From: an uncultured Acidobacteriia bacterium
GTDB taxonomy: Bacteria; Acidobacteriota; Terriglobia; Bryobacterales; Bryobacteraceae
Length of the DNA: 64,000 nucleotides
NCBI GenBank assembly: GCA_903828455.1
Contig: CAIKMJ010000069.1
Coordinates: 33,106 to 97,105, forward strand
Direction of reading: 5' to 3'
Shown: positions 1-64,000 of the stretch, piece by piece
Layout: each line of letters starts with the position of its first letter
Numbering within the stretch: the stretch's first letter is position 1
The notes under the pieces: generated by a model
The model's database searches: none
The model's input: only the letters and a program-made list of their open reading frames with translations
What the model was told of the DNA's origin: nothing
Position numbers and translations under genes: made by a program

Positions 1-2
1 CC

Positions 3-1379
3 TGGGCGCAGGCGGAACTGGGCACGCATACGCGCGCGACAAACGATCCGGTGTTCATTGCCGAAGAGATGCTGGGGCGGCCGACGGACACCACGATTAC
101 GGTGAACGCGTCGGCGGCGAAAGATCTGGAGGTTTATTACGAGTACGGCACCAGGCCGGGGACGTACACGGGCAAGACGGCGGTGACGAAGTTTCCCGCG
201 CATGAAGGCGTGAACGTACTGCTGGACAATCTGAAGTCGAACACGCAGTATTACTACCGGATGCAGTATCGCGAAGCGGGCGCGAAGGCGTACACGGCGC
301 GGGCGGAGCATTCGTTCTGGACGCACCGGCCGCCGGGCAGCACGTACACGTTTGCGGTGCAGTTCGACCCGCATCTGGACGATAACACCGACGATGCGAC
401 GTACAAGCTGAGTCTGCAGAACATGGCGAAGGAGAAGCCGGACTTTCTGATCGATCTCGGCGACAACTTCTTCACCGACAAACTGCGTCCGCCGACGGCG
501 GCAGGCGTTGAGAGCCGGGTGCAGCTGATGCGCTCGTACTACAACATCGTGAACCATTCGACGACGATGTTTCTCGCGCTGGGCGGCCATGAAGGCGAAG
601 CGCCGAAGAATTACGACGGCACGGCGAATAACCTGGCGGTGTGGGACACGATTTACCGGAAGAAGTACATTCCGAATCCGGAACCGAACGGTTTCTACAC
701 GTCGACGGGCAAGGCGGAGCCGTTTATGGGACTGCGCGAGGCGAACTACTCGTGGGAGTGGGGCGATGCGGTGTTCATCATTCTGGATCCGTACTGGAAT
801 CGTTCGGTGCCGCCGGAACAGGGCACGGGCGACTGGGGCATGACGCTCGGCAAGGAACAGTACGACTGGCTGAAGAAGACGCTGGAGACGACGAAGGCGA
901 AGTACAAGTTCGTGTTCTCGCACAGCCTGATTGGCGGGATGAAGACCAGCGGCGGCGGATCGCGCGGCGGCATTGAAGGAGCCAAGTTCCTTGAGATGGG
1001 CGGCTATAACTACGACGGCACGTATGCGTGGGACAAGATGCGGCCGGGCTGGGAGATGCCGATTCATCAGCTGTTCGCCAAGAACAAGGGCACGATCTAC
1101 TTCCACGGCCACGACCATACCTACGTGAAGCAGGATCTGGACGGCGTGGTTTATCAGGCCGGTCCGCAACCGAGCGCGCGGAATACGGAGCTGAACGACC
1201 GGGCCGAAGTTTACAAGTACACGCACGGCACGATTCTGGGCGGCACGGGGTATATCCGCGTGACGGTTTCTCCGGAGAACGTGAAGGTGGAGTACGTGGA
1301 AACGTGGCTGCCGGAGAAGGAAACGGCGAAGCAGAAGAACGGCATGATTGCCGATTCGTACATCATCAAACCGCGTTAA
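3..1379 (+). CDS. Secreted calcineurin-like metallophosphoesterase, 5'-truncated (copy 1 of tandem pair)
   Basis: The reading frame is open to the left edge of the window. The codons before the GTG at 51 align with the mature N-terminus of the next gene (shared HTRATNDPVF), so the true start lies outside. An N-terminal Fn3-like, purple-acid-phosphatase-type domain is followed by a calcineurin-like catalytic domain with FDPHLDD (D-x-H), GDNFF, a FSH histidine and HGHDH. The usual GNHE motif reads GGHE here, so the metal-bridging Asn is replaced by Gly. Its paralogue at 1434 keeps GNHE. It is probably periplasmic or extracellular and acts on phosphoesters, but the substrate is unknown. The missing Asn may lower or change activity. 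Confidence 0.85.
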   Translation, partial: WAQAELGTHTRATNDPVFIAEEMLGRPTDTTITVNASAAKDLEVYYEYGTRPGTYTGKTAVTKFPAHEGVNVLLDNLKSNTQYYYRMQYREAGAKAYTARAEHSFWTHRPPGSTYTFAVQFDPHLDDNTDDATYKLSLQNMAKEKPDFLIDLGDNFFTDKLRPPTAAGVESRVQLMRSYYNIVNHSTTMFLALGGHEGEAPKNYDGTANNLAVWDTIYRKKYIPNPEPNGFYTSTGKAEPFMGLREANYSWEWGDAVFIILDPYWNRSVPPEQGTGDWGMTLGKEQYDWLKKTLETTKAKYKFVFSHSLIGGMKTSGGGSRGGIEGAKFLEMGGYNYDGTYAWDKMRPGWEMPIHQLFAKNKGTIYFHGHDHTYVKQDLDGVVYQAGPQPSARNTELNDRAEVYKYTHGTILGGTGYIRVTVSPENVKVEYVETWLPEKETAKQKNGMIADSYIIKPR

Positions 1380-1433
1380 GGAAAACGCGGTTTCCGAACG
1401 ACGCAGACGGGTTGCAGCTGAGGAGCGGAATAC

Positions 1434-2870
1434 ATGAATAAATGGCAGAAAGTTGCGGTGGGCGTGGCGACGCTGTGCGTTGGCGCGGGCGCGCTGGCGC
1501 AGCAATCGAAGTCGGGCCTCGGGGTACATACGAGGGCGACGAACGATCCGGTGTTCATCGCGCAGGAGTATCTGGGGCGGCCGACGAATTCGTCGATCAC
1601 GATCAACGCCGCGTCGCGCCAGAAGCTCGAAGTGTATTACGAGTACGGCACGAAGCCGGGCGTGTACACGGGAAAGACCGCGACGGCGACGGCAGCGGCC
1701 GGCGAGCCATTCAATATTCTGCTCGACAAGCTGCAACCCAACACGCGTTACTACTACCGGATGCAGTATCGCCAGCCGGGCGCGGCGGCGTTCACCGCGC
1801 GGGCCGAGCACACGTTCATGACGCAGCGGCCGGCGGGGAGCACGTTTACGTTCACGGCGCAGTTCGATCCGCATCTGGACGACAACATTGACGACGAAGC
1901 CTACAAGCTGTCGATGAAGAACATGGCGGCGGATCAGCCGGACTTTCTGATCGACGTGGGGGACAACTTCTTTGTGGAGAAGCTGCACCCGGTAACGAAC
2001 GCGGGGGTGGAGGAGCGCGTGCAGCTGATGCGTTCCTATTACGACATGGTGAGCCATTCGACGTCGCTGTTCCTTGCGATCGGCAACCACGAAGGCGAGT
2101 GGGGCAGACATCTGGACGGGACGGCGAACAATGTGGCGGTGCTGGATACGCTGCAGCGGAAGCGGTACATTCCGAATCCGGTGCCGGATGCGTTTTACAC
2201 GGGCAGCAGCAAGGAATGGCCGCTGGTCGGGGTGCGGCAGGCGAATTATGCGTGGACGTGGGGCGATGCGCTGTTCATTGTGCTGGATCCTTACTGGAAC
2301 CAGCCGGTGGCGCCGGAACTGTCGGGCGACTGGTCGCTGACGCTGGGCCGCGAACAGTATGAGTGGCTGAAGAAGACGCTGGAGACGAGCAACGCGAAGT
2401 ACAAGTTCGTGTTTTCGCACAACCTGATCGGCGGGCTGAACATGAACGGGCCGATGCGGGGCGGCGTGGCGGCGGCGAAGTATCTGGAGTGGGGCGGCTA
2501 CAATCTGGACGACACGTGGGGCTTCGACAAGGCGCGTCCGGGCTGGGCGATGCCGATCCATCAGCTGCTGGTGAAGAACAAGGTGAATATCTTCTTCCAC
2601 GGCCACGATCACATGTACGCGAAGGAAGATCTGGACGGGATTGTGTACCAGGAAGGCCCTCAGCCGGGCGCGATGAATGCGACGCCGGGCAACAACAAGA
2701 GCAACCGGTATAAGTACACCGGGGCGGTTGGCGGCACGGGTTATCTGCGGGTGCGCGTTTCTCCGGAAGAGGCGAAGGTGGTCTTCGTGCAGACGTGGGT
2801 GCCGGCGAAGGAAACGGCGGCGCTGAAGAACGGCATGGTGGGCGCTTCGTATACGGTGAAGCCGAAGTAA
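1434..2870 (+). CDS. Secreted calcineurin-like metallophosphoesterase (copy 2)
   Basis: A 478-residue protein with a signal peptide (about residues 1-22, ending GALA). An Fn3/purple-acid-phosphatase-like N-terminal domain (about 45-135) precedes a metallophosphoesterase domain. All canonical metal motifs are present: DPH 145-147, GD 176-177, GNHE 217-220, SH 328-329 and GHDH 390-393. An AGGAG Shine-Dalgarno at 1421-1425 lies 8 bases before the ATG. It follows copy 1 after 54 bases and is probably co-transcribed. The two copies are highly similar along their whole length, which points to a tandem duplication. Family and fold are clear; the substrate is not. Confidence 0.9.
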   Translation: MNKWQKVAVGVATLCVGAGALAQQSKSGLGVHTRATNDPVFIAQEYLGRPTNSSITINAASRQKLEVYYEYGTKPGVYTGKTATATAAAGEPFNILLDKLQPNTRYYYRMQYRQPGAAAFTARAEHTFMTQRPAGSTFTFTAQFDPHLDDNIDDEAYKLSMKNMAADQPDFLIDVGDNFFVEKLHPVTNAGVEERVQLMRSYYDMVSHSTSLFLAIGNHEGEWGRHLDGTANNVAVLDTLQRKRYIPNPVPDAFYTGSSKEWPLVGVRQANYAWTWGDALFIVLDPYWNQPVAPELSGDWSLTLGREQYEWLKKTLETSNAKYKFVFSHNLIGGLNMNGPMRGGVAAAKYLEWGGYNLDDTWGFDKARPGWAMPIHQLLVKNKVNIFFHGHDHMYAKEDLDGIVYQEGPQPGAMNATPGNNKSNRYKYTGAVGGTGYLRVRVSPEEAKVVFVQTWVPAKETAALKNGMVGASYTVKPK

Positions 2871-2892
2871 AAGCGCATCGCGAGCGGCAGAA

Positions 2893-2931
2893 AAAACGGC
2901 GCCCTTCGGGAGATCCCGGGGGCGCCGTTTT
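2893..2931. terminator. Bidirectional Rho-independent terminator
   Basis: A 12-bp stem (AAAACGGCGCCC / GGGCGCCGTTTT, arms 2893-2904 and 2920-2931) encloses a 15-base loop. It has a T-run on the plus strand and an A-run before it that becomes a T-run on the minus strand. It lies between two converging genes (ends at 2870 and 2950), so it can serve both. Confidence 0.85.
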
Positions 2932-2949
2932 TTCTTGAATACAAACCGG

Positions 2950-5097
2950 TCAGGCGAGGCTGACGCGATCGATCGGCAGCTTGCGGATGGGCTTCTTCGT
3001 GGCGGCGAAAATCGCGTTGACGACAGAGGGGACGACGGAGGGATTGGTGACCTCGCCGGCGCCGCTGGGAGCTTCGGTGCTGGGCACGATGAAGGTTTCG
3101 ATGAGCGGGGTTTCATCGATGCGGTTCATCATGTAGTTGTGGAAGTTGCTTTGTACGGCGCGGCCTTTTTCAAAAGTGATTTCACCTTTGAACGCGGCGG
3201 TGAGGCCGAAGACGATGCCGCCTTCCATCTGCTGCTTCAGGATGGCGGGATTGACGATGGAGCCGAAATCGACCGCACAGACCACGCGGTGCACGCGGGC
3301 CTTGCCGGCGGCGATGGAGACTTCGGCGACGATGGCGACGTAGGCTCCGACGTTGATGCCGACCGAGACGCCGCGGAAATGGCCGGCGGGAAGCTTCGTG
3401 CCCCAGCCGGATTTTTCGGCCGCGATGTTTAAGACGTTGAGCAGGCGCGGCGTCCTGCCGAGCAGGCGGCGGCGGGCTTCGACAGGATCCTTGCCGCCGA
3501 GGGCGCAGAGTTCATCGAAGAAGCATTCGGCGAAGTAGTTGTTCTGGCTGGTGCCGGGGGCGCGCCAGTAGGCGACCGGGACGATGGTGTTGACGTCGCG
3601 GTAATCGATGTAGAGATCGGGAATCTCATAGGAGAGATTACTGAGGCCGTTGACGGCGGTGCCATCGACGCCATCGCGCATCATGCCGAACGAGGGGCAG
3701 GCGATGGAGGCGCGGAGGGCGGAGGGCCAGCCATCGGCGTCGACGCCGCCGGTGAAGGCGGTCTGGGCGCCGGGGCGGTAGTAGTCGTGCTGCATGTCGT
3801 CTTCACGCGAATTGGTGAGTTTCACGGGGACGCGGAAGTGTTTGGCGATCTGGGCGGCTTCGAGGACCCAGTCGAGTTCGCCTTCGCCGCGACGGCCGAA
3901 GCCGCCGCCCATGAAGAGCGAATGGACGTTGACCTTTTCGACGGGCAGGCCGAGTTCCTGAGCGACGACGTTGCGGGTGCTGGTGGGGCTTTGAGTGGAG
4001 GCCCAGACTTCGGCGCCGTCTTCACGCGCATGGACGGTGCAGTTGAGCGGCTCCATCATGGCGTGGGCGAGATAGGGGACTTCGTAAGTGGCGGTGAGTT
4101 TCTTCGCGGCTTTGGCGAGGCCGGCTTCGACGTCGCCGGACTTCTTCACCTGCGCGCCGGTTTCCGAGAGGCGTTTGGTGAAGGTGGCGCCGATGGTGGC
4201 GGTGGAGACGGAGGCGCCTTCGCCTTCATCGAACTTCACGGTGAGCGCCTTGCGGCCCTGCATGGCGGCCCAGGTGTTTTCGGCAATGACGGCGACGCCG
4301 CGGGGCGTCTGAATCACGTCTTTCACGCCGGGGACGGCTTTGGCTTTGGTGGCATCGAAGCTGGCGACTTTGCCGCCGAGGACGGGGCAGCGTTCGAGCG
4401 AAGCATAGAGCATGCCGGGCTGGCGGGCGTCGAGACCGAACTGCGCCTTGCCGGTGACTTTGGCGACGGTGTCGAGCCGCTTGACCGGCTTGCCGACGAT
4501 TTTGAACTGCGAGGGATCCTTGAGTGTGACCGAGTCCGGCACCGGCAGTTTACCGGCGGCTTCGGCGAGGCTGCCGTAGCTGAGACGCGCGCTGGTGGCG
4601 GTGTTGATGACGAAGCCGTTTTCGGCGCGGCACTGCGACCTGGCGACGCCCCACTGATTGGCGGCGGCCTGAAGCAGCATTTCGCGGGCTTCGGCGCCGG
4701 CGCGGCGGAGAGGCTCCCAGGTGGAGCGGACGGCCTGGCTGCCGACGGTGCCCTGGTGGCCGTAGAGCGCGGGATCGACGGGGGCGAAATCGACGCGAAC
4801 CTTCGACCAGTCGCATTCGAGTTCTTCGGCGAGAAGCTGCGAACAGGCGGTGGTGGGACCCTGGCCCATTTCGCTCTTGGTGACGTAGAAGGTGACGCTT
4901 TCGTCGGAGCCGATGTGGATGTAGGCGTTGGGACGATGGGCGGGCGCGGGGGTGCGGCGATCGGGGTTGCCGATCAGTTCCTTTTGCGCATCGGCATCGC
5001 GGGCGGGCAGGACGAGGCCGATGAGGAGGCCGCCCGCCGCACCGAGAAAGCCGCGGCGGGTGAGATCGAAACGAATCGGGTTAGCGGTAGTGCTCAT
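2950..5097 (-). CDS. Molybdopterin-binding subunit of a periplasmic xanthine dehydrogenase/isoquinoline oxidoreductase-type enzyme
   Basis: 715 residues. A twin-arginine signal ([12 protein letters not shown], about residues 13-24) directs folded export. The body is the aldehyde oxidase/xanthine dehydrogenase large subunit. It has a GGGFGRRGE molybdopterin-binding loop and the C-terminal GAGEVTNPS motif, which carries the catalytic Glu of the family. It resembles IorB-type subunits, which hydroxylate N-heteroaromatics or oxidise aldehydes and pass electrons to a [2Fe-2S] partner. That partner is encoded just upstream, and the two genes overlap as ATGA (5094-5097), so translation is coupled. 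No FAD subunit lies nearby, as expected for IorAB-type enzymes that donate to cytochromes. The substrate cannot be read from sequence. Confidence 0.9.
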
Positions 5098-5564
5098 GCC
5101 TTGCCTCCTTTGAGTTCAACGGCGCGGTGGATGGCTTTGCGGATGTCCTGGTAGGTTCCGCAGCGGCAGATGTTGCCGCGCATGGCGGCATCGATTTCGG
5201 CGTCGGTGGGCTTCGCGCTGGTGGCGAGAAGGGCGGCGGCCTGCATGATCTGGCCGGACTGGCAGTAGCCGCACTGGGGGACGTCGATTTCGATCCACGC
5301 CTTCTGGAGGGGATGGCTGCCATCGGAAGAGAGGCCTTCGATGGTGGTGATCTTTTTACCCTCGACGGTCTTTACGGGAGTGATGCAGGAGCGGACGGCC
5401 TTGCCATCGACCTGGACGGTGCAGGCGCCGCATTGCGCGACGCCGCAGCCGAATTTGGTGCCGGTGAGTCCAAGGACGTCGCGGATCGCCCAGAGCAAGG
5501 GCATTTCGGGAACCGCATCGATGGAATGCGATTCCCCGTTAACCTGCAATTTCAGTGCAGCCAT
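5094..5564 (-). CDS. [2Fe-2S] subunit of the molybdenum hydroxylase
   Basis: 156 residues, normal for the small subunit of IorA/CoxS type. The plant-type ferredoxin cluster motif is [12 protein letters not shown] plus a distal Cys (about residues 40-65). The second C-terminal cluster has CGYCQSGQ and CRCGTY. It carries electrons from the molybdopterin subunit encoded by the overlapping downstream gene. It has no signal of its own, so it presumably travels through Tat with its partner. GGAGG 7 bases before the ATG fixes the start. It is the first gene of a two-gene operon. Confidence 0.92.
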
Positions 5565-5598
5565 GAATGAACCTCCGAAGTTCTATTTTGCGATACCG

Positions 5599-6870
5599 CT
5601 ATTTTTTCAGCCAGGTTTCGGGGACCTTGGCGACGCGGAAGACGGTGTTGTCGGAAACCTTCTTCGCGGTGCTGGCGAAGGGATTGACGTATTCCCAGAC
5701 GATTTCACCGGCGGGCGTGACTTCAAAGAAGCGGCCGTTGGCGCCTTCGCAGACGAGCGTGTTGCCGTTGGGCTGGCGCTGGGCGCTGCTGATGTAGTGG
5801 CTGAAGAAGGTCCAGATGGGGCGGTTGCTCTTTTCGGCCGTGTATTCCCAGACGATCTTGCTGGTCACGGGGTCGACTTCGACGATGCGGGAGTAGAAGC
5901 GGCCTTCGGTGCCGCGGGGATTGTCGCCGATGGTGTTGTTGCCGTTGTCGTAGATCAGGATGTGGCCGGCGCCGGGCAGGCCGGTGGCGATCATGTGGGC
6001 GTTGTGCTGGCCGAGCGTCATGCCGACGATTTTCCAGACGATTTTTTTGCTGTCGCGATCGATGACGGCGACGGTGTTGAGGTGGCGGAAGCTGACGATG
6101 ATGTTGCCGGCTTTAAAGCGGGGGTCGGTGAGGCCGGCGTCCTTCGGGATGAAGCTGGCGCTGTTCATGTGGGCCCAGTCGTAGGCCTTGTGGACGGGCG
6201 GCGCGCCGACGGCGAGCGCCTGGCCGCCGGTGCCCTGGCCGGCGACGGGGTGGCCGGTCATGATCTTCTCTTTGGCGGCCGGGGAGAGTTCGAGATCGTC
6301 GAAGTGGTCGGAGGTCTGCCATTCCCAGACGACCTTGCCGCTCTTGTCGACTTCGATGACGCAGTCGTCCTGAATGGTCTGTTTGGAGATGGCGGGGATG
6401 TTGAGGTCTTTCGAGCAGACGAGCAGGGTGTTGCCGTTGTCCATGCGCTCCATGTCGTGGTGGAGACCGCGCTGGGGATCGGAATATTTCCAGATGGTCT
6501 GGCCGTCCTGACTCATTTCGATGACGCTGTTGGCCGGGAGGGTTTCACCGTACTGATCGGCGGTTGCGGCAGCGGGATTCTTCGAGGGGCTGACGCGGGA
6601 GAGGAGCGTGCCGGAGGCGTTGGGGCGGGTGTAGCCGAGGTCGAGGCGGGGATCGGAGGAGGACCACTTGCGGGCGACCTTGCCGTCGGCGGAGATGGCG
6701 TAGGCGAAGCCGTCGGGCGCACCGAAGATGACGTAGCCGGGCTGAGCGCCGGGCTTGTTGATGATGAGGCCGTTCTGCGAGAGGGTCGGGTAAGCGACGG
6801 CGGCGATGCCGGCGAGCAGCAGGGCGGCGGAGCCGAGGAACAGGGGGCTGCGGAAAGCAGGGATTTTCAT
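5599..6870 (-). CDS. Arylsulfotransferase (ASST)-like beta-propeller protein
   Basis: 423 residues. The ATG at 6870 follows AGGAAGG. Longer upstream reading is possible but runs through a tandem repeat and is not protein-like. An N-terminal hydrophobic segment (about residues 8-30) is an uncleaved anchor or signal. The rest is made of repeated blades of 'G..I.V.D..G.I.W.Y' type (IVEVDPVTSKIVWEY, FFEVTPAGEIVWEY), matching the arylsulfotransferase/PQQ-like propeller family. ASST enzymes move sulfate between phenols in the periplasm, but many acidobacterial members are uncharacterised and may bind other ligands. The catalytic His cannot be assigned with certainty. It lies 29 bases downstream of the iron-sulfur gene and is likely transcribed separately. 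Confidence 0.8.
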   Translation of the reverse strand: MKIPAFRSPLFLGSAALLLAGIAAVAYPTLSQNGLIINKPGAQPGYVIFGAPDGFAYAISADGKVARKWSSSDPRLDLGYTRPNASGTLLSRVSPSKNPAAATADQYGETLPANSVIEMSQDGQTIWKYSDPQRGLHHDMERMDNGNTLLVCSKDLNIPAISKQTIQDDCVIEVDKSGKVVWEWQTSDHFDDLELSPAAKEKIMTGHPVAGQGTGGQALAVGAPPVHKAYDWAHMNSASFIPKDAGLTDPRFKAGNIIVSFRHLNTVAVIDRDSKKIVWKIVGMTLGQHNAHMIATGLPGAGHILIYDNGNNTIGDNPRGTEGRFYSRIVEVDPVTSKIVWEYTAEKSNRPIWTFFSHYISSAQRQPNGNTLVCEGANGRFFEVTPAGEIVWEYVNPFASTAKKVSDNTVFRVAKVPETWLKK

Positions 6871-6885
6871 GACGTTTCCTTCCTG

Positions 6886-6960
6886 GTTGACGTGGTTTTG
6901 GTTGACGTGGTTTTGGGTGGCGCGGTTTTGGGTGGCGCGGAATCGGGTGACGCGGAGCAG
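6886..6960. repeat. Five tandem 15-bp repeats in the leader of the ASST-like gene
   Basis: Units run 6886-6900, 6901-6915, 6916-6930, 6931-6945 and 6946-6960. The first two are identical (GTTGACGTGGTTTTG). The next three diverge stepwise (GGTGGCGCGGTTTTG, GGTGGCGCGGAATCG, GGTGACGCGGAGCAG). The array ends 15 bases upstream of the gene's start codon, so it sits in the 5' leader or promoter. Confidence 0.9.
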
Positions 6961-7125
6961 TGCGTTCAGTAGCATCGATCGGTACGGGGCGCCGGAGTGG
7001 AGTTCAGCGGAACTCCCGGTCCTGGATTTTATCATGATCGCGGGGAGAGGCCGGTGGGCGGGCGGCCCACCGGGCCCCGTGTGTCCCGCGATTCGGGCAG
7101 TCTTCAACGAATGCCGCGACGACCT

Positions 7126-7692
7126 CTATTTCTGCGCCTGCGGGGGGCGAGGTTCGGAAGCGGGCGGAACGAGGTTTTTGATCCGCAGATAAACGACGAG
7201 GCTGCCGTAGATTTCGTTGTTGTGGGCGTAGTTGAGGGTCAGCAGGCCGAGGCGCATGTTGCGGGTCTGGCGGCCGTTTTCCTGCGTGATATCGATCATT
7301 TCGGTGCCTTTGGCATCGGTGAGGCTGCTGTAGACGGCGTCGCAGTAGGCGAAGGCATCGTTGAGCGTCTTCAGGATTTCGGCCTTGGAGGTCAGCTTGT
7401 CAAGGTTGCCCGGGTTGGGATTCTTTTCCCCTTTGGCCTGGGAGCACCACAGGTAGTTAAAAGTAGCGGCGTGCATGAGGTGCTGACCGAAGGTGCGGAC
7501 TTCCGGCTGTGCGCCGGGACGCATGCCGTAGTTTTCTTCGGGCATTTTCTCAGCCGTACGGATGATGTTGTTGCGATTGCCGGTGTAGGCGTTGCGAACC
7601 CAGGAGGACATGGGGTTGGCGGGGTCGAGAGCGGCCTGCTGCTGGGCGTAGAGGCTGGTGGCGAGGAGCAGAGCAATGGCGAGTTTGTTCAT
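7126..7692 (-). CDS. Secreted DinB-fold protein (DinB_2/DUF664-like)
   Basis: 188 residues with a short signal peptide (MNKLAIALLLATSLYA). The remainder is a four-helix DinB-type bundle with conserved His residues: FGQHLMHAA in the first half and LNYAHNNEIYGSL near the C-terminus. In this superfamily such residues form a metal site. Many DinB members are thiol transferases or damage-inducible proteins of unknown role. A secreted form is common in Acidobacteria. It is not DNA polymerase IV despite the name. The function is unknown. Confidence 0.8.
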   Translation of the reverse strand: MNKLAIALLLATSLYAQQQAALDPANPMSSWVRNAYTGNRNNIIRTAEKMPEENYGMRPGAQPEVRTFGQHLMHAATFNYLWCSQAKGEKNPNPGNLDKLTSKAEILKTLNDAFAYCDAVYSSLTDAKGTEMIDITQENGRQTRNMRLGLLTLNYAHNNEIYGSLVVYLRIKNLVPPASEPRPPQAQK

Positions 7693-7791
7693 AAAATTCT
7701 CGTGTCAGTCTAACAGTCGGCGAGCCCGGAGCCAATGGTCTTGCGAGGTTTGAACGGGCGCGGTGTGCGAATCGGCGACAGCTGCGCGTGG

Positions 7792-8481
7792 TTATGGCGC
7801 AATGGCGTAGGTGGCGATGAGCGCGCTCCAGCCGTCGGTGTTCGCGCCGGTCTTCGCAGCCGCATATGCGCCGGTGGAGGAGACGATCCGGTAGCCGTTT
7901 TCGACGCCGCCGGTATCGCCCGAGGAGGTGAACTGTCCGCCGGATTTGAACCCGTCGCTCCAGACGCCCGACGCGGTGTCGTTGCTGGCGTAGCCGATGG
8001 CCGCCCACAGAAACTCATTGGCTTTGGCCGTGATCGGGGTGGATCCCGATGACGGATTGGGGCCGGAGCCTTGCGCGGCAGCGGTCTTGTCGAGCGCGGA
8101 AGGGGCGAGGTTTGTGACCGAGGAGGCGTTAATCGAAAGGTCGCCCACGGTGTGGCTGGCGACGATGTCGCCGGTGCCGCCGCTGGCAATGTAAAGCGAA
8201 AAGCTCTTCGTATAACAGCCGCATTTCCCGTTGGACGAGGCAACATCCTGATGCAGGGCGATTCCGTTCCAGGTGACCGTGGCGTCGTCGCCTTCGTCAT
8301 TGGTGGAGACCAGGAGGGTGTCGCCGGCCTTCAGGGTGACGCCGGATATGGTGAGGCTGCGGACGTCTTCATCGCCGGTTGTGCCGAGGGGGGTCACAAC
8401 GGGCGTCCGGGAAACCTGGCCAATTGCCAGGGGAATGCACAGGCCCGTGATGAGCAGTAGTCTGAGGTAGTGCCGTCGCAT
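7792..8481 (-). CDS. Secreted hypothetical protein
   Basis: 229 residues with a signal peptide (about residues 1-21, ending AIGQ). GGGAGG before the ATG supports the start. The mature part is rich in Ser, Thr, Gly and Asp and looks all-beta. It contains a CGC pair near residue 85 and repeated statements such as TLLVSTNDEGDD and ITAKANEFLWAAIGYAS. This style recalls carbohydrate-binding or lectin-like surface modules, but no family is recognised with confidence. It has no membrane anchor or PEP-CTERM tail. Confidence 0.65.
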   Translation of the reverse strand: MRRHYLRLLLITGLCIPLAIGQVSRTPVVTPLGTTGDEDVRSLTISGVTLKAGDTLLVSTNDEGDDATVTWNGIALHQDVASSNGKCGCYTKSFSLYIASGGTGDIVASHTVGDLSINASSVTNLAPSALDKTAAAQGSGPNPSSGSTPITAKANEFLWAAIGYASNDTASGVWSDGFKSGGQFTSSGDTGGVENGYRIVSSTGAYAAAKTGANTDGWSALIATYAIAP

Positions 8482-8973
8482 AATTCCTCCCTTTGCCGGG
8501 TCGTTCGTACTGGTTGGCGGTGATCGTGTTGCTGGCGGCGATGGACCGGACGCGTTCAGCAGTCGACGGGTTCAATTGGAACATCCGGATCTGAAGGATG
8601 CCTGAATGCGGGCCTGCCGAATTTTATCGAAGACCGGGCCGGGGGGTGATTTTGCCGGGGGCCCGGGTTTGGCAGGTACGGGGGCTGCGGCGCGTCGGGG
8701 ATCATCGACACGAGTCTAATTCATTGCTATATGTTGCGGGCGGTGGACGGGAGGATGAGGTGCGGGGCCAGGAATGAATCGGGGCCGCGACGATCGGATG
8801 GAAGCGTTCTGCGGTTTGAGGCACCTGCTTTTGGTGCAGGTGTTGTCCAAACGACGAGCGATGTTGAGCGCTGCCAACCGAAGCGCATTTCGCAGCGGCG
8901 GGCGTTCGCTGCAAGAATAACGAGAGGCTTCTCAAGCTTCAGCGCGAAATCGCCTGAATTTCGGTGAATTTAT
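8482..8973. other. Intergenic region without a recognisable gene
   Basis: 492 bases between the secreted hypothetical gene and tRNA-Pro. The only structure seen is a 7-bp hairpin (CACCTGC 8822-8828 / GCAGGTG 8836-8842) with no T-run. Short open frames here show no family features. It could hold the promoter of the secreted gene; no clear -10/-35 pair was found. Confidence 0.5.
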
Positions 8974-9050
8974 TGGTCGGGGCGGCCAGATTTGAACCGG
9001 CGACCCCCTGCGCCCAAGGCAGGTGCGCTACCAGGCTGCGCTACGCCCCG
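8974..9050 (-). tRNA. tRNA-Pro (anticodon TGG)
   Basis: Read on the minus strand, it folds as acceptor CGGGGCG/CGCCCCG, D-arm GCGC/GCGC, anticodon stem CCTGC/GCAGG with loop CTTGGGC (anticodon TGG), and T-arm GCCGG-TTCAAAT-CTGGC. The discriminator is A and CCA is encoded (8974-8976). 77 nt in all. Confidence 0.95.
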
Positions 9051-9260
9051 ACATTCGCTGGTTCTTTGATTTTAGACCACTTCGTGCGTTTGCGATACGG
9101 GAGTTGCGGAGCGGGGCGATTCGGCGGGAAGCGCTGCCGTCGGGATCCGGGTACCGGTACAACGATAGTTGAATAGCCGGGTATAACTTTATAGGATCAA
9201 ACCGGCACCTAAAGCTGCATGGATTGCGCAAGCAGGTGCGTGGATCGAGAGGGAGTCGGT

Positions 9261-9797
9261 ATGGGAATCGCGCTGCCGGTAGTGTTCGCGCTGCTGGGGA
9301 TGGCAGTGATCGGGAAGGCGCTGGTGGTTGCGGCGCCGCCGCAATGGCTGACCGGGGAATTCATCTTGCTGCTGGCGTTCTGCGCGCTGGTGCGGGAGTG
9401 CTGGAGATTCATCACGCTGCCGCGGATGGCGGTGCGGGCGGGCGATCCGCTGGCGGGGCCGGGCGCGATGTCCGCTGCGATGTCAGCTGCGATGTCAGCT
9501 GCGATGCCGGCGGGTGCAGCGGCCGGCGCGGGCGGTACGCAGCGGCGACTGTGCGCGGCGGACGTATTCGGGCGGGCTTCGGCGAACGCGGAGACGGCGG
9601 AACGGGCAGCAAGGCAGCGCGTCACCGACGAGATTCGACCCGGACAGACGGTGGAGCAGATCGCGCAGGAGATGATTGCGCGCTCCTTCCGCGAGCTTTC
9701 GATGCAGTACCATCCGGACCGCGGAGGCGATGTGGAAGTTATGATGCGCCTGAATGCGGCGCGCGACCTGATGCTGCGCTCTATTCGCAAACGTTGA
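9261..9797 (+). CDS. Membrane-anchored J-domain-like protein
   Basis: 178 residues from the ATG at 9261, which follows GAGGGAG. An ATG at 9219 is possible but has no ribosome site. Two hydrophobic N-terminal segments (about residues 2-19 and 32-46) anchor it. A low-complexity linker follows, encoded by 12-bp DNA repeats (SAAM units). The C-terminal 55 residues hold YHPDRGGD, the HPD signature of J-domains, with flanking helices (SFRELSMQ and RLNAARDLML). J-domains stimulate Hsp70 ATPase. A C-terminal J-domain on a membrane anchor suggests recruitment of DnaK to the membrane. The partner is unknown. Confidence 0.75.
   Translation: MGIALPVVFALLGMAVIGKALVVAAPPQWLTGEFILLLAFCALVRECWRFITLPRMAVRAGDPLAGPGAMSAAMSAAMSAAMPAGAAAGAGGTQRRLCAADVFGRASANAETAERAARQRVTDEIRPGQTVEQIAQEMIARSFRELSMQYHPDRGGDVEVMMRLNAARDLMLRSIRKR
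9469..9516 (+). repeat. Four 12-bp tandem repeats inside the J-domain gene
   Basis: Units are GCGATGTCCGCT, GCGATGTCAGCT (twice) and a degenerate GCGATGCCGGCG. They encode a repeated Ser-Ala-Ala-Met linker between the membrane part and the J-domain. Confidence 0.8.
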
Positions 9798-9824
9798 GGC
9801 GCGGCGGGGTCCCGGACGGCGGGC

Positions 9825-10409
9825 TCAGCGCAGGGGCGTGACCCATTCGGCGTCGAGCTGAGCGGCGACCGAACGCTGGAGCAGCGTGACGGAGACGACG
9901 ATGCGGCAATCCTTCTCAAAACGTTCCAGATAGCCTTCGAGCCCCGTCAGCGGGCCGCGCACGACGCGCACGCGTTCCCCGACGTGCAGAAAGGCGCGGG
10001 GGAAGAGCGGTTCGCCGGAGTTCACCATGGTGCGCAACGCGGCGATTTCGGCTTCCACAAGCGGCACCGGTTTGCCGCCAAAATTGACCGCTTCGATGAC
10101 GCCGGGGGTCTTCAGGACGGGAAGCCAGTTATTGGCATCAAAGCGAGTGAACACGTAGCCGGGGAAGAGGACTTTTTCGGTCCACTTGACGCGGTCCGAC
10201 CAGTAGGTACGGCAGCGATAGGTGGGCAGGAATCCTTCATGGCCCGTCAGGCGCAGATAATCGGCGGCCTTTTTCTCGAAATTGGCGCGGACCCGCAGGG
10301 CGAACCAGGGCCAGGCGGTCGCGGAATCGGTCAGAATCGGGGGGGACAGAGCGCGCGCTGCGTCAACTTGAACCAATGGTTCAGCTTCGGAGCTGCGAAC
10401 TTCACGCAT
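9825..10409 (-). CDS. NusG-like (UpxY/RfaH-type) transcription antitermination protein
   Basis: 194 residues from the ATG at 10409, chosen because GAGG lies 6 bases upstream; a GTG at 10430 is the alternative. An N-terminal NGN domain (WFALRVRANFEKKAADYL, VLFPGYVF) precedes a KOW domain (GERVRVVRGPLTGLEGYL). Specialised NusG paralogues of this kind ride RNA polymerase through long polysaccharide operons. It is divergent from UDP-xylose synthase across a 359-bp region that contains a 15-bp repeat array and a promoter. It may therefore control cell-envelope sugar genes nearby or elsewhere. Housekeeping nusG is normally next to rplK and secE, which are absent here. Confidence 0.88.
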   Translation of the reverse strand: MREVRSSEAEPLVQVDAARALSPPILTDSATAWPWFALRVRANFEKKAADYLRLTGHEGFLPTYRCRTYWSDRVKWTEKVLFPGYVFTRFDANNWLPVLKTPGVIEAVNFGGKPVPLVEAEIAALRTMVNSGEPLFPRAFLHVGERVRVVRGPLTGLEGYLERFEKDCRIVVSVTLLQRSVAAQLDAEWVTPLR

Positions 10410-10462
10410 ATGCGGCCTCGAACATTCCACTGCACGTTTGGTGCAAAATATCTCCGGTCAAA

Positions 10463-10567
10463 TAACGCAACTACGCATAACGCAGCCACGCATAACGCAG
10501 CTCCGCATAACGCAACAACGCATCACGCAGCTCCGCATAACGCAACTCCGCCTAACACAACTACGCA
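10463..10567. repeat. Seven tandem 15-bp repeats between the NusG-like gene and UDP-xylose synthase
   Basis: Seven units of consensus TAACGCARCTMCGCA occupy 10463-10567 with 1-4 differences each. They lie 53 bases upstream of the NusG-like start and about 100 bases upstream of the putative promoter of the divergent gene. The region 10410-10768 holds nothing else gene-like. Confidence 0.92.
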
Positions 10568-10668
10568 GGTTCGATTTTAGCGCACGGAGAGCAGGCGGGA
10601 AATTCACCTCGGCAGGCGCGGGGAGGGACCCGGTCCGCCGCGGGGCATGGGGTGGACCGGGTGGCGGG

Positions 10669-10698
10669 TTGAGCGGTGCCCGAAGATGCTGGTATAGT
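10669..10698 (+). promoter_or_regulatory. Putative sigma-70 promoter for UDP-xylose synthase
   Basis: TTGAGC (10669-10674) and TATAGT (10693-10698) are separated by 18 bases. The predicted transcript would start near 10705 and leave a leader of about 64 bases before the ATG at 10769. Confidence 0.4.
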
Positions 10699-10768
10699 CG
10701 AAGATCTCGCTGCGCACTCGGGCGGTGTTCCGGCGCTCGCAGGCCGGGCAGGACAGGTTTCCACGTCA

Positions 10769-11731
10769 ATGACTCAAACGAAACGGGTTCTTGTAACAGG
10801 CGGGGCCGGATTTCTCGGCAGCCATCTTTGCGACCGGCTGATTGCGTCGGGCTGCGAGGTGATTTGCCTCGACAACTTCTTTACCGGCTCGAAGCGCAAT
10901 ATCGCGCATCTGCTGGCAAATCCCGCATTTGAGATTAAGCGGCACGATCTGGTGGATCCGATTCTGCTCGAAGTGGATCAGATCTACAACCTGGCGTGTC
11001 CGGCGTCGCCGGTGCACTACCAGTACAATCCGGTCAAAACGGTGAAGACCAGCGTGATGGGCATGATCAACATGCTGGGGCTGGCGAAGCGGGTGCGGGC
11101 GAGGATTCTGCAGGCTTCGACGTCGGAGGTTTACGGCGATCCGGTGCAGCATCCGCAGAAGGAAACGTACTGGGGGAATGTGAATCCGATCGGGCCGCGC
11201 AGTTGCTACGACGAGAGCAAGCGGGTGGCCGAGACGCTGATGATGGACTACCACCGGCAGAACGCGGTGGACATCCGGATCGCGCGCATCTTCAATACTT
11301 ACGGGCCGCGCATGGCGGTGAACGACGGCCGGGTGGTGAGTAACTTCATCGTACAGGCGCTGCGGGGGGAGCCGATTACGATTTACGGCGACGGTTCGCA
11401 GACGCGCTCGTTCTGCTATGTGAGCGATCTGATCGACGGGCTGATGCGACTGATGAATGCGGAAGGGCTGACGGGGCCGGTGAATATCGGAAATCCTGGC
11501 GAGTTCACGATTCGCGAACTGGCGGAGCTGACGATTTCGCTGACGGGATCGGCATCGAAGATTGTGCAGCGGCCGCTGCCGCAGGACGACCCGGTGCAGA
11601 GGCAGCCGGACATTACACTGGCGCAGGAAAAGCTGGGCTGGCAGCCGCGGGTGGCGCTCAAGGAAGGGCTGATCGAGACGATCGCCTACTTCGAAAAGAC
11701 GCTTTCCGGCGAAATTGTTCAGCCGGCATAG
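10769..11731 (+). CDS. UDP-glucuronate decarboxylase (UDP-xylose synthase)
   Basis: 320 residues, typical for soluble bacterial Uxs. It is an extended SDR protein. GGAGFLG (11-17) binds NAD, SEVYGDP carries the active-site region and YDESK supplies the catalytic Tyr/Lys pair. [14 protein letters not shown] is shared by the UXS and dTDP-glucose dehydratase branch. It converts UDP-glucuronate to UDP-xylose in the cytosol. The converging neighbour encodes UDP-glucose dehydrogenase, which makes UDP-glucuronate, so the pair forms a two-step path from UDP-glucose to UDP-xylose. The ATG at 10769 is chosen over upstream codons because family homology starts there. Confidence 0.9.
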
Positions 11732-11767
11732 CGGCTGTTACGGCACCCGGCTCACGGCGTTTCGCGC

Positions 11768-13120
11768 TTAGGTTCCAAAACTACAGTAGGTGAAGCCCGC
11801 CTTTTCCAGCTGCGGCCGGGAGAGGAAGTTGCGGCCGTCCAGAATCAGCCGCTTGCGCATGGAGCCGGCGATTTCGGCGAGCGGAAGGTCGCGGTACTGC
11901 TGCCAGTCGGTCACCAGAACGAGCGCGTCGGCGTCGCGGGCGACATCGGCGGCGCTGTCGCAGAGCGTAATTTTGAGATCGGGATGCTCGGCGCGGAAGC
12001 GTTCCATGGCGACAGGGTCGTGTGCGCGAATGCGGCAGTCGCATTCGATGAGCTTCCGGATGATTGACACGGACGGGGCGTCGCGTAAATCGTCGGTATC
12101 GGGTTTGAAAGCGAGGCCGAGCAGGCCGACGGTGCGGCCTTTGAGAATCTTGAGCTCCTGCAGGAGCTTTTCGACGACGCGGTCGCGCTGACGCTGGTTG
12201 ACGTCGCGGGCGGCCTTGACGATCTGCATCGGCAGGGCGTATTCGGAAGCGGTGGAGATGAGCGCGGCGGTGTCTTTGCCGAAGCAGGATCCGCCCCAGC
12301 CGAGCCCGGCCTGGAGGAAGCGGGTTCCGATGCGGGCATCGAGGCCGATGCCGCGGGCCACCTGCGAAATATCGGCGCCCACCTTTTCGGCGAGATGGCC
12401 GATTTCATTGATGTAGCTGATCTTCAGGGCCAGAAAGGCGTTGGCGGCGTACTTGATGAGTTCGGCCGAAGCGAGGTCGGTGGCGATCAGCGGAACGGCG
12501 GCGAGCGAGGCGGGGCGCGGCAGGTTGGCGGGCGGGGTGAAGGATTGCTCCAGCACGGGGCGATACAGCCGGTAGAGGGTGTCGAGCGCGCGGGGCTCAT
12601 CCGAGCCGATGACGACACGGTCGGGATAAAGGGTGTCGAAGATGGCGGTGCCTTCGCGGAGAAATTCCGGGTTGGAGGCGACGGCGAAGTGCTTCTTCTG
12701 GCCGCTCTCTTCGAGGGCGCCGCGGACGAGGGATTCGACCCAGTTGCCGCTGCCGATGGGGACGGTGGATTTGTTGACGATGACGGCGTGGTCGGCGAGA
12801 TAGCGGCCCGCGGCTTCGACGGCCTGGCGGAGGTAGCTGAGGTCGGGATTGCCGCCCGGGAGCGGAGGGGTGCCGACGGCGATGAAGATGACTTCGGCGC
12901 CGGAGATGGCTTCCTCGTGCGAGGTCGAGAAGTGCAGCTGCGGCATGACGTCGCGCAGCAGTTCCTCGAGCAGAGGCTCGTAGATGGGCGACTTGCCCGC
13001 GCGCAACAGGGCGATCTTGGCGGCGTCGGTGTCGAGGCAGGTGACTTCATGGCCCAGCCAGGCGAGGCAGACACCGGTAGTCAGCCCGACATAGCCGGTT
13101 CCGATAATGGAAACTTTCAC
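11768..13120 (-). CDS. ugd: UDP-glucose 6-dehydrogenase
   Basis: 450 residues with a GTG start. The NAD-binding GTGYVG (7-12) opens the protein. The middle holds the family dimerisation helix and the catalytic Cys in GWGGSCFGKD. The C-terminal UDP-binding domain has GLAFKPDTDDLRDAPS. It oxidises UDP-glucose to UDP-glucuronate with 2 NAD+. The product feeds the convergent UDP-xylose synthase. The usual Pro in SCFPKD is Gly here, a mild deviation. Its end lies 36 bases from the uxs end, with no obvious terminator between. Confidence 0.95.
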   Translation of the reverse strand: MKVSIIGTGYVGLTTGVCLAWLGHEVTCLDTDAAKIALLRAGKSPIYEPLLEELLRDVMPQLHFSTSHEEAISGAEVIFIAVGTPPLPGGNPDLSYLRQAVEAAGRYLADHAVIVNKSTVPIGSGNWVESLVRGALEESGQKKHFAVASNPEFLREGTAIFDTLYPDRVVIGSDEPRALDTLYRLYRPVLEQSFTPPANLPRPASLAAVPLIATDLASAELIKYAANAFLALKISYINEIGHLAEKVGADISQVARGIGLDARIGTRFLQAGLGWGGSCFGKDTAALISTASEYALPMQIVKAARDVNQRQRDRVVEKLLQELKILKGRTVGLLGLAFKPDTDDLRDAPSVSIIRKLIECDCRIRAHDPVAMERFRAEHPDLKITLCDSAADVARDADALVLVTDWQQYRDLPLAEIAGSMRKRLILDGRNFLSRPQLEKAGFTYCSFGT

Positions 13121-13276
13121 GATTCTTTCAGCCCTTTCCGGAAGACAAAAGTGCGAGGGAATGCGATACGGCCAACGCTCAGGTTAGCATCCACGGCGAG
13201 CCGGCGAACACGGCAGGAAGCGGCGCGGGGAAGAAGCATACGGGGCGGTGTGAGGGCGTTGGCAGAGGATGGCGCA

Positions 13277-13313
13277 AACAAAAATCGCGTCTGACTTCAC
13301 GCCAGACGCGATT
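13277..13313 (-). terminator. Rho-independent terminator of the Cys-rich peptide gene
   Basis: An 11-bp stem AATCGCGTCTG (13283-13293) / CAGACGCGATT (13303-13313) with a 9-base loop. On the minus strand it is followed by a TTTTTGTTT tract. It lies 24 bases after the stop of the gene ending at 13338. Confidence 0.85.
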
Positions 13314-13337
13314 CAAAAGATTCGAATCGATACGCGG

Positions 13338-13655
13338 TTAGAAAAGCGGGCTGGTGTTGGCGACGCAGGTGCAGATGGGCGTACCACCCGGCTTCGCGGT
13401 GTTGTAGCAGTGGCCGGCTTTGCTGTTCACGGTGCAGGTGCTGCCGGCGCTGCACAAAGTGCCGCCAGGCTTGGAGACGCAGGTACCGGTCTGGAGGAGG
13501 CCAGCCTGCTGGAGAAATCCGGGAAAGCCGCCTAATTTTGAGCAGACACCGTAATACTGACTGCGCGCCTGCATGACCGCATAACCACCGGAGGCTGCGG
13601 TGCCGAGAGTAACGACCGAGAAGAGGATCAAGATTACGCGCTTCAGATTTTTCAT
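13338..13655 (-). CDS. Small Cys-rich secreted hypothetical protein
   Basis: 105 residues. GGAG lies 5 bases before the ATG. An N-terminal hydrophobic helix (about residues 7-27) acts as signal or anchor. The remaining 75 residues hold seven Cys, several in Gly/Thr contexts (TGTCVSKPGG, GSTCTVNSKAGHC, PICTCV). The pattern suggests disulfide bonds in an exported peptide. It has its own terminator, so it is a real short transcription unit. No family is recognised. The odd Cys number leaves one free thiol or an intermolecular bond. Confidence 0.7.
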   Translation of the reverse strand: MKNLKRVILILFSVVTLGTAASGGYAVMQARSQYYGVCSKLGGFPGFLQQAGLLQTGTCVSKPGGTLCSAGSTCTVNSKAGHCYNTAKPGGTPICTCVANTSPLF

Positions 13656-13744
13656 GCTGTCTCCGAATTTAAGCTCGTTTTACTATCTATCACCACAATA
13701 CATCATAATCCGGCGTCACAACAGTCCCTGAAGACTCCCTGGGA

Positions 13745-14491
13745 CTACCGGGACTGACTGGCTTTCTTCTTCATGCCGACCAGCAGAGCCAGTCCGCCGA
13801 TGGCAAACATGTAGGTGGACGGTTCCGGCGCGGGCACGAAAGTGACGAGATAGTCATGCTGCAGGAGCTGACCGCTGGTCGCGTCGGGGGCGTACAAGAA
13901 CTGATCCGGGCCGTTGTAGGTCTGGAAGTAGGCCTGCTCCAGCAGCAGTGACGTGGCCGGGAAACAGCTGATATTGGCCAGATCGATGCCGCAGCCAACC
14001 GTGTAGAGCATGATGTCGATTGCGGGATAACCGGTAGCGGTTGTATTGGTTTCCGGCGATGCGACCCATTCTACGACCTGCGTCCAGTTGGCTGTATTCG
14101 AATCCTGCGTGCCGTAAATGTTGTACCCGACGCCACCGCCGCCGTTTTGTGACACGTCAGCAGCGCAGGTGGTGGGATTGAAGCACTGGGTGACGTTCTG
14201 GATATTGGAATTACCCTGCTGCAGCGGGTCTTCGAGAACAATGAAACCGGAACTGACGCTCGTGTAACCGTTCGCAGTCGGGCCGAGGGTGTCCGCCGGA
14301 AGTTGTACAGTCACGACCGGGCTCCAGTCTCCGGCTGAGGTTGAGGGGTAGAGAAAACAACTGAAACCGGCAAGGGGCGAAACGATGTTTCCGTAACTGT
14401 TGTCGGCACAGCTCGAAACCGGAATCAGGCTTGCGTCAAGGGACAGCGCACTAAAAAGTACCAAGCTCGCAGCTAAACATAATTTATGCAT
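13745..14491 (-). CDS. PEP-CTERM sorting domain protein (paralogue A)
   Basis: 248 residues. A signal peptide (1-20) leads to a beta-rich exported domain with paired Cys. The C-terminus carries the PEP-CTERM signal: PEPSTYMFAIGG, a transmembrane stretch and a basic tail (KKKASQSR). Such proteins are recognised by an exosortase that processes the tail and are linked to exopolysaccharide. No exosortase is encoded in this window. GGAGGAAG precedes the ATG. It is a paralogue of the gene at 15389: both open the mature part with LIP-S/T-C and share ILEDP, W-TQ and SCFP segments. Confidence 0.88.
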   Translation of the reverse strand: MHKLCLAASLVLFSALSLDASLIPVSSCADNSYGNIVSPLAGFSCFLYPSTSAGDWSPVVTVQLPADTLGPTANGYTSVSSGFIVLEDPLQQGNSNIQNVTQCFNPTTCAADVSQNGGGGVGYNIYGTQDSNTANWTQVVEWVASPETNTTATGYPAIDIMLYTVGCGIDLANISCFPATSLLLEQAYFQTYNGPDQFLYAPDATSGQLLQHDYLVTFVPAPEPSTYMFAIGGLALLVGMKKKASQSR

Positions 14492-14494
14492 CCT

Positions 14495-14557
14495 AGTACC
14501 ACTTCCTCCGGAGTTAACAGTATAGCACTAACTTTTGGTTACTGCTCAAGTGGTACT
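14495..14557. promoter_or_regulatory. Inverted repeat over the start region of PEP-CTERM gene A
   Basis: AGTACCACTT (14495-14504) and its exact complement AAGTGGTACT (14548-14557) are 43 bases apart. The near arm overlaps the Shine-Dalgarno of the gene at 13745-14491. It could be an operator or a leader hairpin. Nothing else is recognisable in 14492-14744. Confidence 0.35.
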
Positions 14558-14744
14558 TGGACGTAGCGAGACCCGATTTTGCCGGGTACGTGTGTTTCGC
14601 CACAATTGTTTCGAACGCTGAATTTCGGGCAGACCGAAGGTTGCCAGTGAGGGGGAAGGAAGCTGCCAAGCCAGCCCCAAACGACGCAACATATCGTTTA
14701 TTCTGTGAGGCTTACAGAGATTCTATGCGACTTGCGGAATGAGG

Positions 14745-15323
14745 TTATTTGAACTCGATGCGCAGTTTACCCTTTGGGCCGGAATAGCTCAGGGTCAGAT
14801 TCTTCGGCTTTTCCTTCTCCAGCGGGAAAAAGAGCAGGCCGGAGAAGGACTCCGCGGTGGTCTTCTCGGGCAGGATCTTAACGCGAAGTGTGTCTTCCAG
14901 CGACTTTGCGGCCGGGTCGAGGCCCTGAGTGCGGAGCTGGACGTCGGTACCCGTGATCGGGCGGGGCTCGCCTGGCCCACTACGATTGCCGTACTTCCGG
15001 GCAACAACCAGTTCGCCGGCACCGACGATCTGGCTGGCGACCAGCGGACCGGTGTGCTCGCCGGAGGCCTGGGAACGGAGGATGAAATCGTTGAGGCTGA
15101 AAACGATCGGCTCGGAGCGCTTTGGGGCAATCGTCACTTCGACGGCAACATAGTGGTCGCCGAGGTCAGACCCCACGGCGTCGCGCAGATGGACGGCATC
15201 GAGAACAGTGGCACTGATGCGCAGGGCATCGTTTTCCGCGCTGCCGGCGACGAGCCGCTTGTCCGCCGCGGGGAGCAGGACCGTTCCCGCCAGCAGCAGA
15301 ATCGAAACCGCAACGGCTCTCAT
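14745..15323 (-). CDS. Secreted hypothetical protein
   Basis: 192 residues from the ATG at 15323, where a signal peptide begins (MRAVAVSILLLAGTVLLPAAD). Upstream codons in frame read as low-quality Arg/His-rich sequence and are excluded. The mature domain resembles DUF4352-like immunoglobulin folds: HYVAVEVTIAPKRSEPIVFSL in the first half and FSGLLFFPLEKEKPKNLTLSY near the end are typical strand patterns. It lies between the two PEP-CTERM paralogues on the same strand but has no PEP-CTERM tail. The function is unknown. Confidence 0.7.
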   Translation of the reverse strand: MRAVAVSILLLAGTVLLPAADKRLVAGSAENDALRISATVLDAVHLRDAVGSDLGDHYVAVEVTIAPKRSEPIVFSLNDFILRSQASGEHTGPLVASQIVGAGELVVARKYGNRSGPGEPRPITGTDVQLRTQGLDPAAKSLEDTLRVKILPEKTTAESFSGLLFFPLEKEKPKNLTLSYSGPKGKLRIEFK

Positions 15324-15388
15324 GGCAGATATTGAAGCACAGAACGAATCGTGAATGCGGCCGTGCGCCGACGGCCCTTCAGGAAAGG

Positions 15389-16048
15389 TCAGGACTGCGG
15401 TGCAGCGCCGCGCTGCCTGCCGCGGCGGCGTGCAAGGCCGGCCATAAGGGCGAATCCGCCGATGGCAAAACCGTAAGTTGCAGGTTCGGGCGCCACCAGC
15501 GTGACGGTGTAGAGGTGATCGATGTTGGCCCCGGGATTCGGGTTGTCGTCGTAATAGTAGTCGGGACTGGTGTAGACGTCGAAATAGGCTGACGCCATGA
15601 TCGTGCTGTAGAGGGGGAAACACGAAACATCGGCCGGATTCAATGAATTATTGCAACCGATGGTGTATAAAGTCACCTGCGTTGCGGGCTGATTGACGCC
15701 GGGCGAAAAGTAGAGGATCTGCGTCCAGTCGGCCTCGTTGGAGTCGGAAGAGCCGTAGAGATTGTGCGAATCGGCGACGATGTTGTTGGCGGCGGGATCG
15801 GCTGTCGGGTCTTCGAGCACAATATAACCGCTCGTCACCACGGTGTTCGGCGGATTCGAATTCCAGCCGGCCGGGAACGGAACGGTCACGACCGCGTTGC
15901 TGGCGTCGCCGTAGAGATTGCATTGAAAACCAAGGCTGGTGGTGGCGGGATCAAAAAACGAGCAGGTGGATGTGGGAATCAGGTCAGCCTGCAGGGATAA
16001 CGCGCCGAACAGCAGGGCAATGCCGATTAGTTTTAGATGCTTTAGCAT
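15389..16048 (-). CDS. PEP-CTERM sorting domain protein (paralogue B)
   Basis: 219 residues from the ATG at 16048. A GGAGGAG lies 12 bases upstream, slightly far. A signal peptide ends near LQADLIP. The mature domain is Tyr/Asp/Asn-rich. The PEP-CTERM tail reads PEPATYGFAIGG, then a short hydrophobic helix and ARRRGRQRG. Like paralogue A it would need an exosortase encoded elsewhere. The two share spacing of Cys and the segment YIVLEDP, so they probably arose by duplication with a foreign gene now between them. Confidence 0.87.
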   Translation of the reverse strand: MLKHLKLIGIALLFGALSLQADLIPTSTCSFFDPATTSLGFQCNLYGDASNAVVTVPFPAGWNSNPPNTVVTSGYIVLEDPTADPAANNIVADSHNLYGSSDSNEADWTQILYFSPGVNQPATQVTLYTIGCNNSLNPADVSCFPLYSTIMASAYFDVYTSPDYYYDDNPNPGANIDHLYTVTLVAPEPATYGFAIGGFALMAGLARRRGRQRGAAPQS

Positions 16049-16199
16049 TTGCCGATCAGTCTCCTCCGGTTTCAACAGTCTAGCATCGCAGCGCAGGATG
16101 GAGTATAACAACTACGCTTGCCGTTTGTGCGGGAATATACCGGCCTGGTTGTCGCCGCCGGAGTACTTGTATTCCCGCGCCAGGGACGGCGCGATCCGT

Positions 16200-16289
16200 G
16201 ACGCGCTGCCGAACGGGGACGCGCTGCCGAACGGGGACGCGCCGCCGAACGGGGACGCGCTGCCGAACGGGGACGCGCCGCCGAACGGG
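16200..16289. repeat. Five tandem 18-bp repeats after acs
   Basis: Five units of GACGCGCTGCCGAACGGG at 16200, 16218, 16236, 16254 and 16272. Units 3 and 5 differ by one T-to-C change. The array ends 5 bases from the acs stop codon, on the 3' side of the gene. It contains no hairpin with a T-run. Confidence 0.93.
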
Positions 16290-16294
16290 CCCGG

Positions 16295-18250
16295 TTAGTC
16301 TTCGTCCTGGCGAAGTTTGGCGAGGACGGTGAGATCTTCGAGCGTGGTGGTGTCGCCTTTGACATCGCCGCCGGCGGCCAGTTCGCGCAGTAAGCGGCGC
16401 ATGATTTTGCCGGAGCGGGTCTTGGGAAGCGAATCGGTGAAGCGGATCTCATCGGGCCGGGCAAGCGCACCGATTTCCTTTGCGACCCAGTGGCGGAGTT
16501 CCTGCTTGAGTTCGTCGGTGGGCTCATTGCCGATTTGCAGGGTAACGAAGGCGACGATACCGGAACCTTTAATCTCGTCGGGGCGGGCGACGACGGCGGC
16601 TTCGGCCACGTGGATGTGCGCGACGAGGGCCGACTCCACTTCCATGGTGCTGAGACGGTGGCCGGAGACGTTGATCACGTCGTCGACGCGGCCCATGACC
16701 CAGATGTAGCCGTCCTCATCCTGCCGCGCGCCGTCGCCGGTGAAGTAGGAGCCGGGGATTTGCGACCAGTACTGTTCCTTAAAACGCTCGTTGTCGCCGT
16801 AGATGGTGCGCAGCATGGAGGGCCAGGGCTGGCGGACGACGAGATAGCCGCCGGAGCCGGCGGGCACGGGCGTGCCTTCACGCGTGACGACTTCGACGAC
16901 GATGCCGGGCAGCGGACGCGTGCAGGAGCCGGGCTTGGCGGGCGTGGCGCCGGGAAGCGGGGCGATCATGATGGCGCCGGTTTCGGTCTGCCACCAGGTG
17001 TCGACGATGGGGCATTTGTCGTGACCGATGATGCTGCGGTACCACATCCAGGCTTCAGGATTGATGGGTTCGCCGACCGAGCCGAGCAGGCGGAGCGACT
17101 TCATTTTGTGGCGCGCGGGCCATTGTTCGCCGAGCCGCATGAAGGCGCGGATGGCGGTGGGCGCGGTGTAGAAGATGGTGACTTTGTGGCGGTCGATCAT
17201 CTCCCAGAAACGATCGGGCTGCGGATGGGTGGGGCCGCCTTCGTACATCACGACGGTGGCGCCGTTCTGCAGAGGGCCGTAGACCACGTAGCTGTGGCCG
17301 GTGACCCAGCCGATGTCGGCGGTACACCAGAAGATGTCTTCATCCTTCAGATCGAAGACCCATTTCGAGGTGATGTAGGTGGAAACGGAATAGCCGCCGG
17401 TGGTGTGGAGAATGCCTTTGGGTTTGCCGGTTGTGCCGGAGGTGTAGAGCAGGTAGAGAGGATGTTCGGAATCGAGCGGCTCGGCGGGGCAATGGTCGGT
17501 GGCGTTGGCGAGCAGTTCGTGCCACCAGTGGTCGCGGCCGGGCTGCATCTGCTGCTCGGTGCCGGTGCGCTTATAAACGATGACGGACTGGACCGAGGGG
17601 CAGTTGAGCATCGCTTCATCGACGGTGGGCTTGAGCTTGACTTCGACGCCGCGGCGCCAGGAGCCATCCTGCGTGATGACGGCCTTGCACTGCGCGTCGT
17701 TGATGCGGTCGACCAGAGCGCCGGAAGAGAAGCCGCCGAAGATGACGGTGTGGGGCGCGCCGATGCGGGCGCAGGCGAGCAGGGCGATGGCGAGTTCGGG
17801 CGTCATGCCCATGTAGATAGCGACACGGTCACCCTTGCCGACGCCGAGACCTTTGAGGACGTTGGCAAAGCGGCAGACTTCATCGTGCAACTGCTGGTAG
17901 GTGAGGGTGCGGACTTCGCCGGGCTCGCCTTCCCAGATGATGGCGGCCTTGTTGCGGCGCCACGAGGAGAGATGGCGATCGAGGCAGTTGTAAGCGATGT
18001 TGGTCTGGCCGCCGACGAACCATTTGGCCCAGGGGGCGTCCCACTCAAGCACTTTCGTCCAGGGCTTGAACCAGTGGAGGTCTTTGGCGATGCGGCCCCA
18101 GAAGGTTTCAGGATCGCTGGCGGCTTCGGCATAGAGACGCTCGTAGTCGGCCATGCCGCCGATGTGGGCGTGCGCGGCGAAGGCCGGAGGGGGCGGGAAG
18201 ACGCGCGTTTCGTGGAGCGATGACTGGATGTCGGTGGACGGGGTTTCCAT
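16295..18250 (-). CDS. acs: Acetyl-coenzyme A synthetase
   Basis: 651 residues, matching the usual length of about 650. The ATG at 18250 follows AAGG; a TTG 30 bases upstream is less likely. The adenylate-forming signature is [11 protein letters not shown] and the CoA/C-terminal hinge contains [13 protein letters not shown]. The C-terminal [11 protein letters not shown] carries the Lys that is reversibly acetylated in this family. It activates acetate with ATP to acetyl-CoA in two steps. Standing alone, it probably serves acetate scavenging. Confidence 0.97.
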
Positions 18251-18325
18251 GTGTGTGACCTTGCGTGGGCTGACCTTCAAAATGATACCGAAGCGGGAGC
18301 AGAGAGGCAGAGGCTCCGGCGTGGC

Positions 18326-19324
18326 TCACTTCCCGACCAGGTGCGGGACGTCGACGTTGTTTTCCGTGCACATGAATTCGAACACCTTCTGATCGGGCGC
18401 GAGTTCGGCGGTGCGCTTCTGGGTGAAGGGTTTGGCAACGACTTTCGGATCTTCGAAAGTCGCTTCGATCTCGAGGTGGCCGAGGTCGGGGCGGCGGTAT
18501 TTTTCGACGATGTGGAGCTGGCTGGAGACGGGGTGATTGGCGCCATCGAGCCAGTCGCGGTCGTCAAAGGCGATGCGGTCGACGACGAGGGTGTCGCCAT
18601 CCCACCTGGCAACATTGTTGCCGTACCAGGCGGGATTGGGATCCTTTTCGTGTTCGCGGTTCAGGTAGATCTGGTAGAAGCCGGGGAAGTCGTCGTCAGA
18701 GATATGGATGAGGAAGTCCCTGCTCTGGACGAACTGCCAGACGGCTCCGGAGAAGGTGAGGGTGGAAGGGAGGCAGCGGGACTTGGGGCTGTCGCGGCGG
18801 TTATTTTCGGTGCGTTCGCGGCCGATCTGTTCGGCCCAGGGGGTCCACTCGGGCTTGCCGGGGTCGGTGGTGACGGGCGCCCACCAGACGCCGGAGAAAT
18901 CGGGTTTGCCGTCGGCGGTGCGCGGGGTGGGGCCGGAGGGCGGGTGGTGGAGCTTGAGGTCGGCGATGGTGTGAAGGCCGTCTTCGCCAAGCGTGTTGAG
19001 CTGGGTGGTTTCTTCGAGGCGCGCGTCGAGCGTGGTGGCTTTGGACGCGGCGACGGCGATGCCGCGCTTGTTCACGCCCTGCCAGCCGGCGAGGCTGAAG
19101 CTGACGTCCCAGGAGCCGGCGGGAAGGCTGACGGAGTAGTGGCCATCGCGTGAGGAAGTGGCTTTCACCGTGGCGCCGGTCTGCGTGTTTCGCGCCTGAA
19201 CAGAGGCCTCGGCGGCGGGATTGCCGGTGGGCTCGAGAACGGTGCCGGCGAGCGTGCCGGTCTGGGCAAAGGCGCTGGCGATGCAGAGCAGGGCGAGCGG
19301 AACGGCGATGACGGCTGGGCGCAT
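18326..19324 (-). CDS. Secreted protein with carboxypeptidase-regulatory-like domain and 'GKPDFSGVW' domain
   Basis: 332 residues. GGAG lies just before the ATG. A signal peptide ends at SAFAQ. Residues about 23-105 form a carboxypeptidase regulatory-like (Ig-type) domain: GTVLEPTGNPAAEASV and GHYSVSLPAGSW. The rest starts with RTADGKPDFSGVW and contains ARWDGDTLVVD and LHIVEKYRR, a secreted domain very common in Acidobacteria and of unknown role. It may bind a carbohydrate or another ligand at the cell surface. No catalytic residues can be named. Confidence 0.8.
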   Translation of the reverse strand: MRPAVIAVPLALLCIASAFAQTGTLAGTVLEPTGNPAAEASVQARNTQTGATVKATSSRDGHYSVSLPAGSWDVSFSLAGWQGVNKRGIAVAASKATTLDARLEETTQLNTLGEDGLHTIADLKLHHPPSGPTPRTADGKPDFSGVWWAPVTTDPGKPEWTPWAEQIGRERTENNRRDSPKSRCLPSTLTFSGAVWQFVQSRDFLIHISDDDFPGFYQIYLNREHEKDPNPAWYGNNVARWDGDTLVVDRIAFDDRDWLDGANHPVSSQLHIVEKYRRPDLGHLEIEATFEDPKVVAKPFTQKRTAELAPDQKVFEFMCTENNVDVPHLVGK

Positions 19325-19390
19325 AGAACTCCGGGTGACGGCGCGCGGCGAGGGGGGCGCCCGACGGGATTCAGTATAACGCCGGGATGC

Positions 19391-20113
19391 TCAGGCGAGG
19401 TCGAAGAGAAGGAATTCGCAGCCCGCGGGGCCGGCCGCGGAGAACGAGAGAAGCGTCTCGGCGCTGATGGCCGCTCCATCGCCTTCGCCCAGATCGACGC
19501 CGTTGAGTTTCACTGCGCCGCGGGCCATCTGGACCCAGGCGTAGCGGTTGGGGTCGAGCGTGCGGGCGAGCGTGTCGCCGGGGCGAAGTTCGGCGACGTA
19601 AACCCAGGCGTCCTGGTGGATGACAGCGCCCACGCCATCTGACGGATTCGCCGTTCTGTCGCGCGGACCTGCAATGAGACGGAAGCGGCCCTGCTTTTCG
19701 GCGGGATCGAAGGCGATCTGCTGGTAGCCGGGTGTGACGCCGTGCGCGGCGGGCTTGATCCAGATCTGGAGGAAGTGGACGGGTTCGGTCTGCGAGGCGT
19801 TGAATTCGCTGTGGACGATGCCGGAGCCGGCCGACATGGTCTGGATGGTATTGGGACCGAGGATGTGATTCTCGCCCATGCTGTCCTTGTGGGCGAGCGC
19901 GCCTTCGAGGACGTAGCTGATGATTTCCATGTCGCGATGGGGATGGGCGCCGAAGCCGAGGCCCGGAGCGACGCGGTCGTCGTTGATGACGCGGAGCTGG
20001 CGGAAGCCCATGTGGGCGGGATCGTGATAATCGGCGAAGGAGAATGTGTGGCGGCTGTCGAGCCAGCCGTGTTGGGCGTGGCCGCGTTCGGCGGCGGGGC
20101 GGAGGGTGATCAT
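19391..20113 (-). CDS. Pirin family protein (bicupin)
   Basis: 240 residues. The N-terminal cupin carries the pirin motif HPHRDMEIISYV, with the metal His pair plus Glu, and HSEFNAS follows. The C-terminal cupin is shorter (WVQMARGAVKLNGVDL). Some family members act as quercetin 2,3-dioxygenases and others as metal-dependent regulators. It is a cytoplasmic single gene with no functional context. Confidence 0.9.
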   Translation of the reverse strand: MITLRPAAERGHAQHGWLDSRHTFSFADYHDPAHMGFRQLRVINDDRVAPGLGFGAHPHRDMEIISYVLEGALAHKDSMGENHILGPNTIQTMSAGSGIVHSEFNASQTEPVHFLQIWIKPAAHGVTPGYQQIAFDPAEKQGRFRLIAGPRDRTANPSDGVGAVIHQDAWVYVAELRPGDTLARTLDPNRYAWVQMARGAVKLNGVDLGEGDGAAISAETLLSFSAAGPAGCEFLLFDLA

Positions 20114-20221
20114 AAGTCTGGACCGATGGACGTAACCGAATCTACACGGGATTGGATGCAGGCGGGGCGACGGGGATTCGGGCGGGGAATTTAGCAGTGT
20201 CGGGCGACGCGGCGTTCCCGC

Positions 20222-20227
20222 TATAAT
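20222..20227 (+). promoter_or_regulatory. Candidate -10 box (TATAAT)
   Basis: A perfect TATAAT 38 bases before the ATG of the membrane protein gene at 20260. No convincing -35 lies 16-18 bases upstream. Confidence 0.35.
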
Positions 20228-20259
20228 CAGCCGACGGGGTGAGGAGCCCGTTTACGCCA

Positions 20260-20694
20260 ATGCAGGAACAAAGTTACGCGAAACATGCCAAGCTTGTGCC
20301 GATGTACCACGGTCTGCTGTTCGGACTGATCGTGCTGGCGCTGATCGGGTCGATCGTGAATCTGTGGCAGTCGATGGGCGATCACGAGCGTTTGTACAGC
20401 GCATCGCTGATTGTGGTGCTGTCGTTCGCAATGCTGATTCTCTTCTTCTTCGCGCGCGTGTTTGCGATGAAGGTGCAGGACCGCGCCATCCGGGCCGAAG
20501 AAAGCCTGCGGCACTTTGCGATGACCGGAAAACGGCTCGATCCGCGGCTGACGATTAAGCAGATTGTTGGTTTGCGCTTCGCGTCCGATGCGGAGTTTGT
20601 GGAACTGGCGCGGAAGGCGGCGGAAGAGGGGATGTCGCAGGACGCGATCAAGAAGGCCGTGAAGAACTGGCGGGCGGATCACGACCGCGCCTAG
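20260..20694 (+). CDS. DUF6526-like two-helix membrane protein
   Basis: 144 residues from the ATG at 20260. A GAGGAG at 20241-20246 is 13 bases away; a GTG at 20239 is the alternative start. Two transmembrane helices (about residues 17-37 and 50-71) are followed by a cytoplasmic alpha-helical tail (RAEESLRHFAMTG, FVELARKAAEEGM). The opening QSYAKHAKLVPMYHG is typical of the family. The function is unknown. It converges on hrpB, with 9 bases between their ends. Confidence 0.75.
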   Translation: MQEQSYAKHAKLVPMYHGLLFGLIVLALIGSIVNLWQSMGDHERLYSASLIVVLSFAMLILFFFARVFAMKVQDRAIRAEESLRHFAMTGKRLDPRLTIKQIVGLRFASDAEFVELARKAAEEGMSQDAIKKAVKNWRADHDRA

Positions 20695-20703
20695 CAGCAG
20701 GTA

Positions 20704-23073
20704 TTAATCGAACGACGCCGCAAGAGGGTCCTCCGGCCACTTGTGGCGCGGGTAGCGGCGGCCGAGTTCGCGGCGCAACTGCGGATAAAGGCGCTGCCAG
20801 AAGCCGGCAAGGTCGGTAGTAGTTTGAACGGGCCGCTGGTTGGGTGCGAGCAGATGCACCACCAGCGGCACTTTCCCCTGCGCAACGCGGGGGCTTTCCG
20901 CAATTCCCAAAAAATCCTGCAGGCGCGAGGCGACCCACGGGGGCTTGCCCCGTTCGTAATTGACGCGCGTATTGCGGCCGCTCGGAAGGCGCAGCCGCGC
21001 GGGGGCGACGGCGTCGAGGAGTTGCGTGCCCGCGCGTTGTCCGATCAGCGGCAGCAGGCCGGCGGCGGCCTTTTCGACATCGTTGAAACTGCGCAGGCCG
21101 TGGCAGAGAGCGACGAGCGCCTCCTGCACCTCGTGTTCGCCGACGGGTTTGATGGCGGAGTGCTGCGACGCAAAGTCGATGCGGGCGAGAAGCTGATCGA
21201 GTTCGGCGCGCTCGATGAAGCGGTCGATGCCGGCGTCGAGCACCTTTCCGGCAAGGAGGGCGGCCGCGGCGTCTTCATCGATGTGGCCGCCGCGGGATTC
21301 GGTGACGACAAGCTGATCGTAAACCAGTGCGTTGACGGCTTCGACGCGGCGGGCTTCGCGGTTCCACTCGACGGTGTCGCGTTCGGCGATGCCGTCGAGC
21401 AGCCAGTCGGGATCGATGGGACAGGCGAGGCGGATGAGCGTTGAAGAGCCTGGCGTGGCGCGGTCGCTGCGCTGTTCCACGTCGAGCGCAACGAGGAATT
21501 CGGATGGCGCGTGGGGCATCGCGGCCGCGCCGCCGGCAGAGAGCAGCACGACGTGTTCATTTTGCAACGCCGCCGCGCCGCGGGCTCCACTCGGGCGGCG
21601 GCGGCCGACGCGATCGGGGAATGCGGCGAGGACGGCGCGGGCGAGCGTGGCGTCATCGTGCCTGCCCGAGTGGCGCGGGGCGTGGCGGCGGAGTTGATCG
21701 TAAACGGCTCGCGTGCGGCCGTCGAAGTCTTCGGCGATGGCGCGGAACAGGTCGCTCGACTGCACGCGCTGGCCGCTGCTGAGAAGCGCGGCGACGCGGC
21801 AGCCGGCATCGCCGCCATCGAGCATCAGTCGCGCAAGGCGGGGGTGCAGCGGGAGGCGCGACATCTGCTTCGCCGTTTCGCCGCGGGCGTTGAGTCGGTC
21901 GAGCAGGGTTTCGGCGGCGGCGATGGCGGCGGCGGGCGGCGCATCGAGCCACTCCAGTGCAAGGGGATCGCGCATGCCGGCGGCTTCGAGAGCGAGGCAC
22001 AACTGCGAGAGTTCGCGGCGGAGGATTTCGGGCGAATCGTGATCGGGGCGGCGGTGGAAGTCTTCGGCGGTGTAGAGCCGGATGACGCGGCCGGGAGCGG
22101 TGCGGCCGGCGCGGCCGGCGCGCTGGCGGGCGGAGGCTTTGCTGATGCGCTTCACGTCGAGCGATGGCAGGCCGGTCCACGGGGAGTCGGAAGCGACGCG
22201 GGCGAGGCCGGAATCGATCACGACGCGGACGCCGTCGATGGTGATGGAGCTTTCGGCGATGTTGGTGGAGAGGATCAGCTTGCGCTGCGCGGAGGGTTCG
22301 ACGGCGCGGTCCTGTTCCGCGGGAGAGAGGTCGCCGTAAAGCGGAGCGACGAGCAGGTTGTGGCGGCGGGCGAGCGCATCGCAGGCGCGGGCGGCGCGGC
22401 GGATTTCGGCGGCGCCGGGGAGGAACACCAGCATGTCGCCGGGATCGGGAACGGCGCGTTCCACGGCTCCGGCGACTTGATCTTCGAGCGGCGCCGGCGA
22501 GTAGGGCGTGTGCTCCGTGGTGAGTTCGAAGAGGCGGCCGGCGGAGGCGAGCGCGGGGCAGTCGCCGAGGAAGCGTGTGACGGGCGCGGCATCGAGCGTG
22601 GCGGACATGACGACGATGCGGAGATCGGGGCGCGTGGTGCGCTGGAGGCGGCGCAGGAGCGCGAGGGCGAGATCGGTATCGAGATGGCGTTCGTGGAATT
22701 CGTCCAGGATGACGGCAGAAACGCCGCGGAGTTCGCGATCGGTGGTGAGGCGCCGGGTGAGAACGCCTTCGGTGAGAAAGCGCAGGCGGGTGCGGGGGCC
22801 GGCCGCTTCCTCGAAGCGAACCTGGTAGCCGACGGTGTCGCCGGGTTGTTCGCCCAGTTCGGAGGCGACGCGGCGGGCAGCCATGCGGGCGGCGATGCGG
22901 CGGGGTTCGAGGACGAGGACTTCACCGCCGAAGGCCAGCAGCGCGGGCGGGACGCGTGTGGTCTTCCCTGCTCCGGGCGCGGCCTCGATTACAAGATTCG
23001 GGCAGGTACGCAAAGACGCGACGATTTGCGGGAGGAGAGCGTCGATGGGAAGCGGCGAGGGCAGAGGGCTCAT
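20704..23073 (-). CDS. hrpB: ATP-dependent RNA helicase HrpB
   Basis: 789 residues, close to the usual 800-820. DEAH/RHA helicase motifs are in order: APGAGKTT (Walker A), PRRIAARMAA, DEFHERH (the DEFH form seen in HrpB), SATL, STNIAESSITIDGV and QRAGRAGR. HA2 and HrpB C-terminal regions follow. It is a DExH RNA helicase of uncertain cellular role and often dispensable. The gene stands alone, next to tRNA-Val on the same strand. Confidence 0.95.
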   Translation of the reverse strand: MSPLPSPLPIDALLPQIVASLRTCPNLVIEAAPGAGKTTRVPPALLAFGGEVLVLEPRRIAARMAARRVASELGEQPGDTVGYQVRFEEAAGPRTRLRFLTEGVLTRRLTTDRELRGVSAVILDEFHERHLDTDLALALLRRLQRTTRPDLRIVVMSATLDAAPVTRFLGDCPALASAGRLFELTTEHTPYSPAPLEDQVAGAVERAVPDPGDMLVFLPGAAEIRRAARACDALARRHNLLVAPLYGDLSPAEQDRAVEPSAQRKLILSTNIAESSITIDGVRVVIDSGLARVASDSPWTGLPSLDVKRISKASARQRAGRAGRTAPGRVIRLYTAEDFHRRPDHDSPEILRRELSQLCLALEAAGMRDPLALEWLDAPPAAAIAAAETLLDRLNARGETAKQMSRLPLHPRLARLMLDGGDAGCRVAALLSSGQRVQSSDLFRAIAEDFDGRTRAVYDQLRRHAPRHSGRHDDATLARAVLAAFPDRVGRRRPSGARGAAALQNEHVVLLSAGGAAAMPHAPSEFLVALDVEQRSDRATPGSSTLIRLACPIDPDWLLDGIAERDTVEWNREARRVEAVNALVYDQLVVTESRGGHIDEDAAAALLAGKVLDAGIDRFIERAELDQLLARIDFASQHSAIKPVGEHEVQEALVALCHGLRSFNDVEKAAAGLLPLIGQRAGTQLLDAVAPARLRLPSGRNTRVNYERGKPPWVASRLQDFLGIAESPRVAQGKVPLVVHLLAPNQRPVQTTTDLAGFWQRLYPQLRRELGRRYPRHKWPEDPLAASFD

Positions 23074-23146
23074 GGCGCAGAGCCGGACTTCGGTTCAGTC
23101 GGAGGCGAGTCGGCCCCCATTCAGTGCACAGAGCCGGTGATTGAAA

Positions 23147-23223
23147 TGGTGGGCGCTCACGGGCTCGAACCGTGGACCTCCTGCTTGTAAGGCAGGCGCT
23201 CTAACCAGCTGAGCTAAGCGCCC
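23147..23223 (-). tRNA. tRNA-Val (anticodon TAC)
   Basis: The minus strand folds as acceptor GGGCGCT/AGCGCCC, D-arm GCTC/GAGC, anticodon stem CCTGC/GCAGG with loop CTTACAA (anticodon TAC), and T-arm CACGG-TTCGAGC-CCGTG. The discriminator is A and CCA is encoded. 77 nt. Confidence 0.95.
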
Positions 23224-23256
23224 TTCAAACCTACATTAGCAAAGCGGGCGCGCCGC

Positions 23257-25038
23257 TCAGTCGATGCGGCGGAAGAATTGTTTGTCGGAGTCTTCCCCGC
23301 GAAGGCGGTGCGCCGAACCGGCCACGCTCCAGCCGGAAACATCGGCGCCGGGCGGGACGTCGTCGGCAAAAACCCATTTCGCGCCGGCCTCGCGGAAGGC
23401 GCGCATCACCTCATCGCGTTGCGCGGGGCTGCTTCGCCAGTAGCGGTCGGGTCCGGCGAAATCCTCGCGGATCGGGCGTTCCGCCGTCGATTCGTCGTGG
23501 TAGACGCGCGCCGGCACCATCGCCACAATCTGCGCGCCATCGAGCGCCAGCCAGGTCCCGTCGAGCGTATCGCCGATGTAGGCCACGCGATCGCCCGCAC
23601 GCAGGCCTTCGCGCCGCATCGTTTCCGCGAGTTTGATATTGATCTTTTCCGGCGGGCTGGCAATGCCGAGCGGTTCGCCGATCGTATAGAAAGGAACCAC
23701 CGCCAGTTCCACCCACATGGGGATGGCGGCGGCAAGCAGCATGGCAACGCATGCCGCGCGCTGCGCCAACCGCGGCAAGGCGGCATGCCAGGCGGCGGCG
23801 ATGGCGAGAAAGCCGGTCAGCGCGAGCGGCCCCGCGATGTAACGCGGGTGCACCACAATCAGCCAGTAAGGCGCCGTTGCGGCGGCGGCCACGAGTGCCA
23901 CGGGCCACACGCGGCGCAGGGAAAGCCGGCGGATCCGCACCGCGCCGGCCAGAGCCGCGAGAAACAGCAGCCACAATGCCGGGGCTTGCGCCGCGAGAGT
24001 CAGCGAATAGATGATGCCGCTGCGCAGCGCCGTCCATTGGCGGCCGGGCGCGGCCGACGCCGGGTAGCCTTCGGTCCACCACGATGGATCGGCATGCACC
24101 GGGAAGGTTCCGGTCAAATGATCTTCGAAGCTGACCACGCGCGGATCCTCATGGCGCACGCGCAGCGGGTGGGGCAGCCCGGCGGGCGGCGGATGGATGC
24201 TGTCCTTGTAGCCTTCGAGGCTGTTGCCTCCGACCACCAGCTTGTAGTTGACCTGGCCCGCGTCGCTGTAAACGAAACGATGCTTCGCCAGCGAAAGGGC
24301 GCAGACAAAGGGAAGCGTCACCAGCGCGCAGCATGCGGCGGCGATGCGGATGCCTTTGTGTGTTGCCGAACGCAGCAGCACCGCCGCAACGGGCAGCGCG
24401 GCAACAATCAGCACCGCGCCCGCGGCTTTGGCGAGAAACCCGGCGCCGAGCGCGAGGCCGAGCAGCGCGAACTCGCCCGATCCGGCTGCGCGGCGGCGAA
24501 TGCGAACCAGCATGGCGGCCACAAACAGCACTTCGGCCATCACATAAATGTCTGCGGAATTGAAGCCGAGCCCCACAAGATGAAGGCTCACCCACGCCAG
24601 CGTCAGGTAACCGGCCAAAGCCACGAGGCGCGGATGGCGCGGCGCGCCTGCCGTGGCAGTCCACTCGCGCAGCAGAAATTCTCCGGCGAACAGAGCCAGC
24701 AGGAAGCCCGCGAAATTGATCAGGTGGCCGGCGAACAGCTCGCTGCGGCTCCCTGCCGGCAGCAGCGAAATCGTGCCCGCCAGCAGCCACGCGTACAGCG
24801 GGCTCCAGTAGCTGTTGAAGGCCGTGGTCCAGTCGCCGCGCAGCCAGGCGCGCGCGAGGTCCAGATACGCCGTGCCGTCGGGACCGAGGGCATAACGGCT
24901 GATCCACGCATCTCCGGCCGCGAACAGGATGCAGATGGCGCGCATCCACGCCACTCCCTGCCACGCGTTGCGGCGCGGCGGCGCGAGTGGCGCGATCGGT
25001 TGCCCGGCAACGGGTACTCGTTCAGGATCCAGAAGCAT
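23257..25038 (-). CDS. GT39-like polytopic membrane glycosyltransferase 1
   Basis: 593 residues with about 10-12 transmembrane helices. An acidic loop after the first helix (LGPDGTAYLDLARAWLRGDW) matches the position of the catalytic Asp in GT-C enzymes of the ArnT/PMT type, which use polyprenyl-phosphate sugars on the periplasmic side. A soluble C-terminal part of about 150 residues follows the helices (WLALDGAQIVAMVP, EVMRAFREAG). The acceptor is unknown. It ends 33 bases from tRNA-Val and is 15 bases downstream of the next GT39 gene, so they are likely one operon. Confidence 0.82.
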   Translation of the reverse strand: MLLDPERVPVAGQPIAPLAPPRRNAWQGVAWMRAICILFAAGDAWISRYALGPDGTAYLDLARAWLRGDWTTAFNSYWSPLYAWLLAGTISLLPAGSRSELFAGHLINFAGFLLALFAGEFLLREWTATAGAPRHPRLVALAGYLTLAWVSLHLVGLGFNSADIYVMAEVLFVAAMLVRIRRRAAGSGEFALLGLALGAGFLAKAAGAVLIVAALPVAAVLLRSATHKGIRIAAACCALVTLPFVCALSLAKHRFVYSDAGQVNYKLVVGGNSLEGYKDSIHPPPAGLPHPLRVRHEDPRVVSFEDHLTGTFPVHADPSWWTEGYPASAAPGRQWTALRSGIIYSLTLAAQAPALWLLFLAALAGAVRIRRLSLRRVWPVALVAAAATAPYWLIVVHPRYIAGPLALTGFLAIAAAWHAALPRLAQRAACVAMLLAAAIPMWVELAVVPFYTIGEPLGIASPPEKINIKLAETMRREGLRAGDRVAYIGDTLDGTWLALDGAQIVAMVPARVYHDESTAERPIREDFAGPDRYWRSSPAQRDEVMRAFREAGAKWVFADDVPPGADVSGWSVAGSAHRLRGEDSDKQFFRRID

Positions 25039-25053
25039 TGGTTGCTCGTGGGG

Positions 25054-26700
25054 CTAGCGTGCGACGGTGACCTCGTACAGGTCAACGTCCTTGTAGGTAC
25101 CGCGCACCTGCCCGAGCCAGACCAGTTGCGCACCTTCCGCCATCAGCCGGCGCAGCAGCCAGTCTTCCCAATAGTCGACCGTCCCATAGACGAGAAACTT
25201 CCGGTGCTGGTGGATAAAGTCGGCATACGGCGTCACCGTTCCGCTGGCGGGGAGGTGGGTGAAGTATTCGTTGAACTCGCCGGTTTCGAACAGACCCGAA
25301 TCAGCGTAGCGAAGCGCGGCGGCCGCATCCTGCAAATAGTACGTGCGGGAAAGGAAGGCCGCCGGCTCACGGTTTCCCATCTCGGTGAACGTCAGCCCGC
25401 TCGCGACGACCACAGGCAGCTCTTTGTGGCTGGCGATCAGCGACGACTGCGCAAGAGGCGGCGCGTTCCACTTCTCCGGCTGTTGCTGCTGAATGGCTCC
25501 GATCAGGAAGAAGCATAATGCAGCCAGCAGCGCCGCCACGCCGGCCCTTTTGCTGCCCCCGCTCGCGCGCGCCAGAATCACGGCCGCGAGCATCGGAACC
25601 GCGAGTGCGCCGGCGACGGAATAGCGCGGATAGTAGGGGTTGGTCAGCGTCGCGGCAAGAATCGCGTTCACCGCGAAAGGGATCGCGAGACCACCGGCCA
25701 GCAGTGCATTCACCGCCGGACGCAGCGGGTCCGCCGGCTCGGATTCTGCCGCGCCGGCTCTGCGGGTCAGCAGCGCCGCGAGGGCCGCGATCATGACAGC
25801 CGGCGCGACGCTCTGCAGAATGTCGAGATAAAAAATAGTGCCATTGCCGAGTCGTCCGTTGAGAAGCGGCGAATACGCCGGATGCACGGGATGAATCAGG
25901 AAAATCGGGATGATTCCCAGCAGCGGCCAGCCCGAGCAAATCCAGAGCGGCCAGTCGGTCTTCCGGCGCACCCGGTAGCGCGCGACTTCCGCAAAGACGA
26001 TCGGCAGAATCGCCAGGACGGCCAGCGGATGGCAGTAGATCAGAAAAAGGTCACACAGCGCGATAGCAGCCAGCGAGCGGAGCCGGCGCTCCCGTGTGAC
26101 CGCCGAATGCCACGCCAGCAGCAGACCGGCGGCAAGACCCAGAATGATCCCGTACGGCCGGGCTTCGGTTGCGTAGTAAAACGTCGAGGTGCTCCAGAAA
26201 ACGAGCACGGCGAAAAGGGCGAACAGATTTCCGGTGCGCAATCGGCGCAGCAGAGTGTAGATACAAACGCTGGCGGCCAGATATCCCAGCGTGGCGGGCA
26301 ACCGCAACGACCAGCTCGCCGCGCCAAATATCGCCGCGCACCATTTGCCCAGCAGTATCGAGAGGAAAGGATGCTGCAAAGCCCGCAGCCCCCATTTCAT
26401 GGGCGTGTGGACCAGCGCCGGCATGTTCGTGATGAGTTCGTCGTACCAGAGCGGGCGCTGATTATTCATCGCGACCACAGCGATGTACAGAATCAGCAAC
26501 GCGAAAAGAACCGGCTCGGGACGCTTCTCCACCATGGCGCCGAAGTCGTCCAGAATCCCCGGCAGCGCTTCCCTGACTTCCGCCACCACTCCGGATCCCC
26601 GGGACGACGGGCGCGGCTGAGACGCAGGCTCGGCTACCTGCAGCTCGCAGACCGAGAGTTCGGGGCGCTCAACCTGATGAAGCTCTTCTGTGTATGGCAT
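25054..26700 (-). CDS. GT39-like polytopic membrane glycosyltransferase 2
   Basis: 548 residues. A cytoplasmic N-terminal segment of about 70 residues precedes the helices. The first periplasmic loop has RPLWYDELITNMP, the D-E motif of GT39/PMT-like enzymes. About 10 hydrophobic helices follow, then a C-terminal soluble domain (LVWLGQVRGTYKDVDLYEV). It probably transfers a sugar from a polyprenyl phosphate to lipid, glycan or protein. It lies in the middle of three same-strand GT39 genes. The 174-bp gap upstream (26701-26874) shows no gene. Confidence 0.85.
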   Translation of the reverse strand: MPYTEELHQVERPELSVCELQVAEPASQPRPSSRGSGVVAEVREALPGILDDFGAMVEKRPEPVLFALLILYIAVVAMNNQRPLWYDELITNMPALVHTPMKWGLRALQHPFLSILLGKWCAAIFGAASWSLRLPATLGYLAASVCIYTLLRRLRTGNLFALFAVLVFWSTSTFYYATEARPYGIILGLAAGLLLAWHSAVTRERRLRSLAAIALCDLFLIYCHPLAVLAILPIVFAEVARYRVRRKTDWPLWICSGWPLLGIIPIFLIHPVHPAYSPLLNGRLGNGTIFYLDILQSVAPAVMIAALAALLTRRAGAAESEPADPLRPAVNALLAGGLAIPFAVNAILAATLTNPYYPRYSVAGALAVPMLAAVILARASGGSKRAGVAALLAALCFFLIGAIQQQQPEKWNAPPLAQSSLIASHKELPVVVASGLTFTEMGNREPAAFLSRTYYLQDAAAALRYADSGLFETGEFNEYFTHLPASGTVTPYADFIHQHRKFLVYGTVDYWEDWLLRRLMAEGAQLVWLGQVRGTYKDVDLYEVTVAR

Positions 26701-26874
26701 GCAGTCGCGCCGGCCCCTTCTCCGGCTGCGTGACGACTCATGCCGGGAACCAAGTCTGGCTATACAGGCTCAGAATATCCGCGAAGCCGGTCTCTTCGAT
26801 AGTCCACATTGGTTGCATCGGACAGTTAACCACGGTTAACCGCGAAGGTGGAAAGCAGCGATTTCGCCGCGCGC

Positions 26875-28371
26875 TCAGCGGGTCACGCGGAGCAAGCGGT
26901 ATTCGGAGGAAAGGCCCGGGATCGACACCGGTTCCAGCACGCCGCCACGCTCGAGCGCCTGCACGCTGTTATGAAAGGACGGCGATTCGGCGAAGTCGCG
27001 ATCCGGCGTGAGTGCCACCCAGGACGCGCCCGCCTGCGCGATGGCGGCCGACAACTGATCGGGCGTCGCCGCCGGCTGGCCTTCGCCGTAAAACAATGTG
27101 TAACCGCTCGGCGCAAAGCCGCGCACGGACTTCCTGCCTGTATTGAGATAAAACACCGGATCGAGATTGGCGACGATGACGCTCTCGGCGGGCGTGTTCG
27201 AGCGGATGTAGGCGAACAGCTTCTGCATCTCGCGCCAGTTGTCCGTGTCGCGGCCCGTGGACGTGTAGTATCCCGAAGCCCTCGCGTTCGGGATTCGCGA
27301 CGCCGCTGCCCAGACTCCCAGCGCCGCCGCCAGTACAACGAACGCAGCCAGCGCCTCCTTCAGCTCCATGTTGCGGAACACGCGCCATACGATCCAGAGC
27401 AGCAGCGGCAGGATCGGCGCCATGAAGCGCTCCGGCGGCCACGTCCAGCACAGCAGCATCAGGCAATAGATGCCCACGAACAGATCGGGCAGCAGCTGCC
27501 GCCGCACGAACAGGCTCCAGCCGAACACAAACAGAGTGATTCCCAGCGAGAACATGTTGGCCATTCCGGTCAGCAGCGACCATGGCGCCGCCAGCAGGTA
27601 AAGCACATTGCGGAACAGCACCTGCGCCTTTTCGTTGGCCGCGAGGCCCGTCAGAATGTTGGATGCCGCGTAGTTGCCGCTTCCGTAATAAGCCGCGCCG
27701 CTCGCATGCCCGGCGGCGTGAGCGAACGACCATCCGAACCACGGCGAAACCACCAGCATCGCGATCCCGGCAAAAATGAGCGCAGGCCGCAGCCGCCGCC
27801 GCGCCACCAGCGTCAGCATGCAGGCCGCGATCAGCGACACACCCGCGCTGCGTGTCAGCGTCGCAAGGCCGGCCAGCAACCCGGCAAGCCAGATGCTTTC
27901 ATCGAGCAGACAAAGCAGTGCAGCCGTTGCGAGCAGCGCGAACAGCGTTTCCGACATGAGATTCGTTGCCAGAAAAATCACGGTTGGACTGGCCGCCGTC
28001 AGCCCCACAAGGAACAGCGCGCCCTCGGACGACGCTCCCATCCGCGACAGCAGCCGGAATGTGAGATACAGCCACCCCAGCCCGCAGAGCATGGGCAGCA
28101 GCTTCAGCCACTGCGCATTGTCCGAGATGAGCGTGAACAGCGCCAGCGCGGCGGGGAAGACCGGCGGATATTTGGTCTGCGCCAGCGGAACCGGCAGGCT
28201 TCCGATCGTGTAGCCGTGGCCGCTCGCCAGCGATTTCGCCGTGACCAGATAGACGGCATCATCGTGATAAAGTCCGATGCCCGGCGTCAGCCACGCCACG
28301 ATCCAGATCGCGGCGAGCGCTGCCAGCCAGGTCGCAATCGTTGCGCGCTGCGCGCGGGGCGTCAGTACCAT
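26875..28371 (-). CDS. GT39-like polytopic membrane glycosyltransferase 3
   Basis: 498 residues. AAGGGG 7 bases before the ATG supports the start. The first loop carries GLYHDDAVYLVTAKSLASG with a D-D pair, as in GT39 enzymes. About 10-12 helices follow, then a soluble tail (YFYGEG-like region, SWVALTPDRDF). It is the first gene of a three-gene run. Sequence differences between the three loops (PDG, YDE, HDD) suggest different donors or acceptors rather than simple duplicates. Confidence 0.85.
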   Translation of the reverse strand: MVLTPRAQRATIATWLAALAAIWIVAWLTPGIGLYHDDAVYLVTAKSLASGHGYTIGSLPVPLAQTKYPPVFPAALALFTLISDNAQWLKLLPMLCGLGWLYLTFRLLSRMGASSEGALFLVGLTAASPTVIFLATNLMSETLFALLATAALLCLLDESIWLAGLLAGLATLTRSAGVSLIAACMLTLVARRRLRPALIFAGIAMLVVSPWFGWSFAHAAGHASGAAYYGSGNYAASNILTGLAANEKAQVLFRNVLYLLAAPWSLLTGMANMFSLGITLFVFGWSLFVRRQLLPDLFVGIYCLMLLCWTWPPERFMAPILPLLLWIVWRVFRNMELKEALAAFVVLAAALGVWAAASRIPNARASGYYTSTGRDTDNWREMQKLFAYIRSNTPAESVIVANLDPVFYLNTGRKSVRGFAPSGYTLFYGEGQPAATPDQLSAAIAQAGASWVALTPDRDFAESPSFHNSVQALERGGVLEPVSIPGLSSEYRLLRVTR

Positions 28372-28446
28372 GGGAGAACCCCTTTTTTAGCACAACGCTC
28401 TGATTGCGGGAGACGCCGGCCGCGCACGGCGCGCGGCGGCACGGGA

Positions 28447-29325
28447 TCAGATCGATATTTCCTGGCCGATGCGGGAAAGGACAAGCCTGTCCTGACTGTT
28501 CCCGAGCGCCGCGGAAAGCCGTTCGATCGGCTCCAGATACGCTTCGCTGCTCAGCCGGAACGTCTGGTGGTGGATGGGCAGAATGCGCTGCGCCCCGGCA
28601 TCGTCGGCCATCTGCAGGGCCTGCTCCGGCGTGCAGTGCGCATGCAGCCACGGGTTGTACGCACCCACCGGCATCAGCGCCAGATCGGTGCGGCGCAATG
28701 AGCGCAGACTGCGGAAAGTGTCCGTCATCGCCGTGTCGCCGCCGAAAATGACCCGGTGGTTCGCCGTCTCGATCACGTAGCCGTTGTAGCCACGCCACGT
28801 GTCCGTGCGCATCCGCGCGCCCCAGTGCCTCACTTCGAAGGCGCGAATCGTCATCTCGCCGAGGTGCGTCGCCTCGCCCCAGCCCAGTTCGCGCACGGTG
28901 CCGTAGCGCCGCACCCGCAGCAGGTCGCTGGTCCGCGCGGCGGTCACCACGCGCGTTTTTGCCGACTCCAGCGCGCGCAGGCTCGGAATATCGAAATGAT
29001 CCATGTGCGCGTGCGAGAGCAGAATGAGGTCGGGACACGGAAGTTCCCCGAGCCCCAGCGCGGGCGCCACCAGCCGCCGGGGACCCACCGTTGCCGGCCC
29101 CAGGTTGACACCGATTCGGCTGGAAAAGACCGGATCGGTCAGCACCGTAATGCCGTCGATTTTCAGCAGCACCGTGCTGTGTCCCAGCCACGCCGCATGC
29201 AGTCCTTTGTCGCCCCACGCCTTCGGCTCCGGCCGGTGCGCGGCCGAACGGACCGGATGGGCGCGCTCCCGCGCATACTGATCGAGCAGAAACGGAACGG
29301 CCTTCCGGACGAATGCAAGGGGCAC
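28447..29325 (-). CDS. MBL-fold metallohydrolase, NAPE-PLD/UlaG-like
   Basis: 292 residues with a GTG start. WLGHSTVLLKIDG opens the beta-lactamase fold. The metal motif is SHAHMDHFD (H-x-H-x-D-H). Later ligands come from FGGDTAMTD and LPIHHQTF. The sequence is closest to N-acylphosphatidylethanolamine phospholipase D-like and UlaG-like hydrolases. It is cytoplasmic, with no signal. The substrate in bacteria is usually unknown. It is divergent from the GHMP kinase gene, 86 bases away. Confidence 0.9.
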   Translation of the reverse strand: MPLAFVRKAVPFLLDQYARERAHPVRSAAHRPEPKAWGDKGLHAAWLGHSTVLLKIDGITVLTDPVFSSRIGVNLGPATVGPRRLVAPALGLGELPCPDLILLSHAHMDHFDIPSLRALESAKTRVVTAARTSDLLRVRRYGTVRELGWGEATHLGEMTIRAFEVRHWGARMRTDTWRGYNGYVIETANHRVIFGGDTAMTDTFRSLRSLRRTDLALMPVGAYNPWLHAHCTPEQALQMADDAGAQRILPIHHQTFRLSSEAYLEPIERLSAALGNSQDRLVLSRIGQEISI

Positions 29326-29411
29326 GATCTATTAGACGCGCGAATCCGGCGGCGGGTTCAAACCTGTTGGCGGGTCGCTCGTCATGCTATGTTCATAGCT
29401 TCAAAAACAAC

Positions 29412-30443
29412 ATGCGCGAACATCACAGGCGCGTGCGCTCACAGGCGCCCTGCCGCATCGACCTGGCTGGCGGCACTCTCGATCTTTGGCCCCTCTATCT
29501 TTTCCACGATCAGGCGGTGACCATCAATTTTGCGGTGAATCTGCAGACATCGTGCGTGATCGACACGCGCGCCGATGGCCGCATTGTGCTCCGCTCGCGC
29601 GACCTCGGCGTCGAAGAATCCTTCGCGAGCCTCGATGAGCTACGCGCCGCCCGCCGCTATCGCCTGCCGCTCGCCGCGCTGCTGGTAAAGTTCTTCGCGC
29701 CGGAAACCGGCCTGACCATGGACACGCATTCCGAAGCCCCGGCCGGCGCGGGCATTTCGGGCTCTTCCGCCCTGATGATTTCGGTCGCCTCCGCGCTCAG
29801 CAAACTCACCGGGCGCAGATACGGTCTGGAAAAAATCCGCGAAGTGGCGCAGAACGTGGAAGCGCAGGTCATCCGCGTGCCCACCGGCTCGCAGGATTAC
29901 TATCCGGCCCTGTACGGCGGCGTCTCGGCCATTGAGTTCTCGCCGGCCGGCATTGCGCGCACGGCCCTCAGCGTTGACGCGGACGAACTGAACAGCCGCT
30001 TCGTCCTCGCCTATACCGGCGCGCCGCGCAACTCCGGCATCAACAACTGGGAAGTGATGAAGGGGCACATCAACGGCGACCGCGCCATCCACGCCGCCTT
30101 CGATCGCATTGCCGCCATCGCCGCCGCCATGCGCGGCGCACTCGAACGCGAAGACTGGGCAGAGGCCGGCAGCCTGCTTCGCGACGAATGGGCCAGCCGC
30201 AAGCGCAATGCTCCCGGCATTACGACTCCGCTGATCGACCGCCTTGTCGCTTCCGCGCGCCGCGCCGGCTGCACCGGAGCCAAAGTCTGCGGCGCGGGCG
30301 GCGGCGGCTGCGTTGTCTTCCTCGTGGAGCCCGATGCGAAGGAGCGAGTCTCGCGCATCGTCGAAGCCAACGGCGCTCAGGTGCTCAACGCTCGCGTCGC
30401 CCCGCGCGGCGTTACGGTCACCGCCACGCGGTCCCGCGCATGA
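29412..30443 (+). CDS. GHMP-family sugar kinase
   Basis: 343 residues from the ATG at 29412. Motif 1 is PCRIDLAGGTLD, motif 2 is APAGAGISGSSALM (the GSS ATP-phosphate loop) and motif 3 is CGAGGGGCVVFL. The RIDLAGGTLD form resembles D-glycero-D-manno-heptose 7-phosphate and fucose-type kinases more than galactokinase or mevalonate kinase. It phosphorylates a sugar or sugar phosphate in the cytosol. It overlaps the next gene as ATGA (30440-30443) and heads a six-gene plus-strand run to 37399. Confidence 0.85.
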   Translation: MREHHRRVRSQAPCRIDLAGGTLDLWPLYLFHDQAVTINFAVNLQTSCVIDTRADGRIVLRSRDLGVEESFASLDELRAARRYRLPLAALLVKFFAPETGLTMDTHSEAPAGAGISGSSALMISVASALSKLTGRRYGLEKIREVAQNVEAQVIRVPTGSQDYYPALYGGVSAIEFSPAGIARTALSVDADELNSRFVLAYTGAPRNSGINNWEVMKGHINGDRAIHAAFDRIAAIAAAMRGALEREDWAEAGSLLRDEWASRKRNAPGITTPLIDRLVASARRAGCTGAKVCGAGGGGCVVFLVEPDAKERVSRIVEANGAQVLNARVAPRGVTVTATRSRA

Positions 30444-31309
30444 GCCTCCGCGACCGGCTGCGTCCGATCTTCGGCGCCGTCGTCTGCGCGGTCCTGTTTT
30501 TTGCCTTCGCATGGCTGCTCGGCCCGCCCATTCGCTTCTTCGGCGGAGCCATGGCCGCCCTCACCGTTACGCCGCTCATCGCCGCTCTCGTTTCCGGCGC
30601 ATTGTGTATGGCGATCTTCGATTCCGGCAGTCTCGCCGACCTCGGCCTTCGGCTGCATCCCGGCGCCCTGCGGAACCTGGTCTCCGGCATCATTGCCGCT
30701 TCGCTCGGCGCGGCGCTCACCGCGCTGCCCGCGGTCTGGCTCGGCTGCGCGCGCTTCGTGACCGCCAGCTTCCCGACAGCGCCGGGCGGCGATATCGCGA
30801 CGCCCGCCGCGCCGCTCGTTCCCCTGCTGCTTTTCTGCGGCGCGGCGGGCGAGGAGATCGCCTTCCGCGGCTTCCCGCTGCAGTATCTGATGCGCGGCTA
30901 TGGCGCGTGGCCCGGCATCCTCGGCATCGGCGTCCTCTTCGGCCTCGTCCATCTCGGCAACCCAGGCGTCACGCCGCTGGCCGCCCTCAACACGGCCGGC
31001 TTCGGCATTCTCTTCGGCGCGGCCCTTCTGCGCACGCGCAGCCTCTGGCTCCCCATCGGGATGCATTTCGGCTGGAACGTCACACTGCCGTTTCTTGGAG
31101 TCCCACTCAGCGGACTTACAATCAAAGTGACAGGACATCGACTCATATGGAACGCCGGAGAGCTTTGGAGCGGCGGCAGCTACGGACCGGAAGCGGGCCT
31201 TCCCGCGACTGCGGTCCTGCTCGTCCTGCTCGTGCTGGTCTGGCTCCTGCCCCTTCCGCCAGGCAGGGCATCGCTTCTCGAAGCGCCCGATTCGCCGCCG
31301 GCCTGCTGA
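30440..31309 (+). CDS. CPBP-family intramembrane metalloprotease
   Basis: 289 residues, mostly transmembrane. The Abi/CAAX-protease motifs are present: EEIAFRG (motif 1), FGLVHLGNP (motif 2) and HFGWN (motif 3). These residues hold the metal in family members. CPBP proteins cleave or modify membrane substrates; the role here is unknown. Translation is coupled to the GHMP kinase by a 4-base overlap. Confidence 0.9.
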   Translation: MSLRDRLRPIFGAVVCAVLFFAFAWLLGPPIRFFGGAMAALTVTPLIAALVSGALCMAIFDSGSLADLGLRLHPGALRNLVSGIIAASLGAALTALPAVWLGCARFVTASFPTAPGGDIATPAAPLVPLLLFCGAAGEEIAFRGFPLQYLMRGYGAWPGILGIGVLFGLVHLGNPGVTPLAALNTAGFGILFGAALLRTRSLWLPIGMHFGWNVTLPFLGVPLSGLTIKVTGHRLIWNAGELWSGGSYGPEAGLPATAVLLVLLVLVWLLPLPPGRASLLEAPDSPPAC

Positions 31310-31326
31310 TCGCACTCACTCTGGCG

Positions 31327-32085
31327 GTGACGCTTTCCGCCGCAATCATTCCGGTTAAGGACAAACTCACCGAGGACGAAAAGATCGCTCTCCTGCGCGG
31401 ACTCAGCGCCGAGTACGCCAAAGCCAAAGAAGACATCCCGCGTTCGAAAAAGCCGCTTGAGCTGAATGCGGACGGCACCTTTGCCCAGCTCCAGTGGCAG
31501 AACGCGAAGACTTCCGGAGGCACCGCCGCTCGCCAGGGCGACAAGGTTCAGATCACGCACGTCACCTTCGAGGGCGATCGCCTCCTTCTGGAGATTGACG
31601 GCGGCCTCACCAACGGCACCCACTGGTACGACCATATTCAGGCCGGCGTGGGCGGCGGCGGAGGCATGGTGCCGGTGAACAATACGGCGCCCGGCGCGGC
31701 GCACAACGGCACGTACATCGAGATCAACTTCCACAAGCCCATGGAGAATCTCGACGTCAACGCGGTGAAGCGAATTCTGGAACCGATTCTCCTGTTCGAT
31801 CAGCGTTCCCCCACCATGCTGTACACGGAAACGCTTTCGCCCGAACTTCGTCAGGCCGTTACCGAAAAGCGCGCCATCGTCGGGATGGATCGCGACCAGG
31901 TGATGCTCGCCGTCGGCCGCCCCGTGCGCAAGGTTCGTGAGACGGACAAAGAGGGGCTCGAAACGGAAGACTGGATTTACGGCACGCCGCCCGGCAAGAT
32001 CACGTTCGTCACCTTTGCCGACAACAAAGTAATCAAAGTGAAAGACCAGTACGCGGGCCTCGGCATCGAGACCTCGCCGAAGTAG
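31327..32085 (+). CDS. Secreted protein with BamE/SmpA-like segment
   Basis: The start is uncertain. GTG at 31327 avoids a long overlap, but the codons just before it encode a hydrophobic stretch (FAAGLLIALTLAV) that looks like the signal peptide. The real start may therefore be further up: ATG 31147 with AGGA 11 bases before it, or TTG 31165, inside the CPBP gene. The mature domain includes KLTEDEKIALLRGLSAEYAK and a charged beta region. IVGMDRDQVMLAVGRPVRKV is typical of the BamE/OmlA fold, followed by a WIYG strand. It is probably periplasmic or outer-membrane associated. It ends 16 bases before the DUF1592 gene. Confidence 0.75.
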   Translation: MTLSAAIIPVKDKLTEDEKIALLRGLSAEYAKAKEDIPRSKKPLELNADGTFAQLQWQNAKTSGGTAARQGDKVQITHVTFEGDRLLLEIDGGLTNGTHWYDHIQAGVGGGGGMVPVNNTAPGAAHNGTYIEINFHKPMENLDVNAVKRILEPILLFDQRSPTMLYTETLSPELRQAVTEKRAIVGMDRDQVMLAVGRPVRKVRETDKEGLETEDWIYGTPPGKITFVTFADNKVIKVKDQYAGLGIETSPK

Positions 32086-32101
32086 CCGCGGGCGCAGGAC
32101 A

Positions 32102-34468
32102 ATGGCGATTGCGATGCGCGTCACCCGATTCGCCTGCTCCCTGCTGCTCCTCTGCGCCGCGCAACTGCGCGCCGCCACGCCGCCCGCTGCTTTCTCTGCG
32201 CTCACCGCTCGCTACTGTTCCACCTGTCACAACCCGGCGCTGAAATCCGGCGGCCTCTCGTTCGCCGCGCTCGACTTCGCACACCCCGAACAGGAACGCG
32301 CGCAGTTCGAACGCATGATCCGCAAACTCCGCGTCGGTCTCATGCCGCCGCCGGGCGCTCCCCGGCCGGCGCCCGCTGAACTCGCCGCGTTCGCCGCCTC
32401 CCTCGAAGACGCCCTCGATCGCGACGCCGCGCTCCATCCGCACCCCGGCCGCCCCGCGCTCCACCGGCTCAATCGCGCCGAGTACGCCAACTCGATCCGC
32501 GATCTGCTCCACCTCGATATCGATCCCGCCGCGCTGCTCCCGCCCGACGATTCTTCGCGCGGCTTCGACAACATGTCCGGCTCGCTCAACACGTCGCCGG
32601 CCCTCATGGATGCGTGGCTTCGCGCCGCATCCCGCATCGCGCGCCTCGCTGTTGGCGAACCGGCCACTGCCGCGGCCACCGCCACCTGGCGCATTCCGCG
32701 CGTGGTCTCACAAACACGCCACATCGAAGGCACACCGCAGGGCACGCGCGGCGGCATCGCGGTGAGCCACAACTTCCCTGCCTCGGGCGACTATACTTTC
32801 CGCCTCGTTTTCTATACTTCGCTTGACGGTCCGCTCTTCGGCGCTGCCCTCGCCGCCGGTGAACGCATCGAAATTTCGGTGGATGGCCGCCCGGTCGCGC
32901 TGCTCAAAATCGATCCGGAGATGCAGTCGACCGACGATCTCCGCACGCCGCCCGTTCCCATCGAAGCCGGCCCGCATCGCATCGCCGCCGCTTTCATCCA
33001 GACCGCCGACGGCCCCGTGGAAGACGACATGCAGCGCAGCGAGCAGCCTCTCGCCGATCTCAACACTGCCGCCTTTCCCGGCCTGACAAATCTGCCGCAC
33101 CTGGCCGAACTCAGCGTCACCGGACCCGCCGCGGCGTCGGCAACCATGCCCGACACGCCCGGCCGCCGCGCTGTTTTCACCTGTCATCCGGCCACGCCTG
33201 CCGGAGAACTCCCGTGCGCGCGGGCCATCGTCACGCGCCTTTTGCGGCAAGCCTGGCGTCGCCCCGTCACTGCTGCCGACGCCGAGCCCATCCTCCGCTT
33301 CTATCTCGACGCGCGCGCCTCAGGCAGCTTCGATTCCGCCATCGCCGCGGCACTCGAAGCCATCCTCGCCAGCCCCGAATTCGTCTTCCGTTTCGAACGC
33401 ACGCCCTCACCTGCCCCCGCTGCCCCGTATCCTGTCAGCGACGTCGAACTCGCCTCGCGCCTCTCGTTCTTTCTTTGGAGCGCTCCGCCCGATGAACCCC
33501 TGCTCGCCGCCGCCTCTGCTCGCCGCCTGCGCCAGCCAGGCGTGATCGAAGCCCAGGTGCGCCGCATGCTCGCCGACCCGCGCGCTTCCTCGCTCTCCAC
33601 CCGCTTCGCCGCGCAGTGGCTGCGCCTCGCCGGTCTGCGCGACGCCCAGCCCGATCAGTTCCTCTTCCCTTTCTTCAACCGCAACCTTGCCGATTCGATG
33701 CGCCGCGAGACCGAACTCCTTTTCGATTCCCTCATTCGCGAAGACCGTTCGCTGCTCGATCTCCTCACCGCCGGCTACACGTTCGTCGATGAGAACCTCG
33801 CGCGCCATTACGCCATCCCGGGCGTGCTCGGCACGCGTTTCCGCCGGGTCCCGGTGACTGACGAAAATCGCCGCGGCATCCTCGGCCACGCCGGCATCCT
33901 CACGCTGACCTCGATCTCGAACCGCACCTCGCCAGTCGCGCGCGGCAAATACGTATTGGAAGTTCTGCTCAACACCACCCCGCCCGCTGCGCCGCCCAAC
34001 GTGCCGCCGCTCCGCACCGTTGCCGAAAACGCCGCGCCCCGCACGGTCCGCGAATCCATGGAAGCCCACCGCTCGCAGGAACCCTGCCGCTCCTGCCACA
34101 GCATCATCGACCCCATCGGCTTCTCGCTGGAAAACTTCGACGCCACCGGCGCCTGGCGCGCCAAAGACAACGGCGCCCGCATCGATTCCTCCGGCACGCT
34201 CTTCGACGGCACTCCGCTCAGCGGCCCGGCTTCGCTTCGTCAGGCCTTGCTCGCTCGCAGCGACATGTTCCGCCAGGCATTCACCGAAAATCTTCTCGCC
34301 TACGCGCTCGGCCGCGTCCTCGAACCCGCCGACATGCCGGCCGTACGAGCCATCTCGCGCGACGCGGCAAGCAGCAATAACCGGCTCTCTTCGTTCATCA
34401 TGGGAGTAGTGAAGAGCGCTCCCTTCCGGTTGCGTGACGTCGAAACGGCGCCCGCCGCCGCTCACTAA
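32102..34468 (+). CDS. DUF1592-family protein with cytochrome c-like N-terminus (PSCyt1 type)
   Basis: 788 residues. A signal peptide is followed by YCSTCHNP (CxxCH 39-43), a haem-binding planctomycete-type cytochrome domain. Next come a DUF1587 region (HRLNRAEYANSIRDLLHL), a central jelly-roll, DUF1592 (ELASRLSFFLWSAPPDEPL) and DUF1588 (LTSISNRTSPVARGKYVLE). A second CxxCH lies in PCRSCHSIIDPIGF, then DUF1585 at the end. Such proteins are abundant in Planctomycetes, Verrucomicrobia and Acidobacteria and pair with DUF1552 proteins. They are thought to act in periplasmic redox or polymer metabolism, but the chemistry is unproved. The stop is 4 bases from the next ATG. Confidence 0.93.
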   Translation: MAIAMRVTRFACSLLLLCAAQLRAATPPAAFSALTARYCSTCHNPALKSGGLSFAALDFAHPEQERAQFERMIRKLRVGLMPPPGAPRPAPAELAAFAASLEDALDRDAALHPHPGRPALHRLNRAEYANSIRDLLHLDIDPAALLPPDDSSRGFDNMSGSLNTSPALMDAWLRAASRIARLAVGEPATAAATATWRIPRVVSQTRHIEGTPQGTRGGIAVSHNFPASGDYTFRLVFYTSLDGPLFGAALAAGERIEISVDGRPVALLKIDPEMQSTDDLRTPPVPIEAGPHRIAAAFIQTADGPVEDDMQRSEQPLADLNTAAFPGLTNLPHLAELSVTGPAAASATMPDTPGRRAVFTCHPATPAGELPCARAIVTRLLRQAWRRPVTAADAEPILRFYLDARASGSFDSAIAAALEAILASPEFVFRFERTPSPAPAAPYPVSDVELASRLSFFLWSAPPDEPLLAAASARRLRQPGVIEAQVRRMLADPRASSLSTRFAAQWLRLAGLRDAQPDQFLFPFFNRNLADSMRRETELLFDSLIREDRSLLDLLTAGYTFVDENLARHYAIPGVLGTRFRRVPVTDENRRGILGHAGILTLTSISNRTSPVARGKYVLEVLLNTTPPAAPPNVPPLRTVAENAAPRTVRESMEAHRSQEPCRSCHSIIDPIGFSLENFDATGAWRAKDNGARIDSSGTLFDGTPLSGPASLRQALLARSDMFRQAFTENLLAYALGRVLEPADMPAVRAISRDAASSNNRLSSFIMGVVKSAPFRLRDVETAPAAAH

Positions 34469-34472
34469 GGCC

Positions 34473-35843
34473 ATGTTTCTCGCACAACGCCATCTCGACC
34501 GCCGCACCGTTCTCCGCGGACTCGGCGTCTCGCTCGCGCTGCCGCTGTTCGACGCCATGGTGCCCGCGCAAACTCCGCTCGCCCGCACCGCCGCATCTCC
34601 TCGTTCGCGGCTCGCCTGCATTGAGATCGTGCACGGCGCGGCCGGCAGCACCCTCGACGGTTCGAACAAGCACTACTGGTCGCCCGCCGAAACCGGCTCG
34701 GACTTCCGCATCACCGAAACCCTCGAACCTCTCGCCGCGCACCGCGACGCCCTGACGATCGTCACGGGCACCGACCTCAACGCCGCCACCGCATGGTCAC
34801 CCGGCGAAGAAGGCGCCGATCATTTCCGTTCCAGTTCCGCGTTCCTCACCGCCTCCCATCCGAAGATGACCGAGGGCGCGGACATTTACTGCGGCACGTC
34901 CGCCGATCAGATCTACGCCGCCGAAGCCGGCCGCGACACGCCCATTCCCTCGCTCCAGCTCTGCATCGAAAGTCTCGATGGCTCCGGCGCCTGCGACTAC
35001 GGCTACGCCTGCATTTACTCCGACACCATCTCCTGGGCCTCGCCCACCACTCCGCTGCCCATGACGCTCGACCCGCGCATGGTCTTCGAATCCCTCTTCG
35101 GCGACGGCGCAACGCCCGCCGAACGCCGCCGCCGTCAGCAACTCTCCGGCAGCATCCTCGACTGGATCTCCTCCTCCGTTGCTTCGCTGAAGAAAGAGCT
35201 CGGCCCGTCCGACCGCGCCCGTCTCGACGGCTATCTCGACGACGTTCGCGAAATCGAGCGCCGCATCCAGGCCATCGAACGATTCAATCGGTCCGGCGAA
35301 ACCCGTGCCCTCCCGGCCGCGCCCGCCGGCGTTCCCGACTCCTACGATCAGCACGTCCGCCTGATGTTCGATCTTCAGGCCCTCGCCTTCATGACCGGCG
35401 TCACGCGCGTCTCCGCCTTCAAAATGAGTCGCGACGTGAATCAGCGCGTCTTCCCCGAAACCGGCGTCCGCACGTCTTTCCACTCCGCCTCGCACCATGA
35501 AGAGGCGCCTTCGAAGATTGCCGATTTCGCCCGCATCAACCGCTATCACGTCAGTCTGCTGGCTTATTTTCTGGACCGCCTGCGCAACACTCCCGATGGC
35601 GACGGCACGCTGCTCGACCACTCGCTCGTCCTCTACGGCAGCCCCATGGGCGACTCCAACGCGCACAACCACAAACGCCTGCCCATCCTGCTCGCCGGCC
35701 ACGCTTCGGGCCGCGTCAAAGGCAACCTGCATCTGCGTACGCCCGATGGCGAACCGATGGCCAACGTTCTGCTCACCATGCTGCGCCGCCTCGATGTCCG
35801 CATCGACCGCATCGGCGACAGCACCGGAGAACTCAGCATCTGA
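34473..35843 (+). CDS. DUF1552-family secreted protein
   Basis: 456 residues. A twin-arginine-like signal (HLDRRTVLRGLGVSLALPL, residues 7-25) suggests folded export by Tat. The DUF1552 body has HGAAGSTLDG, SSSAFLTASHP, FKMSRDVNQRVFPETG and HHEEAPSKIADFA. DUF1552 is structurally near arylsulfatase/alkaline phosphatase-like folds and is nearly always found next to DUF1592. It overlaps the ankyrin gene as TGATG at 35841-35845, so the two are translationally coupled. The substrate is unknown. Confidence 0.93.
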   Translation: MFLAQRHLDRRTVLRGLGVSLALPLFDAMVPAQTPLARTAASPRSRLACIEIVHGAAGSTLDGSNKHYWSPAETGSDFRITETLEPLAAHRDALTIVTGTDLNAATAWSPGEEGADHFRSSSAFLTASHPKMTEGADIYCGTSADQIYAAEAGRDTPIPSLQLCIESLDGSGACDYGYACIYSDTISWASPTTPLPMTLDPRMVFESLFGDGATPAERRRRQQLSGSILDWISSSVASLKKELGPSDRARLDGYLDDVREIERRIQAIERFNRSGETRALPAAPAGVPDSYDQHVRLMFDLQALAFMTGVTRVSAFKMSRDVNQRVFPETGVRTSFHSASHHEEAPSKIADFARINRYHVSLLAYFLDRLRNTPDGDGTLLDHSLVLYGSPMGDSNAHNHKRLPILLAGHASGRVKGNLHLRTPDGEPMANVLLTMLRRLDVRIDRIGDSTGELSI

Positions 35844-37399
35844 TGCGCGCCGCCCTGCTGACTCTGTCCCTCTGCGCGCTGCTCCATGCAGCCGGTTCCG
35901 CATCGCCGCTCGCCGATGCCGCCGAACAACGCGACCTCGCCCGGGTGCGCGCGCTGCTTCTCCGCAAGCTTTCGCCGGCCGTGGCGCAGGCCGATGGCTC
36001 CACTGCCCTCCACTGGGCGGCGCTGCATGACGATCTCCCGCTCGCCCGCGCGCTTCTCGCCGCGCATGCTCCCGTTGACGCTCCCACCCGCATCGACGCC
36101 CTCACGCCGCTCTTCATGGCTGCGCGCAACGGCAGCGCTCCCATGCTCGATCTGCTGCTGCGCGCCGGCGCCGCCGTCGATCTCCCCAACGACAACGGCA
36201 CCACGCCGCTCATGATGGCCGCGGCCGCCGGCAATCCCGCCGCCGTGCAGCTTCTGCTCGCGCACCGCGCCAACCCCAACGCCCGCGAACTCGCCCATGG
36301 GCAGACGCCGCTGATGTTCGCTGCCGCGCTCGGCCGCGCCGATGCGATCCGCGTTCTCCTCGCCGGTCGCGCCGATCCTTCGCTGACCTCTTTCGCTCAA
36401 AAGATTTCCGACGCCGCGCCGCGCCTGCCTCCCGATCAGATGCCGAAACAGGTGGTGACGCCACCCGCGCTGCTCGGCGCCGCCTGGATGGGCGGACAGA
36501 CCGCGCTGCTCTACGCCGCCCGCGAAGGAAAATCCGACGCGATTCGGGCGCTGCTCGACGGCGGCGCGGCTATCGATCAGGCGAGCGACAAAGAAGAGAT
36601 CACCCCGCTCCTGATCGCCACCGTCAACGGCCACTTCGACGCCGCCATGCTCCTGCTCTCCCGCGACGCCGACCCGAACCTCGGCAGCAACGACGGGCTC
36701 TCGCCGCTCTACGCCGCCATCGACGTTCGATGGGCTCCGTTCGCATGGCTCCCGCAGCCCATCACCACCGGAGAGATCACCTCGCACCTCGACCTGCTGC
36801 GCGCGCTGCTCGACCGCGGCGCATCCCCCGACGTCCGCCTCGGCCGCCGCATCTGGATGCGCTCGTTCGGACTCCGCGAATGGGTCGACCCCACCGGCGC
36901 AACACCCTTCTGGCGCGCGGCTCAGGCGCTCGACGTCCCCGCCATGCAGTTGTTACTCGAACGCGGCGCCGACCCGCGTATCCCGAACGCCTCCGGCGAC
37001 ACGGCGCTCATGGTCGCCGCCGGCGTCGGCTGGGCCCCGAACAACACCACCACCGCGCCCGCCGCCGACGCCCGGATGTCCGCACTTCGCCTCTGCCTCG
37101 CGCAGGGGCTCGACGTGACCGCCGCCGATTCCACCGGCTACACCGCGCTCCACGGCGCGGCCTTCCGCGGCGACAACGAAATGGTCTCGTTCCTCGTCTC
37201 CCGCGGCGCTTCGGTCACCGCAAAAACGCAATTGGGGGATTCGCCCGCCGACATGGCCAACGGACCAATCCCCCATTCCATCCCGCATCCGGAGACGGTT
37301 GCTTTACTCGAAAAACTCGGCTCGCCGAACTCGCACAACTGCCGCTCCGACCAGTGCCTCGTCGCGCCGGTGACCGAAGCGGAACTGCCGCTGCACTAG
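35843..37399 (+). CDS. Secreted ankyrin repeat protein
   Basis: 518 residues with a signal peptide (about residues 1-19). About ten ankyrin repeats fill the rest: GSTALHWAALHDDL, NGTTPLMMAAAAGNP, GQTPLMFAAALGR and others, broken by an insert near residues 180-210 and 290-350. Ankyrins bind protein partners. Sitting in an operon with DUF1592 and DUF1552, it may scaffold or regulate that periplasmic pair. The C-terminus ends with two Cys (HNCRSDQC). The stop TAG is shared, as the palindrome CTAG, with the converging epimerase gene. Confidence 0.93.
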   Translation: MRAALLTLSLCALLHAAGSASPLADAAEQRDLARVRALLLRKLSPAVAQADGSTALHWAALHDDLPLARALLAAHAPVDAPTRIDALTPLFMAARNGSAPMLDLLLRAGAAVDLPNDNGTTPLMMAAAAGNPAAVQLLLAHRANPNARELAHGQTPLMFAAALGRADAIRVLLAGRADPSLTSFAQKISDAAPRLPPDQMPKQVVTPPALLGAAWMGGQTALLYAAREGKSDAIRALLDGGAAIDQASDKEEITPLLIATVNGHFDAAMLLLSRDADPNLGSNDGLSPLYAAIDVRWAPFAWLPQPITTGEITSHLDLLRALLDRGASPDVRLGRRIWMRSFGLREWVDPTGATPFWRAAQALDVPAMQLLLERGADPRIPNASGDTALMVAAGVGWAPNNTTTAPAADARMSALRLCLAQGLDVTAADSTGYTALHGAAFRGDNEMVSFLVSRGASVTAKTQLGDSPADMANGPIPHSIPHPETVALLEKLGSPNSHNCRSDQCLVAPVTEAELPLH

Positions 37400-38385
37400 C
37401 TTTTCTGCTTCGCTTTTTCTGCTTCCGCCGCCTTTGCGACTTCGGCGGAGATCCACGCGTAAGTCTTCTCCAGACCTTCGCGCAGCGGCCGGCTCGGCGC
37501 CCAGCCCAGCTTTTCCCGAATCAGCCGGTTGTCCGAATTCCGCCCGCGCACGCCCAGCGGCCCCGGAATATGCTTGATCGCAAGCTTCCTGCCCGCGATG
37601 TCCATGATCAGTTCCGCCAGCCGGTTGATCGTGACCATCTCTTCCGAGCCGATGTTCACGGGCCCGGTGAAACCGGAATCCATCAGCCGCCGCACCCCGT
37701 CCACGCACTCGTCCACATAGAGAAACGACCGCGTCTGCTTGCCGTCACCCCACATTTCGATCTCGCCGCCCGCCGCGGTCTCCGCCACCTTGCGGCACAG
37801 CGCCGCCGGCGATTTTTCCTTGCCCCCGCGCCACGTGCCCTGCGGTCCGAAAATGTTATGGAAGCGCGCCACCCGTACCTGCACGCCGTGGTTGCGCATG
37901 TAGGCGCCATACAGCCGCTCGCTGAACAGCTTCTCCCAGCCGTACTCGCTGTCCGGCGCGGCCGGATACGCCGACTCCTCCGAACACTTCGGATTATCCG
38001 GGTCCAGCTGATTGTATTCCGGATAAATGCACGCCGACGACGAATAAAAGAACCGCTTCACGCCCGCCTTCGTGCCGAACTCCAGCGTGTTCAGATTGAT
38101 CGTCGCCGAATTGTGCATCACGCCCGCGTCATGCTCGCCGGTGAAGATGTAGCCCGCGCCGCCCATATCGGCCGCAAGCTGGTACACATCCTCAATGCCA
38201 CTCACGGCTTCTTTGACGAAGTCCGGATCGCGCAGATCGCCCAGCAGAAACTCGTCCGCCGGCGGCTCCTCGAAGTCATGCTTCTTCAGATCAGTCGCGC
38301 GGACCCAAAAGCCCTCCGACTTCAGCCGCTTCACCAGGTGCCCGCCGATGAACCCTCCGGCGCCGTTCACAAGTACTTTTTTCAT
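37396..38385 (-). CDS. NAD-dependent epimerase close to GDP-mannose 3,5-epimerase
   Basis: 329 residues. It is an SDR epimerase with NGAGGFIGGHLVKRL (NAD loop), LAADMGGAGYIF, SSSACIYPEYNQL (active-site Cys-Ile-Tyr-Pro, characteristic of GDP-mannose 3,5-epimerase), a YGWEK catalytic pair and GDGKQTRSFLYVDEC. The family turns GDP-mannose into GDP-L-galactose or GDP-gulose. Other NDP-sugar epimerases remain possible. The product would feed surface glycans. It converges with the ankyrin gene and overlaps it by 4 bases. Confidence 0.85.
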   Translation of the reverse strand: MKKVLVNGAGGFIGGHLVKRLKSEGFWVRATDLKKHDFEEPPADEFLLGDLRDPDFVKEAVSGIEDVYQLAADMGGAGYIFTGEHDAGVMHNSATINLNTLEFGTKAGVKRFFYSSSACIYPEYNQLDPDNPKCSEESAYPAAPDSEYGWEKLFSERLYGAYMRNHGVQVRVARFHNIFGPQGTWRGGKEKSPAALCRKVAETAAGGEIEMWGDGKQTRSFLYVDECVDGVRRLMDSGFTGPVNIGSEEMVTINRLAELIMDIAGRKLAIKHIPGPLGVRGRNSDNRLIREKLGWAPSRPLREGLEKTYAWISAEVAKAAEAEKAKQKS

Positions 38386-38567
38386 ATGAATGTTCGTTGC
38401 TTCATTGCCGGACGCGTAACATCCCCCGGCCCTGCCTCAATCACTGGCCGAATTATCTCACGGGCCGCGACTTCCCCGCGCTTCAAAGTGATGCCCGAAC
38501 GCACCCCCGCGCGCCCCGCATCATAGTAAAATCGCCAGGTACGAACTTTCCACGAAGAGGTGCGGAA

Positions 38568-38996
38568 TTGAAGATCATCACCGGGCTCCTGCTGACGTTC
38601 GCCGCGGCCGCCGCCATTTCCCTGGCGCAGGAGCCCGCGCCTTACCGCAACGTCGGCACCATGAGCCAGCTCATGATCAGCATCCTCTACCCGACCTCCA
38701 ACGCCATCTTCTACATCGACCGCACGCCGCCGCAAAACCAGCTGGACTGGGATCAACTGGCCGCCAGCGCCCTCACGCTCGCCGAATCCGCCAACCTCCT
38801 TATGCTCCCCGGCCGCGCCCGCGACAACGATAAGTGGATGAAGGACGCCCAACTGCTGGCGAACGCCGGCGCCGCGGCCTACAAGGCGGCGAAAGCCAAA
38901 GACCTTCCCGCAATCCTCGCGCTCAACGAAGAGCTCAACACCGCCTGCGTCGAATGCCACCAGGACTACCGTCCCAATTACCACAAGCGCAAGTAG
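38568..38996 (+). CDS. Small secreted cytochrome c (cytochrome c'-like)
   Basis: 142 residues from TTG 38568, which follows GAAGAGG and starts a signal peptide (LKIITGLLLTFAAAAAISLAQ). Upstream codons in frame look non-coding. The C-terminal CVECHQDYRP is a CxxCH haem site near the end of a four-helix bundle, as in cytochrome c'. Helices contain DWDQLAASALTLAES and MKDAQLLANAGAAAY. It may carry electrons for the DUF1592 system or another periplasmic oxidoreductase. This is an inference from proximity. Confidence 0.82.
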   Translation: MKIITGLLLTFAAAAAISLAQEPAPYRNVGTMSQLMISILYPTSNAIFYIDRTPPQNQLDWDQLAASALTLAESANLLMLPGRARDNDKWMKDAQLLANAGAAAYKAAKAKDLPAILALNEELNTACVECHQDYRPNYHKRK

Positions 38997-39093
38997 CGCG
39001 GTTCACCGAACGCCGGGCGCAAAGACCATTCCGATTCGAGCGATCGCTCCCGGCCATTTCCGGACGCACCCCGGACGCCCCGGCGCCGCGCCC

Positions 39094-40359
39094 CTACGCG
39101 TATATCCCGCGCAGCTTCATCGCGATCGCCACGCGGTCCAGCGCCAGCATGTACGCCGCCGTGCGGTTATCCACGTTGTGCGTCTCCGCGTACCGGATCA
39201 CCGCCGCGAAACTGCCGGTCATGATGTCCACCAGCCGGCTGTTCACCAGCTCTTCGTTCCAGAAGAAGCCCTGCCGGTCCTGCACCCATTCGAAGTAGCT
39301 CACCGTCACGCCGCCCGCATTCGCCAGAATGTCGGGGATCACGAAGATCTTCTTCTCCGCCAGAATCTCGTCGGCGATCGCCGTCGTCGGCCCGTTCGCC
39401 CCTTCGCACAGAATTTTGCACCGCAGCCGCGCCGCGTTCTCCGACGTGATCACGTTCTCCGTCGCCGCAGGCAGCAGCACGTCGCACTCAAGGAACATCG
39501 CCTCGTGCTTGTCGATCGCCTCGCCCCCCGCGAACCCGTTGATCGACCCCGTCTTCGCCCGGTGCTCGGTCAGCGCCTTCAGATCGAGCCCCGCCGGATT
39601 GTGCACCGCCCCGTCGTACTCGATCAGCGCAATGATTTTGAACCCGCGCTCCGCCATCAGCCGCGCCGCCATCCCGCCCACGTTGCCGAAGCCCTGCACC
39701 ACCACGCGCGTATTTTCCGGCGTCATGCCGAACTTCTTCAGCGCCTCCAGCGTCACGATCATGCAGCCGCGCCCGGTCGCCTCTTTGCGCCCCACCGACC
39801 CGCCCAGTTCCATCGGCTTGCCCGTCACAATCGCCGTCGTCGCATGCCGCTTGTGCATCGCGTAGGTGTCCATCATCCACGCCATCACGCGCTCGTTGGT
39901 GTTCATGTCCGGCGCCGCCACGTCTACTTCCGGCCCCAGAATGTCCATAATCTGCGCCGTGTACCGCCGCGTCAGCCGTTCCAGCTCGGGTTCGGAAAGT
40001 CTGGCCGGATCGCAGATCACCCCGCCCTTCGCCCCGCCGAACGGAATGTTCACCACCGCGCACTTCCACGTCATCCACGACGCCAGCGCGCGCACTTCAT
40101 CCAGCGTCACGTCCGGCGAATAGCGCAGCCCGCCCTTGCCCGGCCCGCGCACCAGCGAATGCTGCACCCGGTAGCCGGTAAACACCTGGAGCTTCCCGTT
40201 GTCCATCATCACCGGGATGTTCACCGTCATCTCGCGCGTCGGAACGCGCAGCACATTGCGCACTCCCGGGTCGAGCCCCAGTTTCTCCGCCGCCAAGTCG
40301 AACCTCGCCTCGGCCGCCAGCCACGGATTCATCTCTTCTTCGAGTGGTATCGCCGCCAT
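39094..40359 (-). CDS. Glutamate dehydrogenase (Glu/Leu/Phe/Val family)
   Basis: 421 residues, the usual size of hexameric bacterial [14 protein letters not shown] carries the catalytic Lys. [15 protein letters not shown] and a Rossmann GFGNVGG follow. It interconverts glutamate with 2-oxoglutarate and ammonia. GAGGGAG precedes the ATG. It is the last gene of the minus-strand run asnS-ddl-ctp-gdh, 21 bases after ctp. Confidence 0.93.
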
Positions 40360-40380
40360 GCCGTCTGCTCCCTCAAGCCT

Positions 40381-41874
40381 TTATTTTTTTGCGTCGAGTA
40401 CTGCCTGCAGCGCCGCCTGGATCTGCGGATCGCCCTGCGCTTCCACCTCATCGCCCTTCGCCACGCCCAGCGTCAGATTGTAGACCTCGGTCTTCAGCCG
40501 CCGCGCGATCACCTCGTGGTGCGAAATCCATTCGTGCAGACTCGGCTGAATCTGCCGCTCCGACAGCCACGTCTGAAATGCGTCGAGCGCCGCGGCCGGA
40601 ACTTCCCAGCCCTCGGAGATCTTGTGATCCCGCACATATTCGGTCGCGAACTCCACAAATGCGCCCGAACCCTCCAGCACATCCCGCAGCGGCGTCGACG
40701 TCCGCCGTGCCGCAATATCCGGCACAATGCCGCCCCCGCCCGTCACCTTGCGCCCGCTGTCCGTATGGAATTCCGTCTGTTCGTTCGGATGCGCCGCCGT
40801 CGCCCCCAGCGCGAAGTTATCCTCGCGAAACGGCTTCTGAATCGACCGCCCGCTCGGCGTGTAATAGAGCGCCGTCGTCAGCGCCAGCCCCGTCTCTTCC
40901 GACAGCGGATACACCTTCTGCACCAGCCCTTTGCCGAAGCTCGGCTCGCCCACAATCGTCGCCCGGTCGTGATCCTGCAGCGCTCCCGATACGATCTCCG
41001 ACGCGCTCGCCGTCTTCTCGTTCACAATGATCGCCAGCGGAAACGCATACGGCGAATTGCCCTCCGGCACCCGCTCCGTCGTCTCCGGAACGTTCCGTCC
41101 GCGCGCCGAAAGAATCACCTGTTTTGCATTCAGAAACAGCGACGCCGTCTCGAGCGCCGCCGTCACCAGCCCGCCCGGATTGTTCCGCAGATCGATCACG
41201 AGGCCCTTCAGCTCGCGCCCGCCCAGCTTCTCGATCCCGTCGTGAATCTGCCGCGCCGTGTTCTCTTCAAACGCCGATACGCGAATGTACCCGATGCCCG
41301 GCTGCAGCGCAAACACCCGCTCCACGCTCGATGTCTGCATCGTCTCCGGCACCAGCGTCAGCTCCTGCAGCCGGACGTTGCCCGGCCGCCGCACCACCAG
41401 CTGCGCCGGCTTCTGCTTCGATTCAGTCAGCAGTTCCACAATCTGCTCGGGATCGAACCGGTCCAGCCGGTATCCGTTCACCGCCAGAATCTCGTCGCCC
41501 GGCGACATGCCCGCCTTTGCCGACGGCGTATTCGGCAGCGTCTGCAGCACCACCACCCGGCCCGGCAGCACCGACACCACGCTGCCGAAACCCTTGCTCG
41601 TCGAAGTCTGCATCTGCCGCAGCTGCTCGAACTGCCCCGGATCGAAGAACACCGAATGCGGGTCCAGATGCCGCAGCATCCCCGGCATCGCGCCGCCGTA
41701 GAACGCCTGATCGAGATTCACTTCGTCGGCCGCATTCCGATCCAGAATCGCGAGCGCCTCGATGAACCGCTTCATCGCGTGCTCGTCGGTCTCCGGCCCG
41801 GCTGCCCGCAGCGCCGTCGTGTGCAGACACGCCGCGCACACCAGCCACCCGGCCGCGATCCGTCTCAGGCTCAT
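40381..41874 (-). CDS. S41-family C-terminal processing protease
   Basis: 497 residues. A signal peptide (1-24), a helical N-terminal segment, a PDZ domain (about 95-165, GFGSVVSV and AGMSPGDEILAVNG) and the tail-specific protease core follow. The catalytic Ser290 (TASASEI) and Lys315 (SFGKG) lie 25 residues apart, the spacing seen in this family. It cleaves periplasmic proteins near their C-termini. It lies 10 bases from ddl, so a shared transcript with peptidoglycan synthesis is likely; Ctp enzymes often act on cell-wall factors. Confidence 0.93.
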   Translation of the reverse strand: MSLRRIAAGWLVCAACLHTTALRAAGPETDEHAMKRFIEALAILDRNAADEVNLDQAFYGGAMPGMLRHLDPHSVFFDPGQFEQLRQMQTSTSKGFGSVVSVLPGRVVVLQTLPNTPSAKAGMSPGDEILAVNGYRLDRFDPEQIVELLTESKQKPAQLVVRRPGNVRLQELTLVPETMQTSSVERVFALQPGIGYIRVSAFEENTARQIHDGIEKLGGRELKGLVIDLRNNPGGLVTAALETASLFLNAKQVILSARGRNVPETTERVPEGNSPYAFPLAIIVNEKTASASEIVSGALQDHDRATIVGEPSFGKGLVQKVYPLSEETGLALTTALYYTPSGRSIQKPFREDNFALGATAAHPNEQTEFHTDSGRKVTGGGGIVPDIAARRTSTPLRDVLEGSGAFVEFATEYVRDHKISEGWEVPAAALDAFQTWLSERQIQPSLHEWISHHEVIARRLKTEVYNLTLGVAKGDEVEAQGDPQIQAALQAVLDAKK

Positions 41875-41884
41875 GCGGCCACCA

Positions 41885-42862
41885 TTATCTCGTGAATCGT
41901 GTGGCCTTCTTTGCCGCCTGCCGCTCCAGCGCCAGCCGGATCAGCTCGTCGATCAGCTCGGCATACCCAATCCCCGCATGCGCCCACATTTTCGGATACA
42001 TGCTGATCGCCGTGAACCCCGGCATGGTGTTGATCTCGTTAATGTAGAACTTCCCGGTCGCCGTCTCGCGCAGGAAATCGACGCGCCCCAGCCCTTCGCA
42101 GCCCACCGCCTTGTAGCACTCCACCGCCAGCCGCTGGATGGTTTCGATCTCCGCCGCCGGCAACTCCGCCGGCAGCACCGTCTTCGCCTCGTTCAGCAGA
42201 TACTTGTCTTCGTAATCGTAGAACTCGCGCGACGGCAAAATCTCGCAGGGTGTCGCCGCTTTCGGCTTGTCGTTGCCCAGCACCGCGCACTCGAACTCGC
42301 GCCCCACGATCGCCTTCTCCACCACGATCTTTCTGTCGTACTCCGCCGCCAGCGCCAGCGCCGCCCGCAGCTCTTCCATGTTGCGCACCCTCGAAATCCC
42401 CACCGAGGACCCCAGATTCGCCGGCTTCACAAACACCGGAAATCCCATCACGTGCGCCACCATTTCCGGATCGTAGCCCTCGCGCGCCACCACGCTGTAC
42501 TTCACCACGGGCAGGCCCGCGTCGCGGCACAACCGCTTCATCGCGTCCTTGTCCATCGACACGGCCGATGCCAGCACGTTCGCCCCCACGTACGCCAGGT
42601 CGGCCAGTTCCAGCAGCCCCTGAATCGTGCCGTCTTCGCCGAACGTGCCATGGAGAATCGGAAACACCACGTCGATATCCGGATTCGCTCCCGGCTCCGG
42701 CAGTATCGCCCGCGGCGACCACTTGCCGTCCTTGCCGATCACGAAGCGCGACACTTCATACCGCGCCGGATCCATCGCCGCCATCACCGCCTCGGCCGAA
42801 AGCAGCGAAATCTCGTGCTCGCCGCTGCGCCCTCCGTACAAAACCGCCACGCGTGTCTTCAT
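41885..42862 (-). CDS. ddl: D-alanine--D-alanine ligase
   Basis: 325 residues. Ddl signatures are LYGGRSGEHEISLLSAE at the N-terminus, HGTFGEDGTIQGLLE in the middle, KPANLGSSVGISR for ATP grip and FYINEINTMPGFT with the metal ligands. It joins two D-alanines for peptidoglycan precursors in the cytosol. It stands downstream of asnS with a 39-base gap. Confidence 0.96.
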   Translation of the reverse strand: MKTRVAVLYGGRSGEHEISLLSAEAVMAAMDPARYEVSRFVIGKDGKWSPRAILPEPGANPDIDVVFPILHGTFGEDGTIQGLLELADLAYVGANVLASAVSMDKDAMKRLCRDAGLPVVKYSVVAREGYDPEMVAHVMGFPVFVKPANLGSSVGISRVRNMEELRAALALAAEYDRKIVVEKAIVGREFECAVLGNDKPKAATPCEILPSREFYDYEDKYLLNEAKTVLPAELPAAEIETIQRLAVECYKAVGCEGLGRVDFLRETATGKFYINEINTMPGFTAISMYPKMWAHAGIGYAELIDELIRLALERQAAKKATRFTR

Positions 42863-42901
42863 GTCGTTATCGATAGCCCGAATGTCAGCAGCACAATCCG
42901 C

Positions 42902-44209
42902 TCAGGGCCGCAGCCGGTACAGCATGCGCGGGAATGCAATCGTTTCGCGAACGTGCTCCAGCCCGCAGATCCAGGCCACGCAGCGCTCGATCCCCATGCC
43001 GAAGCCGCCGTGCGGCACCGTGCCGTACTTGCGCAGATCAATGTACCAGTCGAACGCTTCCTTCGGCAGATTGTGTTCCTCAATGCGCCGCAGCAGCAGT
43101 TCCGGATCGTGTATGCGCTGCCCGCCGCCAATGATCTCGCCGTAGCCTTCCGGCGCCAGCACGTCCACGCCCAGCGCCACTTCCGGCCGCACCGGATCCG
43201 GCGCCATGTAGAACGCCTTGATGACCGTCGGGAACCGGTCCACCATGATGGGCGTTTCGAACTGCTGCGTGAGAATCGTCTCGTCGCCGCCGCCGAAATC
43301 GCTGCCCCACTGGATCTCCGAGCCGTGCTGCTGCAGATTCTTCACCGCCTCGTCGTAACTCAGCCGCGGAAACGGCGACGTCACTTTTTCCAGTTTCGTC
43401 ACGTCGCGCTCCAGCACCTTCAGCTCTTCGCGCTTCGATTCCAGCACGCGCCCCACCACGTAGATGACCATCTCCTCGGCCACCCGCTTGATCTCTTCCA
43501 GATCGGCGAACGCCATCTCCGGCTCCACCATCCAGAACTCGGTCAGATGCCGCCGCGTCTTCGACTTCTCCGCCCGGAACGTCGGCCCGAAGCAGTACAC
43601 CTTGCCGAACGCCATCGCATTGGCTTCGTTGTAAAGCTGCCCGGACTGCGTCAGGTACGCCTTTTCGTCGTCGAAGTAATTCGCTTCAAACAGCGTCGTG
43701 GTGCCTTCGCACGCCGCCGGCGTGAAGATCGGCGTATCCACCAGCGTGAAGCCGTGGCCGTCGAAATAATCGCGCACCGCTTTGATAATCGCGTGCCGCA
43801 CCCGGATGATGGCATGCTGCCGCTGCGACCGCAGCCACAAATGCCGGTGATCCATCAGGAACTCCACGCCGTGTTCCTTGGGCGTGATCGGATACGGATC
43901 TTCTTCCGAAACCCTCTGCAGAATCTCCACTCCGGAGATGTCCATTTCGAAGCCGCCCGGCGCCCGCGCCTCCGCCCGCAGTTTGCCGCGCACGATCAGC
44001 GACGATTCCTGCGTCAGATGCTTCAGGCTCTCGAACACCTCTTCCGGCAGTTCGTTCTTCAGCGCCACGCACTGCAGCAGCCCGGTGCCGTCGCGCAGAA
44101 TGGGGAACACGATCTTGCCGGACTTCCGCAGGTTGTAAAGCCAGCCCGGGATCTCGACAACTTCGTCTACATGCTTCGCCGCGTCGGCAATCGTAATTCG
44201 TTCAGGCAT
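42902..44209 (-). CDS. asnS: Asparaginyl-tRNA synthetase
   Basis: 435 residues from the ATG at 44209. The OB-fold anticodon domain opens the protein ([21 protein letters not shown]). Class II motifs follow: motif 2 [14 protein letters not shown] and motif 3 [13 protein letters not shown] with [10 protein letters not shown]. The FPR ending is typical of AsnRS and not AspRS. The start overlaps the previous gene by 8 bases (44202-44209), so translation is coupled. Confidence 0.95.
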
Positions 44210-45038
44210 GGGTGGTTTCCAGGGCTTCGAGACGCTCAAATACTTTCCCGGCGTCTTCCAGCGAATAATTCAGTGCCGCATCGTCCCGCAGTTCGAGCAG
44301 CAGCGGATACTGTCCGGGCCGGCTGCGCAGCAGCTGCATGGTGGCCGTCCAGTCGATCGTTCCCGCGCCCGGCAGCAGATGCTGATCTTCTTTCCCGTCG
44401 TTGTCGTGCAGGTGCAGCGAGCGGATGCGCGCCTGCATGGAGCTGAACTCGCCCGCCACGCCGCTGCCGATATGCGCGTGCCCGGTATCGAAAACGTAAT
44501 TCAGATTCAGATGCGTCACGCCGTTGAAGTAATCGAGGCGCTCCGCCGTCGAAAGCTCGTTCGGGATATTCTCCAGCAGGATCTCCACGCCGCGCTGCCG
44601 CGCAAACAGCGTCAGCTCTTCGAGCGCCGTAAAGCCCGCCTCCACCGCGTATTCGGAAAACTCCTGCCCGGTCACACCCAGATGCTGGATCAGATAGCGG
44701 AACGGAATCGTCTCGGCCACCTCCAGCGCCCGCTTCACTTCATCCACCCAGCGGATCCGCAGCCCCTTGTCGCGCTCGGTCAGGTTGATATGGGTATCCG
44801 GCCCCGACTTGCCCCAGATCTCATCGGTAAACATCGGCGAATGCACCGAGTGCACCCGCAGCGGCGAATCCCGCAGGAAGTGGCCCAGCTCGGCGACCTG
44901 CGAGCCGTTCCGGTAGTCGAAATGCTGTTTCGCGCAGAAGATCTCCACCGCCGCGATCCCGGCCTGCTCCACGCGGTTCAGCCACGCGGTCGTCAGCCGG
45001 TGATTGCAGATCAAATGTGTGGAGAGCATCCGTTGCAT
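44202..45038 (-). CDS. TIM-barrel sugar phosphate isomerase/epimerase (xylose isomerase-like)
   Basis: 278 residues. The AP-endonuclease-2/xylose isomerase-like barrel has [12 protein letters not shown] (strand 1-2), [32 protein letters not shown] and [12 protein letters not shown], which carry conserved metal-binding Glu, Asp and His. It is cytoplasmic and the substrate is unknown. It precedes asnS with an overlapping junction. A TACAAT box about 29 bases upstream of the ATG is a possible -10. Confidence 0.85.
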
Positions 45039-45107
45039 GGTGGTGTCCCGTTCGAGTGCCTGTTTCTCGATTGTACAGAGACGCCGCCAACATCCGGAGG
45101 CCGTTGT

Positions 45108-46109
45108 TCAAAACAACCACGGCTGCGCGGAGACTGTCCCGGGCTCCGGCCGGCGCCGCTCGGGTCCGCCCCGCAGCCCGTACCGCTCGCGAATCGCGGC
45201 CACTCTTTCCCGAATCGCGTCGGCATAAGCGCCCCGCAGGTACGCCGACTCCCCGAACCGCTCCTCGTAACGCCGCAGCAGATGCGGATAATGCTGTGCC
45301 ACGAAAGGGAAAAACACGCGGCGCGCGCAGGGCTGCAGAAACAGCGTCCCGCCGCCGAACCACTCCGCCCCGCGATCCCGCGCGGCCTTCGCCAGCCGGT
45401 CCAGCTTCGCTTCCTGATCCGTGATCAGCGGCATCACCGGATTGGCGAACACCCCCACCACGACGCCCGCCTTCGCCAGCGCCTCGACGGCGCCCAGCCG
45501 CAGTTCCGGCCGCGGCGCCTTCGGTTCCAGCAGCCGCGCCAGCCCCGCATCGAGCGTCGTGATCGTAATGTTCACGCTCACCGAATTGCGTTTGCCGATC
45601 TCCGCCAGCAGCGCCGCGTCGCGCTTCACCAGGTCCGACTTCGTGGTCACGGCAATCTCCCGCCCGCCGCCCTCCGCGAATACTTCAAGCATCGCCCGCG
45701 TCCGCCCGTACCGCCGCTCCGCCGGCTGATACGGATCGGTCGCCGTGCCGATCGCAACCCCTTCACCCGCCCGCAGCTTCTTCAGATCGCGCCGCAGCGC
45801 CTCCGCCACGCCCGACTTGGCGAAGATGCGCTTTTCGAACTCCTCGCTCTCCCGCAGTTCCATGAACTCGTGCGTATACCGCGCATAGCAATACCGGCAG
45901 CCGAATTCACAGCCGCGATAAGGATTGATACTCCATGCAAACGGCAGCCCGGGCCTGGTCCGGTTCAGCACCGTACGGCAGCCAATTTCGAAATACTCCA
46001 CCACCTTTTTGGCGTCGAGCACTTCACTTTCAGCCGCCATACGCGCGATCCCGACCAGACCCGGCGCAGCCCCTGCCGCGGTCGGTTTGGGAGAATCGAC
46101 AAACAGCAC
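45108..46109 (-). CDS. Radical SAM protein of the SplB-like/PA0069 type
   Basis: 333 residues with a GTG start. The [4Fe-4S] motif is CEFGCRYCYARYTHEF (Cys 67, 71, 74), preceded by INPYRG, a signature of this subgroup. GTATDPYQPAERRY and TTKSDLVKRD are further conserved blocks. The family is related to spore photoproduct lyase, but most members lack a known role. A later start at 46040 is possible, but family conservation (VGIAR-A-SE) supports the longer form. Confidence 0.88.
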   Translation of the reverse strand: MLFVDSPKPTAAGAAPGLVGIARMAAESEVLDAKKVVEYFEIGCRTVLNRTRPGLPFAWSINPYRGCEFGCRYCYARYTHEFMELRESEEFEKRIFAKSGVAEALRRDLKKLRAGEGVAIGTATDPYQPAERRYGRTRAMLEVFAEGGGREIAVTTKSDLVKRDAALLAEIGKRNSVSVNITITTLDAGLARLLEPKAPRPELRLGAVEALAKAGVVVGVFANPVMPLITDQEAKLDRLAKAARDRGAEWFGGGTLFLQPCARRVFFPFVAQHYPHLLRRYEERFGESAYLRGAYADAIRERVAAIRERYGLRGGPERRRPEPGTVSAQPWLF

Positions 46110-46112
46110 CTC

Positions 46113-46144
46113 ACGATATTCGCCTTTTATTCGCCGTCTGTCAA
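46113..46144 (-). promoter_or_regulatory. Candidate promoter of the radical SAM gene
   Basis: A perfect TTGACA (46144-46139 on the minus strand) stands 18-20 bases before weak -10 candidates (AATATC or TATCGT), right next to the GTG at 46109. The transcript would have little or no leader. Confidence 0.3.
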
Positions 46145-46185
46145 GTGGCGAAACCGCATTTCGCTAGCCTGCCAGATGGAATCGA

Positions 46186-47361
46186 TCACGTACCCGGCGA
46201 GGGCGATGAATGCAGCGAACGGCCCACGCACCGGCGCAGTTCCGCGCAGAAACGCTCCTCGGAAAAACGTTCCGCTTGCCGCGCCGAAAATCGCCGCAGC
46301 TCGCCGGCGAGCGGGGCATCGTTCAGGACCCGGCCAATCCGCGCGGCGGCATCCTCCGCATCGCGGAACATCAGCTCCTCTCTGCGCCCCACAATCTCCA
46401 TCGGGCCGCCGGACCGGTGCACGAACACGATGCAGCCGGCGCGCTGCAATTCGGCCGGTGCGATGCCGAAATGCTCTTCCTCCATCGTGTGCAGTCCGTA
46501 ACGATGCCGCGCCACCTCCCGCACCAGCTGTTCGCGGGGAACGTCGTACAGGATCCGAAACCACGGCCGGGCGGCGGCGAGCGCCTCCATGCGCGCGGCG
46601 TAATCCGCCTGATGACGGTTCGAAATCAGCGTGAGCGAAATCTCGCCGCCCTGGCTGCGAACGCGATCCGCGATCTCCACCGCCATCTCCCAGCGCTTCA
46701 CGTGATGCATCCGGCCCAGCGCGACGATGCCCTCCACGCGCTCCTCCCACGGGACCGCCGGAAATCCTCCCGGCACCGGAGGATACACGATCTCGGCGCC
46801 CATCCCGTGAACGTGGCGAATCCGCGCCGCCACGAACTCCGAATTGGCCAGCGAAAGATTTCGCCGCAGCCCCTCCGGCGAGCCGCGCGAGATCCGCAGA
46901 CACAGCATCCGGTACGCGGCCAGCAGACCGGGGATGCGATGCACCGCGCTCAGTTCCACGTCGGGCCGCGGCAGATACGCCCACGGGTAATGCACGTACT
47001 GTATTCCTGGCCGCCCGAAATCGGCTTCGTTCTCGGTGCTGAGCAGCACGTCGAACCGCTCGGCGCGGTCCAGATCCTGTGCCCATCGCATGGTCACGCA
47101 CTGCCGCAACAGCGCGCCCTGCGTGGGGATGTGGCGCACAACTCCGCGCCACAGCGCGGGCGCGATGCGCACAGTGAAATCCTCCGCGCGCAGCGACGTT
47201 CCGAAGTTCCGGTTCACCGCCACGCGATCCACCGGCCCCAGCGTCCCCAGCGTGACATCGCAGTCGTCGCGCAACGCCTGCAGCGCCCACGCCGCAACGG
47301 CATTGCCCCCGCCCGCGGCATTCAGATACGGATGGGCGATCAGTACGCGTGGTCTGCTCAC
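46186..47361 (-). CDS. Alg11-like GT4 mannosyltransferase
   Basis: 391 residues from GTG 47361, which overlaps the upstream gene's stop as GTGA. The GT4 signature and Alg11-type blocks are: HPYLNAAGGG (10-19, Alg11 has HPYCNAGGGG), QYVHYP (121-126), NSEF and EIVYPP (173-195), YGLHTMEEEHFGI (288-300) and HRSGGP (315-320). The Glu in EHFG is the GT4 donor-binding Glu. Eukaryotic Alg11 adds the last two alpha-1,2-mannoses on the cytosolic face of the lipid-linked oligosaccharide. Here it may add sugars after the Alg1-like enzyme. It is the last gene of the ABC-Alg1-Alg11 operon. Donor and linkage are inferred. Confidence 0.85.
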   Translation of the reverse strand: MSRPRVLIAHPYLNAAGGGNAVAAWALQALRDDCDVTLGTLGPVDRVAVNRNFGTSLRAEDFTVRIAPALWRGVVRHIPTQGALLRQCVTMRWAQDLDRAERFDVLLSTENEADFGRPGIQYVHYPWAYLPRPDVELSAVHRIPGLLAAYRMLCLRISRGSPEGLRRNLSLANSEFVAARIRHVHGMGAEIVYPPVPGGFPAVPWEERVEGIVALGRMHHVKRWEMAVEIADRVRSQGGEISLTLISNRHQADYAARMEALAAARPWFRILYDVPREQLVREVARHRYGLHTMEEEHFGIAPAELQRAGCIVFVHRSGGPMEIVGRREELMFRDAEDAAARIGRVLNDAPLAGELRRFSARQAERFSEERFCAELRRCVGRSLHSSPSPGT

Positions 47362-48515
47362 GCTGCCCCCGTCAACACCGGCAGCACGGTGCTCCTCCAT
47401 TCCTCGCTCCAGGAACGCGACCATCGCTCGCCGATCGCGTTTCGCATCGCCGCCGCGACGCCCGGATCCGCGGCAATCCGCGCGAGCAACCCGGCCAGTT
47501 CCGCCGCCGTTCGAAACCGGAACCCCGTCACGCCATGCTCGATCTGCTCGCCGATGCTGCCGCCGTAATCGAACGCGCAGACCGGCACGCGGGCGCCGAA
47601 CAGATCCACAACCTTCATCGCCAGATCGAGACCCGAACTCGAGCGGTGCAGGCTCAGCCCCACCTCCGCGCGGCGAATCAGACCCCAATATTCGGCTGCG
47701 GGAAGAAAGCCCGTATCGTCGAGAATTCCCTTCGCACGCAGCCCGCGCAGCCGCGGCGCAAGTTCCGCGCGCTTCGGCCCTTCGCCCGTGATGTACACAA
47801 TGATGGCGCTGTCCGCCATCAGGTCCAGCGCATCGAGCAGCATTTCCATGTCCTCATCGGCGGTCCACCCGGCCGGGCACACCGCAATCACCCGGCGCGC
47901 GGACGCGTTGTCAGCGCCAACAGCGCCGCCATCGCCTTGCGCCGGAAGCAACGGCCTGTCGTACAGCACCTCGGCGCCGATGCCCCTGCGCCGGAGATCG
48001 TCCTGCATGGCGCGGGAGACGCAGAAATGCCGCGCCGCCATGCGCCCCGCGCGAAATTCGTACCAGCGCGACAAACGCACCAGCCAGTGCGCGGCTCCGA
48101 GCCGCAGCGCCAGCAGGGAAAAACCGTAATTGTGCCAATCCACAATCAGGCGCGCGCCGCTCCGTTTCGCCACCGCCGCCGCTGCCATCAGAGTGGGGAA
48201 TGAAGGCGGATTCTGCACCAGAATCGCGCGCGGTTTTTCCCGCAGCAGAGTGCGCAACAGGCCGGCGTAAAGCCGGCTCATTCTCAAACCCGCCTGCACG
48301 ATGAAGCCGATGCCGGAGGCTCCGCGCGGCGCGCTTCGTCCTCCTTCGAGGCACAGCAGCCGCACTCCGGCGGGCACTTCGAACCCGCGTCCGCGATAAC
48401 CGATCAGCACCACGGCGAATCCGCCCGCCGCCAGCTCGCGCGCGTGATTCAGCATCCGCGGACTGCGCGCCGGATCTCCCATCACCACAACCGCCACCAG
48501 CGCCCCCGCCTTCAT
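47358..48515 (-). CDS. Alg1-like beta-mannosyltransferase (GT33-type)
   Basis: 385 residues. Collinear blocks match eukaryotic Alg1 along the full length: GDPARSPRM (13-21), QNPPSFP (101-107), DWHNYG (126-131), WYEF with CVSRAMQDDL (151-174), WTADED (217-222), ITGEGP (242-247), SSSGLDLAMKVVDLFG (292-307) and EEWRSTVLPVL at the C-terminus. Eukaryotic Alg1 adds the first beta-1,4-mannose to Dol-PP-GlcNAc2. It lacks the N-terminal membrane helix of eukaryotic Alg1. It overlaps the ABC gene by 4 bases and the Alg11-like gene by 4 bases. Acceptor and donor (GDP-mannose) are inferred from the family. Confidence 0.9.
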   Translation of the reverse strand: MKAGALVAVVVMGDPARSPRMLNHARELAAGGFAVVLIGYRGRGFEVPAGVRLLCLEGGRSAPRGASGIGFIVQAGLRMSRLYAGLLRTLLREKPRAILVQNPPSFPTLMAAAAVAKRSGARLIVDWHNYGFSLLALRLGAAHWLVRLSRWYEFRAGRMAARHFCVSRAMQDDLRRRGIGAEVLYDRPLLPAQGDGGAVGADNASARRVIAVCPAGWTADEDMEMLLDALDLMADSAIIVYITGEGPKRAELAPRLRGLRAKGILDDTGFLPAAEYWGLIRRAEVGLSLHRSSSGLDLAMKVVDLFGARVPVCAFDYGGSIGEQIEHGVTGFRFRTAAELAGLLARIAADPGVAAAMRNAIGERWSRSWSEEWRSTVLPVLTGAA

Positions 48516-50209
48516 CGGCTCCCGATCGCCTCTTCACGCAGCGCTCCGTCCTCCAGCCGCCAGGCGCGCGAGGCATGGCGGATCGCCGCCGGATCGTGCG
48601 AGATCATCAGCACCGCCGGATGAAACGGCAGCCGCGCCAGATTGCCCAGCAGCATCGCGATGGCTTCTTCGTCGAGGTGATTGGTCGGCTCATCGAAGAT
48701 CAGAAAATCAGGCTGCCGCAGCAGCGCACGCGCCAGCACCAGCTTCTGCCGCTGCCCGCCGGAAAGCAAAATCCCGCTCTCGCCGATCTGCGCATCGAGC
48801 CCGCCGGGCAACCCCTCCACGAACGCGCTCGCGCCGGACCACTCCAGTGCCTGCCGGAGTTCGGCCGCGCCGTAAGCCGCCGGACCGTAGGTCAGGTTCT
48901 CGCGAATCGTTCCGGGAAACAGGAATGGATTCTGCGGCAGAATCGCCATCCGCCCGCGCAACGCCCGAATGTCGGCCTCTTCATACGGCACTCCGTTCAC
49001 GAAAAGACCGCCGCGCGACGGTCTGTAGAGCCCCGTGATCAGATGCCCGATAGTGCTCTTGCCCGCTCCGTTGGCGCCCGTCAGCGCAACGTGTTCGCCG
49101 CGCCGGATCGCGAACGAGGCCCCGCTCAGCACCGGCGTCGCCTCGCGGTAGCCAAACCACACATCGCGCAGCTGCACGCTCTCGATGGCACTCACCGCGA
49201 GCCGCCCCTGGTATGGCTCGCGCTCGCCAACGCGCAGCAGCGCCTCCAGTTCGCCAAACGATTCCAGCCCGCGCCGCAGCGGCGGAACGGAATCCACAAT
49301 GGACCTCACCTGCACCGCGAACATCGCAGCGGTTACATAAAAGACCATCACCTGGCCGCGCGTGGCATGCCCCGCCGCCACCGACCAGCCGCCGGCCAGC
49401 AGCGCCGCCAGCGTGCACGTCAGCAGCAGAAAGCCCTGCAGGATCTGCTGCGCGGCATCGAAGCGGTTCAGTTCCAGCGAGACCCCGCGCAGCTCACGGA
49501 TGTTGCTCTTCTGGCGCGCCGTTTCGAACTCTTCCGCCGCGTGCGCTCGCGTCAGCTCGAACGCCTGAATCATGAACCGCACGCCGCGGCTGAACGCTTC
49601 CCACGCCTGCCGTACGCGCTGCTGGCGCAGCCAGACATCCCGCTCCGTCGCGCGATTCACCACAAACAACACAGGCGCAACCACCGCCAGAATCACCGCG
49701 TAAACAGGCTCAATCCGCATCAGGATCCGGAAAAGGACCAGCACTCCGCACACGCCCGGCAGCATCTGCGTCGTCACCGCAATGTTCATCGCATCGATGA
49801 TGGAGGTCTCGTGCACCATCGTCAGATGAAGCTTCTCCACGTCGGCCTGCGTGTGAAAGGCGCGCGGCAGCGTGTAGAAGTGTTCGATCGCGCTCGCCCG
49901 CAGCCCCGCCACCACGTCCTGACTGAGGCGCAGCGCGGCGGTGCGGATCCACCACGCCACGAACAATCCCCCCACCTGCAGCGCCATCAACTGCGCCACC
50001 GCCACCCCGAAGGCCGCCATCGCCCCGGCGGGAAGCCCATGCCCTTCCGGCAGAATCTCTTCGAAAATCCGCCGCAGGATGGCCGCGCCCGGCACCCAGG
50101 CGAACGACTGCGCCAGTCCCGCCAGCGTCAGCAGAAGCAGCGAAAGCCGGTGATCCCGAAAGCAGGCGGCATAAGCCCGCCAGCTGCCGCGATTTGCAGG
50201 GAGGTTCAC
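48512..50209 (-). CDS. ABC exporter half-transporter, candidate lipid-linked oligosaccharide flippase
   Basis: 565 residues with a GTG start. An exporter-type six-helix membrane domain (about 20-310) is followed by the ATPase domain: Walker A TGANGAGKST, signature LSGGQRQKLVLARAL, Walker B FLIFDEPTNHLDEE and H-loop MISHDP. One half-unit implies a homodimer. In the Campylobacter pgl system an ABC protein of this shape (PglK) flips the lipid-linked glycan. The operon position suggests the same job. A peptide or drug exporter is the alternative. No Shine-Dalgarno is visible. Confidence 0.88.
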   Translation of the reverse strand: MNLPANRGSWRAYAACFRDHRLSLLLLTLAGLAQSFAWVPGAAILRRIFEEILPEGHGLPAGAMAAFGVAVAQLMALQVGGLFVAWWIRTAALRLSQDVVAGLRASAIEHFYTLPRAFHTQADVEKLHLTMVHETSIIDAMNIAVTTQMLPGVCGVLVLFRILMRIEPVYAVILAVVAPVLFVVNRATERDVWLRQQRVRQAWEAFSRGVRFMIQAFELTRAHAAEEFETARQKSNIRELRGVSLELNRFDAAQQILQGFLLLTCTLAALLAGGWSVAAGHATRGQVMVFYVTAAMFAVQVRSIVDSVPPLRRGLESFGELEALLRVGEREPYQGRLAVSAIESVQLRDVWFGYREATPVLSGASFAIRRGEHVALTGANGAGKSTIGHLITGLYRPSRGGLFVNGVPYEEADIRALRGRMAILPQNPFLFPGTIRENLTYGPAAYGAAELRQALEWSGASAFVEGLPGGLDAQIGESGILLSGGQRQKLVLARALLRQPDFLIFDEPTNHLDEEAIAMLLGNLARLPFHPAVLMISHDPAAIRHASRAWRLEDGALREEAIGSR

Positions 50210-50221
50210 GCGAAGAACTAG

Positions 50222-50228
50222 TAGAATA
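50222..50228. promoter_or_regulatory. Possible shared divergent -10 element
   Basis: TAGAATA lies in the 24-base gap between two divergent start codons. On the plus strand TAGAAT (50222-50227) ends 6 bases before the TTG at 50234. On the minus strand the same bases read TATTCT, 13 bases before the GTG at 50209. No clear -35 was found on either side. Confidence 0.3.
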
Positions 50229-50233
50229 ACGGA

Positions 50234-51355
50234 TTGGCTTCAACTTTAGCCAGAAGGCGCGTGGCCGTCGCGGGTGGCGGCACCGCCGGGCACATCCTCA
50301 CGGCTCTCGAAATCCTGTCGGCGTACCGGAAAGAATTCGCCTGCGAGGGCCTCTTCATCGGCAGTGAAACCGGCTTCGAATCGCGCCTCGTGCTGCACAG
50401 CGGGGAGCGCCTCGAACTGGTCCCGGCGCTGCCGTGGGCGCGACAGAAGCTGCCGGCGCGAATGCAGGCCATCGCGTCTCTCCTGCCCGCGTTCCTCGCG
50501 GCGCGGCGCATTCTGCTGCGCGAGCGTACGGAACTGGTCATCGGCGCCGGCGGCTATGCCTCGCTGGCACCCTGCATCGCCGGCTGGACGCTCGGTCTTC
50601 GCGTCGTCATTCACGAAGCGAACGCCGTTCCCGGCCTCGCCAACCAGTTTCTGGCGCGCTTCGCCACTCTCATCTGCGTCGATTCGGAGGAAACCGCGCG
50701 CCACTTCGGCGCCAAACGCGTGGCGGTCACGGGAACACCCTGCCATCTGCCGGCATCCGGCGCCCCACCCGCCGCGGATGCCGCCGCGGCCACGCCGTTT
50801 CGCATTCTCGTCCTCGGCGGCTCGGAAGGCTCGCCCTGGCTGAACCGGCAAGTGCCCGCGCTGCTGGCCGAACTGCGGCGCCGCCCGGCGAATTTCACCG
50901 TTCACCACCTCACCGGAATGGAGGCTCCCGGCGCAACGCAGGCCGCTTATGACAGCGCCGGCGTTCCCGCTCGCGTGGAAGGCTGGGTCGACGACATGGC
51001 CCCGGTCTATGCCGCCGCCACACTCGCCATCGCCTGTCCCGGAGCCCGCACGCTGGCCGAACTCTCCGCCGCCGGAATTCCCGCGCTGCTTTCGCCGCTG
51101 CCCGGCATCGCGCACGGACACCATGCGGCGAATGCGCAGCTCTATGCCGCCCGCACCGGCGCCAGATTCGTCAGCGAAGAAGAGTGGGACATCGCCGATC
51201 TCGCCGGCTGGATCGAATCGCTCTTCGCGGCACCCGAAAGGCTGCGGGCCATCGGCGAAAGAGCGCGCGCCTGCGCCATGACCGGAGCGGCGCGGGCAAT
51301 CGCGCGCGAGTCCGAACAGCTGTTCAGCAACGCATCGCAGGGTAGCGCCAAATAG
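50234..51355 (+). CDS. MurG-like (GT28) glycosyltransferase
   Basis: 373 residues from TTG 50234. Family motifs include VAVAGGGTAGHI (N-terminal acceptor/membrane side), GGYASLAPCIAGW, HEANAVPGLANQFLARFA and GGSEGSPWLN at the second Rossmann domain. The donor-binding loop reads CPGARTLAELSAAG. MurG normally has an Arg or Gly-Ser context there, so this copy is diverged. It sits outside any cell-division cluster and directly before the STT3 gene. A second HexNAc transfer on undecaprenyl-PP, like eukaryotic Alg13/14, is plausible. The true MurG role is the alternative. A GTG at 50261 is another start. Confidence 0.85.
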   Translation: MASTLARRRVAVAGGGTAGHILTALEILSAYRKEFACEGLFIGSETGFESRLVLHSGERLELVPALPWARQKLPARMQAIASLLPAFLAARRILLRERTELVIGAGGYASLAPCIAGWTLGLRVVIHEANAVPGLANQFLARFATLICVDSEETARHFGAKRVAVTGTPCHLPASGAPPAADAAAATPFRILVLGGSEGSPWLNRQVPALLAELRRRPANFTVHHLTGMEAPGATQAAYDSAGVPARVEGWVDDMAPVYAAATLAIACPGARTLAELSAAGIPALLSPLPGIAHGHHAANAQLYAARTGARFVSEEEWDIADLAGWIESLFAAPERLRAIGERARACAMTGAARAIARESEQLFSNASQGSAK

Positions 51356-51438
51356 TCCACGGGCGCTGCGCTTCGAAGCGCGTCCGTCGAGGCCCGTCCG
51401 GCGAGGCGGGTTCGGCTCTGTCTCTTATGATTGTTCCA

Positions 51439-53574
51439 ATGCCGAAGCGGCTGCCCACCATCGCGGTTTTGCTCTGCATCCTGCTCGCGTTCGCGCTTCG
51501 CGTCATCCCCGCGTACCCGGCCGTCTTCACCTCGCACGGCGTGAGCTTTGAGGAGGCCGACGCGTGGTTCCACATGCGCACCGTCCACAACCTGATGGCG
51601 CATTTCCCCCGGCGCAGCGAATTCGACCCATACGCAGCCTTCCCCGGAGGCGAAACCATCTCCACCGGACCGTTCTGGGACTACGCGATCGGCACCATGG
51701 CCTGGCTTGCCGGCGCCGCTTCCCCCACCGGCCGCACCGTCGATCTTACCGGCGCGTGGCTCCCCGCTCTTCTCGGCGCGCTCTTCCCGGCGCTCGTCTT
51801 CATCCTGACCAGGCGTCTGTTCGATACCGTCACCGCGCTGTTTGCCGCCTTCTGGGTGGCCATCGTTCCCGGGACGTTTTTGTGGGTGAGCCACCTCGGC
51901 ATGGCGGATCATCACGCGGCCGAATCTTTCACCAGTCTTCTTACGCTGCTCGCACTTTGCGCCGCGGCCGAATCGCGCGGCAGTCAGCGCTGGATTCTGG
52001 CCGCGCTGTCCGGCGTGGCCCTCGCCGCCTATCTCAGCACCCGGGCCGCCGGCATCTTCGTACCCGCCATCGTCGCCGCGGCTGCGCTGCTGGAACCCGA
52101 TCTCGCGGCGCTCGCGGCGGCGGCCGTGGGGATCGCGGGGCTTCTGTTCATGGCGGCAGGCAGTGCGAGCCCCTGGGCACACTTCACGATCCTGTCGCTC
52201 GCAGCCGGCCTGTGCGTCACCCTGCCGCTCGCCGGGCTGAACCGGATGGCCGTGCAGCGGAACTGGTCGCGAAAGCACATGTACGGCGTGGCGGCCCTGG
52301 TCGCGTTCGCGGCCGCCGCGATCCTGGCGTTGACGGAAGGCGCAAAAATCGGCGCTCTGACCGAAGTGATCGGCCACTACCTGCCCTGGCGCCACGACCG
52401 CGCCATCGCCGCCACCATCATCGAACTGCAACCGCTCTGGCTGGCCCCGCCGGGCGGCTTTCGCTCGCTCTTCAATCAGTTCGGAGCAGCCTGGCTCCTC
52501 GCGATCCCGGCGCTCGGCGCCGTCATCCGGATGGCGTGGCGCGCCCGCCGTCCCGCTCTCACGCTCTTCGCCGTCTGGAGCCTCGTCATGCTCACCGGCG
52601 TACTTCTCCAGTTGCGTATGGCGGCGTATACAGGTCCGGTAGCAGCGATTCTGGCGGGCGCGGCTTCGGCATGGATCGTGCGGCGCGTGCCGCGCGGCGC
52701 CATCGCTGCAGCGGCGGCGCTGCTCCTGATCGGATCGGCCGCCGCGATCCCCGCCGGCTTCGCCCAACTGCGCACCAGCATGGGCCCCGACCCCGACTGG
52801 TGGGCCGCTCTCGACTGGCTGCGCGGCAATACCCCCGAACCCATGGGCGACCCGCTCGCCTGGTCCCGCTGGTGGCCGCGCCCCGCGCCAGAGGTGGCCT
52901 TCGCGTATCCGCCGTCGGCGTACAGCATTCTGACCACCTGGGACAAGGGCTGGTTCATCACCGGCCTCGCGCGGCGTATCCCCGCTTCGAACGGCGAACA
53001 GAACGGCGCCGCCGACGTCGCCAGGTTCCTGAGCGAAACCGACCCCGAAGAAGCCCTGCGCAACATCCGGCAACTCGGGGCACGCTACGTCATACTGGGC
53101 CCGCGCCAGGTTACCGTAGAGTTCCCTTCGCTGATCCGCACCGCGGGGCGCGACCTCGACCGCTACTCGCGGATCTTCGATCTGCCGCTCCCGGGCGGCA
53201 AGCCGGCTCCCACGCGCTTCTTCTTCCCGGCCTTTTACCGCACCATGGCCGCGCGGCTCTACCTGTTCGATGGACGGCGCGTCGATACCAGCCAGGGCGT
53301 CGTCGTGCTGCTGACGCAGCCCGCCCCGTCGGCGGAGGGCGCGCCGAACGAGACCATTCAGTCCGTGCGCCGCTTTGCCTCCCAAAAGCAGGCCGAGGAG
53401 TGGATGGCGCAACATCCCTTCGAGAGCGCCCATCTGGCCAGCGCCGATCCGGCATCGAGTTGCGTCGATCTGGAAGAACTCCCCTGGCTCCGTCGCGTCT
53501 TCGCGTCGCGGGACGAACGAATTGCCGGAAACCCGCAGCCAGCCGCCGTGAAGATCTTTCAACTGGCGAAATAA
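51439..53574 (+). CDS. STT3-family oligosaccharyltransferase (PglB/AglB-like)
   Basis: 711 residues from the ATG at 51439; the ATG at 51427 is part of a TATGAT -10-like box. About 11-13 helices precede a C-terminal domain. Catalytic landmarks: EADAWFHMR in the first external loop (metal Asp41), GMADHHAAE (Asp157), IIELQPL in the fifth external loop (Glu329, like PglB Glu319), RMAAYTG and W-AALDWLRGNTP. The STT3 WWDxG motif reads TWDKG (501-504 for WDKG), with the first Trp lost. FYRTMAARLYLFDG near the end matches bacterial and archaeal OSTs. It transfers lipid-linked glycan to Asn in N-x-S/T on the periplasmic side. Confidence 0.92.
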   Translation: MPKRLPTIAVLLCILLAFALRVIPAYPAVFTSHGVSFEEADAWFHMRTVHNLMAHFPRRSEFDPYAAFPGGETISTGPFWDYAIGTMAWLAGAASPTGRTVDLTGAWLPALLGALFPALVFILTRRLFDTVTALFAAFWVAIVPGTFLWVSHLGMADHHAAESFTSLLTLLALCAAAESRGSQRWILAALSGVALAAYLSTRAAGIFVPAIVAAAALLEPDLAALAAAAVGIAGLLFMAAGSASPWAHFTILSLAAGLCVTLPLAGLNRMAVQRNWSRKHMYGVAALVAFAAAAILALTEGAKIGALTEVIGHYLPWRHDRAIAATIIELQPLWLAPPGGFRSLFNQFGAAWLLAIPALGAVIRMAWRARRPALTLFAVWSLVMLTGVLLQLRMAAYTGPVAAILAGAASAWIVRRVPRGAIAAAAALLLIGSAAAIPAGFAQLRTSMGPDPDWWAALDWLRGNTPEPMGDPLAWSRWWPRPAPEVAFAYPPSAYSILTTWDKGWFITGLARRIPASNGEQNGAADVARFLSETDPEEALRNIRQLGARYVILGPRQVTVEFPSLIRTAGRDLDRYSRIFDLPLPGGKPAPTRFFFPAFYRTMAARLYLFDGRRVDTSQGVVVLLTQPAPSAEGAPNETIQSVRRFASQKQAEEWMAQHPFESAHLASADPASSCVDLEELPWLRRVFASRDERIAGNPQPAAVKIFQLAK

Positions 53575-53633
53575 ACAGCCCGCCGCCTGCCGTCCGCCCG
53601 TCGGGCCACGCCGCGATATACGATTTAGAGCGT

Positions 53634-54734
53634 ATGCCGGAACTTTGTCCGACTGACCAGCCAGCGCATTCCGCCTCCAGCCCGGCCACGGCCGCGCTGC
53701 TTCCCCCCCGCGAAGCGCTGTTTTCCAGACGTCAGGCAATGCTGCGGCTCGCCAGCGCCGGCGTCGCCGCCCGGGCCTTCCTGCGGGCGCAAACGTCGCC
53801 CGCCCCCGCCATCCCCAGCTGGAACACGGAACTGCGCCAGCTCGCTCCGAACATCTATGCCTACACCCAGGCCAGCGGACCCGGCGTCGACAACGCAAGC
53901 CTCAGCAACGCCGGCGTCATCGCGGGTGACGATCTGCTCGCAATCGATGCCCTCGGCCCTCCGGTTCACGCCAAAGCCTTCATCGCCGCCGCGCGCAAAG
54001 CCACCGGCAAGCCCTTCGGACGGCTGGTCAACACCCACCACCATCGCGATCACACCAACGGCAACTGCTTCTTCCTGCCCGCCGAAATCGTCGGCCATGA
54101 ATTCTGCCGGCAGGCGGTGATCGACCAGGGCATCCCCGAACACCCCTACGCCGACCGCCCCCAGTGGCAGGAAGGCATGGAGCAACTCCGCCTCACTCCG
54201 CCCTCCACCACCTTCGCCGACCGCCTCACCTACCGCTACGGCGGCACCGAAGTACAGCTCATCTACAACGGGCCCGCCCACACGTGGGGCGACGTGATGG
54301 TCTACGTGCCGCAGCACAAAATCCTGTTCGCCGGCGACATCGCGTTCTACTACGTCGGCCCCGCCGGTCACAACGGTCACCTCACAAAGTGGCTCGACGC
54401 CATCGACCGCGCGATGCAGATCGACGCGGACATCATCGTGCCCGGACACGGCCCGGTCGGCACAAAACGCGAGTTGGCCGAGACGCGCGCTTATCTCGAT
54501 CTGCTGATTCGCGAAGTGACCAAACGCTGGCGCGCCGGCATGACACCGGGCAAGGCGGCGGCCGATATCGATATGGGACGCTTTTCCGGCTGGACCAATC
54601 CGGAACGCATCGTGTGGAACACGGTACGCCTCTATGCCGAATTCAACGGCTCGCTGACGCCGCAGATGGACGTCGCGGGCACCGCACGGGCCATGGACGA
54701 GTACACAGCGGTGCTCAAAGCCCGCGCCCGCTGA
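53634..54734 (+). CDS. Secreted MBL-fold metallohydrolase
   Basis: 366 residues. A twin-arginine-like signal lies near residues 24-46 (SRRQAMLRLASAGVAARAF). The metallo-beta-lactamase core has NTHHHRDHTNGN (H-x-H-x-D-H), then GPAHTWGDVMVYVP, FAGDIAFY and VPGHGPVG. It resembles SoxH/quinoprotein-relay-type exported hydrolases. The substrate is unknown. It follows the STT3 gene by 59 bases. A TACGAT box sits 9 bases before the ATG. There is no functional link to glycosylation beyond position. Confidence 0.87.
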   Translation: MPELCPTDQPAHSASSPATAALLPPREALFSRRQAMLRLASAGVAARAFLRAQTSPAPAIPSWNTELRQLAPNIYAYTQASGPGVDNASLSNAGVIAGDDLLAIDALGPPVHAKAFIAAARKATGKPFGRLVNTHHHRDHTNGNCFFLPAEIVGHEFCRQAVIDQGIPEHPYADRPQWQEGMEQLRLTPPSTTFADRLTYRYGGTEVQLIYNGPAHTWGDVMVYVPQHKILFAGDIAFYYVGPAGHNGHLTKWLDAIDRAMQIDADIIVPGHGPVGTKRELAETRAYLDLLIREVTKRWRAGMTPGKAAADIDMGRFSGWTNPERIVWNTVRLYAEFNGSLTPQMDVAGTARAMDEYTAVLKARAR

Positions 54735-54849
54735 CGCGCGCAGCCGCCTCGCGCGCCAGCCACGCGGCCCTCCGCGTCATGAAAAAACGGGCAGTACCCG
54801 GGCATCCGAACGTGCCAAAAAAACACAAGCCGGAGTCTTCGGGCGCAGC

Positions 54850-54855
54850 TATAAT
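54850..54855 (+). promoter_or_regulatory. Perfect -10 box (TATAAT) of the TMTC-like gene
   Basis: TATAAT ends 6 bases before an in-frame ATC at 54862 and 90 bases before the first in-frame ATG. The frame is open from 54859. The spacing suits a leaderless transcript starting at ATC 54862. Confidence 0.5.
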
Positions 54856-54945
54856 TGAGCCATCGCACACCCACGCAAATCCAAAGAGGAAACCAGCGAG
54901 TTCGTACTGATCTGGCTCTCGCTCGGCATCATTGCTGCCACGCTG

Positions 54946-57057
54946 ATGCTGGTCTGGTCCGGCACTTTCCATAACGTCTTCCACTACGACGATTTCGCCA
55001 ACATCGTCAACAACCGGTTCGTCCACGAATTCGGCTCCATTCCGCGTTTCTTTTTCGATCCGCGGGCCTTCAGCGAGGCCTCGGAATCGGCCGCCTGGCA
55101 CCCGCTTCTTTCAACCCTCTGGACGGTGGATTACTGGGCCGCGCGCGGCGCCGCGCCGCAGGTCTTCCTCATCGATTCGTTCGTCTGGTTCGTGCTGCAG
55201 CTGATTTTTCTTTACACGCTGTTCCGGCTGATTCCGGGCGGCAACAAGATCTCGGCGCTGGCGGGCGCGGCGCTCATCGGGCTGCATCCCATGTCGTCGG
55301 AAACGGTGAACTACATCTCGCAGCGGGGCGGAATCCTCGCGGCGCTCGGCGTTGAGGCCGGCCTCGCCATGTGGATCTTCTGGCCACGCATGGTTCCGGC
55401 ACGCATCGATCTGAAAGCCGGGGGGATGCCGAAGTCGAAGTCCCACGCGCGGCGAAAGCAGCTGCAACCCATTGTCGATAAGGTTTGGTCGGCGCTGCTC
55501 CGCGTTCCCGCACCCTACCTTTTCCCGGTGGTGGTGGCGATGCTGGCGTCGCCGCAGGCCGGGGCGTTCGCGCTGATCCTGCTCGCCTACGTGAAGCTCA
55601 TCGACAAGGAACGCTCTCCGCGGGAAATTATGCCGGCCGGTGTTGTCTGCGGCCTGCTCTGGTTTGTTCCGCTCGCCGTGACGTGGCGCTACGGCAGCGC
55701 GATCCGGCCCGCGGTGTGGCAATACTGGGCCACGCAGCCGCTGGTCACGGTGCGCTATTTCCTCGCGTTCCTCTGGCCCGGCCACCTGTCTGTCGATACC
55801 GGCCTCGAACCGGTCTCCTCCATCTTTTCGCCGCTCGCGCTGGCGGGCTATGCGGGGCTGGCAGCATTGATCGTCGGAGCGGTAAAGCTTTCGCGCCTCG
55901 ACACCTGGCGCACCACAAGCTTTGGCCTGTGGTGGTTTCTGCTGGCGCTGGTGCCGGACGCTCTGGCGCCGCAGCGCGAGGTGGAAGCGATTCCGCGCAT
56001 GTATGTGGCGGCCATCGGCCTCGCTTTCGCGGCAACGCGAGCCGGCGACGTGTTGCTCGCACGCGCCCGGCAGGCGGAGAAGACGAAGCTTTCGGTAACC
56101 GCGGCGGCTATTGCCGGCGGCGTCGTACTGCTGGTGGCGCTCGGCTACTCCACCTACCAGCGCAACACTGTCTGGGCGTCGGAGGAACTGCTCTGGCACG
56201 ACGCCGTGGAAAAGAATCCCGTCAACGGCCATGCTCTGACCCGGTACGCCGAAGTCATCAGCGGGTCCGGCGCCGACCTCACCACCGCCTACGGCATGAT
56301 GAAGGAAGCCGCCCGCGTGTCGCCGCAGGATCCCGCCGTGGAGGTTGCCCTCGCACTCACCGCGCAGCGCCTCGGCCAGCGCGCCGAAGCAGACGCTCAC
56401 TTCAAACGCGCCATCGCCGTCAAGCCGGACTGGGCCAACAGTTACGGCGCCTACTCCCAGTGGCTGCTCGCTCAGTTGCGCGAACCCGAAGCCGTGGACA
56501 ACGCAAAGAAGGCGCTGGGCCTTCGCTTCGACAGCGCCGACGCGCGCCATACGCTGTTCGACGTCTACATCCGGCACCACGACTGGGACAACGCGCTGCG
56601 CCTCGCCGATGAGACGCTGCGGCTCTACCCGGACGACATGGATGCCGAACGCACGGTGAACGTCGCCACCGTGGCCGAAAACGAACTGAAGCAGAGCGAG
56701 GCCGACGCGCCCAAACGCGGCAGCGACGGCTACCTCGCCCTGTCCGTTGTTTACTACAAGAACGGCAAATACGAAGACTGCATCCGCGCCGCGAAGGAAG
56801 CCCTGCGGATCAGTCCCAACCTCGCCGAAGCATGGTCGAACCTGGCCGCCGGTTACCACGAAATGGGCCGGATCGACGATTCCGTGGCCGCCGCGAAAGA
56901 GGTGGTTCGGTTAAATCCCCGCCTTCTCAACGCCCAGAAGAATCTGGACGCCTTGCTCGCCGAACAGGCCGCGCTGCGCGCCAAAGCAGCCGCGGGATCG
57001 TCGGCCGCCAAACAGCCGCCGGCAAAGCAGTCCGGAAAGCCGCGCCAGAAGCACTAG
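54946..57057 (+). CDS. TMTC-like membrane TPR protein (GT-C type)
   Basis: 703 residues from the first ATG. The frame extends upstream to 54859 and codes a plausible membrane helix (FVLIWLSLGIIAATLM), so the true N-terminus may start at ATC 54862. The N-terminal half is polytopic, with FHYDDFANIVNN in the first loop (Asp-Asp 15-16), WHPLLSTLW, GLHPMSSETVNYISQRG and SIDxG-like segments seen in TMTC-type O-mannosyltransferases. The C-terminal half (about 400-680) has TPR units: PAVEVALALTAQRLG, WANSYGAYSQWLLAQ and PNLAEAWSNLAAGYHEMG. It may be a GT-C glycosyltransferase with a TPR substrate arm, or a non-enzymatic relative. Confidence 0.83.
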   Translation: MLVWSGTFHNVFHYDDFANIVNNRFVHEFGSIPRFFFDPRAFSEASESAAWHPLLSTLWTVDYWAARGAAPQVFLIDSFVWFVLQLIFLYTLFRLIPGGNKISALAGAALIGLHPMSSETVNYISQRGGILAALGVEAGLAMWIFWPRMVPARIDLKAGGMPKSKSHARRKQLQPIVDKVWSALLRVPAPYLFPVVVAMLASPQAGAFALILLAYVKLIDKERSPREIMPAGVVCGLLWFVPLAVTWRYGSAIRPAVWQYWATQPLVTVRYFLAFLWPGHLSVDTGLEPVSSIFSPLALAGYAGLAALIVGAVKLSRLDTWRTTSFGLWWFLLALVPDALAPQREVEAIPRMYVAAIGLAFAATRAGDVLLARARQAEKTKLSVTAAAIAGGVVLLVALGYSTYQRNTVWASEELLWHDAVEKNPVNGHALTRYAEVISGSGADLTTAYGMMKEAARVSPQDPAVEVALALTAQRLGQRAEADAHFKRAIAVKPDWANSYGAYSQWLLAQLREPEAVDNAKKALGLRFDSADARHTLFDVYIRHHDWDNALRLADETLRLYPDDMDAERTVNVATVAENELKQSEADAPKRGSDGYLALSVVYYKNGKYEDCIRAAKEALRISPNLAEAWSNLAAGYHEMGRIDDSVAAAKEVVRLNPRLLNAQKNLDALLAEQAALRAKAAAGSSAAKQPPAKQSGKPRQKH

Positions 57058-57082
57058 CAACGGCGTCATCGCCGCGGCCGGT

Positions 57083-57640
57083 CTATTTCGCGACCGGCAC
57101 TTCGTAGTGAGCGAGGATCGCGTCCCACATTCCCCGCGCCTGCAGAATCATCTCCGCCACTTCCCGCACCGCTCCGCTGCCGCCGCGCGCCGTGGTGACG
57201 CAGTGCGCGGCGCTCTTCACTTCCGGACGCGCATTGGCCACCGCCACCCCCAGGCCGACGCGGTTGATCACCACGATATCGGTCAGGTCGTCGCCGATGT
57301 AGGCGACCTGCTCGGGCCGGACCTTCGCCTGGCTCAGGATCTCTTCAAGGATCGGGATCTTTTCGAGGTGCCCCTGATACACGTACGTCATGTTCAGCTG
57401 CTTCGCCCGCTCGGCCGCGCCCGCCGAAACACGGCCGCTGATGAGGCCGGTCCGGATGCCGCGCGCCTGCAGCCAGTTCAGCGCCAGTCCGTCCTGCGAA
57501 TCGAAGCCCTTGATTTCGATCACCTGGCCGTCTTCGCGGGGGTAATGGTAGAGCCGCCCGTCGGTCATCACACCGTCGACGTCCATCAGAAGCAGCTCGA
57601 TGCCGGCGGCGCGCGCGCGAAGGCTGTCGGTCAGGGTCAC
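57083..57640 (-). CDS. kdsC: KdsC-type HAD phosphatase
   Basis: 185 residues from GTG 57640, which follows GAGAGGAG at the right distance. HAD motif I is DVDGVMTDG (20-28), motif II TGLISGR, then GDDLTDIVVI. The C1-type cap-less form is shared by KDO-8-phosphate phosphatase (KdsC) and its relatives. It would release KDO for lipopolysaccharide core. Neu9P-like or other sugar-phosphate phosphatases remain possible, because kdsA and kdsB are not in the window. It is convergent with the TMTC-like gene and divergent from tilS. Confidence 0.87.
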   Translation of the reverse strand: MTLTDSLRARAAGIELLLMDVDGVMTDGRLYHYPREDGQVIEIKGFDSQDGLALNWLQARGIRTGLISGRVSAGAAERAKQLNMTYVYQGHLEKIPILEEILSQAKVRPEQVAYIGDDLTDIVVINRVGLGVAVANARPEVKSAAHCVTTARGGSGAVREVAEMILQARGMWDAILAHYEVPVAK

Positions 57641-57708
57641 GAAAATCTCCTCTCTCCCATTGTGCATGCCCTGCCTCCGCATAGCCGCCCGCGACCTACA
57701 ATCAAAGC

Positions 57709-59178
57709 GTGATCAACCGCGTTGCCGAATCGCTTGCGCGCAGCAAAGGGTGGCGTCCGGGCCACAGCCTGCGTCTCGGCGTGGCCGTTTCGGGCGGCGG
57801 CGATTCGGTCTTCCTGCTGTACGCGCTGCGCGAACTCGGCGTCGCCGCCGCCGTCCTGCACGTGAACCACGGGCTGCGCGGGGCCGAATCGGACCGCGAC
57901 GAAGCCTTTGTCCGCGATCTGGCCGGCCGGTTCGAACTGCCCTGCCACGTCTTCGTGGCGCCGGTCATTCAGGGCAACACGGAACAAGAGGCCCGGCGGC
58001 TGCGCTACCGGTTCTTTCACGAACACATCGCGCTCGGCCATTGCGACGCCGTAGCCACGGGCCACACGCTGGACGACCAGGCCGAAACCGTCCTCTACCG
58101 CTTCCTGCGCGGCTCGGGAACGGCCGGGCTGAGCGGCATCCGGCCCGTGCACGTGGATCCGGCGAGCGGCGCCATGATCCTGCGCCCGCTGCTCGGGCTG
58201 GGCCGGGACGAGATCCGCCAGTGGCTCGGCGACCGCCGGGCGGAATGGCGGGAAGATTCGAGCAACGCCAACCACGAATACGCCCGCAACCGCATCCGCA
58301 ACCTTCACCTGCCCGAACTGAGCCGGAGCATCAATCCGGGCCTGCCGCAGGTCCTCGCCTCCACCGCCGAATGGGCGCAGGGCGAGGAGGATTACTGGAG
58401 CGCCGAACTGGACCGGCTGGAACCCCGGCACCTGACGCGGCGCGGCGAAGCGGTGCTGCTCCGCGTGGCGCCGCTGCGAGCGCTGGACCTCGCGGTGCAG
58501 CGCCGCCTGCTGCGCCGTGCCATGGAGCGGGCGCGCGGTTCGCTGCGCGCCATCGATTTCGCCCACGTGGAGGCAGCCCGGGCGCTGCTCTCGACCGACG
58601 AAGGTTCGGGGCGCGTCCAGCTGCCCGACCTCGACATTTATCGTTCCTTCGACTGGCTGCGCCTTTCGCGGCTCGGCTACGATTCCCGGCTGGCCCGGGA
58701 CTTCGAACTGGAACTGCCGGTACCGGGGCGTCTGGAAATTGCCGAACGCCAGTTAACCATTGAGAGCGAACTGGTTACTTCCAGCCACGTATATAATGGT
58801 GGAGTGAACGGGGTTCTGGACCGAGACCGCTGTGAAAGTCCGCTGGTGCTGCGCAACTGGCAGCCGGGCGACCAGTTTCAGCGTTCCGGACATGCGCCCG
58901 GGAAGATGAAAACTCTGTTTCAGGAAGATCGCATTCCGCTATGGGAACGGCGCGCCTGGCCGGTCGTTGTGAGCGGCAAGTCTGTGGTCTGGAGCCGCAG
59001 GTTTGGAGTTTCGGCGCCTTATGCCGCGGGGCCGGAGACCAGGAATGCCGTAGTGATTCGCGAAGTGCATTCCGAAGAACTGGAATCGAACCCGCTCGGG
59101 ACGACGTCTACTGATATGAAGCGGGACTCTGGAGCCGGTTCCCGGCAGACGCACGTGCCGGGAGCGGAGGTATTGTGA
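57709..59178 (+). CDS. tilS: tRNA(Ile)-lysidine synthetase
   Basis: 489 residues with a GTG start. The PP-loop is SGGGDS (28-33), and [15 protein letters not shown] follows as usual for TilS. The C-terminal TilS domain ends the protein ([13 protein letters not shown]). It modifies cytidine-34 of tRNA-Ile(CAU). No Shine-Dalgarno is present, and a TACAAT -10-like box ends 6 bases before the GTG, as in a leaderless mRNA. The end overlaps ftsH as GTGA (59175-59178). Confidence 0.95.
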
Positions 59179-61094
59179 ATTCAAACGTAAAAACCATCAT
59201 TTTCTGGGTTGTCCTCATCTGTGTTGCCATGCTGCTGTGGGCAGTGGTCAGGAACGGCCACACCAAGCCGGAGCGGGCGCTGAATTTCAGCGAATTTCTG
59301 GCCGAAGTGGAGAGCGGCAGCATCAAGACCGTCGCCATCAACGGCAATGAGGTGAAGGGCGATTTTGCCAGCGGCAAGGACTCGTTCCACACCATTGTGC
59401 CGAGCAACTATCCGAAGCTGTACGATCTGCTGAACGACAAGAAAGTGCAGATGCAGTTCAATGACAGCAATGCGAGCGGCTGGGTTTCGATCCTCGTGAA
59501 CGCGTCGCCGTTCCTGCTGCTGATCGGCTTCTGGATCTTCATGATGCGGCAGATGCAGAGCGGCGGCAACAAGGCGCTGAGCTTTGGCAAGAGCCGCGCG
59601 CGGCTGCATTCCACGCAGCAGCGCAAGGTGACGTTCAAGGACGTGGCGGGCGTGGAAGAGGCCAAGGAAGAGCTGCAGGAGATCATCGAATTCCTGCGTG
59701 AGCCGTCCAAATTCCAGAAGCTCGGCGGACGCATCCCGAAGGGCGTGCTGCTGATCGGTTCGCCCGGCACCGGCAAGACGCTGCTGGCGCGCGCCATCGC
59801 GGGCGAAGCGAACGTGCCGTTCTTCTCCATCTCGGGTTCGGACTTCGTGGAAATGTTCGTCGGCGTGGGCGCGAGCCGCGTGCGCGATCTGTTCGAACAG
59901 GGCAAGAAGAATGCGCCGTGCATTATCTTCATCGACGAAATCGACGCCGTGGGACGGCATCGCGGCGCCGGCCTCGGCGGCGGGCACGACGAGCGCGAAC
60001 AGACGCTCAACCAGCTGCTGGTGGAAATGGACGGCTTTGAATCGAACGAAGGCGTGATTCTGGTGGCGGCGACCAACCGCCCCGACGTGCTGGATCCGGC
60101 GCTGCTGCGCCCGGGCCGCTTCGACCGCCGCGTGGTGGTGGGACGTCCGGACGTGAACGGCCGCGAAGCGATCTTCAAAGTTCACACCAAGAAGGTTCCG
60201 CTCGGCGACGACGTGGAGCTGAACGTACTGGCCCGCGGCACACCGGGTCTGGCGGGCGCCGATCTGGCGAATCTGGTGAACGAAGCGGCGCTGAATGCGG
60301 CGCGCCAGAATCGCAAGGTCGTCATGATGATCGACTTCGAACTGGCCAAGGACAAGATCCTGATGGGCGCCGAGCGGCGGTCGATGATCCTCACCGATGC
60401 CGAGAAGCGCACCACCGCGTATCACGAAGCCGGGCACGCCGTAGTGGCTGTGCTGATGCCGAATGCCGATCCGCTGCACAAGGTTTCGATCATTCCGCGC
60501 GGCATGGCGCTGGGCGTGACGATGCAGCTGCCGGTGGACGACAAGCACAACTACAGCAAGGTTTACTGCGAGGACCAGCTGGCGATTCTGATGGGCGGCC
60601 GCATCGCCGAGGAAATCTATCTGAACCAGATGACCACGGGCGCGGGCAACGACATTGAGCGCGCGAGCGAAATGGCCCGCAAGATGGTCTGCGAGTGGGG
60701 CATGAGCGAGCTGGGTCCGCTGAGCTTCGGCAAGAAAGACGAGCAGATCTTCCTCGGCCGCGAGATCTCGCAGCACCGCGATTACAGCGAAGAGACGGCG
60801 ATCCGGATCGACGAAGAGGTCAAGCGCATCATCTCGACCGCTTACAGCCGGGCGCGCGCGATCATCGAGCAGCATTCGAAGGCGATGGTGGCGATTGCCG
60901 AAGCGCTGCTGGAGCGCGAAGTTCTGGACGGCGGCGAAGTGAAGACACTGCTGGACGGCGGCGATCTGCCGCCCTTCACCTCGGGCCGCCCGCAGCGCGA
61001 TTCGGTGGATCACCAGCAGGTGATCCGGCCGGAACCCGCGTCGGGCATCCGCCTGCCGGGGCTTTCCGAAGGCACCGGACCGCAGCCCGCGTAA
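59175..61094 (+). CDS. ftsH: ATP-dependent zinc metalloprotease FtsH
   Basis: 639 residues with a GTG start overlapping tilS. Two N-terminal transmembrane helices (about 7-25 and 105-124) frame a periplasmic domain. The AAA module has Walker A GSPGTGKT (195-202), Walker B IFIDEIDA (251-258) and the second region of homology near PGRFDRR. The Zn site is HEAGH (417-421). It degrades misfolded membrane proteins and regulators such as LpxC. The tilS-ftsH order is common in bacteria. Confidence 0.97.
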
Positions 61095-61109
61095 TTCGGC
61101 CCGGCGCAC

Positions 61110-61775
61110 GTGATTCCGGCGTTTCCGGTTTATCTGTTTGACATCGACGGTACTTTGCTGGATAGCGCAGCCGACATCTGCGGCGCTATCCAGCAGGTGC
61201 TTTCGGACCATGTTTCCTCCCTTCCCTCGTTTGACTACCTGAAGAGCTTCATCGGGGTTCACCTCGATGTGGTCTTCTCCGACATACTTCCGCACTACGA
61301 CCGCGCACAGCTGGACGGCCTGATCCAGCACTACAGAACCGCGTATCCGGCCCGCGGACACGCCGCGACCAGCGTCTACCCGGGCGTGGCGGAGGCGCTT
61401 TCCGCGCTGCCCGGCCGCAAGGCTACGGCGACGACCAAAGGCACGCCGACCACGCGCGCGGTGCTGGCGCAGTTCGGCCTCCTCGACCGCTTCGACCACG
61501 TGCAGGGCACGGACGGCTTTCCGTGCAAGCCGGCGCCGGACGTGCTGTTCCGATCGATGGAAGCGCTCGGGGCGAAGCCGCACGAGTGCCTCTTCATCGG
61601 AGACTCCGCCGCCGATATGGAAGCGGGGCGCAGGGCCGGGGTGCGGACGTGCGCCGTTCGCTACGGCTACGGCAGCGAACCGGAACTGGACCGCTGGGCG
61701 CCGGACTACCGGGTCTCCGACCTGCGGGAGTTGCTTCCAACGGGGCTGCTTTCAACGGGGCCTCTGCCGGCGTAA
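61110..61775 (+). CDS. Phosphoglycolate phosphatase-type HAD hydrolase
   Basis: 221 residues with a GTG start. HAD motif I is DIDGTLLD (11-18), then TTKGTPT (motif II), KPAPD (motif III) and FIGDSAADMEAGRRAG (motif IV). It resembles Gph, which hydrolyses 2-phosphoglycolate. The C-terminus ends in a repeated LLPTG/LLSTG segment encoded by two 15-bp DNA units, not part of the HAD fold. It follows ftsH by 15 bases. Confidence 0.87.
   Translation: MIPAFPVYLFDIDGTLLDSAADICGAIQQVLSDHVSSLPSFDYLKSFIGVHLDVVFSDILPHYDRAQLDGLIQHYRTAYPARGHAATSVYPGVAEALSALPGRKATATTKGTPTTRAVLAQFGLLDRFDHVQGTDGFPCKPAPDVLFRSMEALGAKPHECLFIGDSAADMEAGRRAGVRTCAVRYGYGSEPELDRWAPDYRVSDLRELLPTGLLSTGPLPA
61733..61762 (+). repeat. Two 15-bp tandem repeats at the 3' end of the HAD hydrolase gene
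   Basis: TTGCTTCCAACGGGG is followed by CTGCTTTCAACGGGG in frame, so the protein tail repeats a Leu-Leu-x-Thr-Gly pattern. The unit length equals that of the two intergenic arrays at 6.9 and 10.5 kb. Confidence 0.65.
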
Positions 61776-61792
61776 CTGCGGCCGGCCCGGCC

Positions 61793-62665
61793 TTAGCTGC
61801 TGTGGCGGATCACTTCCACCGAGCAGGCGGCGTGCAGCGCGACGGGTTCGGACACGCTGCCGAGCAGGAAGCGGCTGACGCCGCGGCGGCCGTGCGAGCC
61901 CATCACGATGAGGTCGGCCTGCCAGCGCGCGGCCTCTTCGATGATCAGCTGCTCGGGCGCGGCCATGGGCACCATCACGGTATCCATCACCTTGAGTCCG
62001 GCGGCGGTGAGCGTCTGCTCGGCGGTCCGGATGGCCTCCTGGGCGTGCTGCATGGCGGTGGCGCGGATACGGGCGGCTTCGGCGCTCTCGGTGTAGCCCG
62101 GGTAAAGATACCGAACGGAGGCTGACACCGGCTCGACGACGCTCAGGACTTCGAAGACGGTCTGGCCAGGCCAGGCGCGCGCGGTGAGGCTGACCACGGC
62201 CATCTTCGAATAATCCGAGCCATCGACGGGCACGAGAACGCGGAAGCCGCCCGTATCGGCCTCCGGCCCGGGGCGACAGATGCGCACCGAGCAGTGAGCA
62301 AAACGCAGAACGCGACGGGCGACGGAACCGCCCAGCAGGTGCGTGGACCGGCCGGCGGCCGGGGCACCGACGATGACGAGGCCCGCGCCCATTTCGGTGG
62401 CTTCGCGGACGATGACATCGGACGGATCACCCTGCCTCGCGATGCCGATGGCGTCGAGGCCCTGGGCGCGCAGACCGGCGGCGCAGCCATCGGCCTGGCG
62501 ACTGGCGCGGTCCAGCAGCTGGCCTTCGAGGCCAGGAGCGCGATCGAGCGGTTCGACGACCGTGAGGACCGTGAAGGAGGTGCCGGGCAGCCAGACGTCC
62601 TTCGCCACGCGGCGAAGGAAGCATTCGCTGGACTTCGAGGCATCCCATGCGAGCAGGATTTTCAC
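61793..62665 (-). CDS. Tandem universal stress protein (UspA)
   Basis: 290 residues from GTG 62665, where the first Usp strand (VKILLAWDASKSS) starts. Two Usp domains lie in tandem (about 1-140 and 147-290). The second carries the ATP-binding pattern GSHGRRG then FLLGSVSEPVALHA. The first has GAPAAGRSTHLLGGSVARRV, similar but less typical. It is a cytoplasmic stress protein with no operon partner, converging on the HAD gene. Confidence 0.9.
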   Translation of the reverse strand: MKILLAWDASKSSECFLRRVAKDVWLPGTSFTVLTVVEPLDRAPGLEGQLLDRASRQADGCAAGLRAQGLDAIGIARQGDPSDVIVREATEMGAGLVIVGAPAAGRSTHLLGGSVARRVLRFAHCSVRICRPGPEADTGGFRVLVPVDGSDYSKMAVVSLTARAWPGQTVFEVLSVVEPVSASVRYLYPGYTESAEAARIRATAMQHAQEAIRTAEQTLTAAGLKVMDTVMVPMAAPEQLIIEEAARWQADLIVMGSHGRRGVSRFLLGSVSEPVALHAACSVEVIRHSS

Positions 62666-62802
62666 GCTCTGACCAGAGCAGTTCAAGTGCCACGCCAGCG
62701 GACCCGGTTCACAGGGGCAACGAGGCGCGGGCAGCGGCAAATGCCGCAGCGGCGGCGGGCGGCTGCGGCAGAGTGCGCGGCGAACGAGTTCACGAAGCGT
62801 CC

Positions 62803-63822
62803 TTAAGGCGGGACGGCCCAGTAGCGGTCGCGGCACTGGACGGTGAGGTCCCGGCTGTTGAGGCCGGGGCGGGTGACGGTGAGCTGAAGGCGGCGGAATT
62901 CGGCGAATTCGGCCGGGCGGTCGGACACGTAGCCGAGGCTGTACTGGTTGCGGAGATCCTCCTCAATGATGGCGAAGGCCTGATCGATGGGGAGTTTTTT
63001 GGAGATTTCGAAGTAGCCGCCGCCGGTTTCGGCGGAGAGGCGTTTGAGGACGGGGCGGCCATCGCGACCGCCGGCGGAGGAATCGGCGTAGAGGATGGAG
63101 TAGACGAGGACGCCGCCGCGGTGGGCGGATTCGATGGCTTCGGCGAGGGACTTCCGGCTGCCGTTGTCGTCGCCATCGGTGAGGAGGAGGAGGGCTTTGC
63201 GGCCGGTGAGGGGCCGCATGATTTCCTCGGAGGCCTGGGCGATGGCGTCGAAAAGGAGGGTTTCGGCGCCGGCGGAGCGCATTTCCCGGACGGTCTGGGT
63301 GTCGACGAAGGCGAGGGCGTCGTTGAGTTTGACGCGGGAGGAGGTGAGGGTGGCGCGGGGGCGGATGAAGGTGTCGAATTGTTCGATGAAGACGCGGTCG
63401 CCGGGGCCTTTATCGGGGGAGGTTTCGCGCAGGACCTGATCGAAGAAGCGCATGGCGGCGCCGCGTTCGGCGTTGAGGACGCGCTGCTGGGAGCCGCTGG
63501 TATCGATGAGGAGGCCGAGGACGAGAGGGAGGTCGGATTCGCGGGAGAAGTAGCGGATTGACTGGGGGTGGCCGTTTTCGAGAAGGGTGAAGTCGTCTTT
63601 GGTGAGGTCTTTGATGAGTTCGCCGCGGCGGTTGCGGATGTTGGCGAGGAGGTTGACGACGGCGGTGTCGGAGGAGAAGACGGCTTCGGCTTCGCCGGGC
63701 GCTGACGTGTCGGGCGCGGGTTTCCGGAGGCGCTGGGCGCGGGCGGGCGAAACGAGGGGGCCGAGCGCGCCGGCGGCGGCGGCGAGGAAGCGGCGACGGG
63801 TTGGACGGGATGCGTTCGTCAT
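62803..63822 (-). CDS. Secreted VWFA-related protein, acidobacterial type
   Basis: 339 residues from the ATG at 63822. A twin-arginine signal (RRRFLAAAAGALG) suggests Tat export. The VWFA domain begins near residue 80: LIDTSGSQQ is the MIDAS D-x-S-x-S motif and LLLLTDGDDNGS the later Asp site. The N-terminal block with VVNLLANIRNRRGELIKDL and DFTLLENG is typical of the Acidobacteria-enriched VWFA family, whose role is unknown. The gene is the last of its own unit, upstream of the UspA gene. Confidence 0.88.
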   Translation of the reverse strand: MTNASRPTRRRFLAAAAGALGPLVSPARAQRLRKPAPDTSAPGEAEAVFSSDTAVVNLLANIRNRRGELIKDLTKDDFTLLENGHPQSIRYFSRESDLPLVLGLLIDTSGSQQRVLNAERGAAMRFFDQVLRETSPDKGPGDRVFIEQFDTFIRPRATLTSSRVKLNDALAFVDTQTVREMRSAGAETLLFDAIAQASEEIMRPLTGRKALLLLTDGDDNGSRKSLAEAIESAHRGGVLVYSILYADSSAGGRDGRPVLKRLSAETGGGYFEISKKLPIDQAFAIIEEDLRNQYSLGYVSDRPAEFAEFRRLQLTVTRPGLNSRDLTVQCRDRYWAVPP

Positions 63823-63938
63823 CAAAGCGTTGCTGACGCGATGGTAGCGCAAGGTGGTTCCAGCAGGTTGCGAGCGGGCGGGGCGTTTGGGCGCAGTTGT
63901 GGTGTGCCGGCGGGCGGGCGGCGGAGGATGGAGGCGAA

Positions 63939-63958
63939 AAAGGCGGTCAGGCGGCCTT
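63939..63958 (-). terminator. Candidate terminator overlapping the partial gene's stop
   Basis: AAAGGC and GCCTTT arms (6 bp) with a loop of about 9 bases, followed on the minus strand by TTTTT. The stop codon of the partial gene lies in the loop. Confidence 0.35.
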
Positions 63959-64000
63959 TGGCGGGTAGCGTTTTTCAAACTTCTCCCGTTTGAAGGAGCA
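63947..64000 (-). CDS. 3' end of an unidentified minus-strand gene
   Basis: The minus frame entering from the right edge reads SFKREKFEKRYPPKAA and stops at 63947-63949. The charged composition looks like a real protein end, and a terminator-like hairpin covers the stop. Too short to name. Confidence 0.35.
   Translation of the reverse strand, partial: CSFKREKFEKRYPPKAA

What the first reader, a model, noticed from the sequence alone, without database searches (positions are those of the whole stretch)
46186..53574. Compact N-glycosylation locus with eukaryote-like Alg1 and Alg11, a MurG-like transferase, an ABC exporter and STT3
Five consecutive genes encode most steps of lipid-linked oligosaccharide assembly, flipping and transfer. 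The ABC, Alg1-like and Alg11-like genes overlap by 4 bases each. MurG-like and STT3-like genes run the opposite way from a 24-base gap. The order of activities matches the eukaryotic pathway (Alg13/14, Alg1, Alg11, flip, STT3) better than the Campylobacter pgl or archaeal agl sets I know. A phosphoglycosyltransferase for the first sugar is not in the window. Functions are inferred from family motifs and context.
Basis: partly seen in the sequence, partly recalled or inferred. Interest (0 to 1): 0.93.

Follow-up and report, generated by a model that had tools for sequence, protein, structure and literature searches.

The report
Bacterial N-glycosylation locus with eukaryotic-type Alg1
Some Acidobacteriota carry, in one gene neighbourhood, a member of the eukaryotic Alg1 family of sugar-adding enzymes and an archaeal-type oligosaccharyltransferase, a set predicted to build a eukaryote-like sugar chain on a lipid and attach it to asparagines of exported proteins, which could help to trace where part of the eukaryotic pathway came from.

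Summary
The "Alg1-like" protein is a true Alg1-family (GT33-type) enzyme: a profile of yeast-type Alg1 proteins scores it 202 bits (E 7e-61) and other bacterial copies 131-323, against 20 for the next protein. STT3 is archaeal AglB-type and keeps the catalytic residues, but has TWDKG where AglB has WWDYG. The MurG-like protein belongs to a second MurG clade; the genome also has an ordinary murG, and no Alg14 was found. The ABC exporter is confirmed. "Alg11" is not: the protein is only a GT4 enzyme. The set recurs: 8 of 8 Alg1-bearing genomes among 150 of the order, and 10 of 16 among 396 of the phylum, also have STT3 (about 1.1 expected in each); two other genomes hold all five genes together. 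One family with Alg1 alone is the main counter-example. Predicted function: assembly, flipping and Asn-transfer of a GlcNAc2-Man-type glycan; no chemistry was tested. New variant of a known kind, of high interest.

The parts
46186..47361 (-).
   Evidence: PF00534 2.4e-10, PF13692 4.3e-9; no ALG11_N at E<=10; a homologue near Alg1 in 12 of 22 other Alg1 genomes
47358..48515 (-). Alg1-family (GT33-type) glycosyltransferase, 385 aa; predicted beta-1,4-mannosyltransferase
   Evidence: yeast-type Alg1 profile 202 bits, E 7e-61; 29% identity to yeast ALG1 over 406 aligned columns, E 1e-45; invariant columns
48512..50209 (-). ABC exporter half-transporter (membrane part plus ATPase), 565 aa; predicted lipid-linked glycan flippase
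   Evidence: PF00005 1.3e-31, PF00664 3.4e-14; MsbA and PglK models hit below their cut-offs; near Alg1 in 13 of 22 other Alg1 genomes
50210..50233 (.). 24-base gap between the two divergent gene groups, if the TTG start of the MurG paralogue is right
   Evidence: sequence
50234..51355 (+). MurG paralogue (GT28), 373 aa; predicted to add the second GlcNAc
   Evidence: TIGR01133 213.6 bits, cut-off 250.25; ordinary murG on contig C77 at 292 bits; separate clade
51427..53574 (+). AglB/STT3-type oligosaccharyltransferase, 715 aa, with TWDKG in place of WWDYG
   Evidence: PF02516, PF22627; TIGR04154 345.7 bits, cut-off 450; A. fulgidus AglB best in PDB by sequence and by fold (low-confidence model); motifs

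Best explanation
The locus encodes an Alg1-family glycosyltransferase, a second MurG, a GT4 glycosyltransferase, an ABC exporter and an AglB-type oligosaccharyltransferase, which together are predicted to build a GlcNAc2-Man-type glycan on a polyprenyl diphosphate, flip it and attach it to asparagines of exported proteins. Inferred order: a sugar-1-phosphate transferase encoded elsewhere (best candidate the WecA-like protein on contig C46) would load GlcNAc-1-phosphate onto undecaprenyl phosphate; the MurG paralogue would add a beta-1,4-GlcNAc; Alg1 would add a beta-1,4-mannose; the GT4 enzyme would extend the chain; the ABC exporter would flip it; the AglB-type enzyme would transfer it to Asn. 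Family identities, gene order, co-occurrence and kept catalytic residues are shown. Sugars, carrier, flipping and acceptor sites are inferred.
For: Alg1: a profile from 24 relatives of yeast ALG1 scores the window protein 202 bits; 0 of 120 proteins of the GT4 homologue set reach E 10 and the next non-Alg1 ORF scores 19.9 bits. The 24 Alg1 ORFs in the fetched loci score 131-323 bits. STT3: archaeo_STT3 E 6e-103; D45, D161-H162-H163 and the Glu of TIIEL match AglB motifs; the 17 best PDB fold matches come from oligosaccharyltransferase entries, though the model is poor. Co-occurrence: 8 of 8 Alg1 genomes in the order sample, 10 of 16 in the phylum sample. All five genes together in G090 and G132; four of the five in G085, G064, G386 and G532; a PF00953 gene near Alg1 in 7 of 22. 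Second MurG in 10 of 17 genomes with both Alg1 and STT3 and in 1 of 17 without Alg1, in its own clade and keeping His20, Glu128, Asn130 and Glu276 in the copies readable there.
Against: No activity or glycoprotein data. The window's STT3 lacks the first Trp and the Tyr of WWDYG (TWDKG), a motif of the Ser/Thr pocket. Six genomes of one family have Alg1, no STT3 found and no partner gene nearby, so Alg1 can serve something else. Seven of 17 genomes with both Alg1 and STT3 lack the second MurG, and 0 of 40 have an Alg14 match, so the chitobiose step is unexplained there. The first-step enzyme is not in the locus, and the genome has six PF02397 matches as other candidates for it. G024 has a second MurG without Alg1; G466 has an AglB-clade STT3 without Alg1. 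12 of the 20 STT3 genomes in the order sample have no Alg1.
Confidence: 0.72

Rival explanations
1. The genes make a lipid-linked surface glycan (capsule or lipopolysaccharide type) that does not end up on protein asparagine; STT3 would transfer it to another acceptor.
For: Generic GT4 and MsbA-type ABC proteins are common in such loci (recalled); the matches here are generic. TWDKG weakens the case for normal sequon recognition. Alg1 stands alone in one family.
Against: The catalytic Asp, DHH and Glu are kept in the 36 sequences of the AglB-like part of the STT3 tree. No other gene fits between the five genes.
Confidence: 0.15
2. The pathway works as proposed, but Alg1 has changed sugar or linkage, so the glycan is not GlcNAc2-Man. 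(Not exclusive of the best explanation's last steps.)
For: About 29% identity to yeast ALG1; no activity data. The solitary family shows the enzyme occurs without the other parts.
Against: Invariant columns shared by bacterial and yeast-type sequences run along most of the protein, e.g. DWHN and SxSxxDLxMK, which suggests a kept substrate.
Confidence: 0.2
3. The MurG paralogue is a spare cell-wall MurG and not part of the pathway.
For: It is MurG family, 213 bits, and keeps the catalytic residues; one paralogue, in G132, passes the curated MurG cut-off.
Against: It tracks Alg1 within the order (8 of 8 against 1 of 12 chosen genomes without Alg1), lies near Alg1 in 7 of 22 other Alg1 genomes, and has Ala for the second-last Gly of GGTGGH in 7 of 7 readable copies, Gly in 29 of 29 ordinary MurG.
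Confidence: 0.1

Closest known systems
Eukaryotic dolichol pathway, Alg7/Alg13-Alg14/Alg1/STT3
   Same: Alg1 belongs to the same family; predicted order of steps; STT3 superfamily
   Different: MurG paralogue and no Alg14 match; GT4 enzyme is not Alg11; ABC exporter; AglB-type STT3; Alg1 lacks the N-terminal extension, hydrophobic by eye, of the yeast-type proteins
Archaeal AglB pathways
   Same: STT3 is closest to archaeal AglB
   Different: Alg1 and a MurG paralogue are part of the set; Agl24 of Sulfolobus (PMC8993221, passages seen) is only distantly related to MurG and was put in its own family, GT115
Campylobacter Pgl pathway
   Same: GT4 enzymes, ABC exporter and STT3 in one locus (Pgl layout recalled)
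   Different: PglK model far below cut-off (132.8 against 1000); PglB ranks below AglB and STT3 entries in the fold search; no Alg1 or MurG member in Pgl (recalled)

Membership tests
Alg1 / GT33 | profile match to eukaryotic Alg1, well above other GT4-like enzymes | tested here: met
   202 bits against 19.9 for the next protein; reference set only of yeast type
Alg1 / GT33 | columns invariant across yeast-type and bacterial members | tested here: met
   37 invariant columns in 18 sequences (two rows cut at the N-terminus), 26 in 62
Alg1 / GT33 | beta-1,4-mannosyl transfer to GlcNAc2-PP-lipid | not testable with these tools
   needs an enzyme assay
AglB/STT3 oligosaccharyltransferase | two DxD-type motifs and the TIxE glutamate | tested here: met
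   D45; D161-H162-H163; TIIEL
AglB/STT3 oligosaccharyltransferase | WWDYG Ser/Thr-pocket motif | tested here: inconclusive
   TWDKG in the window, xWDKG in L033/L058 and L057; 31 of 36 sequences of the same part of the tree keep WWDxG
AglB/STT3 oligosaccharyltransferase | curated TIGR04154 cut-off of 450 bits | tested here: not met
   window 345.7 bits, L036 309.3; the G386 homologue reaches 521.7
MurG (cell wall) | curated TIGR01133 cut-off of 250.25 bits | tested here: not met
   213.6; separate clade; one paralogue, in G132, passes at 261.6
Alg13/Alg14 | PF08660 Alg14 domain | tested here: not met
   0 of 40 genomes, window's own included
Alg11 | PF15924 ALG11_N domain | tested here: not met
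   typed yeast ALG11 266 bits; window protein and five homologues no match at E<=10
PglK flippase | NF050066 cut-off of 1000 bits | tested here: not met
   132.8 bits

The most novel reading that the evidence does not exclude
Acidobacteriota hold a prokaryotic branch of Alg1, an enzyme whose origin has been called unknown and possibly a eukaryotic innovation, inside a working N-glycosylation pathway that makes the eukaryotic GlcNAc2-Man core with a repurposed MurG and an archaeal-type oligosaccharyltransferase. Eukaryotic Alg1 may descend from such a bacterial enzyme, and the window's own subclade glycosylates through an altered sequon pocket (xWDKG).
Probability: 0.35. Interest if true: 0.95.

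Novelty: new variant of a known kind. Interest (0 to 1): 0.86.

Why it matters
Lombard 2016 (PMC4973528, section 11 read) could not determine the closest prokaryotic relatives of Alg1 and suggested that it may be a eukaryotic innovation. Here is a bacterial Alg1 family, linked by position and co-occurrence to an AglB-type oligosaccharyltransferase and a MurG paralogue. If the activities hold, a bacterium makes the core of the eukaryotic N-glycan, which bears on where the eukaryotic pathway came from and could supply bacterial enzymes for making eukaryote-type glycoproteins. The six-genome family with Alg1 alone and the xWDKG variant of STT3 are separate, directly testable questions.

Tried and rejected
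Rejected: 'Alg11' as a family name. Alg13/14 as identity of the GT28 protein. PDB sequence search for Alg1: no match with the single protein at E<=1, six generic GT4-type chains with the profile. The good Alg1 model (pLDDT 93.5) is closest to BshA and other GT4-type enzymes, which does not separate Alg1 from GT4. The STT3 model is poor (pLDDT 43.3, four sequences); its fold search (TM-scores of the 17 best 0.32-0.44) is weak support only, and rank 18 is the C-mannosyltransferase DPY19. The first MurG tree had wrong reading frames for some rows and was redone. Rows: 8 of the 11 second-MurG genes and 29 of the 40 ordinary ones were used (G081's, with an internal stop, was left out; others were not fetched). 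In one search, L058 was left out as the same contig as L033, the duplicate views L106, L110 and L118 were dropped, the short pieces of G082 (L048) and G090 (L027) were not used, and of the 29 phylum-sample STT3 genomes G154 and G169 were not placed. Two rows of alignment A1 (L042, L043) lack their N-termini because I gave short coordinates; A1 was the query. Scripts that only waited. Polls before a result was ready. Paper searches (10 of 10 used): among the papers listed I saw none on Alg1 or N-glycosylation in Acidobacteriota; five lists were cut (20 of 36, 20 of 353, 20 of 82, 10 of 17, 10 of 25), and subscription journals and preprints are not held. PMC7203096: passages seen, nothing used.
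Full report
WHAT IS THERE. The window is part of a 97-kb contig of a 4.4-Mb genome (98.6% complete). Named relatives are two Acidobacteriia MAGs, plus a Methanoregula MAG for STT3, and Bryobacteraceae among the few named protein hits, with one Binataceae. Five genes occupy 46186-53574: three on the minus strand with 4-base overlaps (ABC exporter, Alg1, GT4 enzyme) and two on the plus strand (MurG paralogue, STT3), separated by 24 bases if the TTG start is right. Families are clear for all five.

ALG1 IS REAL. A profile of 24 of these (18 from named yeasts, six whose listing shows no organism) scored the window protein 202 bits (E 7e-61); none of 120 proteins of the GT4 homologue set scored at E 10 or better, and the next non-Alg1 ORF scored 19.9 bits. 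Among the fetched loci, 24 Alg1 ORFs scored 131 to 323 bits; two of these are the same gene (L062, L071) and two are pieces on separate contigs of G394 (L104, L105); a further piece beside the G082 gene scored 12.6. JGI's own name for many of the listed bacterial homologues is beta-1,4-mannosyltransferase, so automatic annotation already hints at it. In a FastTree tree of 40, the 18 yeast-type proteins form one clade (1.0). Of 21 bacterial proteins, 20 group with weak support (0.41) and G472 stands apart, so the order of the bacterial and yeast branches is unresolved; no bacterial protein falls inside the yeast clade. Only yeast-type sequences stand for eukaryotes, so the direction of transfer is open.

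STT3 IS AGLB-TYPE. It matches archaeo_STT3 at 345.7 bits, below the curated 450; the G386 homologue passes at 521.7. A. fulgidus AglB is the best PDB match. D45, D161-H162-H163 and the TIxE glutamate are kept; the pocket motif is TWDKG instead of WWDYG. PMC8342417 (passages seen) describes these motifs and assigns WWDYG, with DK/MI, to Ser/Thr binding; the DK/MI motif was not checked here. The xWDKG form also occurs in L033 (the same contig as L058) and L057; genome G064 has a WWDYG copy too (L034). A four-sequence model is poor (pLDDT 43.3), yet its 17 best fold matches come from AglB, STT3-containing or PglB entries.

MURG PARALOGUE. The genome has an ordinary murG at 292 bits on contig C77. 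Of 40 chosen genomes, 11 have a second MurG at E 1e-25: 10 of 23 with Alg1 and 1 of 17 without (G024). Within the order it is 8 of 8 against 1 of 12. Eight paralogues and 29 ordinary MurG fall into two clades (support 1.0 and 0.999, midpoint root); the second-last Gly of GGTGGH is Ala in all 7 paralogues readable there, while His20, Glu128, Asn130 and Glu276 are kept in the copies readable there. None of the 40 genomes has an Alg14 match.

GT4 ENZYME AND ABC. The GT4 enzyme lacks ALG11_N. Typed yeast ALG11 matches it at 22 bits; its best homologue (L101) reaches 39, and an ordinary GT4 protein of the same genome 14.6, so a loose tie to Alg11 exists but no membership. The ABC protein resembles MsbA and PglK without reaching either cut-off.

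CO-OCCURRENCE. Order sample: STT3 in 20 of 150 (E 1e-20), Alg1 in 8 of 150, both in 8, expected 1.07, P 2.4e-8; 12 STT3 genomes have no Alg1. Phylum sample: Alg1 in 16 of 396, STT3 in 29 of 396 (E 1e-8), both in 10, expected 1.17, P 5.2e-9. The samples share genomes, the window's own included, and P ignores shared ancestry. The six Alg1 genomes without STT3 are all of one family (f49) and show no partner gene nearby, three of them near contig ends. In the STT3 tree (53 sequences, midpoint root) 11 phylum-sample genomes fall in the AglB-like part, 10 of them with Alg1 (exception G466); 31 of 36 sequences there keep WWDxG, against 2 of 17 in the divergent part. Around Alg1 in 22 other genomes: GT4 12, ABC 13, MurG paralogue 7, STT3 7, PF00953 gene 7; all are 0 in the six f49 genomes. 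All seven PF00953 genes pass the Pfam cut-off, and in G386 PF00953 and ABC domains lie in one 984-residue ORF. G472 holds Alg1, MurG paralogue, PF00953 gene and STT3 together. Two of these PF00953 proteins hit the WecA model below its cut-off, and the one tested against PDB matches MraY best and human DPAGT1 weakly; the window genome's own WecA-like protein on contig C46 is 37-38% identical to two of them. The genome also has six PF02397 matches, none in the window.

READING. The simplest account is a polyprenyl-diphosphate pathway ending in Asn transfer: WecA-like, MurG paralogue, Alg1, GT4, ABC, AglB. Shown: families, positions, co-occurrence, kept residues. Inferred: sugars, carrier, flipping, protein targets. 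Against: TWDKG, the f49 family, absence of the second MurG in 7 of 17 genomes with Alg1 and STT3, G024 and G466, and an unassigned first step.

KNOWN OR NEW. Lombard 2016 (PMC4973528; abstract, sections 11 and 14 and passages seen) reports Alg1 of unknown origin and a few bacterial STT3 homologues placed within euryarchaea; the word stem acidobacteri does not occur in its main text. The Agl24 paper (PMC8993221, passages seen) gives an archaeal enzyme, distantly MurG-like, for chitobiose. In ten paper searches I saw nothing listed on this pathway in Acidobacteriota, within an open-access library and partly cut lists. I file it as a new variant of bacterial N-glycosylation with a true Alg1 member, not as a eukaryotic pathway.

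Noticed in passing
window 54946-57057 (+): TPR protein whose first 420 residues, hydrophobic to the eye, match no Pfam family at E<=10; looks like TMTC-type membrane O-mannosyltransferases from memory, untested.
   Followed up: partly
L033/L058, L057 and the window STT3: A small STT3 subclade carries xWDKG in place of WWDxG; G064 also has a WWDYG copy.
   Followed up: partly
L091, L092, L095, L096, L082, L103: Six genomes of one family carry Alg1 without STT3 or second MurG; the neighbours scanned in two of them are redox genes.
   Followed up: partly
L164 (G024 contig C77): Second-MurG gene on a 4.3-kb contig in a genome where no Alg1 was found.
   Followed up: partly
L115, L119-L125, L127-L133: Divergent STT3-like proteins without the WWD motif, in genomes without Alg1.
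   Followed up: no
L093 6406-9360 (+): One open reading frame in G386 carries both a PF00953 sugar-1-phosphate transferase domain and an ABC exporter: a possible fusion of the first and the flipping step.
   Followed up: no
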